From assembly GCF_013371215.1 (NCBI RefSeq), contig NZ_JABWMH010000003.1, positions 496,001 through 560,000 of the forward strand: 64,000 bases of DNA. The letters run 5' to 3'. Below the pieces are notes generated by a model. That model ran no database searches. It had not been told where the DNA came from and saw only the letters and a list, made by a program, of their open reading frames with translations. Shown here piece by piece: positions 1 to 64,000 of the stretch. Each line of letters begins with the position of its first letter. Within the stretch, counting starts at the first letter, position 1. This DNA is from Parasphingorhabdus flavimaris (GTDB lineage: Bacteria > Pseudomonadota > Alphaproteobacteria > Sphingomonadales > Sphingomonadaceae). Position numbers and translations under genes: made by a program.

Positions 1-7
1 GCAGATC

Positions 8-1126
8 ATGTTTCAGGGACGCATCAGCACCATATTTTTCGCGATCGGGATAACGATCATGGTCGGCTGGCTGTTTTACGTCGGCAAGGACATCATATTG
101 CCGATCGTGACAGCGGTCATCCTGCTGCAGATCCTCTATGCCGCCAGCGCCACCGTCGCGCGCATCCCCGGATTGGGCATGACGCCCTTGTGGCTGCGGG
201 CCACGCTGGCCCTCATCGGTGTGCTGGCTCTGCTTTTCGCGATGACCCGGATGCTGGTAGCCAGCCTGCAGAATCTCGTGCCGTCGCTGCCGGTCTACCA
301 GCGCAATCTGGAAAATCTGTTTGCGGCATGGTTCCCGGCTCCGGCCACCGGCGGGATCGGCCAGCCGCAGGTTTCCGAATTGATGGCATCGCCGTCCGCG
401 ATATTCGACCGCGGTACCGAAGCGGTCGCCAAGGCGGTTAGCGAATTCGCGACCAGATTTTTCACCGAGATAGATATTGCCGCGCTCGCCCAGTCTTTAT
501 TGTCCTCGCTGACCAGCTTCGGCGGTTTCCTCTTCATCACGATATTATATGCTTCGTTCCTGCTCAGCGAGATCACCGGATTTCCCGAAAAGGTGCGCCG
601 GGCCTTCGGTTCCGACAGCGCGTCGACCGATACGCTCAACATGTTCACGCGGATCAACCATGATATCGGCAGCTATCTTGCGACCAAGACGCTGATCAAT
701 ATCATCCTCGGCGTTGTCTGCTGGTTGATATTGCGGATACTGGGTGTCGAATATGCCGCTCTGTGGGCGATTATCATCGGCCTGCTCAACTATATCCCCT
801 ATATCGGGTCCTTTGTCGGCGTAGCCTTTCCGGCGCTGTTTGCCGTGGCCCAGTTCGGCAGCCTGACGGTTCCGTTGATCGCCACCGGCCTGATGACCGC
901 GGCGCAGGTGGTTATCGGCAATATCGTCGAGCCGAAGATGCTCAGCAAGTCGGTCAATCTCAGCCCGATGGTGGTGCTCGTGTCTTTGGCGATCTGGAGC
1001 AGCCTGTGGGGCATTCCCGGAGCGATACTGGCGGTGCCGTTCACAACCATCTTGATGATCGTGCTCGCCCGCCGGCCCGGCACCCGCCCGATTGCGGCGC
1101 TGCTCTCCAGCGATGGTAATGTCTAG
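8..1126 (+). CDS. AI-2E family transporter (PerM-like permease)
   Basis: A 372-residue integral membrane protein of the AI-2E/PerM exporter family. Hydrophobic helices lie near residues 7-50 and 60-85, a more polar stretch at about 90-160 follows, and a C-terminal block of helices starts near 170. The family-typical NYIPYIG motif is at about residues 260-267, followed by a long hydrophobic region ending near 350. The family exports small molecules or ions; the substrate cannot be read from the sequence. The frame stays open to the window edge upstream of the ATG at 8, so the true start could lie outside. It converges on the MFS gene with only three bases between the stops. Confidence 0.8.
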   Translation: MFQGRISTIFFAIGITIMVGWLFYVGKDIILPIVTAVILLQILYAASATVARIPGLGMTPLWLRATLALIGVLALLFAMTRMLVASLQNLVPSLPVYQRNLENLFAAWFPAPATGGIGQPQVSELMASPSAIFDRGTEAVAKAVSEFATRFFTEIDIAALAQSLLSSLTSFGGFLFITILYASFLLSEITGFPEKVRRAFGSDSASTDTLNMFTRINHDIGSYLATKTLINIILGVVCWLILRILGVEYAALWAIIIGLLNYIPYIGSFVGVAFPALFAVAQFGSLTVPLIATGLMTAAQVVIGNIVEPKMLSKSVNLSPMVVLVSLAIWSSLWGIPGAILAVPFTTILMIVLARRPGTRPIAALLSSDGNV

Positions 1127-1129
1127 GCT

Positions 1130-2410
1130 TTAGCCTGGCGCGCGCGGCGGCTTCATCAGAAACGCGGCGACCATCGCGGTGGAAAGCAATCCGATCGCAA
1201 TCGCAAAGGCGAGATCATAGCTGCCGGTCGCCTCGAAGATATAGCCGCCGCCAGCAGGCGCTGCCGCCGCAAAGGGCAGCATCACCGGCGCGATCACCGA
1301 ATTGATGATCGGAAACGCGCGTTCGCCGTAATAATTGCCAGTCACCACCGGGCCCAATACCAGCATGCCGCCGTAGCCGGCGCCGAACAGCATGCCCATC
1401 GCCGAGAGCAGGACGACGCCCTGACCAAGCCAGAAGCCGGCCAGCCCGATCGCCATCAGGGCGACAAAGCCGAACACCGTCCAGCGCAGCTCGAACTGGT
1501 CGCCCAGCCAACCCGCCGGTATCCGCGCCAGGCCGCTGCCCAATATCGCCAGCCCGATGATCGAGGCCGCCTCGAGACTTGAAAGCCCGCTGTCGGTGAG
1601 GTGCAAAATGCCGTGGTTGAGCAGAAAGAAGAATGTGCCCAGATAGGCGACCGTGATCAGCATGAGCAGATAAAGCATCGGCGTCCGGACCACCTGCTTG
1701 ATCGTCCAGTCATGGCTGGTCCGGTGGGTCCTGGGGCGCAGGCCGGCGGCCAGGGCCTCCTGCGCCGCCATGCCCGGATCGACATTGTCGGGGAATTGAC
1801 CGATATCGCCGGGGCGATTGATGACAAACCGGGTGGCGATCAGCGCGATCACGACCATGGCGGCGGCGATCAGCCAGGCCGCGCGCCAGCTGTCGAACCG
1901 GTCCATCATGCTCGCGAGTACCGGCTGCGCAAGCGCTCCGCCCAAGGCCCCGCCGGTCATCACGATACCGATAGTGGTTGACCGTTTGATATTGAACCAG
2001 CTGATCATCGCGGTCTGCGAACAGATCGGACCGGTCAGGGCAAAGGACAGGCCCATGACGCCGCCCCAGATCAATATCCAGTGCCAGACTTCGCTGACCG
2101 CTGAAACCAGCAGCAGGAGCCCGGAAAGCATCACCAGCAGCCCGATCGTCACCGTCTGGCGGACGCCGTATCGGCTGAGCAGATAGCCGGTTAGCGGATA
2201 GGCGAGGCCAAGCATGACAAGCGCGATCGACTGGGCCAAAGCCGCATTGCCGCGGTTCCAGTCCATCGTCTCGACCATCACCGGAAAGACCACCGAATAG
2301 GCGAAATAGACAAAGCCCGAGGCGGCAAACTGGATGAAGAAGAACAGACTGACATTGGACCAGCCATAGAATCTGCGGGGCGCCTGCCCGGATTGCGCGG
2401 TCGTCGCCAC
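1130..2410 (-). CDS. MFS transporter, monocarboxylate/oxalate-porter-like
   Basis: A 426-residue protein with about twelve predicted transmembrane helices in two halves and a polar loop at about residues 190-235, containing an NRPGDIGQ stretch often seen at that place in MFS carriers. The overall pattern resembles the monocarboxylate/OxlT-like branch of the major facilitator superfamily, but the substrate is unknown. The start is GTG; an AGGAGAG Shine-Dalgarno sequence lies a few bases upstream. It is transcribed alone, convergent with the upstream permease gene. Confidence 0.82.
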   Translation of the reverse strand: MATTAQSGQAPRRFYGWSNVSLFFFIQFAASGFVYFAYSVVFPVMVETMDWNRGNAALAQSIALVMLGLAYPLTGYLLSRYGVRQTVTIGLLVMLSGLLLLVSAVSEVWHWILIWGGVMGLSFALTGPICSQTAMISWFNIKRSTTIGIVMTGGALGGALAQPVLASMMDRFDSWRAAWLIAAAMVVIALIATRFVINRPGDIGQFPDNVDPGMAAQEALAAGLRPRTHRTSHDWTIKQVVRTPMLYLLMLITVAYLGTFFFLLNHGILHLTDSGLSSLEAASIIGLAILGSGLARIPAGWLGDQFELRWTVFGFVALMAIGLAGFWLGQGVVLLSAMGMLFGAGYGGMLVLGPVVTGNYYGERAFPIINSVIAPVMLPFAAAAPAGGGYIFEATGSYDLAFAIAIGLLSTAMVAAFLMKPPRAPG

Positions 2411-2672
2411 ATCACTCTCCTGTACCGCTTGATATCAGCGACTTGGGAGGAGCTTACAGCAATGTCAGTTACAATCAATATTGCAGTTGGGCGGATGGAT
2501 TATGGCCACTCGGAAGGGATCAAACGGTATCGCGGCGAAGCGTGCCATGCTTTAGCAAATGCAGGGGCAAGGTCCAAAGTTTGTCAAAGTTGGGGCCAAG
2601 GACGGTTTGTTCTGCGCGATGTTGGATAGATTGTTGCAGATGTAGGAAATATTATTTCGAAGGTCCGGACAA
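2411..2672. other. Intergenic region, MFS gene to small membrane gene
   Basis: About 260 bases between the start of the minus-strand MFS gene and the stop of the next minus-strand gene. It should contain the MFS promoter and the end of the sspB-fumC-small gene transcript. I see no RNA gene or clear terminator. A 55-codon plus-strand frame from 2462 has a GGAGGAG sequence upstream but no recognisable protein features. Confidence 0.4.
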
Positions 2673-2936
2673 TCAGCCAACGGGTTCCTTGGGCACCGGA
2701 CGGCCTTCAATCTCTATCACGGCTTCCGATGCGGGAAGCGCTTCGGCCTCTTTCTTGTCATCATAAATCTTCTTGGCGATCAGCGCCCCGCCGACCAGCA
2801 GCGCGCCGGGGACCGAGCGGGTGGCCAGACGGGCGGCGAGCATGCCGAGGCCGAAATTGCGCAGGCCATGGCCCTGCGTGTGCTTGCGCGCCTCGTAACC
2901 GACGGCGGTGGTGAAGATATTTCTGATTAGCGACAT
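2673..2936 (-). CDS. Small conserved-type membrane protein, function unknown
   Basis: An 87-residue protein with a basic amphipathic N-terminus (residues 1-25), one or two short hydrophobic Gly/Ala/Leu-rich segments at about 28-58, and an acidic, Pro/Glu-rich tail. It starts 15 bases after the fumC stop on the same strand and is probably co-transcribed with fumC. I do not recognise a family. The hydrophobic glycine-rich centre suggests a membrane-associated protein, which is inference only. Confidence 0.6.
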   Translation of the reverse strand: MSLIRNIFTTAVGYEARKHTQGHGLRNFGLGMLAARLATRSVPGALLVGGALIAKKIYDDKKEAEALPASEAVIEIEGRPVPKEPVG

Positions 2937-2951
2937 GTTCTTGTTCCCGGA

Positions 2952-4346
2952 TCAGGAATGATTTCCGACCATATTCTCAGGCCTTACATGGGTATCGTAG
3001 GTTTTTTCGTCAACCAGACCAAGTTCCAGCGCGGATGCACGCAGGGTCTGGCCGGTCTTGTGGGCATATTTGGCAATGGCCGCGGCCTTGTCATAGCCGA
3101 TCACCGGAGCCAGCGCGGTCACCAGCATCAGGCTATTGTCGACCAGCTCCCTGATCCGCGCTTCATTTGCCTCCAGACCTTCCACGCAGCGTTCGGAAAA
3201 GCTCGACATGCCGATAGAGATAATCTCGATCGAGCGCAGCACATTGGCGCCGATCAGCGGCTTGAACACATTGAGCTCGAGATGGCCCTGCAGTCCGCCG
3301 ACGGTGACCGCCTGATGATTGCCGATGACCTGCGCGGCGACCATGGTCAGCATTTCGCACTGGGTCGGATTGACCTTGCCGGGCATGATCGAGCTGCCCG
3401 GTTCATTGGACGGCAGATCGATCTCGCCGAGGCCTGACCGCGGGCCCGAGCCGAGCAGGCGGATATCATTGGCGATCTTGGTCAGCGACACCGCCAGCGT
3501 GTTGAGCGCACCGGACAATTCGACCATCGTGTCATGCGCGGCCAGCTCGGCGAATTTATTGCTGGCCGTGTTGAATTTCAGCCCGGTAATTTTGGAGATT
3601 TCCTTGGCGATATGCTCGCCGAAATTTTCAGGGGCGTTGAGGCCGGTTCCGACCGCGGTGCCGCCTTGCGCCAGTTTCAGCAGCCGCGGCAAGACCGCCT
3701 CGACCCGGTCGCGCGCGGCCACCAGCTGCGCGGCATAGCCGGAAAATTCCTGCCCGAGGGTCAGCGGCGTCGCATCCTGCAAATGGGTGCGGCCGATCTT
3801 GACGATGGATTTCCATTGCTGCGCCTTGTCGGCCAGCGCATCGTGCAACTGTTCCAGCGCCGGAAACAGCTCGACCTCCAGCGCCAGCGCTGCGGAGATA
3901 TGCATGGCGGTGGGAAAGCTGTCATTGGACGATTGGCCGCGATTGACATGATCATTGGGATGGACCGGATATTTGCCACCTCTTGTGCCATATATCGCTT
4001 CGTTGGCGACACCGGCTATCACTTCGTTGACGTTCATGTTAGACTGGGTGCCCGACCCGGTTTGCCAGATAGTCAGCGGAAATTGATTGTCATATTCGCC
4101 GGTCCGCACCGCATTGGCTGCTTTTTCGATGGCGGCGGCAATCTCCGGGTCCAGTCCGTGAATGCCATTGACCCGCGCCGCCGCCTGCTTGACCGCAGCG
4201 AGGCCGTGGATCAGCCGGATCGGCATGCGTTCCTGGCGGGGAAATGGAAAATTCTCGATGCTGCGCTGGGTCTGTGCGCCCCAATAGGCGTCGGCGGGGA
4301 CTTCTATCTCGCCGAGTGAGTCGGTTTCTATGCGGGTGCCGCTCAC
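2952..4346 (-). CDS. fumC: Fumarate hydratase class II
   Basis: Catalyses reversible hydration of fumarate to L-malate in the TCA cycle (iron-independent, homotetrameric, cytosolic). At 464 residues it has the standard class II length. Visible signatures are [14 protein letters not shown] near residues 96-109, [17 protein letters not shown] near 129-145, and the fumarase/aspartase superfamily signature [11 protein letters not shown] near 316-326. The start is GTG and overlaps the TGA stop of the upstream sspB-like gene (GTGA), so the two are translationally coupled. This coupling of an SspB-type adaptor with fumC recurs in alphaproteobacteria. Confidence 0.95.
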
Positions 4347-4828
4347 TTTTTCTTGCCGAAGTCCACCGTCACCACGTTGGAACCGTCATCAGCAGTTTCG
4401 ACCGCTTCCGCATCGCCGTCATTTTCGGCCGGATCGTGATCGTTGACATCGCCCTCGACCTCGTCGACGTGGAACTGCAGCGCAAAGTCGACCGCCGGAT
4501 CGACGAAAGACGTAATCGCGGCAAACGGGATATGCAGCATCGAGCTGATCTGGTTGAAGCTCAGACCGACTTCGAACCGGTCCTCGTCAACCTTCAGGTC
4601 CCAGTAGCGGTTCTGGATGACAATCGTCATCTCGTCGGGGAATCGGGCGATCAGATGATCGGGAATGTCGACACCGGGCGCGCGGGTCTTGAACGTGATA
4701 TAGAAATGATGGTCACCGGGCAGGCCGTCTCTGACGACTTCCCCGAGCACCCGGCTCACCACCGCGCGCAGCGCTTCCTGCACGATTTCGTCATATGGAA
4801 TCAGGCTATCTGGGGCTTCGTCGCTCAT
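4343..4828 (-). CDS. sspB: SspB-family ClpXP adaptor (stringent starvation protein B homologue)
   Basis: A 161-residue protein matching the alphaproteobacterial SspB/DUF1321 pattern: an N-terminal substrate-binding fold (about residues 5-125, with [22 protein letters not shown]) and a long acidic, low-complexity tail ending in a VTVDFGKKK ClpX-docking-like peptide. SspB delivers ssrA-tagged peptides to ClpXP. I chose the ATG at 4828 (protein beginning MSDEAPDS) because a longer in-frame start at 4957 would overlap hisB on the other strand. It is divergent from hisB and overlaps fumC by four bases. Confidence 0.85.
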
Positions 4829-4941
4829 TTGCACTTCGTGGCGGCAACCGAGCATCGGGTCAAGTGTGTAAAATGAATTTTGCATGGCCAAAGGCCGCGA
4901 AATTCTTGCCTGATTTGTCCAACCCTTTATAGGCCGGTTCC
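4829..4941. promoter_or_regulatory. Divergent promoter region sspB / hisB
   Basis: This 113-base gap separates the sspB-like gene (minus) from the his operon (plus) and must hold both promoters. TTGCCT around 4908 and TTTATA around 4926 resemble -35/-10 elements for hisB, which would put the transcription start very close to the ATG at 4942. I see no leader peptide or attenuator hairpin typical of enteric his operons. Confidence 0.35.
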
Positions 4942-5535
4942 ATGAGAACAGCGACAATCGAACGAAATACCAAGGAAACCGAGATTTTTGTCGAGTTGAA
5001 TCTCGACGGGGCCGGTCAATTTGACGTGTCTACCGGCATCGGCTTTCTCGACCACATGGTCGAACAATTTTCGCGCCATTCGCTGATCGACCTGAAAATG
5101 AAGATCAAGGGCGACCTCCACGTCGACCAGCATCACACCACCGAAGACAGCGCGATTGCGCTGGGCCAGGCGATCAACCAGGCGCTCGGCGACAAGGCAG
5201 GGATCGTGCGCTACGGCAGCGCCTATTCGCCGATGGACGAAACATTGAGCCGGGTCGCGCTCGATATTTCGGGACGCCCCTATTTCGTCTGGAACGCCGG
5301 ATTTACCCAGGATCGGCTCGGCGAGATGGATACCGAACTGTTCAAACACTGGTTCCACAGCGTCGCCGACGCCGCAGGAATAACGCTCCATATCGAATTG
5401 CTCTACGGCGAGAATAACCACCATATCGCCGAAAGCATGTTCAAGGGTTTCGCCCGGGCCATGCGCCAGGCGGTAGAGCGCGACCCGCGCAAGGGTGACG
5501 CGATTCCCTCGACCAAGGGGCAATTGGGTGGCTGA
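4942..5535 (+). CDS. hisB: Imidazoleglycerol-phosphate dehydratase
   Basis: Histidine biosynthesis step 6: dehydrates imidazole glycerol phosphate to imidazole acetol phosphate, using a di-manganese centre. The 197-residue length is that of the monofunctional enzyme, with no fused phosphatase. Metal-ligand motifs are visible: GFLDHM near residue 34, DQHHTTED near 62-69 and NNHHIAES near 155-162. It is the first gene of the run hisB-hisH-hisA-hisF. The 165-base gap to hisH is largely filled by a palindromic repeat. Confidence 0.96.
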
Positions 5536-5577
5536 GATGCGCATCCCGCGCCAGCGGGCTTTTTCTAGTCTTTTTGT

Positions 5578-5648
5578 CACGCGACGCCGCGAAGGCGCAA
5601 AGAAGGCGCGGTTTGCCGCTAATCTTCGCGCCTTCGCGGCTTCGCGTG
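5578..5648. repeat. Palindromic intergenic repeat 1 (hisB-hisH gap)
   Basis: Two 26-base inverted arms (5578-5603 and 5623-5648) match at 24 positions with a 19-base spacer. The core reads GCCGCGAAGGCGC and its complement. The element would fold into a long hairpin in the his mRNA. GC-rich REP/MITE-like repeats of this general sequence are familiar from sphingomonad genomes. It differs in sequence from the repeats in the next two his gaps. Confidence 0.75.
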
Positions 5649-5700
5649 AAAATAGTCGAGGGCTTTCAAATTTGAGCGCTTCCGGCGGTTGAGCGGCACC

Positions 5701-6321
5701 ATGTCTGAAACTATCGCTCTCATAGATTTTGGCGCAGGAAATTTGCACAGCGTCCACAATGCACTGATGGCCGCCGGTGCCGGAAATGTCTCGGTAACAG
5801 CCGACCCCGCGCTGGTGGCAAGGGCGGACCGGATCGTCCTGCCCGGCGTCGGCGCTTTTGGTGCCTGTCGCGACGCGCTGGTTGCAATCGATGGCATGGT
5901 GGCCGCGCTGGATCAGCGGGTCCGCGGAGAGGCCATTCCGTTTCTCGGCATCTGTGTCGGGATGCAGATGCTCGCCGACAAGGGTATCGAATTTGGCGAA
6001 CATGCAGGCCTCGGCTGGATCGGCGGCACGGTGCGGGCGATCGAGCCGTCCGACGCCACGATAAAAATTCCGCATATGGGCTGGAACGACGTGACTCCGA
6101 CCGAGGGCCATGATCTGCTCGAATCGGGCGAAGCTTATTATCTGCACGGCTATCATTTTGAAGCTGCGGATCAATCCGATGTGCTGGCGACGACCCATCA
6201 CGGCGGCCCGTTGGTTTCAGCGGTTGGCAGCGACAATATCGTCGGCGTGCAGTTTCACCCCGAGAAAAGCCAGGCCTACGGACTGGCCTTTCTGGGTCGT
6301 TTTCTGGAGTGGAAGCCATGA
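5701..6321 (+). CDS. hisH: Imidazole glycerol phosphate synthase, glutaminase subunit
   Basis: Class I glutamine amidotransferase that supplies ammonia to HisF. At 206 residues it has the usual length. The nucleophile is Cys85 in FLGICVGMQ, and the rest of the triad is His186 and Glu188 in QFHPEKSQ. The oxyanion-region motif LPGVGAFG is near residue 46. I chose the ATG at 5701 (MSETIALIDFG) over an in-frame TTG at 5689. Its partner hisF lies two genes downstream. Confidence 0.95.
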   Translation: MSETIALIDFGAGNLHSVHNALMAAGAGNVSVTADPALVARADRIVLPGVGAFGACRDALVAIDGMVAALDQRVRGEAIPFLGICVGMQMLADKGIEFGEHAGLGWIGGTVRAIEPSDATIKIPHMGWNDVTPTEGHDLLESGEAYYLHGYHFEAADQSDVLATTHHGGPLVSAVGSDNIVGVQFHPEKSQAYGLAFLGRFLEWKP

Positions 6322-6333
6322 CCATGCCGAACG

Positions 6334-6405
6334 CCGTTCGTCCTGAGCCTGTAGAAGGATGTGTTCCGTCGGACAAATGTGGTTCGACAAGCTCATCACG
6401 AACGG
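6334..6405. repeat. Palindromic intergenic repeat 2 (hisH-hisA gap)
   Basis: Inverted arms at 6334-6356 and 6383-6405 (23 bases each, 19 matching) enclose a 26-base spacer. The arms carry CCGTTCGT and TGAGC..TGT.GAA blocks, a motif common in intergenic repeats of sphingomonads. The element fills nearly the whole hisH-hisA gap and ends 10 bases before the hisA start. Confidence 0.75.
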
Positions 6406-6415
6406 AGTTTCTGAA

Positions 6416-7144
6416 ATGATCGTATTTCCCGCCATTGACCTGAAATCCGGCGAAGTTGTTCGCCTCGCCGAAGGTGATATGGACCGCGCCACCGTCTATG
6501 GAGATAATCCGGCGGAACAGGCGGGCCTGTTTGCCGCTGCCGGAGCCGAGCATATCCATGTCGTCGATCTTGACGGCGCTTTTGCCGGAGCCCCCCAGAA
6601 CGCCGAAGCGGTGGAAGCGATCGTCGCGAGCTTTCCCGGCTATGTCCAGCTGGGCGGCGGTATTCGCAATCGCGAGACGGTCGAGCGCTGGTTCGAACTG
6701 GGCGTCGCCCGGCTGGTAATCGGAACGGCTGCGCTCAAGGATCCCGATTTCGTCAAGGATATGGCGAAGGAATATGAAGGCGGCATCGTCGTTGCTGTCG
6801 ACGCGCGGGACGGCATGGTTGCCACCGAAGGCTGGGCCGACGTTTCCGATGTCAGTGTCCGCGACCTTGCCCGCCGGTTTGAAGACGCGGGCGTGGCCTC
6901 GATCTTGTTCACCGATGTCGGCCGCGACGGCATGCTCACCGGCTGCAATATCGAGGCGACAGTCGATCTGGCGCGCGGCGTTGATATCCCGGTTATCGCC
7001 AGCGGCGGGGTCAAGGGTCTGGACGATATCCACATGCTGGCACAATTTGCCAAGGATGGCGTCGAAGGCGTGATCACCGGGCGCGCGCTTTATGATGGCC
7101 GGCTTGATCTGGCGACGGCGATTGCGATGGCCAATCGTGGTTGA
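6416..7144 (+). CDS. hisA: Phosphoribosylformimino-AICAR ribotide isomerase
   Basis: Catalyses the Amadori rearrangement of ProFAR to PRFAR in histidine synthesis. A 242-residue (beta/alpha)8 barrel beginning MIVFPAIDLKSGE, with Asp8 as general base, a phosphate-binding VQLGGGIR motif near residue 78, the second catalytic Asp in FTDVGRDGM near 165-173, and a second phosphate site ASGGVKG near 195. I chose the ATG at 6416 because an upstream in-frame start at 6359 would put palindromic repeat 2 in the protein. Confidence 0.95.
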   Translation: MIVFPAIDLKSGEVVRLAEGDMDRATVYGDNPAEQAGLFAAAGAEHIHVVDLDGAFAGAPQNAEAVEAIVASFPGYVQLGGGIRNRETVERWFELGVARLVIGTAALKDPDFVKDMAKEYEGGIVVAVDARDGMVATEGWADVSDVSVRDLARRFEDAGVASILFTDVGRDGMLTGCNIEATVDLARGVDIPVIASGGVKGLDDIHMLAQFAKDGVEGVITGRALYDGRLDLATAIAMANRG

Positions 7145-7155
7145 ACTGTTTCAAT

Positions 7156-7230
7156 CCGTTCGTGTCGAGCGCAGTCGAGACACCTTGAAATCGGAGGTCG
7201 GCGTCTCTCGACTTCGCTCGAGACGAACGG
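7156..7230. repeat. Palindromic intergenic repeat 3 (hisA-hisF gap)
   Basis: Two 28-base inverted arms (7156-7183 and 7203-7230) match at 25 positions around a 19-base spacer. The arms begin CCGTTCGT and carry TCGAGCG.AGTCGAGA. The element ends 10 bases before the hisF ATG, so the hairpin lies next to its ribosome-binding site. It shares the CCGTTCGT end with repeat 2 but not its centre. Confidence 0.8.
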
Positions 7231-7240
7231 CAGGCCGCTC

Positions 7241-8002
7241 ATGACCGTCCGTATCCGCGTCATCCCCTGTCTCGATGTCGCCAATGGCCGGGTGGTCAAG
7301 GGCGTCAATTTCGTCGACCTGCAGGACGCTGGTGATCCGGTCGAGCAGGCGCAGGCTTATGACGCCGCCGGTGCCGACGAGCTCTGCTTTCTCGATATCA
7401 CCGCATCCCATGAAAATCGCGACACGATCCTCGATGTCGTCCGGCGTACCGCCGAGGTCTGTTTCATGCCGGTGACGGTTGGCGGCGGCGTCCGTACGGC
7501 TGACGATGCCCGCGCTTTGCTGATGGCCGGAGCGGACAAGGTCGCCGTGAACAGCGCGGCTGTATCGCGGCCCGAAGTGGTCAGCGACATCGCCACCCGT
7601 TTCGGCAGCCAGTGCATGGTTGCCTCGATTGATGCACGGAAAGTGGCCGAAGGACGCTGGGAAATATTCACCCATGGCGGACGAACCCCGACCGGCATCG
7701 ATGCTCTGGAACATGCCGTTCGCATGGCTGATCTGGGGGCAGGGGAGTTGCTGGTCACCTCGATGGACCGCGACGGCACCCGCGACGGCTATGATCTCGA
7801 ACTGACCCGCACCCTGGCCGATGCAGTATCGATTCCGGTTGTTGCTAGCGGCGGGGTCGGCAATCTCGACCATCTAGTCGAAGGGGTGACCAAGGGTCAT
7901 GCCAACGCGGTGCTCGCCGCCTCGATATTCCATTTTGGTCAGTATAGCATAGCCGATGCCCATGCCGCGCTGCGCGCTGCCAGACTGCCTGCCCGGGCCT
8001 GA
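7241..8002 (+). CDS. hisF: Imidazole glycerol phosphate synthase, cyclase subunit
   Basis: Uses ammonia from HisH to convert PRFAR to imidazole glycerol phosphate and AICAR. At 253 residues it has the standard length. [16 protein letters not shown] near residues 5-20 contains the catalytic Asp11; the second acid is in [13 protein letters not shown] near residue 130. Phosphate-binding motifs VGGGVR (near 80) and ASGGVG (near 202) are present. It is the last gene of the contiguous his block before the PEP-CTERM insertion. Confidence 0.96.
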
Positions 8003-8138
8003 TCGGGCTTTAACCACATATTTTCCCGCATGTTCATGCCTGTAGGCGATGGTTAATGTCGGTTCACTTTACAGATTCAGATTTTTCGAAATCGCGTTAA
8101 CCACCTTGTTCTCCGGAAGCCGCGTGTTTCAGCGATCT

Positions 8139-8152
8139 GGCAGGGCTCTTGC
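8139..8152 (+). promoter_or_regulatory. Sigma-54-type -24/-12 promoter upstream of the PEP-CTERM gene
   Basis: The sequence TGGCAGGGCTCTTGCT fits the RpoN consensus (TGGCAC-N5-TTGC). GG at 8139-8140 and GC at 8151-8152 are separated by exactly ten bases, the invariant spacing. The predicted transcription start near 8163 is about 35 bases upstream of the ATG at 8200. PEP-CTERM protein genes are known in several bacteria to be driven by RpoN with the PrsK/PrsR system, which fits. No enhancer site was identified in the 8003-8130 region. Confidence 0.65.
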
Positions 8153-8199
8153 TTAACTATTCCCATGATATTTTTTTAATGCGGGAATGGAAGAGAATC

Positions 8200-8553
8200 A
8201 TGAAACTGGTGAAATATACAATCTGGACTGCCGCAGCGGCAATCGCCTTTGCCGCCGCCGTCCCGGCTGGTGCGACCTGGAACAGTGACAATCGCGGAAG
8301 TGTCAAAGGCTGGGGCAGCTCGGGCTGGGGCAGTTCCGGTTGGGGCAGCTCGGGCTGGGGCAGTTCCGGTTGGGGTAGCTCGGGCTGGGGCAGCTCGGGT
8401 TGGGGTAGTTCAGGATCATCGGGTTCATCCGGTAGCGGCGGAACGACGAGTTCGACCGGCGGCACCGGTTCCTCGGGCGGATCGTCATCCGGCGGCACTC
8501 CGGTTCCCGAACCATCCAACCTGATGATGCTGGGCCTTGCCTGGTCGGCCTGA
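8200..8553 (+). CDS. PEP-CTERM sorting-domain protein with GWGSS repeats, frameshifted at the C-terminus
   Basis: Secreted, low-complexity protein. The start at 8200 (MKLVKYTIW) has an AAGAGA sequence upstream. A signal peptide covers residues 1-25 (cleavage likely after PAGA), followed by seven GWGSS repeats (residues 37-71), a Ser/Gly/Thr-rich linker, and VPEPSNLMMLGLA, the beginning of a PEP-CTERM exosortase signal. The frame then reads WSA and stops at 8553. The expected membrane helix and basic tail continue in the -1 frame to 8594. PEP-CTERM proteins are exported, anchored or processed by exosortase, usually in exopolysaccharide or biofilm contexts. The gene interrupts the his operon between hisF and hisE. 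Confidence 0.8.
   Translation: MKLVKYTIWTAAAAIAFAAAVPAGATWNSDNRGSVKGWGSSGWGSSGWGSSGWGSSGWGSSGWGSSGWGSSGSSGSSGSGGTTSSTGGTGSSGGSSSGGTPVPEPSNLMMLGLAWSA
8308..8412 (+). repeat. 15-bp tandem repeat, seven units, encoding GWGSS
   Basis: Seven in-frame 15-base units, each coding Gly-Trp-Gly-Ser-Ser. Units 1-4 alternate between GCAGCTCG and GCAGTTCC endings, giving a 30-base super-period. The period is a multiple of three, so expansion or contraction would change protein length without changing frame. Confidence 0.9.
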
Positions 8554-8594
8554 TCGGAGGCCGCCTGGTTGCCCGTCGTCGCAAGAAAGCCTGA
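8541..8594 (+). other. Displaced coding tail of the PEP-CTERM signal (-1 frame)
   Basis: Starting with CTG at 8541, the frame shifted by one base encodes LVGLIGGRLVARRRKKA followed by TGA at 8592-8594. That is the hydrophobic helix plus basic tail that must follow VPEPSNLMMLGLA in a functional PEP-CTERM domain. One missing base near 8530-8541, or a -1 slip after GCC at 8539-8541, would join the two parts. Confidence 0.85.
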
Positions 8595-8645
8595 TAATCG
8601 CATTTCCAGAGCCGCCCGCCTTTCAGGTGCGGAGTGGCCGGAAGC

Positions 8646-8681
8646 GGACCGTCAGTCGGGGGGCTGGCGGTCCTTTTTTTT
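8646..8681 (+). terminator. Rho-independent terminator after the PEP-CTERM gene
   Basis: A ten-base-pair stem (8646-8655 with 8664-8673, one G-U pair) with an eight-base loop is followed by eight T residues (8674-8681). It separates the PEP-CTERM gene from hisE and would end its transcript, so hisE probably needs its own promoter or read-through. Confidence 0.85.
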
Positions 8682-8746
8682 GGCCGGGGCAAACTTGTAC
8701 CACTAATGCTTGACGAACAGGCGATCTGTCGCCCAAACCGCCGCGG

Positions 8747-9067
8747 ATGAACGATATTCTCGAATCTCTCGAACGGACGATCCGCGAGCGCCGCAAAGCC
8801 GAGCCGGATACAAGCTATGTCGCCAGTCTCCGCGCCAAGGGCCGGGCCAAAATGGCTGAAAAGCTTGGTGAAGAGGCGGTGGAAGCGGTGATTGCCGCGG
8901 TCCAGGATGACAAGGCGGCGATGACCGGCGAGGCTGCCGACCTGCTGTTCCACCTGATGGTCCTGCTCGCCGACATGGATCTGTCGCTCGAGGATGTGAC
9001 TGGAGAACTGGCCCGCCGCGAGGGGCTGTCGGGCCTGGAAGAAAAAGCGGCAAGAGGAGCAAGTTGA
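8747..9067 (+). CDS. hisE: Phosphoribosyl-ATP pyrophosphatase
   Basis: Hydrolyses phosphoribosyl-ATP to phosphoribosyl-AMP and PPi, step 2 of histidine synthesis. The 106-residue MazG-like protein has the metal-binding EEAVEAVIAA helix near residues 43-52 and GEAADLLFHLMVLL near 63-76. It overlaps the following HIT gene by four bases. It is separated from the rest of the his genes by the PEP-CTERM cassette and its terminator. Confidence 0.94.
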   Translation: MNDILESLERTIRERRKAEPDTSYVASLRAKGRAKMAEKLGEEAVEAVIAAVQDDKAAMTGEAADLLFHLMVLLADMDLSLEDVTGELARREGLSGLEEKAARGAS

Positions 9068-9447
9068 TGGCAATCGATCCGACACAGGCATATGATGACG
9101 ACAATATTTTTGCGAAAATCCTGCGCGGCGAAATTCCCAACAAGACCGTCTACGAAGACGAATGGGTACTCGCCTTTCACGATATCAATCCGCAGGCCCC
9201 CGATCATATATTGGTGATTCCCAAGGGGCGTTATGTCAGCTGGGATGATTTTTCGGCAACCGCAAGCGAGGCGGAAATCGCCGGATTTGTCCGCGCCGTC
9301 GGCCATGTTGCCCGCGAAGCAGGGATGGTCGAGCCCGGCTATCGCCTGCTCGCTAACATCGGCAAGCACGGCCATCAGGAAGTGGCACATTTGCATGTCC
9401 ATATTTTTGCCGGAAAACCGCTTGGCCCGATGTTGATGCGCAGCTAG
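9064..9447 (+). CDS. HIT (histidine triad) family protein
   Basis: A 127-residue HIT/HINT-type nucleotide-binding protein, probably a purine nucleoside phosphoramidase-like hydrolase. The triad HLHVH is at residues 109-113 with the preceding helix-turn GKHGHQEV. The N-terminal DDNIFAKILRGEIPNKTVYEDE stretch is typical of HINT-like members. It overlaps hisE by four bases, as often seen next to his genes in alphaproteobacteria. The exact substrate is unknown. Confidence 0.93.
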   Translation: MMAIDPTQAYDDDNIFAKILRGEIPNKTVYEDEWVLAFHDINPQAPDHILVIPKGRYVSWDDFSATASEAEIAGFVRAVGHVAREAGMVEPGYRLLANIGKHGHQEVAHLHVHIFAGKPLGPMLMRS

Positions 9448-9498
9448 TAACAAAAGCAACAAGGCCGTAACCGGTCCTGAATATTGGGGAGTTTGATA

Positions 9499-10968
9499 AT
9501 GGCAGGCGCAGCAGCACCGGGTGGCGAGGGTTGGTCCTCGCGAACAGCATTTGTATTGGCGGCGATTGGCTCTGCCGTAGGGCTTGGCAATCTGGTTCGG
9601 TTTCCCGCCGAAGCCGGGGCAAATGGCGGTGGTGCTTTTGTCATATTCTATATTTTCTGCGTATTGCTGATCGGTTTGCCCATTCTTCTGGCCGAAACGC
9701 TCATTGGTCGCCACGGCAAGGGCTCGGCGATTGAAAGCATGAAGAAGATCGCGCTCGAATCCCGCGCATCGAGCTGGTGGTCGGTGGCTGCCGGTATCGG
9801 AATGCTCGGCGCTTTCCTGATCCTGACTTATTATAGCGTTCTGGCGGGCTGGATTATCCATTTTATCGGCGTGTTCGTGGGGGATTTCGCCAGCACCCTC
9901 GGTTCGGGCAATATCGCCCAAGGGGCGTTGCAAGGCAGTTCGCTGGATGAAGTGCAGGGCATATTGCCCGCCTTGCAGGCGAACAGTAACGAGATGCTGG
10001 CGATGCACGCCATCTTCATGGCCCTGACAATCGCGGCTGTTGGTCGCGGTGTAAGCAATGGCATTGAAAAGGTAGCGGTCTGGTTGATGCCGATTTTCTT
10101 TCTGTTGCTGATCGCCATTACGATTTACGGGGCCTTCACCGGATCGTTCGGTGCGGCGCTCAACTTCCTGTTTGATTTCGAGCCGGCACGACTGCTGGAT
10201 CCTTCGGTGCAGCTATCGGCGCTCGGGCAGGCGTTGTTTTCGCTGTCTCTGGGGTCTGCGCTGATGATCACTTATGGTGCCTATGCGGCGCGGGACATCA
10301 ATCTTGCTAAAACATCCGCCCAGATCGCCACCGCCGATACATCGGTTGCGATTATTGCCGGTCTGGCGATATTTCCGATCACATTTGCCGCACTGGCTCC
10401 GGCCAGTCTGACTGCCATATTGGAGGGCCAGGAACAGGTTCAGGGCGGTCTTGGACTGTTGTTCGTCAATCTGCCGGTCGCTTTCCAGACCATGCCGGCG
10501 GGATCGCTGATCGGATTGCTATTCTTCATCATGGTGTTTTTTGCAGCGCTTACAAGTTCGGTTGCGCTGCTGGAAGCGTCCGTCAGTTGGGCGATCGGCT
10601 ATTTCAAAAAGCCGCGCTGGCTGGTGACAATCGTTCTTGGCGGGCTTGCCTTCCTGATCGGTGCCTGGGCGAGCTTCTCCTTCAACAGCCAGGCCGATTT
10701 CCAGCCGTTTGATTTCATGATCTTTTCCGGCCAGCCGGTGTTCGGCATTATCGACGAGTTTACCGCAAAAATTCTATTGCCAACATCTGCGCTGCTGGTC
10801 GCCATTTTCGTCGGCTGGATCGCCGATCGTCGGTTGATTGACAGCGAAAACGGCCTCGACGGCAATTTGCATCGCATCTGGCTTTTTCTGGTACGCTGGC
10901 TCTGCCCGTTGGTGATATCTGCAATCCTGTTGACCGGCCTGTTTCCCGGTCTTTTGGCACAAGCATAG
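9499..10968 (+). CDS. Sodium-dependent transporter, SNF (neurotransmitter:sodium symporter) family
   Basis: A 489-residue, roughly twelve-helix permease. TM1 carries the family hallmark AAIGSAVGLGNLVRFP, followed by GANGGGAFVIFY in TM2. Bacterial members (LeuT, TnaT, MhsT) import amino acids with Na+; this substrate is not determined. I chose the ATG at 9499 rather than an in-frame TTG at 9484 because a GGGGAG Shine-Dalgarno lies seven bases before it. It may form a unit with the downstream yacG, three bases away. Confidence 0.92.
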   Translation: MAGAAAPGGEGWSSRTAFVLAAIGSAVGLGNLVRFPAEAGANGGGAFVIFYIFCVLLIGLPILLAETLIGRHGKGSAIESMKKIALESRASSWWSVAAGIGMLGAFLILTYYSVLAGWIIHFIGVFVGDFASTLGSGNIAQGALQGSSLDEVQGILPALQANSNEMLAMHAIFMALTIAAVGRGVSNGIEKVAVWLMPIFFLLLIAITIYGAFTGSFGAALNFLFDFEPARLLDPSVQLSALGQALFSLSLGSALMITYGAYAARDINLAKTSAQIATADTSVAIIAGLAIFPITFAALAPASLTAILEGQEQVQGGLGLLFVNLPVAFQTMPAGSLIGLLFFIMVFFAALTSSVALLEASVSWAIGYFKKPRWLVTIVLGGLAFLIGAWASFSFNSQADFQPFDFMIFSGQPVFGIIDEFTAKILLPTSALLVAIFVGWIADRRLIDSENGLDGNLHRIWLFLVRWLCPLVISAILLTGLFPGLLAQA

Positions 10969-10971
10969 CAA

Positions 10972-11175
10972 ATGGCCGGCTCAAAACCGCCCAAATGCCC
11001 GGTTTGCCGCGGTCCGGCGTCTCAGCAATGGGCGCCTTTCTGCAGCGCCGGGTGCAAGGACCGCGATCTGCTGCAATGGCTGGGTGACGGCTACAAGATA
11101 CCCGGACCAGCGGTTTCGCCGGATCAACTGGCCGATCATTTCGCCAGTGATTCCGGCCGCGATGGCGAGGACTGA
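10972..11175 (+). CDS. yacG: DNA gyrase inhibitor YacG, zinc-binding
   Basis: A 67-residue zinc-finger protein. Zn ligands are Cys9, Cys12, Cys24 and Cys28 (CPVC ... CSAGC), followed by the conserved KDRDLLQWL block and an acidic tail. E. coli YacG binds GyrB and inhibits gyrase. It follows the SNF transporter by three bases and may be co-transcribed with it. Confidence 0.93.
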   Translation: MAGSKPPKCPVCRGPASQQWAPFCSAGCKDRDLLQWLGDGYKIPGPAVSPDQLADHFASDSGRDGED

Positions 11176-11276
11176 GCGGGCATAATAAAACCGCCATTTT
11201 TGGGCTGGACAAGCAGCAATCCCCCCGCCTATAGCGTCGCTTCCTAACCGGGCCAGCGCATCGCGCAGGCCCAGAT

Positions 11277-11352
11277 GCCCGAGTAGCTCAGTTGGTAGAG
11301 CAAGCGACTGAAAATCGCTGTGTCGGTGGTTCGAATCCGCCCTCGGGCACCA
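11277..11352 (+). tRNA. tRNA-Phe (GAA anticodon)
   Basis: A complete cloverleaf of 76 bases. The acceptor stem GCCCGAG pairs with CTCGGGC; the D stem GCTC pairs with GAGC; the anticodon stem AGCGA/TCGCT encloses loop CTGAAAA with anticodon GAA at 11310-11312; the T arm is GGTGG-TTCGAAT-CCGCC. The 3' ACCA is genome-encoded. A T-run follows at 11354-11358. Confidence 0.97.
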
Positions 11353-11476
11353 CTTTTTCCTTAAATTTGGTGCCGCAGAATTACTCGGGGAAATCCGGGA
11401 TGAGAGGCCTTGTGGCGTGGGTTACGCGTTCGCCCGCTTAGCCAATGGAGATGACTGGGGAAGGGGAACTGCCGGC

Positions 11477-13414
11477 CTATCGCATCGCTGCCGCGACCAC
11501 CGCGCTGCAATTCAGCGACTTGGGTTTGCGGATGAAGGCTTTTTTCTGCTCGTCGCTGTCGCCGATGCCCAGAGCGCTGCCGATGGATTTGCCCGCAACC
11601 TTCAGGACATCGCCCAGCGACGGCTTCTCCGCGTCCTCTGCCTTGCCCAGCCCTGCTACGGACACGTCCGGCGCAGTAAGCGTCCCCGAAATCCGGATCG
11701 GATCGACAATCCGCAACGCGCTTTTCCCCTTCGCGCCGCCGCGCAGGACCAGGGAGATCTGTTCGCCGTCCAGCGTGATCCGTCCCTCGCCGCGTCCGAT
11801 CGACACCTCCGTATCAATCGCCAGTGGCTGTGGTCTCAAAACGCCGTTGCGCGCACTGAAATTGGCGACGAGACAGCGCATCGGTACTCGCGCTTTCGGA
11901 TTGCCGATGATTTCCTCGACCGCACCGCCGAGATTCTGGCCCAGAACATGCGCGACCGTGGCGCGGACGCTGCCCCGCGTGGCGACCATTGCAGCCTTGC
12001 CATCGGCTTTTTCGAGCGCCTCCCTGAACGTATCGCCGGAACCGGATAATCTCACCCGGCCCCGCATGGTCGCGGTGACGATATCGCCGTTGCCGATCAG
12101 GTCGGAGAGGGACGCACCATTGAGCGTCAGGTCGGTCGACAGTTTCGGTGCGCCGCTGCGGTGGTCGACCTGGATGCTGCCGTTCATCCGCCCGCTTTTC
12201 AGGCCGACGTCGAGACCGGTGATCTTTATGACCTTGTGATCGAGCGACAATTTTCCTTTCAGGCTGCGGAAAACCGTATCGCGGCGTGAGAGCAGGCGGT
12301 TGACGGTAAAGTTCAGTTTGCCGTCAGTCGGGCCCATTTTGGACAGGTTGATCCTTGTATTGGGGAGGACGCGGGGGCCGATCCGCCGCGTCAGCGCCGC
12401 TGCCCGTGCGCGGCCTGCATCATCGGCCAGATCATCGAAATCCAGCGTGGCGGCATTTATATCGGCGTCTATCCTCGTGCGACCGTCGCGCTTGAGGATC
12501 GTCGCTTTGCCGGACAGTCGCGAACGTCCGATCGATCCGTTCAGGGTCTTGATATACCAGTCATTGTTATCGTGGCGGATATCGGCCCGCAAGTCGATCG
12601 GCTGGGTCCCGAACAGGCCTGCCTCGATAATCCGGTCGAGATTCTTGAGAGTCGGCGCGCGGGCGGAGAGGGATGCGGTGAAATTGTCGGTGTTCAATGC
12701 GCCACTCATCTTGCCCTTGGCGGCCAGTGTCAGGGCCGGTGATTGCAGCTTGAGGCTGAACGGATAGTCGGCTTCGGGATCGATCCCGGCAATCGCGCCG
12801 CCGGTGAACAGCAGCGTTGCCTTGCTTTTCAGGAACGTGCCGCGGCCCTCGGCCCGCAGGCCGTCTGTGCTGCTGACAGATACCGGGCCTGACAGCGAGA
12901 GATCGCGCTTGTGATCGATTAAACTGAAGCGGGAATTGATGATATCGAGATCGGTCAGGACCGGGGCGCTGCCCTTCCTGTCGTCATCATCACCATCATG
13001 CCAGTTGCTGCGGCCATTCTTGTCGCGCACGAGCACTATGTCGAGACCGTCGATTCGCACGCGATCGGGTCTTGCGGCGCCGGTGAGAATATCCAGCACG
13101 GAAACGCGCGCCGAAATCGATTTCAATGTGAGAAAATCGCCTTTGCCCGCCCAGGATGGTTGTGCGACGCGGATATTTTCGACGGTGATAACGGGAGAGT
13201 AGGAAAAGAAACTGTCCCTGCTGACCGTTCCGATTTCGACGTGGCGTTCCGATGCGCCCTGCAGTTTCTCGCTGACCACGCCGCGCAGGAGGCCTGCCGG
13301 CACAGCGCCCAGCGCCAGGACGGCAAGAAGCAGGACGACGAAAATCCCGATGACGACATTGCGCACCCACCTGTGCCGGGATGAGGGAGAGGGCTGTTCC
13401 TGGCCGGGGCTCAA
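11477..13414 (-). CDS. AsmA family protein
   Basis: A 645-residue protein anchored by one N-terminal membrane helix (about residues 19-42, after a charged SSRHRWVRN stretch), then a long beta-rich region typical of AsmA/TamB-like proteins (for example VRIDGLDIVLVRDKNGRSNW near residue 125). Family members act in the periplasm or envelope, in phospholipid traffic and outer-membrane assembly. The C-terminus is short and basic. It is divergent from the acyl-CoA dehydrogenase gene and ends about 125 bases after tRNA-Phe. Confidence 0.88.
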   Translation of the reverse strand: MSPGQEQPSPSSRHRWVRNVVIGIFVVLLLAVLALGAVPAGLLRGVVSEKLQGASERHVEIGTVSRDSFFSYSPVITVENIRVAQPSWAGKGDFLTLKSISARVSVLDILTGAARPDRVRIDGLDIVLVRDKNGRSNWHDGDDDDRKGSAPVLTDLDIINSRFSLIDHKRDLSLSGPVSVSSTDGLRAEGRGTFLKSKATLLFTGGAIAGIDPEADYPFSLKLQSPALTLAAKGKMSGALNTDNFTASLSARAPTLKNLDRIIEAGLFGTQPIDLRADIRHDNNDWYIKTLNGSIGRSRLSGKATILKRDGRTRIDADINAATLDFDDLADDAGRARAAALTRRIGPRVLPNTRINLSKMGPTDGKLNFTVNRLLSRRDTVFRSLKGKLSLDHKVIKITGLDVGLKSGRMNGSIQVDHRSGAPKLSTDLTLNGASLSDLIGNGDIVTATMRGRVRLSGSGDTFREALEKADGKAAMVATRGSVRATVAHVLGQNLGGAVEEIIGNPKARVPMRCLVANFSARNGVLRPQPLAIDTEVSIGRGEGRITLDGEQISLVLRGGAKGKSALRIVDPIRISGTLTAPDVSVAGLGKAEDAEKPSLGDVLKVAGKSIGSALGIGDSDEQKKAFIRKPKSLNCSAVVAAAMR

Positions 13415-13676
13415 TTAACGGTCTGCCGCTGGTGTGCCGGCGCTCTGCATCATCGTCGCGTCGGGCAATATGGATTTCGTGAGCTGCGCAGTCATTATAT
13501 TCCGGGCCTGTTTCCATGTGTAATGACTGATAATTTCAGCGGTGTCCGGTATACGCCTTGCGCGGGAAAAGGTTGCTCAAGGTGCCGACACGTATAGGGT
13601 TATGCACCACAAAGAGAAATTCCGTGATAGTGAGACCCAGCATCGACTCACGCCAAGGTAGAAAGACCGGACCGCC

Positions 13677-14867
13677 ATGAAATTGAGCCATGATCCTGAA
13701 CTGCAGTCTTTCCGCGAGAAGATGCGGGCCTATTTTGCCGATGAATATCCGCAGGATATATTGGCGAAAACCGCCACCGGCGCGAGCCTGACCACCGCCG
13801 AAGTCCGGCGCGCCGAGATGGCGCTGGGCGAAAAGGGCTGGCTGGCGAGCGCGTGGCCGGAAGAATTTGGCGGCCCGGGCTGGTCGATCGAAGAGCAGTA
13901 TATTTTTGACGAGGAACTCGAGAAGGCAGGTGCGCCGACGGTCACGCCAATGGGCGTCATCTATGTCGGGCCGGTGATCTTCACATTCGGCACCGACGCC
14001 CAGAAAGACAAATGGCTGCCCGGATTGCGGGACGGCTCGGTCGGCTGGGCGCAGGGCTATAGCGAACCCGAGGCGGGTTCCGATCTGGCGTCGCTGCAAT
14101 TTTCCGCAGTGCGGGACGGGGACGAATATATACTCAACGGCACCAAGATATGGACATCTGCGGCCCAGCATGCCGACTGGATATTCCTGTTGACCCGGAC
14201 ATCGCGCGAAGAGAAAAAACAGGCCGGCATCACCTTTATCTGCTGCAAGCTCGACCAGCCGGGCGTCACGGTCAAACCGATCATCACCATCGACGGCAAA
14301 TATTATCTCAGCCAGTGCGAATTTGTCGATGTCCGGGTCCCGGTCTCCAACCGCATCGGCGAGGAGGGCAAGGGCTGGTCCTATTCGCAATATCTGCTCG
14401 GTAACGAGCGGACATCTTATGCGCGGATCGGCGGCAAGCGTAAGCAACTGGCCGACGTGCGGAAAATCGCATCGCAAATCCCGACAGGCGGAAACCAGCG
14501 GCTGATCGACGACAGTTTCTTCGCCAGCCGGTTGTGCGAAGCGGAAACGCGGCTCGACGCGCTGGAGATCACCGTGCTGCGTGTGCTGACGACGGTGCGG
14601 GACGGCGGTTCTCCGGGCGACGAGGCCTCGATCCTGAAAATCATGGCGACCGATCTGGCGCAGGACATCACGACCCTGTTTCTGGAAGCCGCTGCCGAGC
14701 ACGGAAACCGCAAGTTCGATGACAGTGTCAGCCCGGACTGGACGGGGGATTCCGCCTTTGCCGCTCCCGGCGTTGCCAGCTATTTCGGCACCCGCGCGCA
14801 GAGCATCTATGGCGGGACCAACGAGATCCAGCGCAACATAATCGCCAAACGTGTCCTCAATTTATAG
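13677..14867 (+). CDS. Acyl-CoA dehydrogenase
   Basis: A 396-residue FAD flavoenzyme. The substrate/FAD motif QGYSEPEAGSDLASL lies near residues 125-139, NGTKIWTS near 153-160, and the C-terminal signature YGGTNEIQRNIIAKRVL near 378-394. Such enzymes make the alpha,beta-trans double bond in acyl-CoAs. The chain-length or substrate class cannot be read from the sequence; similar proteins occur in steroid and branched-chain catabolism. The neighbouring fatty acid hydroxylase gene follows on the same strand. Confidence 0.92.
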   Translation: MKLSHDPELQSFREKMRAYFADEYPQDILAKTATGASLTTAEVRRAEMALGEKGWLASAWPEEFGGPGWSIEEQYIFDEELEKAGAPTVTPMGVIYVGPVIFTFGTDAQKDKWLPGLRDGSVGWAQGYSEPEAGSDLASLQFSAVRDGDEYILNGTKIWTSAAQHADWIFLLTRTSREEKKQAGITFICCKLDQPGVTVKPIITIDGKYYLSQCEFVDVRVPVSNRIGEEGKGWSYSQYLLGNERTSYARIGGKRKQLADVRKIASQIPTGGNQRLIDDSFFASRLCEAETRLDALEITVLRVLTTVRDGGSPGDEASILKIMATDLAQDITTLFLEAAAEHGNRKFDDSVSPDWTGDSAFAAPGVASYFGTRAQSIYGGTNEIQRNIIAKRVLNL

Positions 14868-14912
14868 CCGCTATCCGGAAGGTCCCTCTATGGCGCAGCA
14901 GAAACATTCTTG

Positions 14913-15746
14913 ATGATCGATGATCTTGCCCAATATGGCCTGGCTCTGTCTGTTCTCCTGTTCGTCCTGCTGGTCGGGCTCGAAGCGGTCTTCCCGCGGA
15001 AAAAACGCTCGATGCCGCGCGGCAAGCGCTGGCTGACCAATATCGCCATCATCATCGTCGACAGCGTGGCGCTCAGGTTGATGGGCCCGGTAGTCGCAAT
15101 TGCCGCTGCCAGCTATGCGGCGGAAAACGGCATCGGCCTGTTCAACTGGACCAGTCTGCCGGGCTGGCTGGAATTTCTGCTCGCTCTGGTCATCTTCGAT
15201 CTGGCGATCTACGCGCAGCATGTGATCAGCCACAAGATCCCGCTGCTGTGGGCGCTGCACAAGGTTCATCACGCAGATCGGGATATCGACGTGACGACGG
15301 CGGTGCGCTTTCATCCGGTCGAGATCATCCTGTCCATGCTCTACAAAAGCGCACTGGTCTTGCTGCTCGGTCCGTCGGTGCTGGCGGTGTTCGTTTTCGC
15401 CTTGCTGCTCAACCTCTTCGCGATGTTCAACCACGCAAATTTGCGCCTGCCGCTGTCGGTCGACAGGGTTTTGCGGCTGTTTGTGGTGACGCCCGACATG
15501 CACCGCGTGCACCATTCGACCGTGAAGACGGAAACCGACAGCAATTTCGGGTTCAGCATCGCCTTGTGGGATCGGCTGTTCGGCACCTACACGGCACAAC
15601 CGGCCGCTGGTCATGACGATGTCCTCATCGGTCTCGACGAATATCAGTCCGATCATCCGAACGAGCTATGGTGGAGCCTCACGCTTCCATTCCATGATCG
15701 CTATCGTTCGAAAGCGGGCTATGGTTACAAAAGAAATTCTTCATGA
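14913..15746 (+). CDS. Sterol desaturase / fatty acid hydroxylase family protein
   Basis: A 277-residue membrane di-iron oxygenase. Histidine clusters typical of the superfamily are present: QHVISH near residue 93, HKVHH near 113-117, FHP near 131 and HRVHHS near 196. Several hydrophobic segments lie at about 8-25, 50-65, 88-105 and 145-170. Family members hydroxylate or desaturate lipids, including carotenoids in related bacteria. I use the ATG at 14913; an in-frame TTG precedes it directly. The substrate is unknown. Confidence 0.9.
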   Translation: MIDDLAQYGLALSVLLFVLLVGLEAVFPRKKRSMPRGKRWLTNIAIIIVDSVALRLMGPVVAIAAASYAAENGIGLFNWTSLPGWLEFLLALVIFDLAIYAQHVISHKIPLLWALHKVHHADRDIDVTTAVRFHPVEIILSMLYKSALVLLLGPSVLAVFVFALLLNLFAMFNHANLRLPLSVDRVLRLFVVTPDMHRVHHSTVKTETDSNFGFSIALWDRLFGTYTAQPAAGHDDVLIGLDEYQSDHPNELWWSLTLPFHDRYRSKAGYGYKRNSS

Positions 15747-15848
15747 CCCTCTAAAATCGGCGGGTTCCCAAGCGGTTAGAAGCTCCATATAGGAAGAATT
15801 ATAGATTGCTGCCATTGCACCGGAGCCCCGTCGGGCAGAAAGTTCCTG

Positions 15849-17999
15849 ATGAAAAAAATATTGATCCTCATCCTTTTTGCCATGGCCGTGGCGAGCTTCT
15901 TCTATTTTGATCTCGGTTCGCAACTGACACTGGCCAATCTCAAGGAACAGCAGGCCGCTTTTGACGAGCAATATAGGGCCGCGCCCTTTCTGATCATCGC
16001 GATCTTCTTTCTCGTCTATGTGGTGACGACGGCGGCCTCCTTGCCCGGCGCGCTGATCCTGACGCTGGCAGCGGGTGCGCTGTTCGGCGTCGTTGTCGGC
16101 ACGATCATTGTTTCCTTCGCTTCCTCTATTGGCGCAACCATCGCCTTTCTCTCGTCACGCTATCTTTTTCGCGACGCGGTCAAGACCCGCTTCGGCGACC
16201 GGTTGAAGGCGATTGATCGCGGTGTCGAAAAAGATGGTCCCTTCTATCTGCTGACCCTCCGTCTGGTTCCCGTATTCCCGTTTTTCCTGATCAACCTGCT
16301 GATGGGCCTGACGGCGATCAAGGCCCGCACCTTTTATATCGTCAGCCAGATCGGTATGCTGCTCGGAACACTGGTTTACGTCAACGCCGGTACCCAGCTC
16401 GCCAATATCGATGAAGTCAGCGATATCGGTTCGCCGGGCCTGCTGTTGTCCTTCGCCGCGCTCGGTGTGACGCCGTGGATCGGCAAGTGGATCGTGGCCC
16501 GGATCAAGCGCCGGAAAGTCTATGCCGGCTATAGCAAGCCGAAGAAATATGACCGCAATCTGGTGGTGATCGGGGCCGGTGCCGCCGGATTGGTTTCTTC
16601 CTATATTGCCGCGACCGTCAAAGCCAAGGTGACCCTCGTTGAAGCCGGCGAGATGGGCGGTGATTGCCTCAACTATGGCTGCGTGCCCAGCAAGGCGCTG
16701 ATCAAGAGCGCGAAAGTTGCGCAGCAGATGCGCCAGGCCGATGCCTACGGACTGCAGAAGACCGACCCGCAATATAGTTTCAAGGCGGTGATGCAGCGTA
16801 TTCACAACGTGATCGCGGACATCGCCCCGCATGACAGTGTCGAGCGCTATACCGATTTGGGTGTCGATGTGGTCAAAGGCTATGCCAAAATCATCGATCC
16901 GTGGACGGTCGAGATCAAGCGCAACGATGGCGAGACCCAGCGGCTGACCACCCGCTCGATCATCGTCGCCACCGGCGGAGCGCCCTTCGTTCCGCCGCTG
17001 CCCGGTCTCGATGCAGTCGGCTATGTCACCAGCGATACGCTCTGGGAAGAATTTGCGAAGCTCGATGATATTCCCAAACGGATGATCATTCTCGGCGGCG
17101 GTCCGATCGGCTGCGAGCTGAGCCAGGCTTTCGCGCGTCTCGGCGCAGAAGTAACCCAGGTCGAGCGGGAAGACCGTCTGCTGGGCCGCGAGGATGAAGA
17201 TGTTTCCGCTCTTGCGCAGGCCGCTCAGGAAGGTTCCGGCGTCATTGTCCGAACCGGTCATGACGCGGTCCGCTGTGAAGTGGTGGATGGCGAAAAACGG
17301 CTGATCGTCAGCGCAGATGGCAAGGAACAGGCGATCGCTTTTGACGCTCTGGTTATCGCCGTCGGTCGCTCGGCGCGGCTCTCCGGCTTCGGACTGGAAG
17401 AGCTCGGCATCGAGACCGGGCGGACCATCGTCACCGATGATCTTCTCGCCACCTCCTATCCCAATATATTCGCAGCGGGCGATGTTGCCGGACCCTATCA
17501 GTTCACCCATGTCGCGTCGCATCAGGCCTGGTATGCCTCGGTCAACGCGCTGTTTGGGAAATTCAAGACGTTCAAGGCCGACTATCGCGTCATTCCCTGG
17601 ACGACTTTCATCGATCCGGAAATTGCTCGCGTCGGTCTCAACGAACAGGAAGCCAAAGAGCAGGATATCGCTCACGAGGTGACGACATACCAGATGCACG
17701 AACTCGACCGGGCGATAGCCGAAAGCGCGACGCAGGGTTTTGTCAAAGTGCTGACCCCGCCGGGCAAGGACAGGATTCTCGGGGTGACCATCGTCGGGGA
17801 CCATGCGGGCGAATTGCTCGCCGAATATGTGCTGGCGATGAAATACAAGCTCGGCCTCAACAAGATATTGGGTACGATCCACACTTATCCGACGATGGCG
17901 GAAGCCAATAAATATGCGGCGGGCGAGTGGAAGCGGGCGCATGCGCCGGAAGGCCTGCTGCGCTGGGTCGAGCGCTATCACAGCTGGATGCGCGGATGA
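15849..17999 (+). CDS. TVP38/DedA-like membrane domain fused to a mercuric-reductase-like FAD oxidoreductase
   Basis: A 716-residue two-domain protein. Residues 1-230 form a VTT (TVP38/TMEM64) membrane domain with five or six hydrophobic segments. Residues 235-716 are a class I pyridine nucleotide-disulfide oxidoreductase: FAD motif VVIGAGAAGLVSS near 238, redox disulfide GDCLNYGCVPSKA near 273-285, NAD(P) motif ILGGGPIGCE near 415, FAD motif IFAAGDVAG near 538, and a C-terminal dimerisation domain ending with a His-Thr-Tyr-Pro (IHTYPT) motif. No heavy-metal-associated domain is present. Its stop overlaps the CNT permease start (ATGA). This architecture is known in proteobacteria but its substrate is not. 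Confidence 0.9.
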   Translation: MKKILILILFAMAVASFFYFDLGSQLTLANLKEQQAAFDEQYRAAPFLIIAIFFLVYVVTTAASLPGALILTLAAGALFGVVVGTIIVSFASSIGATIAFLSSRYLFRDAVKTRFGDRLKAIDRGVEKDGPFYLLTLRLVPVFPFFLINLLMGLTAIKARTFYIVSQIGMLLGTLVYVNAGTQLANIDEVSDIGSPGLLLSFAALGVTPWIGKWIVARIKRRKVYAGYSKPKKYDRNLVVIGAGAAGLVSSYIAATVKAKVTLVEAGEMGGDCLNYGCVPSKALIKSAKVAQQMRQADAYGLQKTDPQYSFKAVMQRIHNVIADIAPHDSVERYTDLGVDVVKGYAKIIDPWTVEIKRNDGETQRLTTRSIIVATGGAPFVPPLPGLDAVGYVTSDTLWEEFAKLDDIPKRMIILGGGPIGCELSQAFARLGAEVTQVEREDRLLGREDEDVSALAQAAQEGSGVIVRTGHDAVRCEVVDGEKRLIVSADGKEQAIAFDALVIAVGRSARLSGFGLEELGIETGRTIVTDDLLATSYPNIFAAGDVAGPYQFTHVASHQAWYASVNALFGKFKTFKADYRVIPWTTFIDPEIARVGLNEQEAKEQDIAHEVTTYQMHELDRAIAESATQGFVKVLTPPGKDRILGVTIVGDHAGELLAEYVLAMKYKLGLNKILGTIHTYPTMAEANKYAAGEWKRAHAPEGLLRWVERYHSWMRG

Positions 18000-19264
18000 T
18001 CGATTTCCTGCAGCAGGGGCAGGGACTGATCGGCCTGACGCTGATCCTGTTGTTCGCCTGGGCCATCTCGGAAAATCGTCAGGACCGGCCAAGCTGGAAA
18101 TGGATCGGCGGGGCATTGCTGCTCCAACTGACCATCGCGCTGGTCATTGTCCGGGTGCCGTTCGTCTGGGAAATCATCGGCCTCGCCAACCAGGGCGTGA
18201 TGGCGATTGAAAAAGCGACACTGGTCGGATCATCCTATATGTTCGGCTATGCCGGCGGGGCGGAATTGCCCTTCGTGTTGAAAGAGGGCGCGCAGCCGCC
18301 TTTGATCATTGCCTTTCAGATATTGCCGCTGGTGATTGTATTCTCGGCGCTCTCGGCCCTGCTGTGGCACTGGGGCGTGCTCGCGTGGATCGTGCGGGGC
18401 CTGTCCTGGGCGCTGCGCAAGACCATGGGGGTGAGCGGCGTGGTTGGTCTCGGCGGCGGCGCCAATATTTTCCTCGGCGTGGTAGAATCTCCACTGGTGC
18501 TGCGCGCCTATTTCGAAAAAATGAGCCGGGGCGAACTGTTCATGGTGATGGTGCTGCCGATGGCAACCATATCGGGCGCCATCCTGATCCTCTACGCTTC
18601 GACCCTGTCGCAGGCGGTTCCCAACGCGGTCGGTCATATGATCTCCGCATCGTTGATCTCCCTGCCAGCCGCGATACTGGTGGCTCGCCTGATGGTGCCG
18701 GGCAACGGGGAGACCGAAGCGAGCGAGGAGCAGCCGGGGCTGAAATATGACGGCAGCATCGACGCGCTTGTGCGCGGAACGATGGAAGGCGTGCAGGTGT
18801 TTCTGGCGGTTATCGGGATCATCCTGGTGGTGTTTGCGCTGGTCGCGCTGGCCGACCAGATATTGACGATTTTGCCTTATGTCGACGGTCAGGCGGTGAC
18901 GATCAAGCGCGCCTTCGGCTGGCTGTTCGCGCCGCTGATGTGGACGCTCGGCGTGCCCTGGGATCAGGCGCCTGCGGCCGGCGCGCTGATGGGGACAAAA
19001 ACGATCCTCAACGAATATGTCGCCTATCTCGATCTGGCGGCGATCCCCGAGGGGACCTTCGATCCGCGCAGCCAGTTGATCGTCGTCTACGCGCTTTGCG
19101 GTTTTGCCAATCTTGCCAGCGTCGGCTTGCTGGTCTCGACCATCGGAACGCTCGCGCCCTCGCGCCGGGCCGAGGTCGCGGGGCTGGGCGTGAAAAGCTG
19201 GATCGCCGGCAATTGTGCCACCGCGATGACCGGAGCGGTGATCGGACTGGTCACCCTTGCCTGA
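17996..19264 (+). CDS. Concentrative nucleoside transporter (CNT/NupC family)
   Basis: A 422-residue permease with about ten hydrophobic segments. It shows the CNT-typical gate and nucleoside-site sequences GLGGGANIFLGVVESPLVLRAY (near 156-177) and a C-terminal FANLASVGLL block (near 367). Members import nucleosides with Na+ or H+. The start ATG at 17996 overlaps the preceding stop by four bases, so it is probably co-translated with the VTT-reductase fusion. Confidence 0.92.
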   Translation: MIDFLQQGQGLIGLTLILLFAWAISENRQDRPSWKWIGGALLLQLTIALVIVRVPFVWEIIGLANQGVMAIEKATLVGSSYMFGYAGGAELPFVLKEGAQPPLIIAFQILPLVIVFSALSALLWHWGVLAWIVRGLSWALRKTMGVSGVVGLGGGANIFLGVVESPLVLRAYFEKMSRGELFMVMVLPMATISGAILILYASTLSQAVPNAVGHMISASLISLPAAILVARLMVPGNGETEASEEQPGLKYDGSIDALVRGTMEGVQVFLAVIGIILVVFALVALADQILTILPYVDGQAVTIKRAFGWLFAPLMWTLGVPWDQAPAAGALMGTKTILNEYVAYLDLAAIPEGTFDPRSQLIVVYALCGFANLASVGLLVSTIGTLAPSRRAEVAGLGVKSWIAGNCATAMTGAVIGLVTLA

Positions 19265-19290
19265 CGGTGCGCAATCGACGAGGATAGTCC

Positions 19291-19893
19291 ATGCTTGATT
19301 CCCGTCTCCGTCCGATCATCGATCCCCCGCTCGACGCGCTGGGCGCCCGGCTGGCGCGGATCGGCCTGACCGCCAATCAGGTAACGCTGGCCGGCGGCGC
19401 GGTCGGCATCGCAGCGGGCGTGGCGATCGGATATCAGCATTATCTGATCGGTCTGGCTCTGCTCCTGTTCAGTCGCCTGTTCGACGGGCTCGACGGCGCG
19501 ATCGCCCGGGCTACAAGACAGACCGATTTCGGCGGCTATCTCGATATCGTCAGCGATTTTGCTTTCTATATTGCGGTGCCGATCGGCTTCGGTTTCGCCG
19601 CGTCCGCCAATCTTCCGTTCGCGCTGATACTGGTCGGCAGCTTCACCCTGACCGGGATAAGCTTTCTCGCCTATGCGGTGATGGCGGCCAAACAGGGGCG
19701 GGAGACCGAGGCGCACGGCAAGAAGAGCTTCTTCTACAATAGCGGCCTCGCCGAAGGCACGGAGACGATCACCGCCTTTGTCCTGATGTGCCTGATGCCC
19801 CAATATTTCACCATCATCGCCGCCATATACTCGGCGATGTGCGTGGTCACCGTGTTCCAGCGAACCCTCGCCGCCAAAGCGGATTTTTCCTGA
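19291..19893 (+). CDS. CDP-alcohol phosphatidyltransferase family protein
   Basis: A 200-residue integral membrane enzyme with the catalytic motif DGLDGAIARATRQTDFGG..D...D at about residues 67-91. There are seven rather than eight residues between AR and G, the spacing also found in YnjF-type members. The family transfers a phosphoalcohol from a CDP-alcohol; the acceptor is unknown. The ATG follows a GAGGAT Shine-Dalgarno and lies 26 bases after the CNT permease gene. Confidence 0.88.
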   Translation: MLDSRLRPIIDPPLDALGARLARIGLTANQVTLAGGAVGIAAGVAIGYQHYLIGLALLLFSRLFDGLDGAIARATRQTDFGGYLDIVSDFAFYIAVPIGFGFAASANLPFALILVGSFTLTGISFLAYAVMAAKQGRETEAHGKKSFFYNSGLAEGTETITAFVLMCLMPQYFTIIAAIYSAMCVVTVFQRTLAAKADFS

Positions 19894-20001
19894 ACCCGGA
19901 GGTGGCGGGCCTGCAATCCCGAGGGCCAGGGAAAGCGCAACCTGTCTGGTCATCGATCATCCTGTCTTGACGCGCCAGAGGCCGTGAGCCATGCGCTGCA
20001 C

Positions 20002-21003
20002 ATGCGATTTTTCTCTGACAATGCCGCGTCTGTGCACCCCAAGTTGCTGGAATCGCTGGTCGAAGCCAATGGACAGGACACGGCCTATGATGGCGATGGT
20101 CTTAGCGCGCGGCTCAACGGGGCTTTTTCCGATCTGTTCGAGACCGAGGTCGAGGCGATGTGGGTGGCGACCGGGACGGCGGCCAATTCACTGGCGCTCG
20201 CCGCGATGTGCCAGCCGCATAAGGGCGTGATCTGCCATCGCGAAGCCCATATCGAGCAGGATGAGGCGGGTGCGCCCGGTTTCTATACTGGCGGCGCAAA
20301 GCTGATGCTGCTCGACGGCCAGGGCGCAAAATTGTCTCCCGAAAGCGTCGAGGCTTGTTGCGCGGCGATCCGCGACGATGTCCATCAGGTTCAGCCCGCC
20401 GCGGTGTCGATCACCAATGCCAGCGAATATGGCATGGTCTACCATCCGCACGAAGTCGCCGGACTTGCCGAAGTCTGCAAGGCGCGCGGGCTCGGCCTGC
20501 ACATGGACGGCGCGCGCTTTGCCAATGCGGTGGCGACGCTCGGCTGCTCGCCCGCCGAACTGACCTGGCAAGCCGGAGTCGACGCGCTGAGTTTCGGCTT
20601 TGTCAAAAATGGCGGGATGAGCGCCGAGGCGCTAATATTCTTTGATCGTGAGCTGGCCGCCGACACCCATTATCGCCGCAAGCGGGCAGGCCATTTGCAG
20701 TCCAAGGGCCGGTTCCTCGCCGCGCAGATACTGGCGATGCTCGAGGACGACCTGTGGCTCGACAATGCGCGTGCCGCCAATGCTGGCGCCCAGATCATTG
20801 CCAAGGCCGCTCGCGACCGGTTGCTCTATCCGGTCGAGGCGAACGAGGTCTTCATCAGATTGTCGACCGATGAAGCGGCGCATTTGCGGAGCATCGGGTT
20901 CGATTTCTACGACTGGGGCGCGGGACAGGCGCGGCTGGTGACCAGCTGGAACCAGAGCGTCGAGGATATCCGTCCGCTGGCCGAGGCGATTGCATCCTTA
21001 TGA
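20002..21003 (+). CDS. Low-specificity threonine aldolase
   Basis: PLP-dependent enzyme cleaving threonine (and beta-hydroxy amino acids) to glycine and an aldehyde. The protein from the ATG at 20002 is about 333 residues and begins MRFFSDNAA. The PLP-binding Lys is in SFGFVKNGGM near residue 202, and HMDGARFANA near 167 holds the conserved Asp that contacts the ring nitrogen. An in-frame GTG at 19984 would add six residues; neither start has an ideal Shine-Dalgarno. Its stop overlaps the DMT permease start. Confidence 0.9.
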   Translation: MRFFSDNAASVHPKLLESLVEANGQDTAYDGDGLSARLNGAFSDLFETEVEAMWVATGTAANSLALAAMCQPHKGVICHREAHIEQDEAGAPGFYTGGAKLMLLDGQGAKLSPESVEACCAAIRDDVHQVQPAAVSITNASEYGMVYHPHEVAGLAEVCKARGLGLHMDGARFANAVATLGCSPAELTWQAGVDALSFGFVKNGGMSAEALIFFDRELAADTHYRRKRAGHLQSKGRFLAAQILAMLEDDLWLDNARAANAGAQIIAKAARDRLLYPVEANEVFIRLSTDEAAHLRSIGFDFYDWGAGQARLVTSWNQSVEDIRPLAEAIASL

Positions 21004-21938
21004 ACGCCGGTGAAGAGAGCGAGCCAAGCCTGCTTACTCCCCGCATATTGATCCCGTTCCTGCTGGTCTCGCTGATCTGGGGGTCTACCTGGCTGGTGAT
21101 CAAGGACCAGATTTCGACGGTGCCGCCCAGCTGGTCGGTGAGCTACCGGTTCATCATCGCCGCCGCCGCCATGTTTGTGCTGGTCGCCTATAAACGCCTG
21201 TCCTTCCGGCTTGATCGCACAGGCTATCTGTTCGCGCTCATTCTCGGGCTCTTCCAATTCTCGTTCAATTTCAATTTTGTCTATAACGCCGAATTGTTCA
21301 TCACCTCGGGTCTTGTCGCGGTGCTGTTCGCGCTGCTTATGGTCCCCAACGCGCTGATGGGCCGTATCTTTCTGGGCCACAAGATATCCGGCGCCTTCCT
21401 CGGGGGCTCTGCCATTGCCGCTGTCGGCATCGCGATGCTGTTCTGGCACGAATATCGCGCATCTCCGGCCAGTCTCGAACAGGTGCTGATCGGCGCGGCG
21501 CTGGCCTTCGGCGGGATCATGTCGGCCTCGATCGCGAACGTGATGCAGGCGGGGCAGCGGCTGAAATCCTATCCGATCATCACCGTTCTCGCCTGGGCGA
21601 TGCTGTTCGGGGCGCTGATCAACATCGTGCTGTCCTGGGTCACCGTCGGTCCGCCGGTCTATGAAACGCGCGCGGCCTATTGGGGCGGGATTGTCTATCT
21701 CGGCGTGATCGGTTCGGTGGTGACCTTCCCGCTCTATTTCTCGATGATCCGCGAAATCGGACCGGGCAAGGCGGCCTATTCCAGCGTATTGGTGCCGGTG
21801 GTGGCGATGATATTGTCGACGATCTTCGAGGATTATGTCTGGACCTGGTTGCCGGCTGGCGGTGCCGTTCTGGCGATGCTGGGATTGATTGTAGCACTGC
21901 GGGCGCGCAAGCCGAAAACCCCGCGTATATCGGCCTGA
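21000..21938 (+). CDS. DMT superfamily (EamA) transporter
   Basis: A 312-residue permease with ten hydrophobic segments in two EamA repeats, starting LIWGSTWLVIKDQI in TM1, a typical EamA motif. Family members export amino acids and metabolites; linkage to threonine aldolase (ATGA overlap) fits an amino-acid-related substrate, which is inference. It converges on the epimerase gene with three bases between stops. Confidence 0.9.
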   Translation: MNAGEESEPSLLTPRILIPFLLVSLIWGSTWLVIKDQISTVPPSWSVSYRFIIAAAAMFVLVAYKRLSFRLDRTGYLFALILGLFQFSFNFNFVYNAELFITSGLVAVLFALLMVPNALMGRIFLGHKISGAFLGGSAIAAVGIAMLFWHEYRASPASLEQVLIGAALAFGGIMSASIANVMQAGQRLKSYPIITVLAWAMLFGALINIVLSWVTVGPPVYETRAAYWGGIVYLGVIGSVVTFPLYFSMIREIGPGKAAYSSVLVPVVAMILSTIFEDYVWTWLPAGGAVLAMLGLIVALRARKPKTPRISA

Positions 21939-21941
21939 TGG

Positions 21942-22745
21942 TCAGTCGAGCAGCGACTGCAGCCCTGCTTTGTAATCCGGATATCGCGGCTCCCAGTTGA
22001 GCATCCGCTTCGCCTTGCCATTGGCAATGCGCCGGTTCTCTTCGTAAAAGCCCAGCGCGGCTTTCGACAGATTGGCGTCCTCCAGCGACAGCAAGGGCGG
22101 GACATCCATGCCCAAAAGCCGCGCGGCATGGGCGACCACCTGGTGCTGCGGAGCGGGCAGATCATCGGAAATATTATAGACGCCCGCCGGGCCATCGAAT
22201 GATGCGATTACCGCCGAGACAATATCCTCGACATGGATGCGGCTGAACACCTGTCCGGGCATGTCCACCCGCCTGGCCCTGTCGTCTCGGACCCGGGTGA
22301 GCGGGCTGCGGCCCGGGCCATATATGCCGGGCAGCCGGAAAACGTGGATATCGCTGCGCAATTTCTGCCAGCGCTGGTCGGCCTCGCTGCGCGCCTTGCG
22401 GCGACCCGAGCCGATTGGCGCGCTTTCGTCCACCCAGGCACCATCGACATCGCCATAAACGCCGGTCGCGGAGAGATAGCCGCTCCATTGCAGCGATGCC
22501 GCGCGGATCGCCTCCCCGTAATGGTCGAGCACCGGTTCACTGTCGTCCTTCGCAGGCGGGACCGAGGAAAGGACATGCGTCGCCTCCGCCAGCGCCGCAA
22601 GAACCGAAGTCTCGTCATCAAAAGCAATGCAGCCGTCTTGCGCTTCGCGACGGGTGCCGGTCACGGTCCAGCCCTCGCCGCGCAGCCGCTCGGCTAGCCG
22701 CAAAGCGGTATAGCCCATCCCGAAGATCAGCATGCGGCCGGTCAC
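21942..22745 (-). CDS. NAD-dependent epimerase/dehydratase-like protein (YeeZ-type SDR)
   Basis: A 267-residue atypical SDR with an N-terminal Rossmann motif FGMGYTALRLAERL (residues 8-21), YLSATGVYGD near 90-99 in the active-site region, and RLPGIYGPGRSP near 138-149. There is no standard YxxxK, as in YeeZ-like proteins. The GTG start has a GGAGAAGGA Shine-Dalgarno seven bases upstream; an ATG twelve bases later is an alternative. It starts three bases after the M48 protease stop, so the two are an operon. The substrate is unknown. Confidence 0.82.
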   Translation of the reverse strand: MTGRMLIFGMGYTALRLAERLRGEGWTVTGTRREAQDGCIAFDDETSVLAALAEATHVLSSVPPAKDDSEPVLDHYGEAIRAASLQWSGYLSATGVYGDVDGAWVDESAPIGSGRRKARSEADQRWQKLRSDIHVFRLPGIYGPGRSPLTRVRDDRARRVDMPGQVFSRIHVEDIVSAVIASFDGPAGVYNISDDLPAPQHQVVAHAARLLGMDVPPLLSLEDANLSKAALGFYEENRRIANGKAKRMLNWEPRYPDYKAGLQSLLD

Positions 22746-22748
22746 AGT

Positions 22749-24044
22749 CTATTCCTTCTCCAGCTTGCCTGGATTCTGTATCACCGGATTTGCGACATTG
22801 TCGGCCTTCCACTGCATCGCCATGCGCACACGTGTGGCGCCGGAGGGGTGATCGAAGAACAGCATTTCTTCCACCGGTCCCGGTTCGATTTTGCGATATT
22901 CCGACAGGCGCATGGCGACCTTGGCAAAACCGTCCGGTTCTCTGGCCGTATCAAGCCCGAATTGGTCAGCTTCGCTTTCGGTGATTCTGACCAAGCTGTT
23001 AAGCGCTGGCGTCGCGGCGAAGAAATAGGCAGTCAGGATGAGGCTGAGCAACGGAATCGCGGCAGGATCGGATATGCTGCGCACGCCCCATTTCCCGCCG
23101 TGGCGCTCGATCAGTCGCGGCGCGACGAGCGCCGTAACGAACAATCCGACGGCCATGATAAGCGACAGGATGAACACCGTCCGCCAGATATGGCCCAGAA
23201 CATAATGGCCGAGTTCGTGGCCCATCACCGCCGCGACTTCGTCCGGATCGGTGCGCTCGAGCAGATTGTCATTTAGCGAAATCCGGATCGTCGGTCCGAT
23301 GCCGGAGACATTGGCCGATATCCGTTTGTGCTGTTTGGACTGGTCGAAAACATAGATATTTTCGGCCGGAATATCATATTCCGCTGCCATCGCGACAATC
23401 TTGTCGCGCATCGGTCCCTCTGCCATCTCGTTATATTCGTTGAACAGCGGCGAAATGAAGATCGGCCCGAGCATCATGCCGATGAACAGGAAGATGGCAA
23501 TCACGCCGGTTCCCCAGATCCACCATGTTTTCGGCGCGCGCCGGATCACCGCGAAAATGGCCATGACCAGCAGCGGGAACATGATCAACGATATCACGAG
23601 ACCAACCATCTGCTCGCCGAACCAGCTACCAAAATCCAGGCTCATCAGATCATATTGCTGTTCCCGGAAAAAATCGGTGTAAATGGTCCAGGGCAGAGCG
23701 ATCAGAAATCCGACGATGATATAGGGCAGGGCATAGAGCGCGGGCTGCAGCCATTTGCGGCTGGTTACCCGTTCGGCCCAGTCCCGGAAGCGAGCGGACA
23801 GGCGCGACTGCAGGATCAGAAAGTCGACCAATATGCCGACCAAGGCGCCCCACAGGATCAGCCAATAGCCGCCTTCGAAATAGCTGTTGGATTTCTCCAG
23901 ATCTGCGCCCTGCAACGTATCAATATAGGCGCGGCTGGCCTGTTCGACGTCAAACGCCGCGCTGCCGGATTGCGCGAACAGCATTTCCGTTGGCAGACCG
24001 GCGATCAACATGGCGGCTATAACGAACAGCAATAATCTCGACAT
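22749..24044 (-). CDS. M48 family metallopeptidase (Ste24/CAAX protease-like)
   Basis: A 431-residue membrane zinc protease. It has an N-terminal signal-anchor (residues 1-24), several membrane helices between about 60 and 200, the zinc motif MGHELGHYVLGH with HExxH near residue 275, two further helices, and the third ligand in ESEADQFGLD near 355. It resembles Ste24/HtpX-type proteases that cut membrane-associated proteins. Divergent from pepN, with a 69-base shared promoter region. Confidence 0.92.
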   Translation of the reverse strand: MSRLLLFVIAAMLIAGLPTEMLFAQSGSAAFDVEQASRAYIDTLQGADLEKSNSYFEGGYWLILWGALVGILVDFLILQSRLSARFRDWAERVTSRKWLQPALYALPYIIVGFLIALPWTIYTDFFREQQYDLMSLDFGSWFGEQMVGLVISLIMFPLLVMAIFAVIRRAPKTWWIWGTGVIAIFLFIGMMLGPIFISPLFNEYNEMAEGPMRDKIVAMAAEYDIPAENIYVFDQSKQHKRISANVSGIGPTIRISLNDNLLERTDPDEVAAVMGHELGHYVLGHIWRTVFILSLIMAVGLFVTALVAPRLIERHGGKWGVRSISDPAAIPLLSLILTAYFFAATPALNSLVRITESEADQFGLDTAREPDGFAKVAMRLSEYRKIEPGPVEEMLFFDHPSGATRVRMAMQWKADNVANPVIQNPGKLEKE

Positions 24045-24113
24045 GACCCACTCCCTTTTGCTCCAGCCATAAACGCAATTGCGCGGGGTGCAAATGGCTC
24101 TTATGGCAAGCCC

Positions 24114-26744
24114 ATGTTAGATATTCAAAAAGCACCGAATGACGAAATGGCCGATGCCGCGCCAGCTCCCAAGGATCCGGCCACCATCCGTCGCGAGGAT
24201 TACCGGCCACCGGCCTGGTTCATTCCGGAGGTCGAACTGGATTTCCAGCTTGATCTCGAGCGGACCGTGGTGCGCTCGAAGCTGGACGTCCGGCGCTCGA
24301 AAAGCGCAAAGGCGGACGAGCCGCTCGTTCTGCAGGGCGACGACATCAGCCCGACATCGGTAAAGGTCGACGGCGAAGCCCGCACCGACTGGACATTGGT
24401 CGAGGGCGATCTGGTCCTGCCATTGAACGGTGCATCCCATAGCGTCGAGATCGAGGTCGAGCTCGACCCGTCGACCAACACCCAGCTTATGGGGCTCTAC
24501 GCTTCCAATGATATGCTGTGCACCCAATGCGAGGCAGAGGGTTTTCGCCGGATCACCTTCGCGCCCGACCGCCCCGATGTGCTGAGCCGCTATCAGGTGC
24601 GGATGGAGGCCGACAAGGCGAAATTCCCGGTGCTGCTGTGCAATGGCGACAAGGTTGCGGAAGGCGACGGCGAGAACGGCCGCCACTGGGTGCAGTGGAA
24701 TGATCCCTGGCCGAAGCCGAGCTATCTCTTTGCCTTGGTCGCGGGTGATCTCGTGGCCAATAATGACAGCTTCACCACCCGTTCGGGCAAGCCGGTCGAG
24801 CTCAACATCTGGGTCCGCGACGGCGATCTCGATCGCACCGGCCATGCGATGAAGGCGCTCAAGGATTCGATGCGCTGGGACGAGGAAACCTACGGCCGCG
24901 AATATGATCTCGGCCTGTTCAACATCGTTGCGGTCAGCGATTTCAACATGGGGGCGATGGAGAACAAGGGGCTGAATATCTTCAACTCCCGCTATATTCT
25001 CGCCGATCCCGAAGTCGCCACCGACGCCGATTTCGATGGTATCGAAGGCGTCGTCGCGCATGAATATTTCCACAACTGGTCCGGAAACCGCGTCACCTGC
25101 CGCGACTGGTTCCAGCTCAGTCTGAAGGAAGGCTTCACCGTCTACCGCGACCAGAGCTTCTCTGCCGATATGGGTTCGGCGGCGCTGAAACGGATCGAGG
25201 ATGTGCGAATTTTGCGCGCGGCGCAGTTCCCTGAGGATGCCGGCCCGCTGGCCCATCCGATCCGGCCGGAAAGCTATCAGGAAATCTCCAATTTCTACAC
25301 TGCGACCATTTATAACAAGGGCGCGGAAGTCATCCGGATGATGAACACGCTGATGGGGGCGGAGAGTTTTCGCAAAGGCACCGATCTCTATTTCGACCGG
25401 CACGACGGCGAGGCCGCCACTTGCGAGGATTTTGTCACCGCGATGGAAGACGGCGGCGAGATTGATCTCAAGCAATTCCGCAACTGGTATGAAACGCCAG
25501 GCACGCCACGGGTGACTGCCAATCTGTCACACGATCCGCAAACCGGAACCGCGACCGTTCATCTCAGCCAGAAAATCGCGCAAAATGGCGAGAAGCCGAA
25601 ATCGTCAGAGCTGGTCATTCCGCTCAAGACTGCCTTGCTGGACCCGGAAACCGGTGCCCATCAAGGGGAACAATTGCTGCTGCTCGACCAGACCGAAAAG
25701 AGCTTCGTCCTCGAGGGCTACAGGGACCATCCGGTCCTGTCGATCAACCGCGGCTTTTCCGCGCCGATCATCCTTGAAAGCAGCCAGACCGCTGAGCAGC
25801 TGGCATTTCTGTCCGCCCATGATGACGATCCTTTTGCCCGGTTCGAAGCGGTGCAAAGACTGATGACCGGTTATCTGACCGCCAAGGTTCTGGGCACGCC
25901 GGTCGACCGCGATATCATCCTGCATGCGGTGGCGAAAATACTCGGGGATAAAGAGATTGACCCCGCCTTCCTCGCCGAATTGCTGGTGCTGCCCAGCGAA
26001 GCCTTTCTGGGCGACCAGATGGTCGAAGTCGATCCGCAGGCGATCCATGACGAACGCGAGAAATTGCGCGGCAAGATTGCGGTGCAGTTCGAAAAACAGT
26101 TCCGCAAGCTTTACAAAAGCTGCTGGCCGGGTGAATTCTCGCTTGATGCCGAAGCGCGGGCGAACCGCAAATTGCGCAATGTGACGCTGGGCTATCTGGC
26201 TGCATCCTATACCGACGACGCCGCCGAGCTCGCGTTCGAACAATATCGCGAGGCGGACAATATGACCGCGATGCAGGGCGCGCTGGCGGTCCTGTCGCAT
26301 CTCGAGGCGGAAGAACGCACGATCGCCTTTGACGATTTCTACGCGAAATTCAAAAGCAATCCGCTGGTTCTCGACAAATGGTTCAGCCTGCAGGCCATGT
26401 CGCTGCGTCCGGATACGGTGAAACGGATCGACAGCCTGTCGCGGCATCCTGACTTCACCCTGTCCAATCCCAACCGCGTTCGCGCGCTGTACGGTGCATT
26501 TACCGGCAATCAGGTCCGGTTCCACGATCTGTCGGGCAAGGGCTACCAGATGATCGCCGATATGGTGATCGCGCTGGATAAGCAGAATCCGCAGACGGCG
26601 GCGCGCTTCATCCCGCAGCTCGGACGCTGGCGGCGCTACGAACGCGAACGGTCGGAACTGATGCGGCTGGCGCTCGAGAAGATTGCCGCACAGCCGGAAT
26701 TGTCGAAAGACGTATCCGAACAGGTCCACAAAAGCCTTGCTTGA
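24114..26744 (+). CDS. pepN: Aminopeptidase N (M1 family)
   Basis: An 876-residue zinc aminopeptidase of the bacterial PepN type. Motifs are GAMENKGL near residue 280, the zinc site HEYFH (His316, Glu317, His320) with Glu339 in SLKEGF as third ligand, and the DUF3458 C-terminal region. It releases N-terminal residues from peptides in the cytosol. The length is close to that of E. coli PepN. It overlaps the following pgeF by eight bases. Confidence 0.96.
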   Translation: MLDIQKAPNDEMADAAPAPKDPATIRREDYRPPAWFIPEVELDFQLDLERTVVRSKLDVRRSKSAKADEPLVLQGDDISPTSVKVDGEARTDWTLVEGDLVLPLNGASHSVEIEVELDPSTNTQLMGLYASNDMLCTQCEAEGFRRITFAPDRPDVLSRYQVRMEADKAKFPVLLCNGDKVAEGDGENGRHWVQWNDPWPKPSYLFALVAGDLVANNDSFTTRSGKPVELNIWVRDGDLDRTGHAMKALKDSMRWDEETYGREYDLGLFNIVAVSDFNMGAMENKGLNIFNSRYILADPEVATDADFDGIEGVVAHEYFHNWSGNRVTCRDWFQLSLKEGFTVYRDQSFSADMGSAALKRIEDVRILRAAQFPEDAGPLAHPIRPESYQEISNFYTATIYNKGAEVIRMMNTLMGAESFRKGTDLYFDRHDGEAATCEDFVTAMEDGGEIDLKQFRNWYETPGTPRVTANLSHDPQTGTATVHLSQKIAQNGEKPKSSELVIPLKTALLDPETGAHQGEQLLLLDQTEKSFVLEGYRDHPVLSINRGFSAPIILESSQTAEQLAFLSAHDDDPFARFEAVQRLMTGYLTAKVLGTPVDRDIILHAVAKILGDKEIDPAFLAELLVLPSEAFLGDQMVEVDPQAIHDEREKLRGKIAVQFEKQFRKLYKSCWPGEFSLDAEARANRKLRNVTLGYLAASYTDDAAELAFEQYREADNMTAMQGALAVLSHLEAEERTIAFDDFYAKFKSNPLVLDKWFSLQAMSLRPDTVKRIDSLSRHPDFTLSNPNRVRALYGAFTGNQVRFHDLSGKGYQMIADMVIALDKQNPQTAARFIPQLGRWRRYERERSELMRLALEKIAAQPELSKDVSEQVHKSLA

Positions 26745-27498
26745 TATCAGCACGTCTTCCCTGCTGGGTGGCGCTGCCCATGGCTTTCTCGGCCGGGCAG
26801 GGGGTGTTTCGGAAGGTATCTACGCCGGGCTGAATATCGGTCTCGGCAGCGATGATGACCGCGAAGCGATCATGGCCAACCGGCGGCTGGCAACCGAAGG
26901 CGTGCTCCCGGGGAGCGAACTGGTGACCGTGCACCAGATCCACAGCGCCGAGGTCGTGACCGTGACCGGACCTCTCCCGCTCGACCAGCGGCCAAAAGCC
27001 GATGCGATGGTGACGGATAGGCCCAATCATTTGCTCGGCATTTTAACCGCCGACTGCGTGCCGGTGCTGTTTTACGATGCAAGGGCCCGTGTCATCGGTG
27101 CTGCCCACGCCGGCTGGAAGGGCGCGCTGGCCGGTGTCACCGACAATGTGATTGGCGCGATGGAAAAGCTCGGTGCTGACCGCGACAATATCGCCTGCGC
27201 CATCGGCCCCTGCATCGCGCAGGCCAGCTATGAAGTTGACGCAGCCTTCCGCTCGCGTTTTGTAGATGCTGATTCAACCAATGACCGCTTTTTCGCGGCA
27301 GGCAGGCCGGACCATTTCCAGTTCGATATTGAAGAATATGTCGCCGCCCGACTTGGCCGGGAAGGCATCGCCAAGATCGATAAACTCGGCCTCGACACCT
27401 ATGCCAACGAAGACCGTTACTTCAGCTATCGCCGCTCCTGCCATCGCGCGGAAGCGGGCTATGGCAGGCAGATTTCGCTGATCGGGCTTGCGGAATAA
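26737..27498 (+). CDS. pgeF: Purine nucleoside phosphorylase/peptidoglycan editing factor (YfiH, laccase domain)
   Basis: A 253-residue protein of the YfiH/PgeF family. Visible motifs are HGFLGRAGGVS near the N-terminus, HQIHSAEV, LTADCVPVLFYD, AAHAGWKG and AIGPCI with the metal-binding His and Cys residues. E. coli YfiH prevents misincorporation of L-Ser into peptidoglycan; the family also has purine nucleoside activity. No ATG fits the start: TTG at 26737 gives a family-like N-terminus (MLDISTSSLLGG) and an 8-base overlap with pepN. TTG at 26683 would add 18 residues within pepN. Confidence 0.88.
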   Translation: MLDISTSSLLGGAAHGFLGRAGGVSEGIYAGLNIGLGSDDDREAIMANRRLATEGVLPGSELVTVHQIHSAEVVTVTGPLPLDQRPKADAMVTDRPNHLLGILTADCVPVLFYDARARVIGAAHAGWKGALAGVTDNVIGAMEKLGADRDNIACAIGPCIAQASYEVDAAFRSRFVDADSTNDRFFAAGRPDHFQFDIEEYVAARLGREGIAKIDKLGLDTYANEDRYFSYRRSCHRAEAGYGRQISLIGLAE

Positions 27499-27510
27499 TA
27501 TTGATTTCCG

Positions 27511-27542
27511 CCGTCACCCCAGCGAAGGCTGGGGCCCAAACC
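27511..27542. repeat. Short palindromic intergenic repeat between pgeF and SLC13 gene
   Basis: The sequence contains CCCCAGCGAAGGCTGGGG, a perfect seven-base-pair stem with a GAAG loop, within CGTCACCCCAGCGAAGGCTGGGGCCC. Repeats of this form are common between genes in sphingomonads. It may act as a weak terminator, but no T-run follows. Confidence 0.55.
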
Positions 27543-27616
27543 AATCTGGCCTCTAGGAAAGACCGGCCGGTTTGCACGCCAGCAGAGACCAGCAGAACAG
27601 GGGAACGGGAGAGGGC

Positions 27617-29023
27617 ATGAACGCACAACGCATCGGTCTATGGGCAGGACTTGCCGGATTTGTCATCATGCTGCTGGTTCCGGCTCCGGAAGCCATGTCG
27701 ACGCCCGCCTGGCATGTCGCCGCGCTGACCCTGCTGATGGCGACCTGGTGGATGACCCAGGCGATCCCGCTGACCGCCACCGCGTTGCTGCCGTTTCTGG
27801 CGCTGCCGACAATGGATGTCATGTCGGTCAACGAAACCGCCAGCCAATATTATTCGCCCATCCTTTTCCTCATCCTCGGCGGCGCTTTTCTGGCGCTGGC
27901 GATCGAACGGGTCGGCCTGCACAAGCGTCTGGCGCTGGCGATTATCGGCCTGTCGGGCAAGACCGCCTGGGGCATATTATTCGCCTTCATGATAGCCACC
28001 GCACTGCTCAGCATGCTGATTTCCAACACCTCCTCGACCCTGATCATGATCCCGATAGCGCTGGCGGTATTGGTCGCGGGCGGGGTCAAGGATGGCGAGA
28101 CCGACGGTTTTGCCGGAGCCCTGATCATGGGCGTGGCCTTTGCCGCCTCGATCGGCGGGCTCGGCACATTGGTCGGCAGCCCGACCAATGCGATTGCCGC
28201 CGGCCTGATCAACAAGACTTTGGGCATGAATCTCAATTTTCTCAGCTGGCTGAAATTCGGCATCCCGATCGTGATTATCGGCATTCCTGTTCTCGCCGCT
28301 ATCCTGATAGCCGTCCAAAAGGTCGGGCAGCACAGTTTTGATGGTGTAAAAGCAAAGCTGGCGATCGGCTCGCCGGGGCCGTGGAGCGTGCCGGAAAAAC
28401 GCCTCGTCCCGGTCGTCGCGATTGTCGTGCTCGGCTGGCTGTTCTTGCCGCAGATCAAGACGCTCTTTCCCGACAGCGCGCTGCACGATGGCAGTATTGC
28501 GATTCTTGGCGGCCTGCTCCTGTTCTCCCTGCCCGATGGCACCGGGCGGCGGCTGCTCAACTGGAACGAAGCCGACAAGGCGCCATGGGGCGTGATCATG
28601 CTGTTCGGCGGCGGCCTCGCGCTGGCGGCCGGGATTATCGAATCCGGACTGGCGGATTGGCTCGGCGGCGCGCTTGAGCCGCTGCGGTCGGTGCCGGTGC
28701 TGGTCATCGCCATCGCGCTGGTCGCGCTGGTCATCCTGGTCACCGAATTTGCCTCCAATGTCGCCACCGCCAGCGGCATCATGCCGGTGGTCGCCAGCCT
28801 GATCCTTGCCACCGGGGTCGATCCGGTGTTGCTCGCCGTCCCCGCCGCGATGGCGGCAAGCTGGGGCTTCATGCTGCCCAGCGGGACCGGTCCCAATGCG
28901 ATTGCCTGGTCGACCGGCCATATCGAACTGCCGAAAATGCTGAAATCGGGGCTGCTGCTCGACCTTGCCGGCATCCCGATCATAATCGGCTGCATCTGGA
29001 TGGTTTCCATTGTAACCAGTTAG
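27617..29023 (+). CDS. SLC13/DASS family anion:sodium symporter
   Basis: A 468-residue permease with about twelve hydrophobic segments. It shows the two family repeats: SNTSSTLIMIP near residues 137-147 and ASNVATASGIMP near 379-390, plus GSPTNAIAAG near 188 and LPSGTGPNAIAW near 420. Members carry di- and tricarboxylates or sulfate with Na+; the second SNT is SNV here. The ATG at 27617 has a GAGAGGGC Shine-Dalgarno. The substrate is not determined. Confidence 0.9.
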   Translation: MNAQRIGLWAGLAGFVIMLLVPAPEAMSTPAWHVAALTLLMATWWMTQAIPLTATALLPFLALPTMDVMSVNETASQYYSPILFLILGGAFLALAIERVGLHKRLALAIIGLSGKTAWGILFAFMIATALLSMLISNTSSTLIMIPIALAVLVAGGVKDGETDGFAGALIMGVAFAASIGGLGTLVGSPTNAIAAGLINKTLGMNLNFLSWLKFGIPIVIIGIPVLAAILIAVQKVGQHSFDGVKAKLAIGSPGPWSVPEKRLVPVVAIVVLGWLFLPQIKTLFPDSALHDGSIAILGGLLLFSLPDGTGRRLLNWNEADKAPWGVIMLFGGGLALAAGIIESGLADWLGGALEPLRSVPVLVIAIALVALVILVTEFASNVATASGIMPVVASLILATGVDPVLLAVPAAMAASWGFMLPSGTGPNAIAWSTGHIELPKMLKSGLLLDLAGIPIIIGCIWMVSIVTS

Positions 29024-29072
29024 ATTTTCGGGCAAGACTTCATGCAAATATATTGATGTGGAGAGACAGAAT

Positions 29073-30398
29073 ATGGCCAAGCAAGAAGATCCCAACGCAG
29101 CCGTCCCGGTCACGCGCCGCATGCCCAAGGCACCGATCGAGAAAATCGGCGGCCGCAAGCTGAAACCGGCGACCCTGATGATGGGGCACGGCTATGATCC
29201 GGAACTGTCCGAAGGCGCGCTCAAACCGCCGATTTTTCTCACCTCGACCTTTGCCTTTGAAAATGCCGCGGCCGGCAAGCGCTTCTTCGAGGGGATCACC
29301 GGCAAGCGTCCCGGCGGTTCGGACGGACTCGTCTATTCGCGCTTCAACGGCCCCAACCAGGAAATCCTGGAGGACCGGCTGAGCATCTGGGACGAGGCCG
29401 AGGATGCGCTGGTATTTTCCAGCGGCATGTCGGCCATTTCGACCGTGTTGCTGGCCAATGTCAACCAGGGCGATGTCGTTGTCCACAGCGGACCGCTCTA
29501 TGCCGCGACCGAGACATTGATCAACAAGATCCTCGGTCGTTTCGGCGTAACCTTCCTAGATTTCCCGGCTGGCGCTGCTCCGTCCGAAGTTGCCGTGATG
29601 CTCGAGCAGGCCAAGCAGCAGGCCGCGGCCAATGGCGGCAAGGTCGCGATCATCTATCTCGAAAGCCCGGCCAACCCGACCAACGCTCTGGTCGATATCG
29701 AAGGCGTTGCCGACGCGCGCGAGCAGGTCTTCGGCGCCGACGGCGCGCCACCGATCGCCATCGACAACACCTTTCTCGGCCCGCTCTGGCAGCAGCCGCT
29801 CAAACATGGTGCGGATATCGTCATCTACAGCCTGACCAAATATGTCGGCGGCCACAGCGATCTGGTTGCCGGTGGCGTGCTCGGCAGCAAGGCCCATATG
29901 GACCCGATCCGCGCGATCCGGAACACCATTGGCACGATCTGCGATCCCAATACCGCATGGATGCTGATGCGCAGCCTCGAGACGCTGGAATTGCGGATGA
30001 CCCGGGCCGGAGAAAATGCCGAAAAGGTCTGCGCCTTCCTGCGCGACCACCCCAAGGTCGAAGGCCTCGGCTATCTCGGTTTCATCGCGGACGCGCGCCA
30101 GCAGGATATTTACGACCGTCATTGCAGCGGCGCCGGATCAACCTTCTCGGTGTTCATCAAGGGCGGCGAAGCAGAGGCCTTCCGCTTCCTCGATACAATG
30201 AAGATCGCCAAGCTGGCGGTGAGTCTCGGCGGCACCGAAACGCTGGCCAGTCTGCCAGCCGCGATGACCCATATCTCGGTCCCCGACGAACGCCGCGCCG
30301 CGCTCGGCATCACCGACAATCTGGTGCGCATTTCGATCGGTGTCGAGGACCCGGACGATCTGATCGCCGATTTTGACCAGGCTCTGGCGGCGGTTTGA
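29073..30398 (+). CDS. Cystathionine gamma-synthase/methionine gamma-lyase family PLP enzyme
   Basis: A 441-residue member of the Cys/Met metabolism PLP family. PLP-binding Lys256 is in SLTKYVGGHSDLVAGG; YSRFNGPNQEILEDRL near 88-103 and SSGMSAIS near 118 are conserved. The N-terminal about 40 residues and the family branch differ from MetB, so the exact reaction (gamma-synthase, beta- or gamma-lyase) is open. The ATG at 29073 has a GGAGAGAC Shine-Dalgarno; an upstream in-frame GTG at 29058 is less likely. Confidence 0.88.
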   Translation: MAKQEDPNAAVPVTRRMPKAPIEKIGGRKLKPATLMMGHGYDPELSEGALKPPIFLTSTFAFENAAAGKRFFEGITGKRPGGSDGLVYSRFNGPNQEILEDRLSIWDEAEDALVFSSGMSAISTVLLANVNQGDVVVHSGPLYAATETLINKILGRFGVTFLDFPAGAAPSEVAVMLEQAKQQAAANGGKVAIIYLESPANPTNALVDIEGVADAREQVFGADGAPPIAIDNTFLGPLWQQPLKHGADIVIYSLTKYVGGHSDLVAGGVLGSKAHMDPIRAIRNTIGTICDPNTAWMLMRSLETLELRMTRAGENAEKVCAFLRDHPKVEGLGYLGFIADARQQDIYDRHCSGAGSTFSVFIKGGEAEAFRFLDTMKIAKLAVSLGGTETLASLPAAMTHISVPDERRAALGITDNLVRISIGVEDPDDLIADFDQALAAV

Positions 30399-30463
30399 TG
30401 GCAGACTGAAAGCTTCTCCAGATTAGCGCTTTCCGGTTCAGGCCGGAATGCTATATCACGGTC

Positions 30464-31300
30464 ATGACAAAGCGACCCGTCTACCCTGTGATATTCACCG
30501 ATCTGGATGGCACGCTGCTCGACCATCACAGCTATTCGGCCAAACCGGCCGATGCGCTGGCGGCAAGGCTTTCCAGACAGTCGCTCGCGGAAATCATTCC
30601 GGTCACCAGCAAGACCCACGCGGAACTGCTCTGCCTGCAGCAGGAAATTCCGCTTCCTTTCTCGCTATGCGTGACGGAAAACGGTTCGGTCATCCATGGT
30701 CCCGAAAGCTATTTTCCGGGCGAGGATGGTCGATCCGGCAGGATCACGCTGGGCATCGCCTATCCGGCAATAATGGATCAGATCGGCAAATTGCCCCGTT
30801 CGCTGCGCAGCCATTTCCGCGGTTTTGGAGATATGTCCGTCGACGAGGTTGTCGATGCCACCGGACTGGCCCCCGATGACGCGCGGCGCGCGAAAGACCG
30901 TCAGGCGACCGAGCCCTTTCTCTGGTCCGGTACGGACGGCGAACTGGAAACGCTCGTGGCGATCGTCGCCGAAGCCGGTCTGCGGATTCAGCGCGGCGGG
31001 CGATTCTACCATCTGACCGGCCGCGCGACCAAGGAACAGGCGATGGCACGGATCATCGAAAAGATCGCCGGTCACAAGCCCGATTGCAATCTCGTTTCGA
31101 TCGCTCTCGGGGATGGGCCCAATGATCTGGCGATGATCGAGACGGCCGATTTCGGGGTGATCATGCCCAATCCGCAAGGCGTTACCATCATTTCGACCAG
31201 GCCCGCCGTCCGCACCGCTCCGGCGCCGGGACCAGCGGGCTGGGTGACCGCGGTGACAGAAATTCTGGCAGAATTGGGTTTAAACATTCCCGAAAGCTGA
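30464..31300 (+). CDS. Mannosyl/glucosyl-3-phosphoglycerate phosphatase, HAD-IIB
   Basis: A 278-residue HAD phosphatase of the mannosyl-3-phosphoglycerate phosphatase family. Motif I is FTDLDGTLLDHHSYS (Asp13 nucleophile, Asp15), motif II IPVTSKT near 46-52, ENGSVIHG near 71-78, and motif IV ALGDGPNDLAMIE near 215-227. It would dephosphorylate glucosyl- or mannosyl-3-phosphoglycerate to the free glycerate glycoside, a compatible solute. The glycosyltransferase that makes this substrate starts 34 bases downstream, supporting a GpgP/MpgP role. Confidence 0.88.
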   Translation: MTKRPVYPVIFTDLDGTLLDHHSYSAKPADALAARLSRQSLAEIIPVTSKTHAELLCLQQEIPLPFSLCVTENGSVIHGPESYFPGEDGRSGRITLGIAYPAIMDQIGKLPRSLRSHFRGFGDMSVDEVVDATGLAPDDARRAKDRQATEPFLWSGTDGELETLVAIVAEAGLRIQRGGRFYHLTGRATKEQAMARIIEKIAGHKPDCNLVSIALGDGPNDLAMIETADFGVIMPNPQGVTIISTRPAVRTAPAPGPAGWVTAVTEILAELGLNIPES

Positions 31301-31334
31301 TTAGGCTCGTCTCTCTGCAAGAACAGGGACATCT

Positions 31335-32549
31335 ATGGCTGATTTTCATCAAAACGGTTCAATTTCCACGCTCCACAACCTGTCCGATCGCTCGGTAGAA
31401 TCGCTGGAAGCCGATTTGATGGGCTTTCGCAAAGCCAACCCGATGGCGCTGGTTTTACCCAGCCTGTTTTCCGAACTGGAAGGCCCAGCGCTTGAAAATA
31501 TCGTCGATGAACTTTGCAAGGTGCCCTATCTGGACGACATCATCATCGGACTGGACCGCGCCGACAAGGAACAGTTCGAATATGCAAAGCAATATTTTGC
31601 GCGCCTGCCGCAACGCCATCATATCCTGTGGAACAGCGGCCCGCGGCTGACCGCGCTTGATGGCGAGCTGAAAGAATGCGGCCTGTCACCAGCGGAACCG
31701 GGGAAGGGACGCAATGTCTGGTTCTGCTTCGGCTATTTCCTCTCCGCCACCAATGCCCAGGTGGTCGGGCTGCACGATTGCGACATATTGACCTATGACC
31801 GGGAATTGCTCGCGCGGCTGATGTATCCGGTGGCCAATCCGACATTTCCCTATGTTTTTTCCAAAGGCTATTATGCACGAACAACCGAGGAGAAATTCAA
31901 CGGTCGCGTCGTCCGCCTGCTGATCGGCCCCTTGCTCGCCGCTCTCAAGAAAGTTTGCGAGCCCAACGACTATATCACCTATCTGAACAGCTTCCGCTAC
32001 GCACTGGCCGGCGAATTTGCGATGGGCCGGCAGGTGGTCAAGAATATCCGCATCCCCTCCGACTGGGGTCTGGAAGTGGGGGTCCTGTCCGAAGTGTGGC
32101 GGAACCAGTCGACCCAGTCGATCTGCCAGGTCGAGATTGCCGACAATTACGACCACAAGCACCAGTCGGTTTCGCACGACAATCCCGAAGGCGGTCTGTC
32201 GAAGATGAGCATCGACATCACCAAATCGCTGTTCCGCAAGCTGGCAACCGATGGTCAGGTCTTTTCCTCCGGTACCTTCCGCACACTGAAAGCGACCTAT
32301 TTCCGGATTGCACTCGACAGAATCGAGACCTTCTACAATGACGCAGTGATGAACGGCCTGACGCTCGACCGGCACGAGGAAGAAACGACGGTTGAACTGT
32401 TCGCGCAAAATATCATGACCGCTGGGGAAGTCTTTCTCGAATCACCGAACGAAACGCCCTTCATGGCCAACTGGAACCGGATCAACAGCGCCATTCCGGA
32501 TTTCACCGACCGGTTCAAGGAAGCGGTCCGGCTCGACAACGAAGATTAG
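31335..32549 (+). CDS. gpgS: Glucosyl-3-phosphoglycerate synthase-like glycosyltransferase (GT81)
   Basis: A 404-residue inverted-nucleotide-sugar-type glycosyltransferase. The fold starts at MALVLPSLFSELEG (near 36-49), the metal-binding DxD is D148-C-D150 in GLHDCDILTYD, and DWGLEVGVLSEVWRN near 236-250 is the GpgS-like acceptor region. It would join glucose from NDP-glucose to 3-phosphoglycerate. The adjacent HAD phosphatase completes glucosylglycerate synthesis. Mannosyl transfer cannot be excluded from sequence alone, but the known mannosyl enzyme MpgS is a different family (GT55). Confidence 0.8.
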   Translation: MADFHQNGSISTLHNLSDRSVESLEADLMGFRKANPMALVLPSLFSELEGPALENIVDELCKVPYLDDIIIGLDRADKEQFEYAKQYFARLPQRHHILWNSGPRLTALDGELKECGLSPAEPGKGRNVWFCFGYFLSATNAQVVGLHDCDILTYDRELLARLMYPVANPTFPYVFSKGYYARTTEEKFNGRVVRLLIGPLLAALKKVCEPNDYITYLNSFRYALAGEFAMGRQVVKNIRIPSDWGLEVGVLSEVWRNQSTQSICQVEIADNYDHKHQSVSHDNPEGGLSKMSIDITKSLFRKLATDGQVFSSGTFRTLKATYFRIALDRIETFYNDAVMNGLTLDRHEEETTVELFAQNIMTAGEVFLESPNETPFMANWNRINSAIPDFTDRFKEAVRLDNED

Positions 32550-32560
32550 GCCAGGGAAGA

Positions 32561-34324
32561 CTAGGCCGGGTCGGGCGCGACGTTGCTGAACCAGACGGTG
32601 CGATAGGGCGACAGGCTGAAATCACCCTCGATGTCGGTGATGATATGGCCGGAGATCAGATCCCACCAGCGGTCACCGGCGATCAGATTGATGTCCGCGA
32701 GCGACAGTGTCTTTTCGTCATTTGTCACATTGCTGATCGCGAAGATGCTCTGTGTCCGTTCGCGACTCTGGCGCCAGATGCCGAACAGCCCTTCGGGCAG
32801 CGCCAGCGTGAATTGCACCGCATTGGGGTGAAAGGCCGGTTGCTGCTTGCGGATCTCGACCAGTGAAAGAAACCGCGAGAAGACCTGCGCCTCGACGGTT
32901 TCCGGGTCGGCCAGTTTCGCGCTGATCATATCATAGTCCAGCTGGGACCGGTTGATCGACCGGTTGTGCCCGGTCAGGTTGACATCCTCATAGCTGTTCG
33001 GCGTCGCCAGCAGGCTGTGGATATAGATGGCCGGAATCCCCTCCAGCGCCAGCATGATCCCCATCGCCGCCATGAACCGGTCGATCTGATATTCGTCCGG
33101 TCCGTCCAGCGTGCCCTGCATCGCTTCAAAAAAGGAGATGTTCATCTCATAGGGCTTCTCGGTTCCGCCCGGACCGCGCCGCATCGACACGCGCCCGCCA
33201 AAGCCCTGGATAGTGGCCAGCATCTGGTCGACCTCGCCTTGCGGCAGCGCCCCCTCGGTCGGACGCAGGCCGATCCCGTCGTGGCTGGCGGTGAAATTGA
33301 GATAGGTGCAGCCGGTCAGCGCCGGCGGATTGCTCCGCGTCAGACGTTTCAGATAGAGTGCGTTGCCGGTCAGCAGCGCGTGGACCAGCAGCGGCGGCAG
33401 CGAGAAATTATAGATGACATGCGCTTCGTTCTGGTTGCCGAAATAGGTCAGATTCTCGTGATTGGGAATGTTGGTCTCGGTGATGATGATCAGCGTCTCC
33501 GCATGATGGTCCATCAGCGTCCGGAGGAGCCTGATGATCTCGTGGGTTTCGTCGAGATTGATCGAGGGCGTGCCGATTTTCTTCCACAGGAACGCAACCG
33601 CGTCGAGCCGGAAAATCCGCACGCCATGGTCGATATAGGCGGCGATGATCTTGACAAATTCGATCAGCAGCTCGGGATTGGTGAAATCGAAATCCAGCTG
33701 GTCGCGGCTGAATGTGCTCCAGACATGGCGGTCGCCGGACGCCGTGCGAAACGGCGTCAGCAGCGGATGTGCCCGCGGACGCACCACCTGCCCGAGGTCG
33801 GCGGCTGGATCGGCGGTATAATAATAATCCTTGCCCGGCGCTTCATCGGACAGAAATTGCTGGAACCAGACCGATTTGCTCGATCCGTGATTGATCACCA
33901 GATCGCCCATCAGCCGATAGTCGCCGGCAATGGCCTCGATATCGGACCAGTCGCCCAGCTCCTCGTCGACCGCGAGATAGTCGATCACCCCGAACCCGTC
34001 ATCGCAGCTATAGGGAAAAAACGGCAGGATATGCACGGCACCGATCGTCTGGCCGATATGCTGCTTCAGGAAGCGATGCAGTGTCCGCAGCGGCCGCTCG
34101 TCATCCGAGCGGATCGTGCCGCCATAGGTGATCATCGCGACATCGCTCTCGTCCCACAAATGCTTGTCGGCGATTTCCGACCGCGGGATCATCTTGCTCT
34201 TGTCGGGCCAGAACAGTTCGACGATGCGCTTTGCCAGCGCCTCGCAATCATGATCGGGGTAGACCGCGCCCAGATGCGCCGTCAGCCGTTGCAGAAGATG
34301 GTCGATAGTGGCGCGGTCGTTCAT
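32561..34324 (-). CDS. GH13_18 phosphorylase, probable glucosylglycerate phosphorylase
   Basis: A 587-residue (from ATG 34324) alpha-amylase-family enzyme of the sucrose-phosphorylase group. Visible: FPYSCDDGFGVIDY near residues 103-116, nucleophile Asp241 in IFRLDAVAFLWK, acid/base Glu in ITETNIPNHEN near 284, and the transition-state Asp in SHDGIGLRPTEG near 345. GH13_18 holds sucrose, sucrose-6'-phosphate and glucosylglycerate phosphorylases (E. coli YcjM). The neighbours favour glucosylglycerate: phosphorolysis would give glucose 1-phosphate and glycerate. A GTG at 34339 is an alternative start. Confidence 0.85.
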   Translation of the reverse strand: MNDRATIDHLLQRLTAHLGAVYPDHDCEALAKRIVELFWPDKSKMIPRSEIADKHLWDESDVAMITYGGTIRSDDERPLRTLHRFLKQHIGQTIGAVHILPFFPYSCDDGFGVIDYLAVDEELGDWSDIEAIAGDYRLMGDLVINHGSSKSVWFQQFLSDEAPGKDYYYTADPAADLGQVVRPRAHPLLTPFRTASGDRHVWSTFSRDQLDFDFTNPELLIEFVKIIAAYIDHGVRIFRLDAVAFLWKKIGTPSINLDETHEIIRLLRTLMDHHAETLIIITETNIPNHENLTYFGNQNEAHVIYNFSLPPLLVHALLTGNALYLKRLTRSNPPALTGCTYLNFTASHDGIGLRPTEGALPQGEVDQMLATIQGFGGRVSMRRGPGGTEKPYEMNISFFEAMQGTLDGPDEYQIDRFMAAMGIMLALEGIPAIYIHSLLATPNSYEDVNLTGHNRSINRSQLDYDMISAKLADPETVEAQVFSRFLSLVEIRKQQPAFHPNAVQFTLALPEGLFGIWRQSRERTQSIFAISNVTNDEKTLSLADINLIAGDRWWDLISGHIITDIEGDFSLSPYRTVWFSNVAPDPA

Positions 34325-34388
34325 GGCTGCTTCTGTCACTCCGAAAATCTTCTTGACCCCGGCGGAACAATCGGGCCCTTATTGTGCA

Positions 34389-35663
34389 GTGCATCAAACA
34401 ACAAATCCCGATTCAATAAAAGCCTTTTTAGCGGATCTCTATTTGCAGGCGCTACAACCGGCGCTTCCGACCAACGCGATGCGCGCCGTCCAATGGCCAC
34501 AGGTGCCCGGCCGGACCTACCTGCTGTCCATTGGCAAGGCGGCCAGCCAGATGGCTTCTGCTATCCTCGATCGTCTGCCGGAAAATGTCGACGGTTTGAT
34601 CGTCACGCGTCAGGGCTATGTCGAGCCGAGCTTTGCGCCGGACAATCTGCAGATTGTCGAAGCCTCGCATCCGGTCCCGGATTCGGTCGGCGCGGAGGCG
34701 GCGCAACGCGCATTGCAGGCGGCGGACGCGCTTGGCGCAGATGATCTGCTGCTGGTGCTGATGTCGGGCGGCGCCAGCGCGCTGCTCCCCGCTCCGGCCG
34801 ACGGGATATCGCTGGCCGAGAAACAGGCTGTCACCCGAGCTTTGCTGGGCAGCGGCGCGCCGATCAGCGAGATGAACATGGTCCGCAAACATCTCTCGGC
34901 GATCAAGGGAGGAAGGCTGGCGGCGAGAGCCTGGCCGGCGGCGACCCATATGATCGCCATTTCCGATATTCCCGGCGACGATATCGCGATGATCGGCTCG
35001 GGTCCTACGGCCGCGGACAGCTCGACCTGCGCCGATACGCTGGCGATTGCCGACAAATATGACATCATATTACCGCCAGCGATCCAGAGCCGGTTGCTCT
35101 CCGGCGCGCTGGAAACGCCGAAGGCCGACGATCCGAAGATGCAGCGGACGACCGCCACCCTATGCGCCCGGCCGGCGGATATGTGCGCGGCGGCGGTCGA
35201 AGCCGTTCGTGCCATGGGCTATGAAGCGATCATGCTGGGCGATGCGCTGGAGGGCGACGCGCTGGAACTCGGGCGCGACCATGCCGCACAGGCGCTGGCA
35301 ATCAAGGCCAGTGGTCGCAAGGCGGCCCTGATATCCGGTGGCGAGGCGACGGTGACCTTGCGCAACCGCAATGGTCGCGGTGGCCGCTGCACCGCCTATC
35401 TGCTGGCCTGCGCCCTGGCATTGCAGGGTGAGCGCGATATCTGCGGCTTTGCTGCCGACAGCGACGGCATCGACGGTTCGGAAGACAATGCCGGTGGCTA
35501 CTTGTGGCCCGGGATATTGGACCTGATGGGCGGGGCAGGGCAGGCGCGAGAACTGCTCGAACAGGACAATAGCTATCTGGCCTTTGAAAAGGCCGGCGCC
35601 CTGCTGATGACCGGGCCGTCGGGCACCAATGTGAACGACTTGAGAGTGATCCTCGTCGGCTGA
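34389..35663 (+). CDS. Glycerate kinase, MOFRL family (GckA/TtuD)
   Basis: About 424 residues. N-terminal MOFRL-associated domain (YLLSIGKAASQM; VLMSGGASALLPAP near 120; MNMVRKHLSAIKGGRLA near 163) and a C-terminal MOFRL domain (AALISGGEATVTL; DSDGIDGSEDNAGG near 353). The family phosphorylates D-glycerate to 2-phosphoglycerate. I prefer the GTG at 34389, giving the usual family length; ATG 34323 would overlap the start codon of the divergent GH13 gene. It would recycle glycerate released by the adjacent phosphorylase. Confidence 0.85.
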   Translation: MHQTTNPDSIKAFLADLYLQALQPALPTNAMRAVQWPQVPGRTYLLSIGKAASQMASAILDRLPENVDGLIVTRQGYVEPSFAPDNLQIVEASHPVPDSVGAEAAQRALQAADALGADDLLLVLMSGGASALLPAPADGISLAEKQAVTRALLGSGAPISEMNMVRKHLSAIKGGRLAARAWPAATHMIAISDIPGDDIAMIGSGPTAADSSTCADTLAIADKYDIILPPAIQSRLLSGALETPKADDPKMQRTTATLCARPADMCAAAVEAVRAMGYEAIMLGDALEGDALELGRDHAAQALAIKASGRKAALISGGEATVTLRNRNGRGGRCTAYLLACALALQGERDICGFAADSDGIDGSEDNAGGYLWPGILDLMGGAGQARELLEQDNSYLAFEKAGALLMTGPSGTNVNDLRVILVG

Positions 35664-35697
35664 TTCAACAGCCGCCCTGCAACTGATCTGGCCTGAG

Positions 35698-36165
35698 TCA
35701 GGCCGTGGCCGCGATCGCCAATATCTCGATGGCATCTTCCCGCCCGGCAAAATCACCGAGGTCGCCGGGTTCCAGCCCGATCAGCGCGCGGCTGACCGGC
35801 GCGGAAAAGGACACCAGCGCGCTGGCCGGATCGGCTTCGTCATCGCCGACGATGGAAAGAGTCTTTTCCTTGCCGTCGAGCAGGAACGTGACCGTGGTGC
35901 CGAATTCGACCTTTTCGCCGCTCGGCACCGGCGGCAGTTCCGCGGTCGATTGCCTGGTGTTCCAGTAGCGCAGGTCGCGCTTGGCTATTTTCAGCGCCAC
36001 CTCGTCGTCGGTCAGCGCAGCGACCTTTGCCTGCAATTCCGCCACACGGTCCTTGATCAGTTGCAATCCGCGCGGTGTGACCAGATTGGGCCCGACGGGA
36101 ATCGGATGCTCGAACTTGGGTTCGAGATGCTCGTCATCACCTTCTCTGCGGAAAGCAACGCTCAT
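35698..36165 (-). CDS. GreA/GreB family transcription elongation factor
   Basis: A 155-residue protein with an N-terminal coiled-coil segment (GLQLIKDRVAELQAKVAAL near 33-51) and a C-terminal FKBP-like domain with SAPVSRALIGLEPGD near 121-135, the conserved GreA/B C-terminal pattern. Such proteins rescue backtracked RNA polymerase; this one is a divergent paralogue rather than housekeeping GreA. It starts three bases downstream of the stop of the small gene upstream on the same strand. Confidence 0.85.
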   Translation of the reverse strand: MSVAFRREGDDEHLEPKFEHPIPVGPNLVTPRGLQLIKDRVAELQAKVAALTDDEVALKIAKRDLRYWNTRQSTAELPPVPSGEKVEFGTTVTFLLDGKEKTLSIVGDDEADPASALVSFSAPVSRALIGLEPGDLGDFAGREDAIEILAIAATA

Positions 36166-36168
36166 CGC

Positions 36169-36378
36169 TCAGGCTTTGGCTGCTTTTGGTGTTACCCAGA
36201 TCGAGACCGGCGCAACAAATTTGCCATGCGCCGGCGTGCCGACGTCGATGCGTTCGGCGGTGACCAGTTCACCGCTCTCGAGGCTGAAGGAGGCCCAGGG
36301 TTTGGGCATGCGGCCAAAGGTCATCTTCTGGATCGGCTGACCGGTGGCGCTGTTCATGATGGTTGCGATAATTGCCAT
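36169..36378 (-). CDS. Small hypothetical protein
   Basis: A 69-residue protein from the ATG at 36378 (MAIIATIMN). It is basic, with PWASFSLESGELVTAERIDVGTPAHGKF in the middle. I recognise no family. An in-frame start at 36414 would add 12 basic residues. It lies three bases before the GreA/B-like gene, suggesting co-transcription. Confidence 0.55.
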   Translation of the reverse strand: MAIIATIMNSATGQPIQKMTFGRMPKPWASFSLESGELVTAERIDVGTPAHGKFVAPVSIWVTPKAAKA

Positions 36379-36443
36379 GCCGCGCCGCTTGCGACGGAAG
36401 GGCCGGACTGTCAACTATATGGTGACGCCCTGCAGCCCGGCCA

Positions 36444-37010
36444 TCAACTTTTCGGTATCGTATCGGCCCGAATATAGGGAAACATGTGCGGAATATAATC
36501 GGCCTTGCCGAGTTCTACCCCTTCGCGGCGCATTATCGCATAAGCGGTCATGAGGTGGAAATAGAACTGGCCGAGCGTCCAGTCCCGGGCATATTGCTCC
36601 GCGGTGAGGTCAAACACCATGCCGTTCGGCAGTTCGTGCGCGATCGCTTCGCCCGGATCTCTATCCAGCGTGTCGGGGCTCAGCTTCTCCAGCAGTGCCA
36701 AGGTTTCCTCAATCCTTGCCTTTGCATCCGCGAACGAACTGGGCTGTTCTCCCGCATTGCGCCCTTCATCGACAAGTTCTCCGAGCGCAGTGGGAAAAAT
36801 CTCGCCTTGCAGACGGAACACCGCTTCCTGCGCTTGCACGCAGGCAAAGCGAATTTGGGTGGACAGGGGAAACATGTCGGGCGCGAGGCGCGCAGACAGC
36901 AGCGCATTCGCTTCCGCTTCTGGCAACTGATCCTGGGCCTTCTCGAGCCAGCCCGAGAGAGCCTTCAGCATTTGTGTATAGGTCGGTACGAGCAACTGCG
37001 TGAGTGACAT
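36444..37010 (-). CDS. DUF1993 family protein
   Basis: A 188-residue protein starting MSLTQLLVPTYTQMLKALSGWL, the DUF1993 N-terminal pattern, with QIRFACVQAQ near 55 and a C-terminal FYFHLMTAYAIMRREGVELGKADYI segment. DUF1993 resembles DinB-like four-helix bundles with possible metal-binding His residues. The function is unknown. I chose the ATG at 37010 rather than one at 37046. Confidence 0.85.
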   Translation of the reverse strand: MSLTQLLVPTYTQMLKALSGWLEKAQDQLPEAEANALLSARLAPDMFPLSTQIRFACVQAQEAVFRLQGEIFPTALGELVDEGRNAGEQPSSFADAKARIEETLALLEKLSPDTLDRDPGEAIAHELPNGMVFDLTAEQYARDWTLGQFYFHLMTAYAIMRREGVELGKADYIPHMFPYIRADTIPKS

Positions 37011-37155
37011 GTGTGGTTTTCTCCGAAAGGGGCCCATGGCTGGCAATCCAGTCGATTTGGTTTATCGCCGCTTGCCTGTCCACCGGAATCAGGATGCTGG
37101 TTATGGCAGAATCAGTTTTTGGCCCCTCGCTCTGACAGATTTGGTCTCTGTCGGG

Positions 37156-37827
37156 TCAGCGCCAGTCGACGATTTTCCAGCCGCGCTGCTTCGCCAGATG
37201 GCGCAATTTGGGGGTCGGGGTTGTGGCTATCGCCTCGTCGGCCCATTCCAGCATCGCCTGATCGCTGACATGGTCGGAATAGGCGCGGACATGGGATTGG
37301 GAGCGCTGCCATCCCTGGCTGGCGAACAGCGCCTCGATCCGGCCGATCTTGGCGTCGTCATAGCAATTCTCGCCGATGATCTGCGGCAACACGCGTCCTT
37401 CGTTGTCGACCATTAGCTGGGTGCCGATCAGATGATCAAATCCCAGACGGCGGGCTATGGCTTCGGCGTAAAGTTCATAGGATGCGGTAACCAGCACCAG
37501 CTTGCGTCCGTCCGCGCGGTCCGCTTCCACCTGCTCGATCGCCTTTTTGTGATGGTTGGAGCGCAGGACCTTGTCCACGAAACGCTCGATATGCGGTTGC
37601 AATAGCGACAGTTCCGGACCGTTGCCGAGCAGCATCTGCTGGTTGAACGTCTTCAGTCGCCCGCGGCTGATCAGCTTGAGCCCATAGGCGATGAAACCGA
37701 ACGGCAGGATCGGCAGAAACACCAGCCGCCACGGCGCTCTGGCAAAGACCATATGGAACAGGAACGGCGTATAGGTTCCGCGCACGGTGATCGTGCGGTC
37801 CATGTCGTAAAGTGATATTTTCTGCAT
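37156..37827 (-). CDS. HAD-IB family phosphatase
   Basis: A 223-residue HAD hydrolase. Motif I is SLYDMDRTITVRGTY (Asp8, Asp10), motif II LVTASYELYAEA near 111-122, and a late YSDHVSDQAMLEWAD segment near 182-196. A hydrophobic helix around residues 22-50 suggests membrane association. Related proteins dephosphorylate phosphoserine or lipid-linked substrates; the substrate is open. It is divergent from the mla operon. Confidence 0.8.
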   Translation of the reverse strand: MQKISLYDMDRTITVRGTYTPFLFHMVFARAPWRLVFLPILPFGFIAYGLKLISRGRLKTFNQQMLLGNGPELSLLQPHIERFVDKVLRSNHHKKAIEQVEADRADGRKLVLVTASYELYAEAIARRLGFDHLIGTQLMVDNEGRVLPQIIGENCYDDAKIGRIEALFASQGWQRSQSHVRAYSDHVSDQAMLEWADEAIATTPTPKLRHLAKQRGWKIVDWR

Positions 37828-37942
37828 GCTGTCCCGATATTGCCGTTCGCGCGCTCCTTAGCAGCCCGCCTGCCAAAGCACCAAATATTTGAACAGTTTA
37901 ATCTCTTGAGCTTTGTCGCAATTTCCGTCACCTATAGGCGCG

Positions 37943-39055
37943 ATGTCGATACCCAGCGATTTTGTCGAAGAGACAGCCGAGGATGGTGCGGTTACGCTGC
38001 ATTTTTCCGGCGACCTCTCGATTGCCAGTATCGGCGACCTGCCGGAGCGGCTGAGAGACTTTGCTAGCCAGGCCAAAAGGCTCGATATTTCCGGTACCGG
38101 CTATGTCGACACGGTCGGGGCATGGCTGATCCACCGCACCGCGCGCGATATGGAAGCCGAGATTGTCGGTGCCGATGATGACGCGGAGCGGCTGATTGCC
38201 GCCGTCGCTGGTGCCGATCAGGCGACCGAAATCCGGCCCGACGCATTGAACCCGGTGGTCCGTGTACTCGGGGAAATCGGCGAATCGACCGCTTTGGCCT
38301 TTACGACATTGACCGGCCTCATCGGATTTTTCGGGGCGATCATGGTCGGTTTTTTCCGGCTGGTCCGCCATCCCGGCCAGATCAGGTGGAATGCGGTGAT
38401 CCAGCGTTTCGACGTTGTCGGCGTCCGCGCTCTCGGCATTGTCGGCCTGATGAGCTTCCTGATCGGGCTGGTGATTGCCCAGCAGGGCGCTGTGCAATTG
38501 CGGCAATTCGGCGCGGAAGTGTTCACCGTCAATCTCGTCGGCCGGCTGACGCTGCGCGAACTGGGCGTGCTAATGACCGCGATCATGGTTGCGGGACGCT
38601 CCGGCTCGGCCTTTGCCGCACAGATCGGCACAATGAAACTGACCGAGGAAATCGACGCGATGCGCACCATCGGCGTGTCGCCGATCGAGGCCCTGGTGCT
38701 GCCGCGCTTCCTTGCTGCGGTGATCATGCTGCCCTTGCTCGGTTTTTACGCATCGGTCGTGGCGATCATCGGCGGCGGCCTGCTGAGCTGGGTTGAACTG
38801 GACATTCCACCGGCAACATTCTTTGCCCGCATCCGCGAGGTCGTGCCGCTGACCGACGTCTATGTCGGGCTGGTGAAGGCGCCGGTATTCGGTGCGATCA
38901 TCGCGATCACCGGCTGCTATCAGGGCATGCAGGTCAAGGGCAATGCCGAGGATGTCGGCAAGCGGACAACCGCAGCGGTGGTCCAGGCCATTTTCCTGGT
39001 GATCGTGCTCGACGCCTTTTTCGCGGTCTTCTTCAGCTGGATCGGATGGAATTGA
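37943..39055 (+). CDS. mlaE: ABC transporter permease MlaE with N-terminal STAS domain
   Basis: A 370-residue permease. Residues 1-95 form a STAS-like domain (VTLHFSGDLSIASIGDLPERL; KRLDISGTGYVDTVGAW), and residues 105-370 a MlaE-type permease with RHPGQIRWNAV near 147, GRSGSAFAAQIGTMKLTEEIDAM near 231-253, and LPRFLAAVI. The Mla-type complex moves phospholipids between membranes. In E. coli the STAS protein (MlaB) is separate; the fusion here is frequent in alphaproteobacteria. First gene of mlaEFD-lipoprotein. Confidence 0.93.
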   Translation: MSIPSDFVEETAEDGAVTLHFSGDLSIASIGDLPERLRDFASQAKRLDISGTGYVDTVGAWLIHRTARDMEAEIVGADDDAERLIAAVAGADQATEIRPDALNPVVRVLGEIGESTALAFTTLTGLIGFFGAIMVGFFRLVRHPGQIRWNAVIQRFDVVGVRALGIVGLMSFLIGLVIAQQGAVQLRQFGAEVFTVNLVGRLTLRELGVLMTAIMVAGRSGSAFAAQIGTMKLTEEIDAMRTIGVSPIEALVLPRFLAAVIMLPLLGFYASVVAIIGGGLLSWVELDIPPATFFARIREVVPLTDVYVGLVKAPVFGAIIAITGCYQGMQVKGNAEDVGKRTTAAVVQAIFLVIVLDAFFAVFFSWIGWN

Positions 39056-39870
39056 TGAGCGCGTCGCAGACCATCGCCTATAATCCTGACTATGACGGTC
39101 CGATCATCAGCGTGCGCGGGCTGCGCAACAGCTTTGGCGAACAGGTGGTGCACGACAATCTCGATCTCGATGTCCGGCGCGGCGAGATCATCGGCGTCGT
39201 GGGCGGGTCCGGTACCGGCAAATCGGTGCTGATGCGTTCGATCATCGGATTGCAAATGCCCAATGAAGGCGAAGTCGAGGTTTTTGGCCAGCATATCCTC
39301 GGCAAGTCCGACGCCGAGACAATCGAGATCCGCAAGCGCTGGGGCGTCTTGTTCCAGGGCGGCGCGCTATTTTCCACGCTGACCGTGGCAGAAAATGTCA
39401 TGGTGCCGATCCGCGAATTCTATCCCGATATGGATCGCGAGTTCCGGCGGGAAGTGGCCAAATATAAGGTCTGTCTTTCCGGATTGCCGCCCGATGCGGC
39501 GCCGAAATATCCCTCGCAATTGTCGGGTGGAATGCGCAAGCGGGCAGGCATCGCGCGGGCGCTCGCGCTCGATCCCGAGCTGCTGTTTCTCGATGAACCG
39601 ACCGCAGGGCTCGACCCGATTGGCGCCGCCGCGTTCGACAATCTGACCAAGGAGTTGCAGCAGACGCTGGGGCTGACGGTGTTCCTGATCACCCATGATC
39701 TGGATACGCTCCACGCGATTTGCGACCGGGTCGCGGTACTCGCCGATCAGCAGGTGATTGCCGTCGGCACGATCGACGAATTGCTCGCGCTCGACCATCC
39801 GTGGATACAGGAATATTTCAACGGGCCGCGCGGCCGGATGGCCTCCAGCGGCAAAAAGATGCTAGGATGA
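39055..39870 (+). CDS. mlaF: ABC transporter ATP-binding protein MlaF
   Basis: A 271-residue ATPase with Walker A GGSGTGKS near residue 49-56, Q-loop FQGGALFSTLT near 100, signature LSGGMRKR near 153-160, Walker B ELLFLDEPTAGLDP near 173-186, and H-loop ITHDLDTLH near 209. GMRKR and the LFQGGALF region are typical of MlaF. The ATG overlaps the mlaE stop (TGATG). ATG at 39046 is an alternative start within mlaE. Confidence 0.94.
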   Translation: MSASQTIAYNPDYDGPIISVRGLRNSFGEQVVHDNLDLDVRRGEIIGVVGGSGTGKSVLMRSIIGLQMPNEGEVEVFGQHILGKSDAETIEIRKRWGVLFQGGALFSTLTVAENVMVPIREFYPDMDREFRREVAKYKVCLSGLPPDAAPKYPSQLSGGMRKRAGIARALALDPELLFLDEPTAGLDPIGAAAFDNLTKELQQTLGLTVFLITHDLDTLHAICDRVAVLADQQVIAVGTIDELLALDHPWIQEYFNGPRGRMASSGKKMLG

Positions 39871-39935
39871 GAATGGGCCACCGGTTTAGAGAATTGTTGC
39901 AGCTGACGGCACCGCCGGTCATAGAGGTGAAATAG

Positions 39936-40883
39936 ATGGAAACGCGCTCGAACCATATCCTTGTCGGTGTTGTCACTTTGGCGATGCTGGCGCTCGTCGC
40001 TGCCTTTCTGGTCTGGATCGTCCGTTTTGGCGATGGCGCGACCAAGGAATATGATATTTTCTTTGCCCAGTCGGTTGGCGGGCTGGCCTCGGGAACCGGT
40101 GTGACATTTGCGGGTGTCCCTTCCGGCCAGGTGACCAAGGTCGAGCTGTGGAAGAAGGACCCGAATTTTGTCCGCGTCCGCATCGCGGTGAGCGAAGACA
40201 CGCCGATCCTCGAAGGCACTACCGCCACGATCCAGAGCGTCAGCTTTACCGCGCCACCGAATATCCAGCTCGACGGCGCCAAAAAGGGCGCGCCGCCGAT
40301 TACCGATCTCGGCCCCGAAGGGGTGCCGGTCATCCCGACCAAACCGGGAGCGCTAGGGGAATTGCTCAACAGCGCGCCGCTGGTGGTCGAGCGGCTGGCA
40401 ACATTGACCGACCGGCTGACCCTGTTGCTGTCGGACGACAACCAGAAATCGATCAGCGGAATTCTGGCCAATACCGACAAGTTGACCGGCACGCTGGCAA
40501 GACAGGCGCCGGCCCTCGAGGCACTGATGGAAGAATCGCGGATCGCCATTCGCAACGCCGGCCAGACCGCCGAGAAGCTGGGGCTGGTCGCCGACAATAC
40601 CAATGCTTTCCTGACCGACAACGGCGAGCCTGTGGCGAAAAATCTCGCTACCACGCTGGATTCCGCCTCCAAGAGCCTGCTCGCTCTCGAAGGCGTATTG
40701 AAAAATGCGCAGCCCGGTGCGGAGCGTTTCTCGAACAAGACTTTGCCGGAAATCGACCAGCTGGTCGAGGATATGCAGGCGCTGACCAAATCGATGACCA
40801 ATGTGACCGAGCGGCTGGATCAGGGCGGGGCAGGGTCCCTCTTGTCGGCACCGACACTGCCGGATTACGAGCCAGGAAAATGA
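39936..40883 (+). CDS. mlaD: MlaD family (MCE-domain) protein
   Basis: A 315-residue periplasmic lipid-binding component. One membrane anchor lies at about residues 8-30, then the MCE domain (about 35-115, VGGLASGTGVTFAGVPSGQVTKVEL), a Pro-rich spacer, and a long helical tail rich in leucine and charged residues. It has a GAGGTGA Shine-Dalgarno before the ATG at 39936 and follows mlaF by 65 bases. Confidence 0.92.
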   Translation: METRSNHILVGVVTLAMLALVAAFLVWIVRFGDGATKEYDIFFAQSVGGLASGTGVTFAGVPSGQVTKVELWKKDPNFVRVRIAVSEDTPILEGTTATIQSVSFTAPPNIQLDGAKKGAPPITDLGPEGVPVIPTKPGALGELLNSAPLVVERLATLTDRLTLLLSDDNQKSISGILANTDKLTGTLARQAPALEALMEESRIAIRNAGQTAEKLGLVADNTNAFLTDNGEPVAKNLATTLDSASKSLLALEGVLKNAQPGAERFSNKTLPEIDQLVEDMQALTKSMTNVTERLDQGGAGSLLSAPTLPDYEPGK

Positions 40884-40893
40884 AGGGGCAGAT

Positions 40894-41487
40894 ATGATGA
40901 GCAAATTTTTGAAAGCCGTCGGTCTGCTGGCCGCAACCACCGCGCTGGGCGCCTGCGTGAGCTTTGGCGGCGCTGAACCGCCCCCGTCGCTATTGGCGCT
41001 GTCGCCCGACCAGAAGCTTTCGGCCGGGGCCGTGCGCAGCGGACCGCAGGCCGGTTCTCTGGTCGTTGCATTGCCCGCCGCGCCCCAGAAGCTGAATACG
41101 ATCCGGGTGCCGGTACAAACCACCGGTACCGGCATCGCCTATCTCAAGGACGCCGTGTGGGTCGACAAGCCGGCGCGCCTGTTTCAGGACCTGCTCAGCG
41201 AAACCATCGCTGCCACGAACAACCGGCTGGTGCTCACGGCAACCGAAGCGGGCGGCAACGCGCAAACCTATATTACCGGTGAACTGGTCAATTTCGGCCT
41301 CGACGGCCCCAGCCTGACCGTCACCGTCACCTATGACGCGGTAAAGATGGTCACCGACAAGCCGGTCGAGAAAAAGCGCTTTCAGGCCAGTGAAAAGGTC
41401 TTTGCGGCCGAACCAAATCCGGTCGGAGAAGGTCTGAACCGGGCGGCCAACAAAGTGGCTGCGGAAGTCGCTGAATGGGTGGGCTAG
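40894..41487 (+). CDS. ABC-type transport auxiliary lipoprotein (PqiC/LptE-like)
   Basis: A 197-residue lipoprotein with a signal sequence ending in the lipobox LGAC (Cys21), followed by a beta-rich domain. VDKPARLFQDLLSETIAATNNR near 90-111 matches the ABC-type transport auxiliary component (DUF330/PqiC-like) pattern. It is the last gene of the mlaE-mlaF-mlaD operon, where it would be the outer-membrane partner. ATG at 40897 is an equally good start. No MlaC or MlaA gene lies next to it. Confidence 0.85.
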   Translation: MMSKFLKAVGLLAATTALGACVSFGGAEPPPSLLALSPDQKLSAGAVRSGPQAGSLVVALPAAPQKLNTIRVPVQTTGTGIAYLKDAVWVDKPARLFQDLLSETIAATNNRLVLTATEAGGNAQTYITGELVNFGLDGPSLTVTVTYDAVKMVTDKPVEKKRFQASEKVFAAEPNPVGEGLNRAANKVAAEVAEWVG

Positions 41488-41504
41488 CAGCCTAGCAGCG
41501 CCCT

Positions 41505-42620
41505 TTATGCCTCGCCGTAGCTGAAACCCTCGGGTTCCGGCCAGTCGATCGGGGTCGCCGCCATCACCCGGAACAGGCATCCCATCTCGTCGGCATGGGT
41601 TAGCCGCTGGTGCGCAGCCCGGATATTATCGGCCTGTTTCGGCGTCGCATTGATCAATGCCTCCGCGCGCTGGTCAATCCCGAGCGACTTGAGCCATTGC
41701 CCCTGTTCCGCAGGGCCGTGAACGGAAAGCAGACGGTTCCGGGCGATATTTGCCAGCGTATGAAAGTCGACATGGGCGGTGAGATCGGACGTGCCCGGAC
41801 TGTCGAACGGGCTGATCGGCATATGGCCTTTCACCGCCTGCAAGGTGCTGCCGGTCCCCGGACGCGCATAGCCATAGTCGATGATCAGCAACGTGCCGCC
41901 CTGTTTGGCCAGCCGATTGGCAAGATGACCGGCCAGTTCGACGCTGACCGGGGAACGTTCCAATATCGTGCCGTCCGGAAAGCCGCTCATGCTGCCGCCA
42001 ATCCGGTCTTCTGCAACTTCGGCACTCGCCACGGCGACAAATTTGCTCCGGTCGCGCGCGACCATCTGCCGTCGCCAGCCGCCGGATGTCGCGACAAATT
42101 GCTCGATCGGCAGCGCGTCGAAAAATTCATTGGCGACGACCAGCAGCGGACCGTCGTCGGGCAGGCTGCCTATATCGTCATGCCAGATTGCTTCAGGATG
42201 CAGCAGCGCCTGCTTGGCTTTCAATACCGGGCTGGTCTCGACGAAATGGATCGTCGGCGTGCAGCCGAACTTGGCGAGGGAACGCAGCGCATCCTGGGCC
42301 AGGGTTCCGCGACCGGGTCCCAGCTCGACATAATGGCAATGGTCCGGTGACCCTTTGCGCAGCCAAAGATCAGCCAGCCAGATGCCGACGATTTCTCCGA
42401 ACATCTGGCTGATCTCGGGCGCGGTGACAAAATCGCCCTCTTCGCCGAGCGGGTCCTTGCTGGCATAATAATGTTCGTTGGCGATCGCCATATATTCGCC
42501 GAGCGGAATCGGACCTTCGCGGTCGATCCGGTCGGCAATTACATGGGCTGCGCTGGGTCGGTCCGCCTTGATGCCGTCAGGCAACGCTCTTGTCTCCGGC
42601 CACCGCTTCAACCCGTGCAC
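41505..42620 (-). CDS. SAM-dependent methyltransferase, MidA/NDUFAF7 family
   Basis: A 371-residue class I methyltransferase of the MidA/DUF185 family. It has [18 protein letters not shown] near 59-76, the SAM motif [13 protein letters not shown] near 97-109, [13 protein letters not shown] near 162-174, and IDYGYARPG near 245. NDUFAF7 homologues dimethylate an arginine of complex I subunit NDUFS2. The GTG at 42620 overlaps lgt by 44 bases; a TTG at 42584 would give an eight-base overlap. It is an operon with lgt. Confidence 0.9.
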
Positions 42621-43443
42621 GCCGCCGTTTTGCGGTCAGAACCAGCCAGGCGCCAAGCAATATCATCGGCACCGTCAGCCACTGGCCCATGCTGAAGCCC
42701 GACTGTTCGACCAGCCAGGTCAGCTGGACGTCGGGCTGGCGGAAGAATTCAACGGTGAACCGGCTGAAGCCATAGACCAGCAGGCCGGCCCCGAGCAATT
42801 TGCCGGGCTGGTAGCGGGCGTCGGTTTTCCAGAACATCAGCGACAGGATGATGAAATAGAGCAGGCCTTCCAGCCCCGCTTCGTAAAGCTGGCTTGGATG
42901 GCGGGCAACCTCGCCGCCCATCGGGAAGATGATCGCCCAGGCGACGTCGGTTTGCCGTCCCCAAAGCTCGCCATTGACGAAATTGGCGAGCCTTCCGAAG
43001 AACAGGCCGAAGGGAATGACGCAGGCGATATAGTCACACATCCGCAGGAAATCGAGCTTCTCGCGCCGCGCGCTCCACCACAGGGCAAGCACAACACCGA
43101 TCGTGCCGCCGTGCAGCGACATGCCGCCGTTCCAGACCTGCAATATCTTGACCGGTTCGAGCAATATTTCGGGATTGTAGAAAAACACATAGCCCAGTCG
43201 TCCACCGACTATGATGCCGAGCGTTGCCCAGAAGATCAGGTCATCGGCATGGCGGCGGGCCATTGGTGAACCCGGCTGGGCGACCAGTTTGATCAGATAC
43301 CAATAGCCGATCAATATTCCGGCCAGATAGGCCAGCGAATACCATTTGAGCTGAAAAAATCCGAGGTCGAGAGCATTGGGAGACAGGCCAAGTTCCTCAA
43401 ACCGCGTAAACTGTGCCGCATTGGCCAATATAATATCAATCAA
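42577..43443 (-). CDS. lgt: Prolipoprotein diacylglyceryl transferase
   Basis: Transfers diacylglycerol to the lipobox Cys of prolipoproteins in the inner membrane. About 288 residues from the TTG at 43443 ([12 protein letters not shown]), multi-pass. Signatures are [26 protein letters not shown] and [14 protein letters not shown] (family GRxxNFxNGE). I placed the start at 43443 because a longer in-frame start at 43575 would overlap the divergent acyl-CoA ligase gene and add a segment unlike Lgt. Confidence 0.94.
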
Positions 43444-43522
43444 CTCTTTTCCCCGCGTGGTTTCCTGTCCATATAAAGGGAAATCCCCTGAGACCAAGAG
43501 GGAACAATTGGAGACTTGAATA

Positions 43523-45232
43523 ATGGCTGCTTCTGAACTGGATATGGTAATCGACAAGACGCTTGAAGTGCTCACGCAGCCCGGTCAGCTGCTCGAGCTC
43601 GACACGATCAATAAATATGGCGTCGATATGCCGATCTTCAAGAACGCGCCACAGAATGTTTCCGACTATCTCGCCTATTTCTGCCATCAGCACGCCGACA
43701 AGGAATTTCTGATCGATGGCGATATTCGCCTGACCTTCGGAGAGACTTACGCCGCTGCCCGTGTATTGGCTGGCGGACTGGTCGAAGGCTATGGTGTCCA
43801 GAAGGGCGACCGAATCGGAATTGCCGCGCGCAACTCCGCCAACTGGGTCATTCTCGACATGGCGATCACCATGGCCGGTGGCGTTTCGACTAAATTGAAT
43901 GGCTGGTGGCAGGGCGACGAGCTGGCCGACGGAATTGAGGATGTCGGCTGCCGCTTCGTGTTCGCCGATCGTCAGCGGGGCAAGCGACTGGTGGAATCGA
44001 AACGCGATCATGGCGCCGAGTTGCTGATATTCGAACATGACAAGCAACCGCTTGAAGGGTTGAAAGTCATGCTGGAAAAAGGCGGCGGAGCCGAGACGCC
44101 GTTGCCGCAAATGGCGCCGGAAGACAATGCGACGATATTGTTTACCTCGGGCTCTACGGGCCGTTCCAAGGGCGCTTATGCCGAACATCGTTCGGTTGTG
44201 CAGGGGGCGATGAGCTTCGTTGGCACGGTGATGGTGCTGGTCCATATCATGGAAAAGCAGGGCACGATGCCGGAGGGGCAGCCCACGGCCATGGTTTGCG
44301 TGCCACTGTTCCACGTGACCGCTTCCGTGCCTCTGGTGCTGGTGAGCTATGCGATTGGTCGCAAACTGGTGTTTCTCAACAAATGGGATGCCGAAGAGGC
44401 GATGCGCCTGATCGAGAAAGAGCGGGTGACCTATTTTGTCGGCGTGCCGCTGATGAGCATGGAAATCTATTCGCATCCGAATTTTGACAAATATGATCTT
44501 AGCAGCTGCGTCACCATGGCCGCTGGTGGCGCACCGCGCCCGGCGGAACATGTCAAACGGATCAAGGAGAAGATGGGGGATGGCTATCCGGTGATCGGCT
44601 ACGGCCTGACCGAAACCAACGGTGTCGGCTGTTCCAACCAGAATGAAAATTATCTCGCCAAGCCGGACAGCACCGGTCGCGCGACGCCGCCGATTGTCGA
44701 AGTCGCAATTCTCGATGATGACGGCAACAAGATGCCGCAGGGCGAGCGCGGCGAGGTCTGCATCCGTACGGCAGCGAATTTCACGGGCTATTGGAACAAC
44801 GAAGAAGCGACCAGAGACGCCTTTACCGATGACGGCTTTTTCCGCACCGGTGACATCGGCTATCTCGACCCCGAAGGCTATCTTTTCATCGTCGACCGCA
44901 AGAAGGAAATCATCATCCGCGGTGGCGAGAATATCAGCTGTCAGGAAGTCGAAGCCGCAGTTTATGCCAATCCGGCGGTCGCAGAAGCCTGTATCTTCGG
45001 CGTGCATGATGAACGGTTCGGAGAGGTTCCTGCACTGGTCTATCATACCAAGGACGGTCACAGCCTGACCGACGAGCAATTGCTGGAATCGCTCAAGAGC
45101 CAGCTCGCGCCCTATAAAATGCCGGTCCATGTCTGGCAATATGACGAGCCGTTGCCCAAACTCGGCACTGCCAAAATCGCCAAGATCGTCCTGGCGAAAA
45201 AGCATCGTGACGAACTGGCCGCTACCGGATGA
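43523..45232 (+). CDS. Acyl-CoA ligase, ANL (AMP-binding) superfamily
   Basis: A 569-residue adenylate-forming ligase. P-loop [14 protein letters not shown] near residues 209-222, YGLTETNG near 360, [31 protein letters not shown] near 438-468 (hinge Asp and Arg), and a C-terminal domain ending GTAKIAKI with the catalytic Lys. It activates a carboxylic acid to the CoA thioester; the substrate is unknown. It overlaps glnD by four bases. Confidence 0.92.
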
Positions 45233-48009
45233 ATGTTCGCGCCAATATTCCCGCTGCCCCCGACGATCCGGGCAAGCGGATCGTGCGACAGCGGGACATT
45301 ATCAATCGTCGGGCGCTTGCTGAAGAAATAGAAGAGCTTATCGCCGAGCATGGCATGCCCGATGCCCGGTCGAAAATCCTCCCGCTGCTGCAGAATGCGC
45401 TGTCGGACGGCCGGGCGGAGATCAGCAGGCGGTTGCTGAAAAGACCCTCGGCTGGTCATGAAATGGCAGCCGCTCAGTCATTCCTGGTCGATCAGCTGGT
45501 CCGGTTGATCCACGATATTGCCGTCCAGCACCAATATCCGGTCGGCAACCCCTCGTCGGGCGAGCGAATCGCGGTAATGGCGGTCGGCGGCTATGGCCGG
45601 GGCGAAATGGCACCGCATAGCGATGTCGATATCGCGTTCCTGACACCGCACAAGGCCACCAGCTGGACCGAGCAGGTTGTCGAGGCGATGCTCTACTGGC
45701 TCTGGGATCTCGGACTGAAGGTGGGCCAGAGCAGCCGCTCGATCGACGAGATGGTGCGGATGGCCAAGAGCGACCTTTCGATTCGCACCGCACTGCTTGA
45801 AGGCCGTTATATCTGGGGCGATACCGGTGTCTATGAAGAGGCGAAACATCGCTTCTTCCAGGACGTCGTTGCCGGAACCGACAGTACTTTCGTTGCGGAA
45901 AAGCTGGCCGAGCGCGATTTGCGGCACAAGAAAATGGGCGACAGCCGCTATGTCGTCGAACCCAATGTCAAGGAAGGCAAGGGGGGGATGCGTGATCTGC
46001 AAACCCTCTACTGGATCGGCAAATATATTCACCAGGTGGCGTCGGCCGAGGATCTTGTCGAGGTCGGCCTGCTGACCGCCGATGAATTCAAGCGTTTCCG
46101 CAAGGCCGCCAATTTCCTGTGGGCGGTTCGCTGCCACATGCACGACATGACCGGTCGCGCAGAGGACCGGCTCACCTTTGACCTGCAACCCGAGGTGGCC
46201 CGGCGAATGCATTTTGCCGACCGGCCCGGCAAATCCTCGGTCGAGCGGTTCATGCAATATTATTTTCTCAACGCGAAAGTGGTCGGCAACCTGACCGGCG
46301 TGTTCCTCGCCCATCTCGACGAAACGCATAATGCGGGGGTCCGACGCTTCCTGCCGTCGCTGACCCGCAAGCCGAAGAAGCTCAAGGGCTTCGTCCTCGA
46401 TCGTGGCCGTCTCGCTCTGCCGGACGAAAGTTTTTTCGAAGAGGATCCGGTCCGGCTGGTCGAGATATTCTGGCTGGCCGACAAGCACGGACTTGAAATT
46501 CACCCGCTGGCGATGCGGGCGGCGCGGCGCGATGCCAAGCTGATCGACAACAAGGTCCGCACGGATGCGCGGGCCAACAAGCTGTTCCTCGACGTGCTCT
46601 GCTCGCCGCGCGACCCCGAGCTGGTGCTGCGCTGGATGAACGAAGCGGCGATTTTTGGCCGGTTCATTCCCGATTTCGGCCGTGTCGTGGCGCAGATGCA
46701 GTTCGATATGTACCATCACTATACGGTCGACGAGCACACTATCCGTGCCATCGGGCTGCTCGCCAGGATTGGGCGAGGAGATCTCGCAGCCGATCATCCG
46801 AACAGCACCGCGACGATGGAAAAATTGCAGAACCGGCGAGTGATATTTGTCGCCACCCTGTTGCACGATATTGCCAAGGGCCGCGGCGGCGACCACAGCA
46901 TATTGGGCGCGGAAGTCGCGATGAAACTCTGCCCGCGACTGGGGCTGAAGCCGCACGAAACCGAACTTGTGGCATGGCTGGTCCGCAACCATCTGCTGAT
47001 GTCTGCGGTTGCTTTCAAGCGAGACCTGTCCGATTTCAAGACCATTCAGGATTTTGCCAGCCAGGTGAAAAGCGTCGAACGGCTCCGCCAGCTTCTGGTC
47101 CTTACGGTGGTCGATATTCGCGCGGTTGGACCCGGCGTCTGGAACAGCTGGAAACGGCAGTTGCTGACCGATCTGTTCGAGGCAGCGCAGGAAATGCTGC
47201 TGCTCGGCCACAAGCAGCGCGGACGCAAGCAGCGGATCGACGAGAAGAAGGCGGTTCTGGCGGAAACGCTTAACCTGCCGGAAGCGGAATTCAGGAAGCT
47301 CGCCAAGCGGTTTACCGATCCTTACTGGATCGCCGAGCCCGACGACATCATCGCCCAGAATGCGCAGCTCGTGCTCGATGCAGGAGAAACCAACCTTGCA
47401 ATTTTTGGCGATGTCTATGCGGAGCGCGGGGCGACGTTGATCACCGTCTACGCAGCCGATCATCCGGGCCTGTTCTACCGGATCGCCGGCGGCATCCATG
47501 TCTCGGGTGGCAATATCATCGACGCGCGTATCCACACCACCCGCGACGGCATGGCACTGGACAATTTTCTCGTTCAGGACCCGCATGGCAAGCCGTTTTC
47601 CGAAGACGGGCAAGTGGACCGGCTCAAGCAGGCGGTTGAAGACGCTCTGGCCAACCGGTCCAAGCTGTCGACCAAACTGGAGGCGAGACCGCTCGCCCAT
47701 TCACGGGCCGGTGCCTTTGCCATCACGCCTTTCGCGCTGGTCGACAATGACGCATCCAACCGGTTTACCGTGATCGAAGTCAATGCGCAGGATCGTCCGG
47801 CCTTGCTCAACGAACTCGCCTATGCATTGTTTGAATCGAAAGTGACGGTGCACAGCGCCCATATCGCCACTTATGGCGAGCGCGCGGTGGACACATTCTA
47901 CATCACCGATCTTCTGGGTTCCAAGATCACCAGCAAGCAGCGGTTGAACGGGCTTCAGAAACGCCTGACCAAGGCCGCAGCGGCAAATCCCGACAAGGTG
48001 GCTGCCTAG
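45229..48009 (+). CDS. glnD: [Protein-PII] uridylyltransferase/uridylyl-removing enzyme
   Basis: Central nitrogen sensor that uridylylates and deuridylylates PII. A 926-residue protein with a nucleotidyltransferase domain (GGYGRGEMAPHSDVDIAF near 120-137), the helical linker, an HD hydrolase domain (LLHDIAKGRGGDHS near 544-557) and two C-terminal ACT domains for glutamine sensing (near 730-800 and 840-910). Standard length. The start overlaps the acyl-CoA ligase stop (ATGA). It converges on yceD with a four-base overlap. Confidence 0.96.
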   Translation: MNVRANIPAAPDDPGKRIVRQRDIINRRALAEEIEELIAEHGMPDARSKILPLLQNALSDGRAEISRRLLKRPSAGHEMAAAQSFLVDQLVRLIHDIAVQHQYPVGNPSSGERIAVMAVGGYGRGEMAPHSDVDIAFLTPHKATSWTEQVVEAMLYWLWDLGLKVGQSSRSIDEMVRMAKSDLSIRTALLEGRYIWGDTGVYEEAKHRFFQDVVAGTDSTFVAEKLAERDLRHKKMGDSRYVVEPNVKEGKGGMRDLQTLYWIGKYIHQVASAEDLVEVGLLTADEFKRFRKAANFLWAVRCHMHDMTGRAEDRLTFDLQPEVARRMHFADRPGKSSVERFMQYYFLNAKVVGNLTGVFLAHLDETHNAGVRRFLPSLTRKPKKLKGFVLDRGRLALPDESFFEEDPVRLVEIFWLADKHGLEIHPLAMRAARRDAKLIDNKVRTDARANKLFLDVLCSPRDPELVLRWMNEAAIFGRFIPDFGRVVAQMQFDMYHHYTVDEHTIRAIGLLARIGRGDLAADHPNSTATMEKLQNRRVIFVATLLHDIAKGRGGDHSILGAEVAMKLCPRLGLKPHETELVAWLVRNHLLMSAVAFKRDLSDFKTIQDFASQVKSVERLRQLLVLTVVDIRAVGPGVWNSWKRQLLTDLFEAAQEMLLLGHKQRGRKQRIDEKKAVLAETLNLPEAEFRKLAKRFTDPYWIAEPDDIIAQNAQLVLDAGETNLAIFGDVYAERGATLITVYAADHPGLFYRIAGGIHVSGGNIIDARIHTTRDGMALDNFLVQDPHGKPFSEDGQVDRLKQAVEDALANRSKLSTKLEARPLAHSRAGAFAITPFALVDNDASNRFTVIEVNAQDRPALLNELAYALFESKVTVHSAHIATYGERAVDTFYITDLLGSKITSKQRLNGLQKRLTKAAAANPDKVAA

Positions 48010-48533
48010 CCGAGCTTGTCCTTCAGCGCCGCCAAAGCGCCAAAAGGACCGGCTTCTGCTTCGGATTTCAGGCCTCTTTTTCTGGCCACCTCATCCGCGT
48101 CCGGGCCGCGCGGATAGGGGTCGAGCGACAGATAGAGGGTTTGGGCAATCGCCTCGCCAAGATCGATCTGGGCCTGTTCATATTCGACGATGTCGCATTC
48201 ATCCTCGGTCAGCTCGATTTCTTCTTCCAGATCGCCTGGGTCCGGCTTCGGAACGAACAGAATATCAAACTCGTCACGAATCTTGACCGGGATGGCTTCG
48301 CCGGTAATCGCGCAGCTCTGGTGCAGATCGGATGCCAGCGATCCGGTGAACGCAATGCCCCTTTCCCCGGCGATCAGCTTGTAGGTTGCTGTCATCGAGG
48401 AAATTTTCGGAATATCGAACCGCAAGGCCAGTGCGTTTCTCTCTTCTGCGTCAGCGGCAAGCTTGCCGGTCTGCGGCTTCGATCCGATTTCGGACAGTCT
48501 GACGATATGGGAAAATTCGGGCGTATCGATCAT
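48006..48533 (-). CDS. yceD: YceD family protein (DUF177)
   Basis: A 175-residue member of the DUF177/YceD family with the core SCAITGEAI near 72-80 (one conserved Cys), an acidic middle, and IAQTLYLSLDPYPRGP near 128-143, typical of alphaproteobacterial members. The plant/bacterial family is linked to 23S rRNA accumulation. The start overlaps the upstream chaperone stop (ATGA-type). Confidence 0.88.
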   Translation of the reverse strand: MIDTPEFSHIVRLSEIGSKPQTGKLAADAEERNALALRFDIPKISSMTATYKLIAGERGIAFTGSLASDLHQSCAITGEAIPVKIRDEFDILFVPKPDPGDLEEEIELTEDECDIVEYEQAQIDLGEAIAQTLYLSLDPYPRGPDADEVARKRGLKSEAEAGPFGALAALKDKLG

Positions 48534-49063
48534 TTTGCTGATCCGCTGTCGGGGAGTTTGCCGGCGATGATCTCGCTGCTATCCAGGCCTTGCAGCGCGG
48601 CGTGATAGGCAGCCAGTTGCCGGGCAACATAGGCGAGCGCCGCATCATCGGGCTTCTCGCCGCGGAAAATGTTGCGCAATATGGCGTCTTCGAGGTTCGC
48701 GCCATTTTCCAGCGCTTCGCGATAGGCACCGACCCGGCCACCCAGCGCGCCCATCATCCGTCCGACATGCTTGCCGACGACCATCTCGCCGATACCGATC
48801 TGGCGCAATTGGCCGTCCATGTCGGAGATGAATATTTCGGTCAGCCACGCAATGTCCTGGCCCCGGTCCTCCTCTTTCTCGAGCCGGATCATGACCAGAG
48901 CGAATATCGCGGCAATCATGTCGAACCGGCCGTCGATACTGTCCGGAACCTGACCTTCCTCATACCAGGCGATCTGCCGTCCTTCCTGCACGATCGATTC
49001 GTACAATGGCCGCATCCCGGCATTGGGTTTGTCTTTGGAAAATATCTTGCTGAAAAATGACAT
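48530..49063 (-). CDS. Ubiquinol-cytochrome c chaperone family protein (CBP3-type)
   Basis: A 177-residue protein with the CBP3 helical domain: LYESIVQEGRQIAWYEEGQVPDSIDGRFDMIAAIFALVMIRLE near 20-62, then IFISDMDGQLRQIGIGEMVVGKHVGRM near 76-102. Family members assist assembly of the cytochrome bc1 complex (mitochondrial Cbp3/UQCC1). It is translationally coupled to yceD and divergent from the BamE-like lipoprotein, an arrangement found widely in alphaproteobacteria. Confidence 0.92.
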   Translation of the reverse strand: MSFFSKIFSKDKPNAGMRPLYESIVQEGRQIAWYEEGQVPDSIDGRFDMIAAIFALVMIRLEKEEDRGQDIAWLTEIFISDMDGQLRQIGIGEMVVGKHVGRMMGALGGRVGAYREALENGANLEDAILRNIFRGEKPDDAALAYVARQLAAYHAALQGLDSSEIIAGKLPDSGSAK

Positions 49064-49219
49064 TGCTGGTTCCGCTGGTTGGATCGCAAGTTTATGGACG
49101 ATCGGGTCGTTTGTTAAGTCTGGATACAGGGCATATTGATATTTATGGCGCGAGATGCAATGGGCGATGACAAGTCAGGCACCGGTACGGTGTCGGCTGT
49201 ACAGTGGAGAATCAGTTCG

Positions 49220-49702
49220 ATGGTCGGCAATATCAAAAAACACAGCTTGTGGCTTGGGCTCATGGCTGGCGCCATGACGATGGCGGGATGCACCCAGGTG
49301 CGCGGTCATCAGGGATATATTGCCGATGAAGTGTTGATGTCCGCCATTCAGGCCGGCGTCGACAACCGTCAGTCGGTGGAAGCCTCGCTCGGTCGGCCGA
49401 CCTTCACCGGCCAGTTTGACGATGATACATGGTATTATCTGTCCCGCGATACCCGCCAATATGGCTTCAGCACCCCGCGTCCGCGCGAGCAACAGGTTAT
49501 GCGGGTGAAATTTGATGCCGCAGGAAATGTGTCGGCGGTTGACCGCACCGGTCTGGAACTGGTTGCCAGCATCAGCCCGGATGGCGACAAGACACCGACG
49601 CTGGGCCGCGACCGCTCCTTCTTCGAAGAATTGTTCGGCAATATCGGCGCGGTTGGCGCTCCCGGCGCTCAGGGCGGCAGCAACGACCCGACCCGGCCCT
49701 AG
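49220..49702 (+). CDS. bamE: Outer membrane assembly lipoprotein, BamE/OmlA (SmpA) family
   Basis: A 160-residue lipoprotein with a signal sequence and lipobox MAGC (about residues 20-24), followed by the SmpA/OmlA domain. SVEASLGRPTFTGQFDDDTWYYLSRDTR near 51-78 carries the typical GxP and WYY motif; RPREQQVMRVKFD follows. It is part of the BAM complex that inserts outer-membrane proteins. The ATG at 49220 has a GGAGA Shine-Dalgarno. The C-terminal tail is Gly/Pro-rich, beyond the usual domain. Confidence 0.88.
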   Translation: MVGNIKKHSLWLGLMAGAMTMAGCTQVRGHQGYIADEVLMSAIQAGVDNRQSVEASLGRPTFTGQFDDDTWYYLSRDTRQYGFSTPRPREQQVMRVKFDAAGNVSAVDRTGLELVASISPDGDKTPTLGRDRSFFEELFGNIGAVGAPGAQGGSNDPTRP

Positions 49703-49713
49703 AAAATGACCGA

Positions 49714-49742
49714 AACAGGGCGCCCTTTCCGGGCACCCTGTT
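49714..49742. terminator. Terminator hairpin between bamE and maeB
   Basis: An eleven-base stem with one mismatch (49714-49724 with 49732-49742) and a seven-base loop, followed on the plus strand by CATTTCCTGTTTTT. It lies between the convergent bamE-like gene and maeB and probably ends the bamE transcript. Confidence 0.65.
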
Positions 49743-49761
49743 CATTTCCTGTTTTTGAGTC

Positions 49762-52032
49762 CTATTTGGCGATCCCGCTGGCGGCCAATACTGCCAGTGT
49801 CACCAGTTCCGATGCCGTCGACGCCATTGTCGCGATCTGCACGGATTTTTCCAGTCCGACCAGCATTGGTCCGATAACCGAATCGCCGCCCAGTTCGCGG
49901 AGCAGTTTTGCCGACAGATTGGCCGACTGAAGGCCGGGCATGACCAGAATATTGGCTGGCTGTGACAGGCGGCTGAACGGATAGTTGGCCATTAGCTTGG
50001 GGTTGAGCGCAACATCTGGTGCCATTTCCCCTTCATATTCGAAATTGACCCGCCGTTGATCGAGCAACGCCACGGCTTCCCGCAGATTGTCGAGCCAGCG
50101 TCCTTCGGGGTTGCCAAAGGTCGAATAGCTGAGAAACGCAACACGCGGTTCGTGACCCATTTGCCGGGCAACCGCTGCCGTCTGTTCGGCGATATCTGCA
50201 AGTTCATGCGCGGTTGGCCGTTCGTTGACCGTGGTGTCGGCCATGAAGACGGTATGATGCTGGCCGACCATGACGTGAATGCCAAAGGCGGTGCGGCCTT
50301 TTTCGACATCGATCACCTTGGCGACATCGCGGAACGATTGCGAATAGGGACGGGTCACCCCGGTGATCATCGCGTCGCCCTGATCCATCGAGAGCAAGGC
50401 GGAGCCGAAGATATTCCGGTCCTGATTGACCATGCGCTTGATATCGCGCTCCATATAGCCGCGGCGGTGAAGCCGTTGGTACAACATGTTCACCATGTCG
50501 GGGACCAGCGGACTGTTGCGGCTATTGTGTATTTCGAACCGGTCGGGATCGCGGACCCCCAGTTCCTTGAGCTTTTCGCGGACGCGGTCATCGCGCCCGA
50601 CCAGAACCGGCGTGCCGTAGCCACCGTCCTGGAACTGGATCGCCGCGCGCAGCACGACATCTTCCTCGGCTTCGGCGAAAATAACCCGCTTCGGGGCGAC
50701 ACGGCAGGCCTGATAGACCTGGGTCAGGACCGATGTTGTCGGATTGAGGCGCGCCTTCAGGCTCTGACGATAGGCGTCGAGATCCTCGATCGGTTTCTGG
50801 GCAACGCCGCTATCCATGGCCGCTTTGGCCACCGCGGCGGAAACCACGTCCATCAGGCGCGGGTCAAAAGGAGCCGGGATGATATAGTCGACGCCAAAGC
50901 TCGGTGCCAGTCCGCCATAAGCGACGGCGACCTCTTCGGGGACCTGTTCGCGGGCCAGTTCGGCAATCGCGTGGGCGGCGGCAACTTTCATTTCTTCGTT
51001 GATGCGGGTCGCCCGGACATCGAGGGCGCCGCGGAAGATGAAAGGAAAGCCGAGTACATTGTTGACCTGATTGGGATAATCGGAGCGGCCGGTCGCGATA
51101 ATCGCATCGGGGCGCGCGGCCTTGGCATCGGGAGGAGAAATTTCCGGATCGGGATTGGCCATCGCAAAGATGATTGGCTTGGCCGCCATGTCCTTGACCA
51201 TTTCCGGTTTCAGGGCGCCGGCAGCAGACAGGCCGAGGAAGACATCGGCGCCCGAAAGCGCGTCCGTCAGCGTGCGCGCATCGGTGTCGATGGCATGGGC
51301 AGATTTCCACTGGTCGACATCGTCGCGGCCACGATAGATAACGCCGGTCCGGTCACACATGGTCAGATTGTCATGCGGAACCCCAAGGCTCTTGATCAGC
51401 GAGGCACAGGCAATGGCAGCGGCGCCGGCGCCGTTGACGACAACCTTGATATCCTCGATCTTGCGGTCGGTCAGCAGGCATGCGTTGATGATCCCGGCAG
51501 CGGCGATGATCGCCGTGCCATGCTGGTCATCGTGAAAAACAGGGATATTCATCCGGTCGCGCAGGGTCTGCTCGATGATGAAACAGTCGGGCGCGGCAAT
51601 ATCTTCCAGATTGATGCCGCCGAAGCTGGGCTCCATGATCTGGACCGCATTGATGAAGGTTTCCGCGTCCTCGGTATCGAGTTCCAGATCGATGGCATCG
51701 ACATCGGCGAAGCGTTTGAACAATACCGCCTTGCCTTCCATCACCGGTTTCGACGCAAGCGCGCCGAGATTGCCCAGGCCAAGGATCGCGGTGCCGTTTG
51801 AAATGACGGCAACCAGATTGCCCTTGGCCGTATAATCATAGGCGGTTGACGGATCTTCGGCGATGGCGCGGACGGGGACTGCGACGCCGGGCGAATAGGC
51901 CAGGCTCAGGTCGCGTTGGGTGGCCATCGGTTTCGACGCTATGATTTCGATTTTTCCGGGACGGCCGTGGGAGTGAAACAATAATGCTTCGCGTTCGGAG
52001 AATTCTAGATCGTTATCGTTCTTGTCGGCCAA
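49762..52032 (-). CDS. maeB: NADP-dependent malic enzyme with phosphotransacetylase-like domain
   Basis: Oxidatively decarboxylates malate to pyruvate. A 756-residue protein with three regions: malic N-terminal domain (SLAYSPGVAVPV near 42-53; DYTAKGNLVAVI near 65), NAD-binding domain (VVNGAGAAAIACASLI near 197; MANPDPEISPPD near 292), and a C-terminal phosphotransacetylase-like domain (about 430-756), as in MaeB. The start is TTG at 52032, backed by a GGAGA Shine-Dalgarno eight bases upstream. Divergent from mutS. Confidence 0.94.
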   Translation of the reverse strand: MADKNDNDLEFSEREALLFHSHGRPGKIEIIASKPMATQRDLSLAYSPGVAVPVRAIAEDPSTAYDYTAKGNLVAVISNGTAILGLGNLGALASKPVMEGKAVLFKRFADVDAIDLELDTEDAETFINAVQIMEPSFGGINLEDIAAPDCFIIEQTLRDRMNIPVFHDDQHGTAIIAAAGIINACLLTDRKIEDIKVVVNGAGAAAIACASLIKSLGVPHDNLTMCDRTGVIYRGRDDVDQWKSAHAIDTDARTLTDALSGADVFLGLSAAGALKPEMVKDMAAKPIIFAMANPDPEISPPDAKAARPDAIIATGRSDYPNQVNNVLGFPFIFRGALDVRATRINEEMKVAAAHAIAELAREQVPEEVAVAYGGLAPSFGVDYIIPAPFDPRLMDVVSAAVAKAAMDSGVAQKPIEDLDAYRQSLKARLNPTTSVLTQVYQACRVAPKRVIFAEAEEDVVLRAAIQFQDGGYGTPVLVGRDDRVREKLKELGVRDPDRFEIHNSRNSPLVPDMVNMLYQRLHRRGYMERDIKRMVNQDRNIFGSALLSMDQGDAMITGVTRPYSQSFRDVAKVIDVEKGRTAFGIHVMVGQHHTVFMADTTVNERPTAHELADIAEQTAAVARQMGHEPRVAFLSYSTFGNPEGRWLDNLREAVALLDQRRVNFEYEGEMAPDVALNPKLMANYPFSRLSQPANILVMPGLQSANLSAKLLRELGGDSVIGPMLVGLEKSVQIATMASTASELVTLAVLAASGIAK

Positions 52033-52197
52033 ATTATATCTCCGTTCATAGATAGTCGGCCCGCGTGTGCCGATTTGATGTTCACGTCCCGGTTCACCGC
52101 CTACTCGTTTTGTCGCTGAGCCGCAATATTAAGTAAATTTCAAAAGGATCTAAGCGCCACTCTTTTATGTATCGCTACACTCGGCTATCGCGATGCC
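52033..52197. promoter_or_regulatory. Divergent promoter region maeB / mutS
   Basis: A 165-base gap between two divergent genes, with AT-rich stretches (AATATTAAGTAAATTTC near 52126; CTCTTTTATGTATCG near 52160). It must hold both promoters. I see no operator-like palindrome or RNA gene. Confidence 0.3.
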
Positions 52198-54852
52198 ATG
52201 ACAGTGCGGACTCAGAAAAATGTGAAAAACGCGGATCGGGATTCTGCGCCGGTAGCGGCCAAGGTCACGCCGATGATGGAGCAATATTTCGCCCTCAAGG
52301 AAAAGGCGAGTGACTGCCTGCTTTTCTATCGCATGGGGGATTTTTTCGAACTATTTTACGATGATGCCAAGCTCGCTTCGGCGGCGCTCGACATCGCTCT
52401 GACATCGCGCGGAAAAAATGCCGGGGATTCGATCCCGATGTGCGGGGTTCCGGTCCACGCGGCGGAAAATTATCTGGCAAAGCTGATCCGCGCCGGTTTC
52501 AAGGTAGCGATTGCAGAGCAGACAGAGACGCCCGCCGAGGCAAAGGCGCGCGGCGGGTACAAGGCGTTGGTGGCGCGGGACATCATCCGCTATGTCACCG
52601 CCGGGACGCTGACCGAGGATAATCTGCTCGACGCGCGGAGCGACAATATACTGGTCGCGCTGGCGCAGGTGCAGGGCGAGATCGGGCTGGCATCGGCGGA
52701 CATCTCGACCGGTAGCTTCGAACTGGCAACGATAGCCGATGATGCTCTGGACGCCGAACTGGCGCGGCTGGCTCCGTCGGAAATCATCTGTTCGCCGGGA
52801 CTTATGCCACGGCTGCTGCGGGCAACCGAGTGGGGCAAGGAGCATTTCGACAGCGTCGGCGCGGAAAGGCGTCTCCAGGATCATTTCGGTGTCGCGACGC
52901 TCGACGGCATGGGTGAATTTTCGCGGGCCGAACTGGCGACCGCCGGTGGCCTGCTGGCCTATGTCGAACATGTCTCGCAGGGCAATATGCCCTATCTCCA
53001 TCCGCCGGGCAGGCGCGAGACCCGGGAATTTCTCTCGATCGACGGTCCGACGCGGGCCAGTCTCGAGATTGACCGGACCCTGGCCGGAGCGCGCGAGGGC
53101 AGCCTGCTCCACGCCATCGACCGGACGGTCACGCCGGCTGGCGCGCGTTTGCTGGCGCGGGACTTGTCGGCGCCCTTGTTCAATGAAAAGCAGATCAACC
53201 AGCGGCTGGGGCTGGTGCAGTGGTTCCACGACGGCTCGGCGGTGCGCGATGATGTGCGGACCGAGCTCAAGGCCTTGCCCGATATTGGCCGGGCGCTGGG
53301 CCGGGTCTCGGTCGGGCGCGGCAGCCCGCGCGACCTCGGCCAGATCCGCGATGGCCTGGCCGGTGCACGGATATTGCGCGAGCGGCTGACTTTGGTGGCC
53401 GGTCTGCCGGAACTGCTCGATCAAATTCTCCCCGCGCTCGATGGTCATGGCGAACTGGTCGATCTGCTCGACCGTGCGCTGGTCGATGCCCCGCCCACCG
53501 ATATGACCAATGGCGGCTATATCGCCCAGGGTTTCGATCCGGCGCTCGACGAACTGCGCAGCGCCGGTTCCGATGGCCGCAAGTCAATCGCGATACTCGA
53601 AGCGCGCTACCGCGAAACGACCGGGATCAACACGCTCAAGATCAAGCATAATGCCGTGCTCGGCTATTTCATCGAAGTGCCCGCCCGGCATGGCGATGGC
53701 CTGATGGCGGAGAATTCCGGCTTCACCCATCGCCAGACGCTCGCCGGGGTGGTGCGGTTCAATTCGACCGACCTGCACGAAGAAGCCGTGCGGGTATCGC
53801 AGGCCGGTGCCCATGCGCTGGCCGCCGAGGCCGCGCATTTTGAAGAGCTGGTCGAAAAGGTTCTGGCCCGCAAGCACGAGATTGGCGAGAGCGCCGATGC
53901 GCTTGCTCGGATCGATGTTTCCGCGGCGCTAGCTGAACGCGCCGCCGAAGGCCAGTGGAGCCGCCCCGAATTTGTCGACGGCAACGTTCTGGATATACAG
54001 GCCGGACGTCATCCGGTGGTGGAAGCCGCGCTGTCGGCCAAGGGCGATCCGTTTGTCGCCAACGATTGCTGCCTCGCCCAGGACGAGCGGCTGTGGCTGG
54101 TCTCCGGCCCCAATATGGGCGGTAAATCGACCTTCCTGCGGCAAAATGCTTTGATCGTGATCCTGGCCCAGGCCGGCGGTTTCGTACCGGCGTCTTCCGC
54201 GAGGCTCAGCCTGGTCGACCGCCTGTTCAGCCGCGTCGGCGCGTCCGACAATCTGGCACAGGGCCGTTCGACCTTCATGGTCGAGATGGTCGAGACCGCC
54301 GCGATCCTGTCACAGGCGACCGAGCAGAGTTTCGTCATTCTCGACGAAGTGGGCAGGGGGACCTCGACCTATGATGGTCTGGCGCTGGCATGGGCGGTGG
54401 TCGAGGCGGTGCACGAAACCAACCGCTGCCGCTGCCTGTTCGCGACCCATTATCACGAACTGACCCGGCTGGCCGACCGGCTCGACGCGCTGTCGCTCCA
54501 TCATGTCCGCGCCCGCGAATGGAAGGGCGATCTGGTCCTGCTCCACGAACTGGCCAAAGGTCCGGCGGATCGCAGCTATGGTCTGGCGGTCGCGAAACTG
54601 GCAGGCATCCCCAAGCCGGTGCTCAATCGCGCCAAATCGGTGCTCGACAAGCTCGAGGCCGGAAAGGCCGAAACCGGCGGGCTCGCGGCCGGTCTCGGCG
54701 ATCTGCCGCTTTTTGCGGCCACCCTTGCGGATGTCGAGGAAAAATCGGATGGCCTGCGGGACGCGCTGGGTGCGATTGACGTCGACGCCCTGTCCCCGCG
54801 GGAAGCGCTGGATCAGCTCTATGCGCTGAAAGCGCAACTGGAACAGGAATGA
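52198..54852 (+). CDS. mutS: DNA mismatch repair protein MutS
   Basis: Recognises mismatches and starts repair with MutL. An 884-residue protein with the N-terminal mismatch-recognition Phe-x-Glu in [12 protein letters not shown] near residues 46-57, core and clamp domains, the ATPase Walker [11 protein letters not shown] near 636-645, and [19 protein letters not shown] near 715-733. C-terminal dimerisation tail is present. Full length for MutS1. The peroxiredoxin follows by four bases. Confidence 0.97.
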
Positions 54853-54856
54853 CAAG

Positions 54857-55411
54857 ATGAAAAAATGGATCGTGATCCTGATGACAGTGGCCATCGCCGC
54901 GGGTGGCACCTACGTCTATCATGCCCGCAGCAACAACAGCGAACCGTTGGAAATCGGCACCACCGCGCCCGATTTCACCACTATCGGCGCGCTGGCCGGC
55001 AAGGAATTCCAGTTCTCGCTGGCCGACAAGCTCAAGGACGGTCCGGTCGTGCTCTATTTCTTTCCCAAGGTGTTTACCGAAGGCTGCACGATCGAAGCCA
55101 ATATGTTCGCCGATGCTACGGCGGAATTCAATGCCGCAGGCGCGACCGTGATCGGCATGTCGGGTGATGATATCGAGGGGCTGAAGAAATTCTCGGTTTC
55201 CGAGTGTCGCGACAAATTCGCCGTCGCCCGCGCCGATGACGAGATTATCGAATCCTATCAGGTCCGCATGTCACCGGGGCTCGCGATGACCAACCGGACC
55301 AGCTATGTGATCGACCGCGAAGGCAGGATCGCCTTCGTTCACAGCGCCACAAAGCCGCAGGGCCATGTCACCGGCACGCTGGCAAAAGTGAAAGCCCTCT
55401 CCAAAAGCTGA
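54857..55411 (+). CDS. Membrane-anchored peroxiredoxin (AhpC/TSA family, BCP-like)
   Basis: A 184-residue thiol peroxidase. Residues 4-20 form a signal-anchor or signal peptide, so it likely acts in the periplasm, unlike cytosolic BCP. The redoxin core begins IGTTAPDF near 34, with peroxidatic Cys77 in FTEGCTIEAN and a second Cys at 117 (SECRDKF), and FPKVF in place of the usual YPKDF. YVIDREGRIAFVH is typical of the fold. Confidence 0.88.
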   Translation: MKKWIVILMTVAIAAGGTYVYHARSNNSEPLEIGTTAPDFTTIGALAGKEFQFSLADKLKDGPVVLYFFPKVFTEGCTIEANMFADATAEFNAAGATVIGMSGDDIEGLKKFSVSECRDKFAVARADDEIIESYQVRMSPGLAMTNRTSYVIDREGRIAFVHSATKPQGHVTGTLAKVKALSKS

Positions 55412-55454
55412 TTAAATACTTGCATTTGCCGCGCGGCTAGACAGAAAGACGCTC

Positions 55455-56372
55455 ATGACCGATCACGCACCAGATCCAGCCATGCTTGCCAAGGCGGAAA
55501 CACTCACAGACGCATTGCCCTACATGCAGCGCTATGCCGGCAAGACCTTTGTCGTCAAATATGGCGGCCACGCGATGGGCGACGCCAGACTGGCGCGCAA
55601 TTTTGCCGAGGATATCGTCCTGCTCAAAGCGGTCGGGATCAATCCGGTTGTCGTGCACGGCGGCGGCCCACAAATCGGCGCGATGCTGGCGCGGGTCGGT
55701 GTCGAGAGCGAATTTGTCGACGGTCTGCGGGTCACGACCAAGGAAACCGCGGAAATCGCGGAAATGGTGCTGTCCGGTGCGATCAACAAGGAACTGGTCA
55801 GCTGGATCGGACAGGCCGGCGGTAGCGCCATCGGCATTTCCGGCAAGGATGGCGGCTTTGTCAAAGCGACCAAGCTGCGTCGCACCAATCGCGATCCGGA
55901 TAGCAATATCGAACGGATCATCGATCTCGGCTATGTCGGCGAACCAAAACGGGTTGATCGCAGCGTCGTCGACCGGATTTCCGCAGCCGGGATGATCCCG
56001 GTCATCGCGCCGATCGGAGTGGGTGACGATGGTGCGACCTATAATATCAACGCGGACACCATGGCCGGTGCTGTCGCCTCGGCCCTGCGCGCGGCGCGCC
56101 TGTTCCTGCTGACCGATGTCCCCGGCGTGCTCGACAAGCAGGGTGAATTGCTGACCGACCTTGATCCGGCGAAAATCCAGGCCCTGGTCGACGAAGGCAC
56201 GATTTCCGGCGGGATGATTCCGAAGCTGGAAACCTGCGTCAAGGCGGTCCAGGAAGGCGTCGATGCCGCCGTCGTCCTTGATGGCCGCATTCCCCATGCG
56301 ATGCTGCTCGAAATCTTTACCAGCAAGGGCGCGGGTACGCTGGTAAAGGACGATATTCATCCGGTTGAATAA
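55455..56372 (+). CDS. argB: Acetylglutamate kinase
   Basis: Phosphorylates N-acetyl-L-glutamate in arginine synthesis. A 305-residue amino acid kinase with KYGGHAMGD near residues 36-44, [10 protein letters not shown] near 67-76, [13 protein letters not shown] near 218, and [15 protein letters not shown] near 252. Length and N-terminal helix fit the arginine-sensitive hexameric type, though regulation is inferred only. Confidence 0.96.
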
Positions 56373-56470
56373 TCGCCTGACTGTGTTATATTGTTGATAC
56401 AGTAAATTACTGGCGTTACCGGCGACAAATCTCTAGCCGCTATGCCAGATTATCGATAAAGGGTCCGTCC

Positions 56471-56767
56471 ATGGCATTCGCAATTCTTCAAATCATCGCA
56501 ATCCTGCTCAACGTGGCGATTACCGTCATCATCGTGCAGGCGATCATGAGCTGGCTGCTCGCGTTCAACGTCATCAACCTGCAAAATGATATCGTCAACG
56601 CGATCTGGACGACGTTGGACGCGCTGACCGCGCCAATCTATCGGCCGATCCGCAAAATCATGCCGGATTTCGGAGCGATCGACCTGACCCCGATGGTCGT
56701 CATCATCGCCATCATCATCCTGCAGGACGCAATCCTGCCTCCCCTGGCGCAAGCACTGCTCAGTTGA
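56471..56767 (+). CDS. YggT family membrane protein
   Basis: A 98-residue protein with two hydrophobic helices (about 5-28 and 72-92) separated by the YggT motif [28 protein letters not shown] near 47-74. The family is linked to osmotic stress and, in Gram-positive bacteria, to division-site organisation. It overlaps folD by four bases and begins after a 98-base gap from argB. Confidence 0.9.
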
Positions 56768-57660
56768 CCACAGCGCGGATCATTGACGGCAAGGCCTTCG
56801 CCGCCGGTCTTCGCGAACGGATCAGGGAAGCGGTCCCTGCCTTTCAAAAGCAGGCCGGTCGTGCGCCCGGTCTCGCCGTGGTTCTGGTTGGCGAAGATCC
56901 GGCCAGCCAGGTCTATGTTGCCTCCAAGCACAAGGCGACCATCGCTGCCGGCATGGAAAGTTTCGAACATAGGCTCCCCGCCGATGTAGCCCAGGACGAT
57001 CTGCATGCTTTGATCGATCGGCTCAACGCCGACGAGACGGTGGACGGCATACTCGTTCAATTGCCACTGCCAAAAGGCCTCGACGAAAAAGCCGTGGTCA
57101 TGGCGATCGATCCGGACAAGGATGTCGACGGCCTCCACGTGATCAACGCCGGACGTCTCGCCAATGGCGAAGAGGCGCTGACTCCCTGCACCCCGCTGGG
57201 CAGCCTGATGCTGCTTAAGGATACATTGGGCGATCTGACCGGCCTCGACGCTGTCGTCGTTGGCCGGTCGATCCTGGTCGGCAAACCGATGGCGCAGTTG
57301 CTGCTCGCCGAAAATTGCACCGTCACCATGGCGCACAGCCGGACCCGGGACCTTCCCGATGTCGTCCGCCGCGCCGATATTGTCGTGGCTGCGGTTGGCC
57401 GCGCCGAGATGGTCAAGGGTGACTGGCTGAAACCCGGTGCCGTCGTGATCGACGTCGGTATCAACCGGCTGGAAGCCGCGCCGGGCGAGAGCAAGGGACG
57501 TCTGGTCGGCGATGTCGCCACCGCTGAAGCCATGGATCATGTCCGTGCGATCACCCCGGTGCCAGGAGGGGTTGGCCCGATGACCATTGCGGTGCTATTG
57601 CGCAATACCCTGGTCGCTGCATCCGCACGCGCCGGGCTGGAGAAACCGGAGAATCTGTAA
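56764..57660 (+). CDS. folD: Methylenetetrahydrofolate dehydrogenase/cyclohydrolase
   Basis: Bifunctional enzyme of the folate one-carbon pathway. A 298-residue protein with [17 protein letters not shown] near residues 39-55 (catalytic Lys), GILVQLPLP near 98, [12 protein letters not shown] near 163-174, and [15 protein letters not shown] near 262. The start is TTG at 56764, within the YggT stop (TTGA). Confidence 0.95.
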
Positions 57661-58382
57661 TGCGCCTGTTTGCCGCAATCGGAATCACGCTGATCCTGGC
57701 AGGCTGTGCCAGCGGCGGCGGGCGTATGAACGACCGCGAACGCTATAACCGTGCTGCCGGCAAACCGGTCGCCAATCCCAGCGCCGTGGTAAAGGCGGAA
57801 CTGTCCTTTGCCCGGCTGGCGCAGGAAAAGGGACAATGGACCGCTTTCCGCGAAACGGCGGCGGATGATGCGATCATGTTCGTGCCGGCTATCACCGAAG
57901 CAAAGCAATGGTTGAACGGCAAGGCTGACCCCCAATCGGCGGTCGAATGGCAGCCGCACAGAATATCCATGTCCTGCGACGGCAGTCTCGCCGTGTCGAC
58001 GGGCGCCTGGCAGGCCGCCAATGGCAGCACCGGCTCCTTCGTCACCATCTGGCGGCTGGAGAATTTTGACGAACGCCATCGCGGCAAGGATCAGGAGTGG
58101 AAGTGGGTATTTGATCACGGTACGCCGCTGGATGAACCATTGCCCGCTCCCGATTTCATCGAGACGGAAGTTGCTTCCTGCACCGGTAAAACGCCCGAGC
58201 AAACCGGGGAGGCCGGTGCGCAAAAGCCAGCGGACAGGCGGGTTGGAAAATCGCCCGACGGCACTCTGGTCTGGGATGCCGTGCAATATTCCGGCAAGAA
58301 TCCTTCGATCACCGTGCGGGCATGGGACGGCAATAGAATGCAGGCTGTCGAACATGCCCTAAAGGAAGACCAACCGCAGTGA
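57660..58382 (+). CDS. Putative lipoprotein with SnoaL-like domain
   Basis: A 240-residue lipoprotein. The signal sequence ends in lipobox LAGC (Cys16), followed by a domain resembling DUF4440/SnoaL-type proteins: AELSFARLAQEKGQWTAFRETAADDAIMFVP near 46-76. The cone-fold assignment is inference; no catalytic residues can be pointed out. It overlaps the folD stop by one base and the MarC gene start by four. Confidence 0.7.
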   Translation: MRLFAAIGITLILAGCASGGGRMNDRERYNRAAGKPVANPSAVVKAELSFARLAQEKGQWTAFRETAADDAIMFVPAITEAKQWLNGKADPQSAVEWQPHRISMSCDGSLAVSTGAWQAANGSTGSFVTIWRLENFDERHRGKDQEWKWVFDHGTPLDEPLPAPDFIETEVASCTGKTPEQTGEAGAQKPADRRVGKSPDGTLVWDAVQYSGKNPSITVRAWDGNRMQAVEHALKEDQPQ

Positions 58383-58996
58383 TCGAGCTCTTCATCTCTT
58401 CCTTCATCACCTTTTTCGTGGTGATCGACCCGCCCGGCTGCGCTCCAATCTATGCCAGCCTGACCAGCAGCGTGCCACCGCGCGATCGCCGGATCATGGC
58501 CATCCGGGCGATATTCGTCGCCGCCATCATTTTGCTGGTTTTCGCACTGTTCGGCGAACAGATGCTCGGCGCGCTGGGTATCAGCCTCGACAGTTTCCGG
58601 ATTGCCGGTGGTATCATGCTGTTCCTGATCGCGCTGGAAATGGTGTTCGAAAAACGCACCGAACGGCGCGAAGACAGGGCGCAGGAGATTATCGAGCAGC
58701 CCGAGATAGAGGATGTCTCGATCTTTCCGATGGCGATGCCGATGATCGCCGGACCGGGGTCGATTGCCGCGGTCATGCTCCTGACGTCGCAGAATGACGG
58801 TATCGACAATGCCATGGTCATTCTTGGCGCGCTCGGCGCGGTGCTGCTGCTCACGCTCGCCGGACTGATCGCCGCCGGACCGCTGATGCGGATCCTGGGG
58901 AACAAGGTCGAAGCGGTGATCACCCGGGTTCTGGGTGTGCTGCTGGGCGCGCTTGCCGTGCAGTTTGTGGTCGACGGCCTGATCGCCAGCTTCTGA
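58379..58996 (+). CDS. MarC family integral membrane protein
   Basis: A 205-residue six-helix protein of the MarC/UPF0056 family. FFVVIDPPGCAPIYASLT near 12-29 is the family start pattern; AMPMIAGPGSIAAVMLL near 118-134 is the second repeat. Function unclear, no longer thought to relate to multiple antibiotic resistance. The GTG start overlaps the previous stop. It converges on the TPR gene. Confidence 0.9.
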   Translation: MIELFISSFITFFVVIDPPGCAPIYASLTSSVPPRDRRIMAIRAIFVAAIILLVFALFGEQMLGALGISLDSFRIAGGIMLFLIALEMVFEKRTERREDRAQEIIEQPEIEDVSIFPMAMPMIAGPGSIAAVMLLTSQNDGIDNAMVILGALGAVLLLTLAGLIAAGPLMRILGNKVEAVITRVLGVLLGALAVQFVVDGLIASF

Positions 58997-59011
58997 TTCA
59001 GGGTTTCGCGT

Positions 59012-60721
59012 TCACTCGGTGATCACACCGGTGATGGACAGCAGCAGGAAGGCCCGATTGGCCAGCGACGGATTGAGAATCAGGCGGTCCAGAAATTCTC
59101 GCGGGCTTTCCTCTGTCTTGCTGCCATAAGCCGCAACCAGTCGGTCCCACGCTGCCCGGGAATCCTCGATCCGGCCGTTTTTGGCATAGACCATGGCCAT
59201 CGCAACGTCATAATATGGCCCGACACTGTTGCTGGAAGGCATGATGCTCTCCGCAAATTCCAGCGCTTCCTTGTCCTTGCCCTCGGCCAGCAAGGTGAAC
59301 ACCAATGCCGTTTCGGCCAGAATCGAGCCCCGCGGGTCGAGGGCAATCGCACGGCGCAGATATTGGATTGCGGACGGATCGCTGCAGGCAAAAAGAAACG
59401 CGCCGGTTTCCGCATGCATGGTGGCTTCATACGGATCGAGTTCAATTGCTTTTTCGGCAAATTCCTTGCCGCGGGCACAGTTGCGACTGAAAAAGCTGGC
59501 TCTGGCAAGAGCGAAGTTCGCGGACGCCTCTTCCCGGCCCCGCACCATGGCCTCACGCGCAAAACGCATTCCCGCTTCCGGATCGGGCGTCCGTCCGGTT
59601 TCGTCTTCCCGCAAAAAGGCGACGAAGGAGGCTGCTGCAAGAATCCGGCTGTCCAGCGGATCGGCGGCCAGCGATTGTTCCAGGCAGGATTCGACCACGG
59701 GTAACAGTTCGGGGTCACGGTCGGCGCGATAGCTTTCGAACCGCAGAAGACATGCATGTCCCATCATCGCATCGTCGGGCAGATGCTTGCGCTGGTCGGT
59801 AGCTATGACACCATATACGCTCGCAATGCGGCTGGCGATCGGGCCCAGTTCGTCAGGATAATTTGCCGCGGACTCCGGAGCCGCAATCGTCGCTGACCAG
59901 ATCACTTCGTTTCGTGCTAGCGAGGTTAGGGAAAATATGACCTCCGGGCCATTCTGGCCAGGGACCCACTGGATATCGAACCGATAGGCGTTTCGATAGG
60001 GTTCGGAACTGCTGTCGGATATGTCTTCTGCTCCCAGACGCACTTGCGAGGAATTGGCAAGGGCATGTTCCATGAACAGCCGGATTTCAGCCTCTCTGCC
60101 CGGTTCGTTCGCGGGAAGCTCGTCATTTGCGGCTGTAAAATAGATTTTCGGTGGCAGGATATAATAATCGGACATGGTTTTCTCGTCCGGAAGGTCGTCG
60201 TCGAAGAGACCCGTCGACCACGCGAACGCCATCACTGCGATCAGGAGGATCGCCGCCAGACCAAGGATCATCTTTTTCTTGTGAAACCACCGGTCTCCCC
60301 CGGCTGCCGCAGGAGAGGCAAGGGCGGGCGCGTCTGTCTCCCCGTCCGGGATGTCGGGTTGCTGGTCTATATTGTCATCATCCATGTGGATTTCGACGGT
60401 ATAGTGGCCGATCGGGATGCGCAGCCTTTCCGGGCTATCCGCTGCGGCATAATGGGCCGCCAGCATCTTCCGCAGCCGTCCGACCTGGACGCGCGGGTAG
60501 CTGTCGGCCTGGACATCAAAATCCTCGGACCGGCCCAGTCCGTCAACCGCAACCTGATAGGCTTTCGGAGGGTTGTCGGGGTTGGTGATCGCTTCTTCGA
60601 CCAGATATTTCAAAAGCTGAGACATGACCGGAGACCGGACAAAGTCCGGCGAATGCAGAAGCGTGTTGGCTTCTGCCCGCAGCATCTCTGCTCTCTGTCC
60701 GTCCGATATCGCCGATGACAT
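59012..60721 (-). CDS. Winged-helix-like, single-TM, TPR protein (possible one-component regulator)
   Basis: A 569-residue protein. Residues 10-100 contain the pattern LLHSPDFVRSPVMSQLLKYLVEEAI ... YQVAVDGLGRSEDFD ... PRVQVGRLRKML, a predicted DNA-binding-like module found N-terminal in many TPR and adenylate-cyclase-like proteins. A membrane helix is near 151-170, and the periplasmic part ends in TPR-like helices (about 370-500). I chose the ATG at 60721, with AGGAAAGGA upstream; one at 60742 is the alternative. The target and signal are unknown. Confidence 0.7.
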   Translation of the reverse strand: MSSAISDGQRAEMLRAEANTLLHSPDFVRSPVMSQLLKYLVEEAITNPDNPPKAYQVAVDGLGRSEDFDVQADSYPRVQVGRLRKMLAAHYAAADSPERLRIPIGHYTVEIHMDDDNIDQQPDIPDGETDAPALASPAAAGGDRWFHKKKMILGLAAILLIAVMAFAWSTGLFDDDLPDEKTMSDYYILPPKIYFTAANDELPANEPGREAEIRLFMEHALANSSQVRLGAEDISDSSSEPYRNAYRFDIQWVPGQNGPEVIFSLTSLARNEVIWSATIAAPESAANYPDELGPIASRIASVYGVIATDQRKHLPDDAMMGHACLLRFESYRADRDPELLPVVESCLEQSLAADPLDSRILAAASFVAFLREDETGRTPDPEAGMRFAREAMVRGREEASANFALARASFFSRNCARGKEFAEKAIELDPYEATMHAETGAFLFACSDPSAIQYLRRAIALDPRGSILAETALVFTLLAEGKDKEALEFAESIMPSSNSVGPYYDVAMAMVYAKNGRIEDSRAAWDRLVAAYGSKTEESPREFLDRLILNPSLANRAFLLLSITGVITE

Positions 60722-60783
60722 AGCCTGAAGTCCTTTCCTCATGTAACTTGAGGTAAATTAGGGGGAATTGGCAAGTAGAATCA

Positions 60784-61539
60784 TCATTCGAATTCTGCCC
60801 AATCGCGAAGGCTGACCCAGCCTTCACAACCGACAATTATGTGGTCGTGGATGGTCAGGTCCAGCTCTTTGGCTGCTTTCACCAGCCTTTCGGTGGCCTC
60901 TATGTCAACCTCGCTCGGCTGTGGATCACCCGACGGATGGTTGTGGGCGATGATTAGGGCACTGGCGTCCAGCACCAGGGACCGCTTCAATATTTCCCGC
61001 GGGTAGATGGGGGCCGATGAAATTGTGCCCCTGCTGACAACTTCATCGCTGATCAGTCGGTTCTTGCTGTCTAGAAACAACACGCGCACCTCTTCTACCG
61101 GCAAACGTGCCATGGCAATGACCAGATATTCGATCACGTCGGTCGCCTTGGACAGGCAGATGCGATCCAGCATCTGTTCGCGCGACGAGACAAGCATCGC
61201 CTCGCGGACCAAAGACAGGATAGCCCGAGCGGGATCCTGTTCGTTCGACCGCGAATCGGCGTTCAATATGGCCCCGATGGAACCGAATTCGTTGATCAGG
61301 CCCGCGGCTACCGCTGGTGCATCATCGATTCTCGAGAGGATGAAAAGTCGCTCCAGGATCTGTCGACCCCGAATTGCCGCAGGCGTTGCTGATGGCGGTA
61401 GGTGCCGATCGCCAATGTCAGCAGCATGGGATAGGCCCAGAACGCTATTACTACATAATAGGCTTGGGGAAGCAGTTCGGGGATTATCATTTTGGGGATA
61501 TGGGACAGAACCTGTATCACCTGCATGGCGCATATCCAT
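60784..61539 (-). CDS. radC: RadC/JAB-domain protein
   Basis: About 251 residues from the ATG at 61539. The JAB/MPN+ motif HNHPSGDPQPSEVD is near residues 197-210, with Glu upstream (VEEVRVLFLDSKN) and Asp after. The UPF0758 N-terminal helix region ILERLFILSRIDDAPAVAAGLINEFGSI is present. RadC is named for DNA repair but its role is unclear; JAB proteins cut isopeptide-type bonds. No ATG, GTG or TTG lies between 61533 and the conserved region, so its 5' end overlaps the upstream gene by about 225-232 bases. Confidence 0.78.
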   Translation of the reverse strand: MDMRHAGDTGSVPYPQNDNPRTASPSLLCSNSVLGLSHAADIGDRHLPPSATPAAIRGRQILERLFILSRIDDAPAVAAGLINEFGSIGAILNADSRSNEQDPARAILSLVREAMLVSSREQMLDRICLSKATDVIEYLVIAMARLPVEEVRVLFLDSKNRLISDEVVSRGTISSAPIYPREILKRSLVLDASALIIAHNHPSGDPQPSEVDIEATERLVKAAKELDLTIHDHIIVGCEGWVSLRDWAEFE

Positions 61540-61784
61540 ATAGTCCAATACCTTTCGGCGCTAAGCGCCAGCATCATGAATGCGAACAAAATCGCCATAT
61601 CAGTGACCAAAATGCCAAATTCCAGTTGCGCATACCTGTCGGCTGACAACGGTGTTACAATGAAGGTCGTCCCGACACCGATAATGAAAATCACCACAGC
61701 CCATCTTTCGGGCGGGCCTCCTTTGATAGCCGAATAGGAGCAAACAACCATCATGAGCGAGAAGAACAATTCTATAGGCAGCAT
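61308..61784 (-). CDS. Four-helix membrane protein, function unknown
   Basis: A 158-residue protein with four hydrophobic segments (about 1-17, 26-46, 56-80, 103-125) and a basic, Gln/Arg-rich C-terminus. I recognise no family. Its last 225 or so bases overlap the radC-like frame on the same strand. A perfect 11-base-pair inverted repeat lies directly upstream of its ATG. Confidence 0.65.
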   Translation of the reverse strand: MLPIELFFSLMMVVCSYSAIKGGPPERWAVVIFIIGVGTTFIVTPLSADRYAQLEFGILVTDMAILFAFMMLALSAERYWTIWICAMQVIQVLSHIPKMIIPELLPQAYYVVIAFWAYPMLLTLAIGTYRHQQRLRQFGVDRSWSDFSSSRESMMHQR

Positions 61785-61787
61785 AGG

Positions 61788-61819
61788 TTGACCGGACCAA
61801 ATAAGTGCGGTCCGGTCAA
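61788..61819. promoter_or_regulatory. Perfect 11-bp inverted repeat before the membrane-protein start
   Basis: TTGACCGGACC (61788-61798) and its exact complement (61809-61819) are separated by ten bases. The dyad ends three bases before the start codon of the 61784 gene, so it could be an operator or an mRNA hairpin that hides the ribosome-binding site. No T-run follows on the minus strand, so a simple terminator for the gene ending at 61835 is less likely. Confidence 0.6.
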
Positions 61820-61834
61820 GCGTTGCCTAATGCG

Positions 61835-62203
61835 CTAAGCGCTTTCTACTACCCGGAGAGGGCTCAATTTCTCATCTGCAGCGCTAGCCTGGTTTGGCGG
61901 GCATTTGCCCACATCACCAAGACCAATCGTCCGCAATCCGGCATCATCCCGGTCTTCGACCAGGTGGCCGTGGGCTTCTACGACTTCGCGATAACTGCGG
62001 GCGGTTCTGGCTGCTGCGGCGATCAGTTTCTCCGAAGCATCCATGCCGGCGGTCAGGGAAAAACGCGTGCCCGGTGCCATACGCGCGGCAGCAATGCTGC
62101 TCATCAGTTCACCCATCTGGATCATCGTGAGATTGAGGGATTTTTCGACTTCATTGATTTTTTTGGCAATGGGGCGGGCGGCTTCGATACGTTGATTCAA
62201 CAT
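61835..62203 (-). CDS. Small unknown protein
   Basis: A 122-residue protein from the ATG at 62203 (MLNQRIEAA), with a GGAGA Shine-Dalgarno five bases upstream. It is mostly helical and polar: MIQMGELMSSIAAARM near 27-42, SEKLIAAAARTARSYREVVEAHGHL near 57-81, and LRTIGLGDVGKCPP near 90-103. I recall similar small proteins in other sphingomonads but no known function. It follows the HTH gene on the same strand by about 60 bases, with a 6-bp hairpin (62217-62234) in the gap. Confidence 0.6.
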   Translation of the reverse strand: MLNQRIEAARPIAKKINEVEKSLNLTMIQMGELMSSIAAARMAPGTRFSLTAGMDASEKLIAAAARTARSYREVVEAHGHLVEDRDDAGLRTIGLGDVGKCPPNQASAADEKLSPLRVVESA

Positions 62204-62262
62204 GAGTGTCTCCAGACGCCGGACGACACCGGCGACGACTATTTGGTCAATAATTACAGAGA

Positions 62263-62790
62263 TTAGTTGGGGTTGATCAACCGGCTCACGAGCATCGCTG
62301 CAAGACAGACAAAGGCGAATGCAAAGGCGAGCTTGACCGAAAGGTCGGCGATCGCCCAAATTCGTGCCCCTTTGCTTAGATCATTACCCGTTTCTCCCTG
62401 CCTGCGGAACGGCACCGACAGGAGCGGGTTCGAGGAAGTGGCATAAGACTGATAAGTCGTCTGCATTTCCCTGACCCTGTCCCGGTCCGGTGACGCTGCC
62501 TGATGTCCAGGCAGGGGGTAAATTGCGTCGGATTTGGGCTTTTGGACAATGCCAATATCCTTGGGCACAATAAATTTGGGAGCGATCCCCTCGTGGTCAG
62601 CCAGCATTCGCGCCGCCGCCTTGCTGCTGGTAACCTGCAGTTTCTGTCTTGCCGACCGCAACCGTTCGTTGATGATATTCGGCGTCACACCGATTGTCTG
62701 GGCCGCGGTTTTGGCATCATGACCCTGCAAAAGCAGGTGGAGGGCCGCCTTTTCATTGTCGTTGAGATCATCACAAGCCACTCTGGTCAT
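62263..62790 (-). CDS. LuxR-type HTH protein with C-terminal membrane anchor
   Basis: A 175-residue protein. Residues 8-57 form a LuxR/sigma-70-region-4-like helix-turn-helix (LNDNEKAALHLLLQGHDAKTAAQTIGVTPNIINERLRSARQKL). A linker of about 90 residues follows, then one hydrophobic helix near residues 147-170 ending LINPN. The C-terminal position of the only membrane helix makes it tail-anchored. The trigger and targets are unknown. Confidence 0.75.
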   Translation of the reverse strand: MTRVACDDLNDNEKAALHLLLQGHDAKTAAQTIGVTPNIINERLRSARQKLQVTSSKAAARMLADHEGIAPKFIVPKDIGIVQKPKSDAIYPLPGHQAASPDRDRVREMQTTYQSYATSSNPLLSVPFRRQGETGNDLSKGARIWAIADLSVKLAFAFAFVCLAAMLVSRLINPN

Positions 62791-63458
62791 AACTGGATCA
62801 TAAATGAGGTGGCTCCGTTTGGCAAAAAAGATCGACCGGAAATGTCTGATTCTGTGCGTGCTCTGCTTTCAAGGAGCATTTTACCCTCGTTTACCAGCGT
62901 TAAATCGAATGTTACCGCTACAAAAGGTTAACAAAAATGCCGGAAAGCAAGTCATTTTTGACGGAAATCCAAGATGTAAATAGTTGTAACATTAACTTGT
63001 AACCCCTCTAGGGGTAGGTGACACGGGTTGAAACTCGAGAACTGTGCGCGACCGGCCCATAACCCGTCTAGTTCGTTCGAGAATAGCGAGGCAACGTTCG
63101 TTCGGAATGGCGACATCATGGTTCCGGTCCCCCTGGATTCAGGTCAACATTGTTAAACATTCGTTGTCGTAAGACACGGAATATTCTGGTCAATGTTCTG
63201 CTGTCGGATAAAATTCCCGAGCTAACCCTAGATGAAGCGATTGATAGCCTGTCGCTTCTTTAGACAATCAAATCCGGGTCGGTTCGCTCTCTCCCAGAGC
63301 GGATCGACCCGGACACGATTTCAACCGACAGGGCAAGTTCGTCCTCTGCCAAAACTTTGTTCTCGGATATTTCAGCGTGCCTGAAAACCGCAGTTGGCGA
63401 CAGGAATATGGGTCTCGGGCCAACCGGGATGGCCAAAATGCAGATGGAATGATTTGAG
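62791..63458. other. Long intergenic region with repeats and no convincing long gene
   Basis: About 670 bases (850 counting to 63635) upstream of the HTH gene. It contains an ACCCCTCTAGGGGT palindrome near 63000, a related AACCCGTCTAG copy 60 bases later, two GTTCGTTCG copies (63070, 63097), a possible 37-codon frame at 63150-63263 and the hairpin at 63274-63312. The AT-rich part at 62880-63000 is the likely promoter for the minus-strand HTH gene. Confidence 0.5.
63274..63312. terminator. Long 17-bp hairpin in the intergenic region
   Basis: Arms 63274-63290 and 63296-63312 pair over 17 positions, all Watson-Crick except two G-U wobbles, with a five-base loop. No T-run follows on the plus strand (ACACGATTT), so a classical terminator is uncertain; on the minus strand the arms are followed by ATTTGATTGT. 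It begins ten bases after the stop of a possible small frame. Confidence 0.55.
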
Positions 63459-63569
63459 ATGAAATTAGGAAAGAAAGCCCGGAACCGGAGGGACAAGGAA
63501 CTCCTGCTTGGCAATCTTGTGACCTGGGGATCTCTGATTGCCGCCGTCACGCTGGCGATTTCGCTGTAA
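63459..63569 (+). CDS. Possible small membrane peptide
   Basis: A 36-residue frame (MKLGKKARNRRDKELLLG then a hydrophobic LVTWGSLIAAVTLAISL) ending TAA at 63567-63569. The basic N-terminus followed by one hydrophobic helix is typical of real small membrane proteins. The Shine-Dalgarno is weak, so this is a candidate only. Confidence 0.35.
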   Translation: MKLGKKARNRRDKELLLGNLVTWGSLIAAVTLAISL

Positions 63570-63635
63570 TTTCCTAAATCGTCCTCGCGATCGGTGCCCG
63601 GCGCGACAATATTCCCGCCGCCCCCGAAGCAATAT

Positions 63636-63848
63636 CTATAGCCTGCGCGCCTCTTCGACCAGCATCACCGGAATGCCGTCGCGTATCGGGTAGGCGAGCC
63701 CTGCCTTTTCGCTGATCAGTTCCCGGGCTTGCGAATCATGGACAAGGGGTCCCCGGCTTGCCGGGCAAACCAGTATCGCCAGCAATTCGGGATCAATTGT
63801 CTTGTTTTCCTGTCCGCCCGGCAGATCATCTGCTGCGTTGTCTTTCAC
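63636..63848 (-). CDS. Trm112 family protein
   Basis: A 70-residue protein of the Trm112/UPF0434 family with the core [17 protein letters not shown] near residues 22-38 and [17 protein letters not shown] near 52-68. Bacterial members are small, and related eukaryotic Trm112 activates methyltransferases. Only one of the usual Cys residues (CPASRG) is seen, so zinc binding is doubtful. The start is GTG at 63848, overlapping the stop of the next gene (GTGA). Confidence 0.88.
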
Positions 63849-64000
63849 TGCAACGTGACCCGATCGTCGTCACCGTCCTGCCGGCCGAAAAACTGCAGCA
63901 ACTGGATGATCAGTTCGGCGCGGTTGGCCAGGCCGTCGACTTCGAGCAAGGCCTGTTTCGATGCCGCATCGAAGGGCGCGATCTGGGCAATGCCGTTGAC
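63845..64000 (-). CDS. LON substrate-binding domain protein, C-terminal part (cut by window end)
   Basis: The last 51 codons of a minus-strand gene running off the window. The visible C-terminus ([32 protein letters not shown]) matches the end of LON peptidase N-terminal (substrate-binding) domain proteins of alphaproteobacteria, which lack the ATPase. It is coupled to the Trm112 gene by a four-base overlap. The assignment rests on this tail and the gene order. Confidence 0.7.

Follow-up and report, generated by a model that had tools for sequence, protein, structure and literature searches.

Glucosylglycerate is mentioned as an osmolyte in the part of PMC5507952 drawn on here, and excerpts of PMC7178133 and PMC11009771 describe the GH13_18 glucosylglycerate phosphorylase as often accompanied by genes for a glycerate kinase, GpgS or GpgP. 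Of 250 Marinobacter isolates, 198 carry homologues (identity of at least 30%) of GpgS, GpgP and the phosphorylase together (PMC10873239, excerpt), and E. coli YcjM is among the characterised enzymes listed in the relevant section of PMC8950772. According to the excerpt of PMC7178133, the metabolic function of the phosphorylase is without experimental confirmation and a study across organisms would help.

We analysed 64,000 nucleotides of Parasphingorhabdus flavimaris (contig NZ_JABWMH010000003.1, positions 496,001 to 560,000; hereafter the window). We suggest, with a probability of about 85%, that four adjacent genes of the window form a self-contained cassette, which would both make and recover the compatible solute 2-O-alpha-glucosyl-D-glycerate. 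Such a cassette bears on the purpose of the phosphorylase, the question raised in that part of PMC7178133.

Results

The ORF check of the window detected four open reading frames at 30464-35663, where a sequence-only reading had placed them, and profile and sequence searches upheld its family calls (GpgS-like, HAD, GH13_18 and MOFRL). The GpgP-like HAD phosphatase gene (30464..31300, plus strand, 278 aa) is followed after 34 bases by the GpgS-like, GT81-like glucosyl-3-phosphoglycerate synthase gene (31335..32549, plus strand, 404 aa). These synthesis genes converge on the GH13_18 glucosylglycerate phosphorylase gene (32561..34324, minus strand, 587 aa from ATG 34324, or 592 aa from the alternative GTG 34339), and the positions of the stop codons confirm the proposed 11 bases between the transferase and the phosphorylase. 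The fourth gene, encoding a MOFRL/DUF4147 glycerate 2-kinase, probably occupies 34389..35663 on the plus strand. Its longest frame opens at GTG 34308, within the phosphorylase gene, and GTG 34389 is the likelier start because homology begins near residue 28 (2b8n aligns from query residue 29, L004 from residue 25).

With this start, the kinase and the phosphorylase are divergent, as proposed, across a spacer of 64 bases (34325..34388), which is expected to hold the predicted control sites of the recycling genes. In a seven-locus alignment, conservation is best not in the spacer but within the opening codons of the kinase gene; no sigma-70-like match was found within 34325-34388 by a scan that found one site against 1.9 expected. 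No tRNA was detected in the six module loci searched. The module is not marked as foreign by base composition (59.8% GC, against 59.6% for the window), and the transferase gene alone has 55.5% GC. An anion transporter gene (PF00939, 27572-29023) lies two genes upstream of the module, with a Cys/Met-metabolism gene in between.

The phosphorylase matches Pfam Alpha-amylase above the cut-off and carries a catalytic Asp nucleophile (D246), a Glu acid/base (E288) and an Asp stabiliser (D354), which are present in 82/82 aligned rows. The excerpt of PMC7178133 gives two markers for glucosylglycerate phosphorylases, (T/S)ETN at strand 5 and a Glu in loop A; both were found, as T287-E288-T289-N290 and E398, in the window protein and likewise in 82/82 aligned rows. 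The best NCBIfam model for this protein is the sucrose phosphorylase model TIGR03852, and among solved structures its sequence is closest to those of sucrose and glucosylglycerol phosphorylases; both would fit a sucrose-type GH13_18 enzyme (acting on sucrose, sucrose 6-phosphate or glucosylglycerol) that merely lies beside a glucosylglycerate synthesis operon. We regard this as very improbable: the score of 174.8 bits is about half of the TIGR03852 cut-off of 334.4, the TETN motif and the loop A Glu separate the window protein from those clades by the quoted marker rule, and the identity to YcjM is 37% across 574 aligned columns. A sucrose phosphorylase was thus rejected on the missed cut-off and the differing marker residues, and the choice between glucosylglycerate and sucrose, which the sequence-only reading had left open, is answered for the glucosylglycerate type as far as sequence can answer it.

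The transferase aligns with the NCBIfam model NF040724 (GpgS_Meth) over residues 3-403 with 351.4 bits, under the cut-off of 700, and scores 67.8 bits against the cut-off of 262 for NF010496; no Pfam family was matched. The DxD and GKG motifs have known roles in GpgS (GT81). By phmmer, the protein matches the GpgS structures 7pdo/7p5l (E 1e-6), its DCD at 148-150 aligns with the DSD of 7pdo and its PGKG with PGKG, and G123-K124-G125, D148 and D150 are invariant in 10/10 aligned rows. The profile search gave nearly the same values for GpgS structures (E 7e-5) and MpgS structures (8e-5). The partner HAD protein passes TIGR01486, the mannosyl/glucosyl-3-phosphoglycerate phosphatase family (208.6 bits, cut-off 164.75), and reaches no equivalog cut-off; phmmer detected 1xvi (E 4e-31) and 3ztw (E 2e-23), and the HAD residues D13, D15, S49, D217 and N220 are present in 77/77 aligned rows.

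A mannosyl enzyme, 3f1y, is among the structures that the transferase matches weakly; sequence therefore does not settle the donor sugar, and glucose rather than mannose is the presumed donor. A synthesis arm making mannosylglycerate in place of glucosylglycerate would agree with this mannosyl-3-phosphoglycerate synthase structure and with the matches of the phosphatase to mannosyl-3-phosphoglycerate phosphatase models. It is highly unlikely, as GpgS is the best full-length model for the transferase and a phosphorylase with the glucosylglycerate markers adjoins in 76/80 loci of the best 80 relatives kept; to our knowledge, such a phosphorylase would not recover a mannoside.

The kinase passes PF13660 (246.6 bits) and PF05161 (95.6 bits) and matches 2b8n, annotated 'glycerate kinase, putative', with E 9e-71. 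The scores for the two NCBIfam glycerate 2-kinase models lie under the cut-offs (206.3/550 bits for NF041176 and 157.3/670 bits for NF040791). Its product, which we take from the family, is presumably 2-phosphoglycerate.

The linkage of the genes was counted for the best 80 phosphorylase relatives kept, with gaps under 300 bases taken as contiguous. The phosphatase, transferase and phosphorylase genes are contiguous in 76 of these 80 loci, a count on which chance adjacency of the three core genes was rejected. The predicted conserved linkage therefore stands among these relatives, but not as a general trait of the window's family, in which the module is rare (3/149 sampled genomes). The transferase and the orthologous phosphorylase co-occur in the same 3 of the 149, and the MOFRL kinase adjoins in all three module-bearing genomes. 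Among the best 80 loci kept, 30 have no linked kinase of the three kinds sought; 24 of these hold more than 1 kb beyond the phosphatase and still no such kinase, so a linked kinase is common and not obligate.

A P-loop kinase related to D-glycerate 3-kinases was detected in 44 of the best 80 loci kept; it adjoins the phosphatase, to which it is fused in two loci. MOFRL kinases appear to have joined the module at least twice. A single MOFRL kinase shared by both MOFRL-bearing kinds of module was rejected, as well supported branches force two changes in a tree that comprised 10 module rows plus 17 further rows, all 17 of them taken from the window's family; 3/4 rows of the second group differ from the alignment in letter make-up. 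A single MOFRL origin with a later exchange is still conceivable. For the loci without a kinase, we also rejected one of the GarK type on a single E. coli GarK query, which gave no tblastn match at E 1e-4 in 93 loci in a search run with no positive control.

In the window's genome, Pfam Alpha-amylase matches no protein but the phosphorylase, and PF13660 has one match. Searches in which the positive control worked gave no match in this genome for PF00982 (trehalose-6-phosphate synthase) or PF02595 (glycerate kinase). A BCCT-family transporter is encoded, so there may be other osmolyte routes besides glucosylglycerate.

Discussion

The cassette reading is supported by both phosphorylase markers, the identity to YcjM, the contiguous core, the adjacent kinase and the genome-wide context; it is weakened by the scores of the transferase, phosphatase and kinase below the NCBI equivalog cut-offs and by the transferase's lack of a Pfam match. 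In the proposed pathway, the GpgS-like enzyme (plus strand) would glucosylate 3-phosphoglycerate with an NDP-glucose as donor, and dephosphorylation by the HAD phosphatase (plus strand) would give glucosylglycerate. The phosphorylase, encoded on the minus strand, would convert the solute and phosphate to alpha-glucose 1-phosphate and D-glycerate, a phosphorolysis in which the energy stored in the glycosidic bond would be conserved. The divergent MOFRL kinase would pass D-glycerate, as 2-phosphoglycerate, to lower glycolysis. Homology is the level at which the original make-and-recycle interpretation is supported; the catalysed reactions, the sugar donor, a role as osmolyte or reserve, opposed control of both halves and cycling in cells are inferred from it. 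The compact cassette and the genome's only Alpha-amylase match make turnover directly testable by deleting either half.

The same enzymes could chiefly serve to break down imported glucosylglycerate or a carbon reserve, and osmoprotection would then be a secondary role. This is suggested by the E. coli ycjM stretch, where genes of ABC transporter and sugar dehydrogenase type are annotated but no GpgS, by the many holders of the phosphorylase that presumably do not build up the solute (PMC7178133, excerpt), and by the anion transporter gene upstream of the module. Here, however, the synthesis genes adjoin, and the Cys/Met-metabolism gene separates this transporter from the module. We also know of no sugar carrier in the PF00939 family, and we consider a chiefly catabolic role unlikely, though a less distant prospect than a sucrose-type phosphorylase or a mannosylglycerate product. 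The making and recovering of glucosylglycerate by one cassette is preferred.

Different kinases, including those fused to the phosphatase, adjoin the same core, which points to glycerate salvage as a part of the pathway; the 24 loci with room beyond the phosphatase and no kinase of the three kinds argue against it. On balance we lean slightly towards a glycerate kinase that is wanted but interchangeable. On this view, kinases of separate descent or without homology to one another would have entered the three-gene core at least three times, as one MOFRL kinase in the window's group, as a second MOFRL kinase in the Micavibrio/Rhodomicrobium-type group and as the P-loop kinase. If true, a closed glucosylglycerate cycle would give back either 3-phosphoglycerate, which the synthase itself uses as acceptor, or 2-phosphoglycerate, according to the lineage. 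The change of kinase between lineages, together with the kinase-phosphatase fusions, is comparative evidence that glycerate is recovered and not discarded.

The gene company is already in print (PMC7178133 and PMC10873239, in the parts cited), and the window cassette belongs to this known kind. The E. coli ycjM cluster has a homologous phosphorylase, annotated as glucosylglycerate phosphorylase, but no annotated GpgS, GpgP or glycerate kinase in the 20 kb stretch viewed. GpgS, GpgP and the phosphorylase of the window are shared with Synechococcus sp. PCC 7002 (A2021-A2023) and Marinobacter, as given in the excerpt of PMC10873239; the word 'kinase' does not occur in that paper's main text. The GH13_18 clusters of PMC7178133 and PMC11009771 have the same marker residues and gene company, whereas the arrangement seen here, with synthesis genes converging on a phosphorylase that is divergent from a MOFRL-type kinase, has a kinase type and layout not named in the cited portions of these two papers. 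What the present analysis adds is the pairing, in related clusters, of the same three core genes with different glycerate kinases.

Results

The sequence-only reading described four adjacent genes in a convergent and divergent layout with an 11-base gap, and this arrangement is present at 30464-35663. The plus strand carries the HAD phosphatase open reading frame (30464-31300) and, 34 bases after it, the GpgS-like transferase gene (31335-32549). The GH13_18 phosphorylase gene lies on the minus strand (32561-34324 from its ATG, with GTG 34339 as a possible other start), and its stop and that of the transferase are 11 bases apart. The longest MOFRL kinase frame, on the plus strand and divergent from the phosphorylase, starts at 34308, inside the phosphorylase gene; because its homology begins near residue 28, GTG 34389 was taken as the likely start (34389-35663), leaving a 64-base spacer between phosphorylase and kinase. 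In the family-profile test, the upstream neighbours of the module were a PF02578 protein, an anion transporter (PF00939) and a PLP enzyme of the Cys/Met type. Those downstream were a protein with a GreA/GreB C-terminal domain, a DUF1993 protein, a further HAD protein and an MlaE permease.

The HAD phosphatase passed the cut-off of TIGR01486 (MPGP family model) and none of the single-function models in the NCBIfam comparison. The transferase, without any Pfam match, matched the GpgS_Meth model over residues 3-403 with half of the cut-off score. Its single-sequence search of the Protein Data Bank detected six distinct sequences, of which five carry the name GpgS or MpgS while the sixth (3e25) is called a "putative uncharacterized protein"; a ten-row transferase profile detected three (two GpgS, one MpgS), with weaker E-values of about 7e-5. 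Both MOFRL-type Pfam domains were over cut-off in the kinase, and the NCBIfam glycerate 2-kinase cut-offs were not reached.

The window phosphorylase shares 37% identity with YcjM of E. coli, a characterised glucosylglycerate phosphorylase according to a listing in PMC8950772. A passage of PMC7178133 gives (T/S)ETN in strand 5 and a loop A Glu as the markers of this enzyme. We detected TETN at 287-290 and E398 in the window protein, and both markers in 82/82 aligned rows (window, YcjM and 80 relatives). The cut-off of the sucrose phosphorylase model was not reached.

A genome-collection scan with an alignment of four phosphorylases detected at least 590 stretches and at least 577 confirmed relatives, of which the best 80 were kept; these are the closest phosphorylase relatives, and their counts do not speak for the whole enzyme family. 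The closest named module relatives among the matches listed were uncultured Sphingomonadaceae and Sphingopyxis. Phosphatase, transferase and phosphorylase (the core) were all present in 76 of these 80 loci, contiguous with gaps of <300 bases; the three genes were co-directional in 68/80. Two loci (L035, L041) had transferase and phosphorylase, the available stretch beginning at the transferase, and in two cyanobacterial loci (L094, L097) the phosphorylase alone was found.

The accompanying kinase varies among the same best 80 of at least 577 relatives: 6 loci carry a MOFRL kinase, 44 a different, P-loop kinase, and in 30 neither was found, 6 of the 30 having the phosphatase absent or <1 kb from the start of the available stretch (remainder, 24). 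The one P-loop kinase compared with the Protein Data Bank (L026) matched best the D-glycerate 3-kinases 6ckg (E 1e-22) and 7xpc (E 6e-20). A second (L093) had no Pfam match, and both matched NCBIfam nucleoside and pantothenate kinases weakly. The same-strand P-loop kinase ends <200 bases from the phosphatase in 42/44 loci. In the remaining two, a D-glycerate 3-kinase-like P-loop domain and a glucosyl-3-phosphoglycerate phosphatase-like domain share a single reading frame: L033 6974-8707 (577 aa, Alteromonadaceae MAG) and L091 2714-4522 (602 aa, Pseudoalteromonas strain). A GarK query matched 0/93 loci.

The MOFRL kinase tree (27 rows: 10 module kinases and 17 non-module kinases from genomes of the window's family) placed the window's group of six module kinases apart from a Micavibrio/Rhodomicrobium-type group of four, three of whose rows call for caution because of their unusual letter make-up. 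Well supported branches of this tree force two changes. Gene layout differs as well: the kinase is divergent in the window's group, and in the other group it lies ahead of a phosphorylase of like orientation. Among the forks listed, one of the transferase tree (support 99/97) joined both MOFRL-bearing groups and L118, a locus with a P-loop kinase; the phosphorylase tree joined both groups with a support of 93 and left L118 outside. A single kinase origin with later exchange may also account for these trees; we read them as suggesting that a common core captured its kinases separately.

In the window's family the transferase was detected in 3/149 sampled genomes and an orthologous phosphorylase in those same 3, with matches of identity <=34% in 13 further genomes; MOFRL-family kinases were commoner (17/149). 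Class-wide, the transferase was present in 12/385 genomes. Nine of the eleven besides the window's had the phosphorylase within the stretch fetched; L126 and L127 had transferase and phosphatase and no phosphorylase within the 18 kb fetched. About 0.9 kb separates phosphorylase and transferase in L128.

The module aligned at the DNA level with four relative loci (L022, L023, L025, L129), and the rest of the 64-kb window matched none of their available flanks. For L022 (89% identity over 5185 bases) there is good evidence that the module lies in a different genomic neighbourhood; for L023, L025 and L129 (73-76% identity), a flank match may also be hidden by divergence. In L130, from the same genus, the surroundings of the module also match the window. 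Base composition gave no sign of a recent foreign origin of the module.

The phosphatase is diverging much faster than the adjoining transferase in these four loci (identity to the window 67 vs 99% in L022, 60 vs 90% in L023, 63 vs 96% in L025, 52 vs 91% in L129). A Kordiimonas contig (L024) carries the core with phosphorylase 81% and transferase 89% identical, and no MOFRL kinase was found there; the gene adjoining this core (14544-15737) resembles, by eye, a tyrosine integrase.

Discussion

The module would synthesize glucosylglycerate from NDP-glucose and 3-phosphoglycerate and recover it through phosphorolysis, yielding glucose 1-phosphate as well as glycerate, the latter potentially salvaged by the kinase. 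From the established biochemistry of these enzyme families, each turn would cost one ATP (kinase) and one nucleotide triphosphate (glucose 1-phosphate reactivation), so both halves should not run together. Their opposite strands in the window may allow separate control, unlike in the 68/80 co-directional loci. The window's genome has a BCCT transporter and no second Pfam Alpha-amylase match, PF00982 match or PF02595 match.

In the open-access literature we found no paper linking glucosylglycerate phosphorylase, GpgS or GpgP with a kinase of this kind, and one may exist elsewhere. Glucosylglycerate phosphorylase genes often have glycerate kinase, GpgS or GpgP genes alongside, as a section of PMC7178133 states, and part of PMC10873239, in which the queries were the Synechococcus genes A2021 to A2023, reports GpgS, GpgP and phosphorylase homologues in 198/250 Marinobacter isolates. 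Since both papers describe such gene company, the window module belongs to an already described kind.
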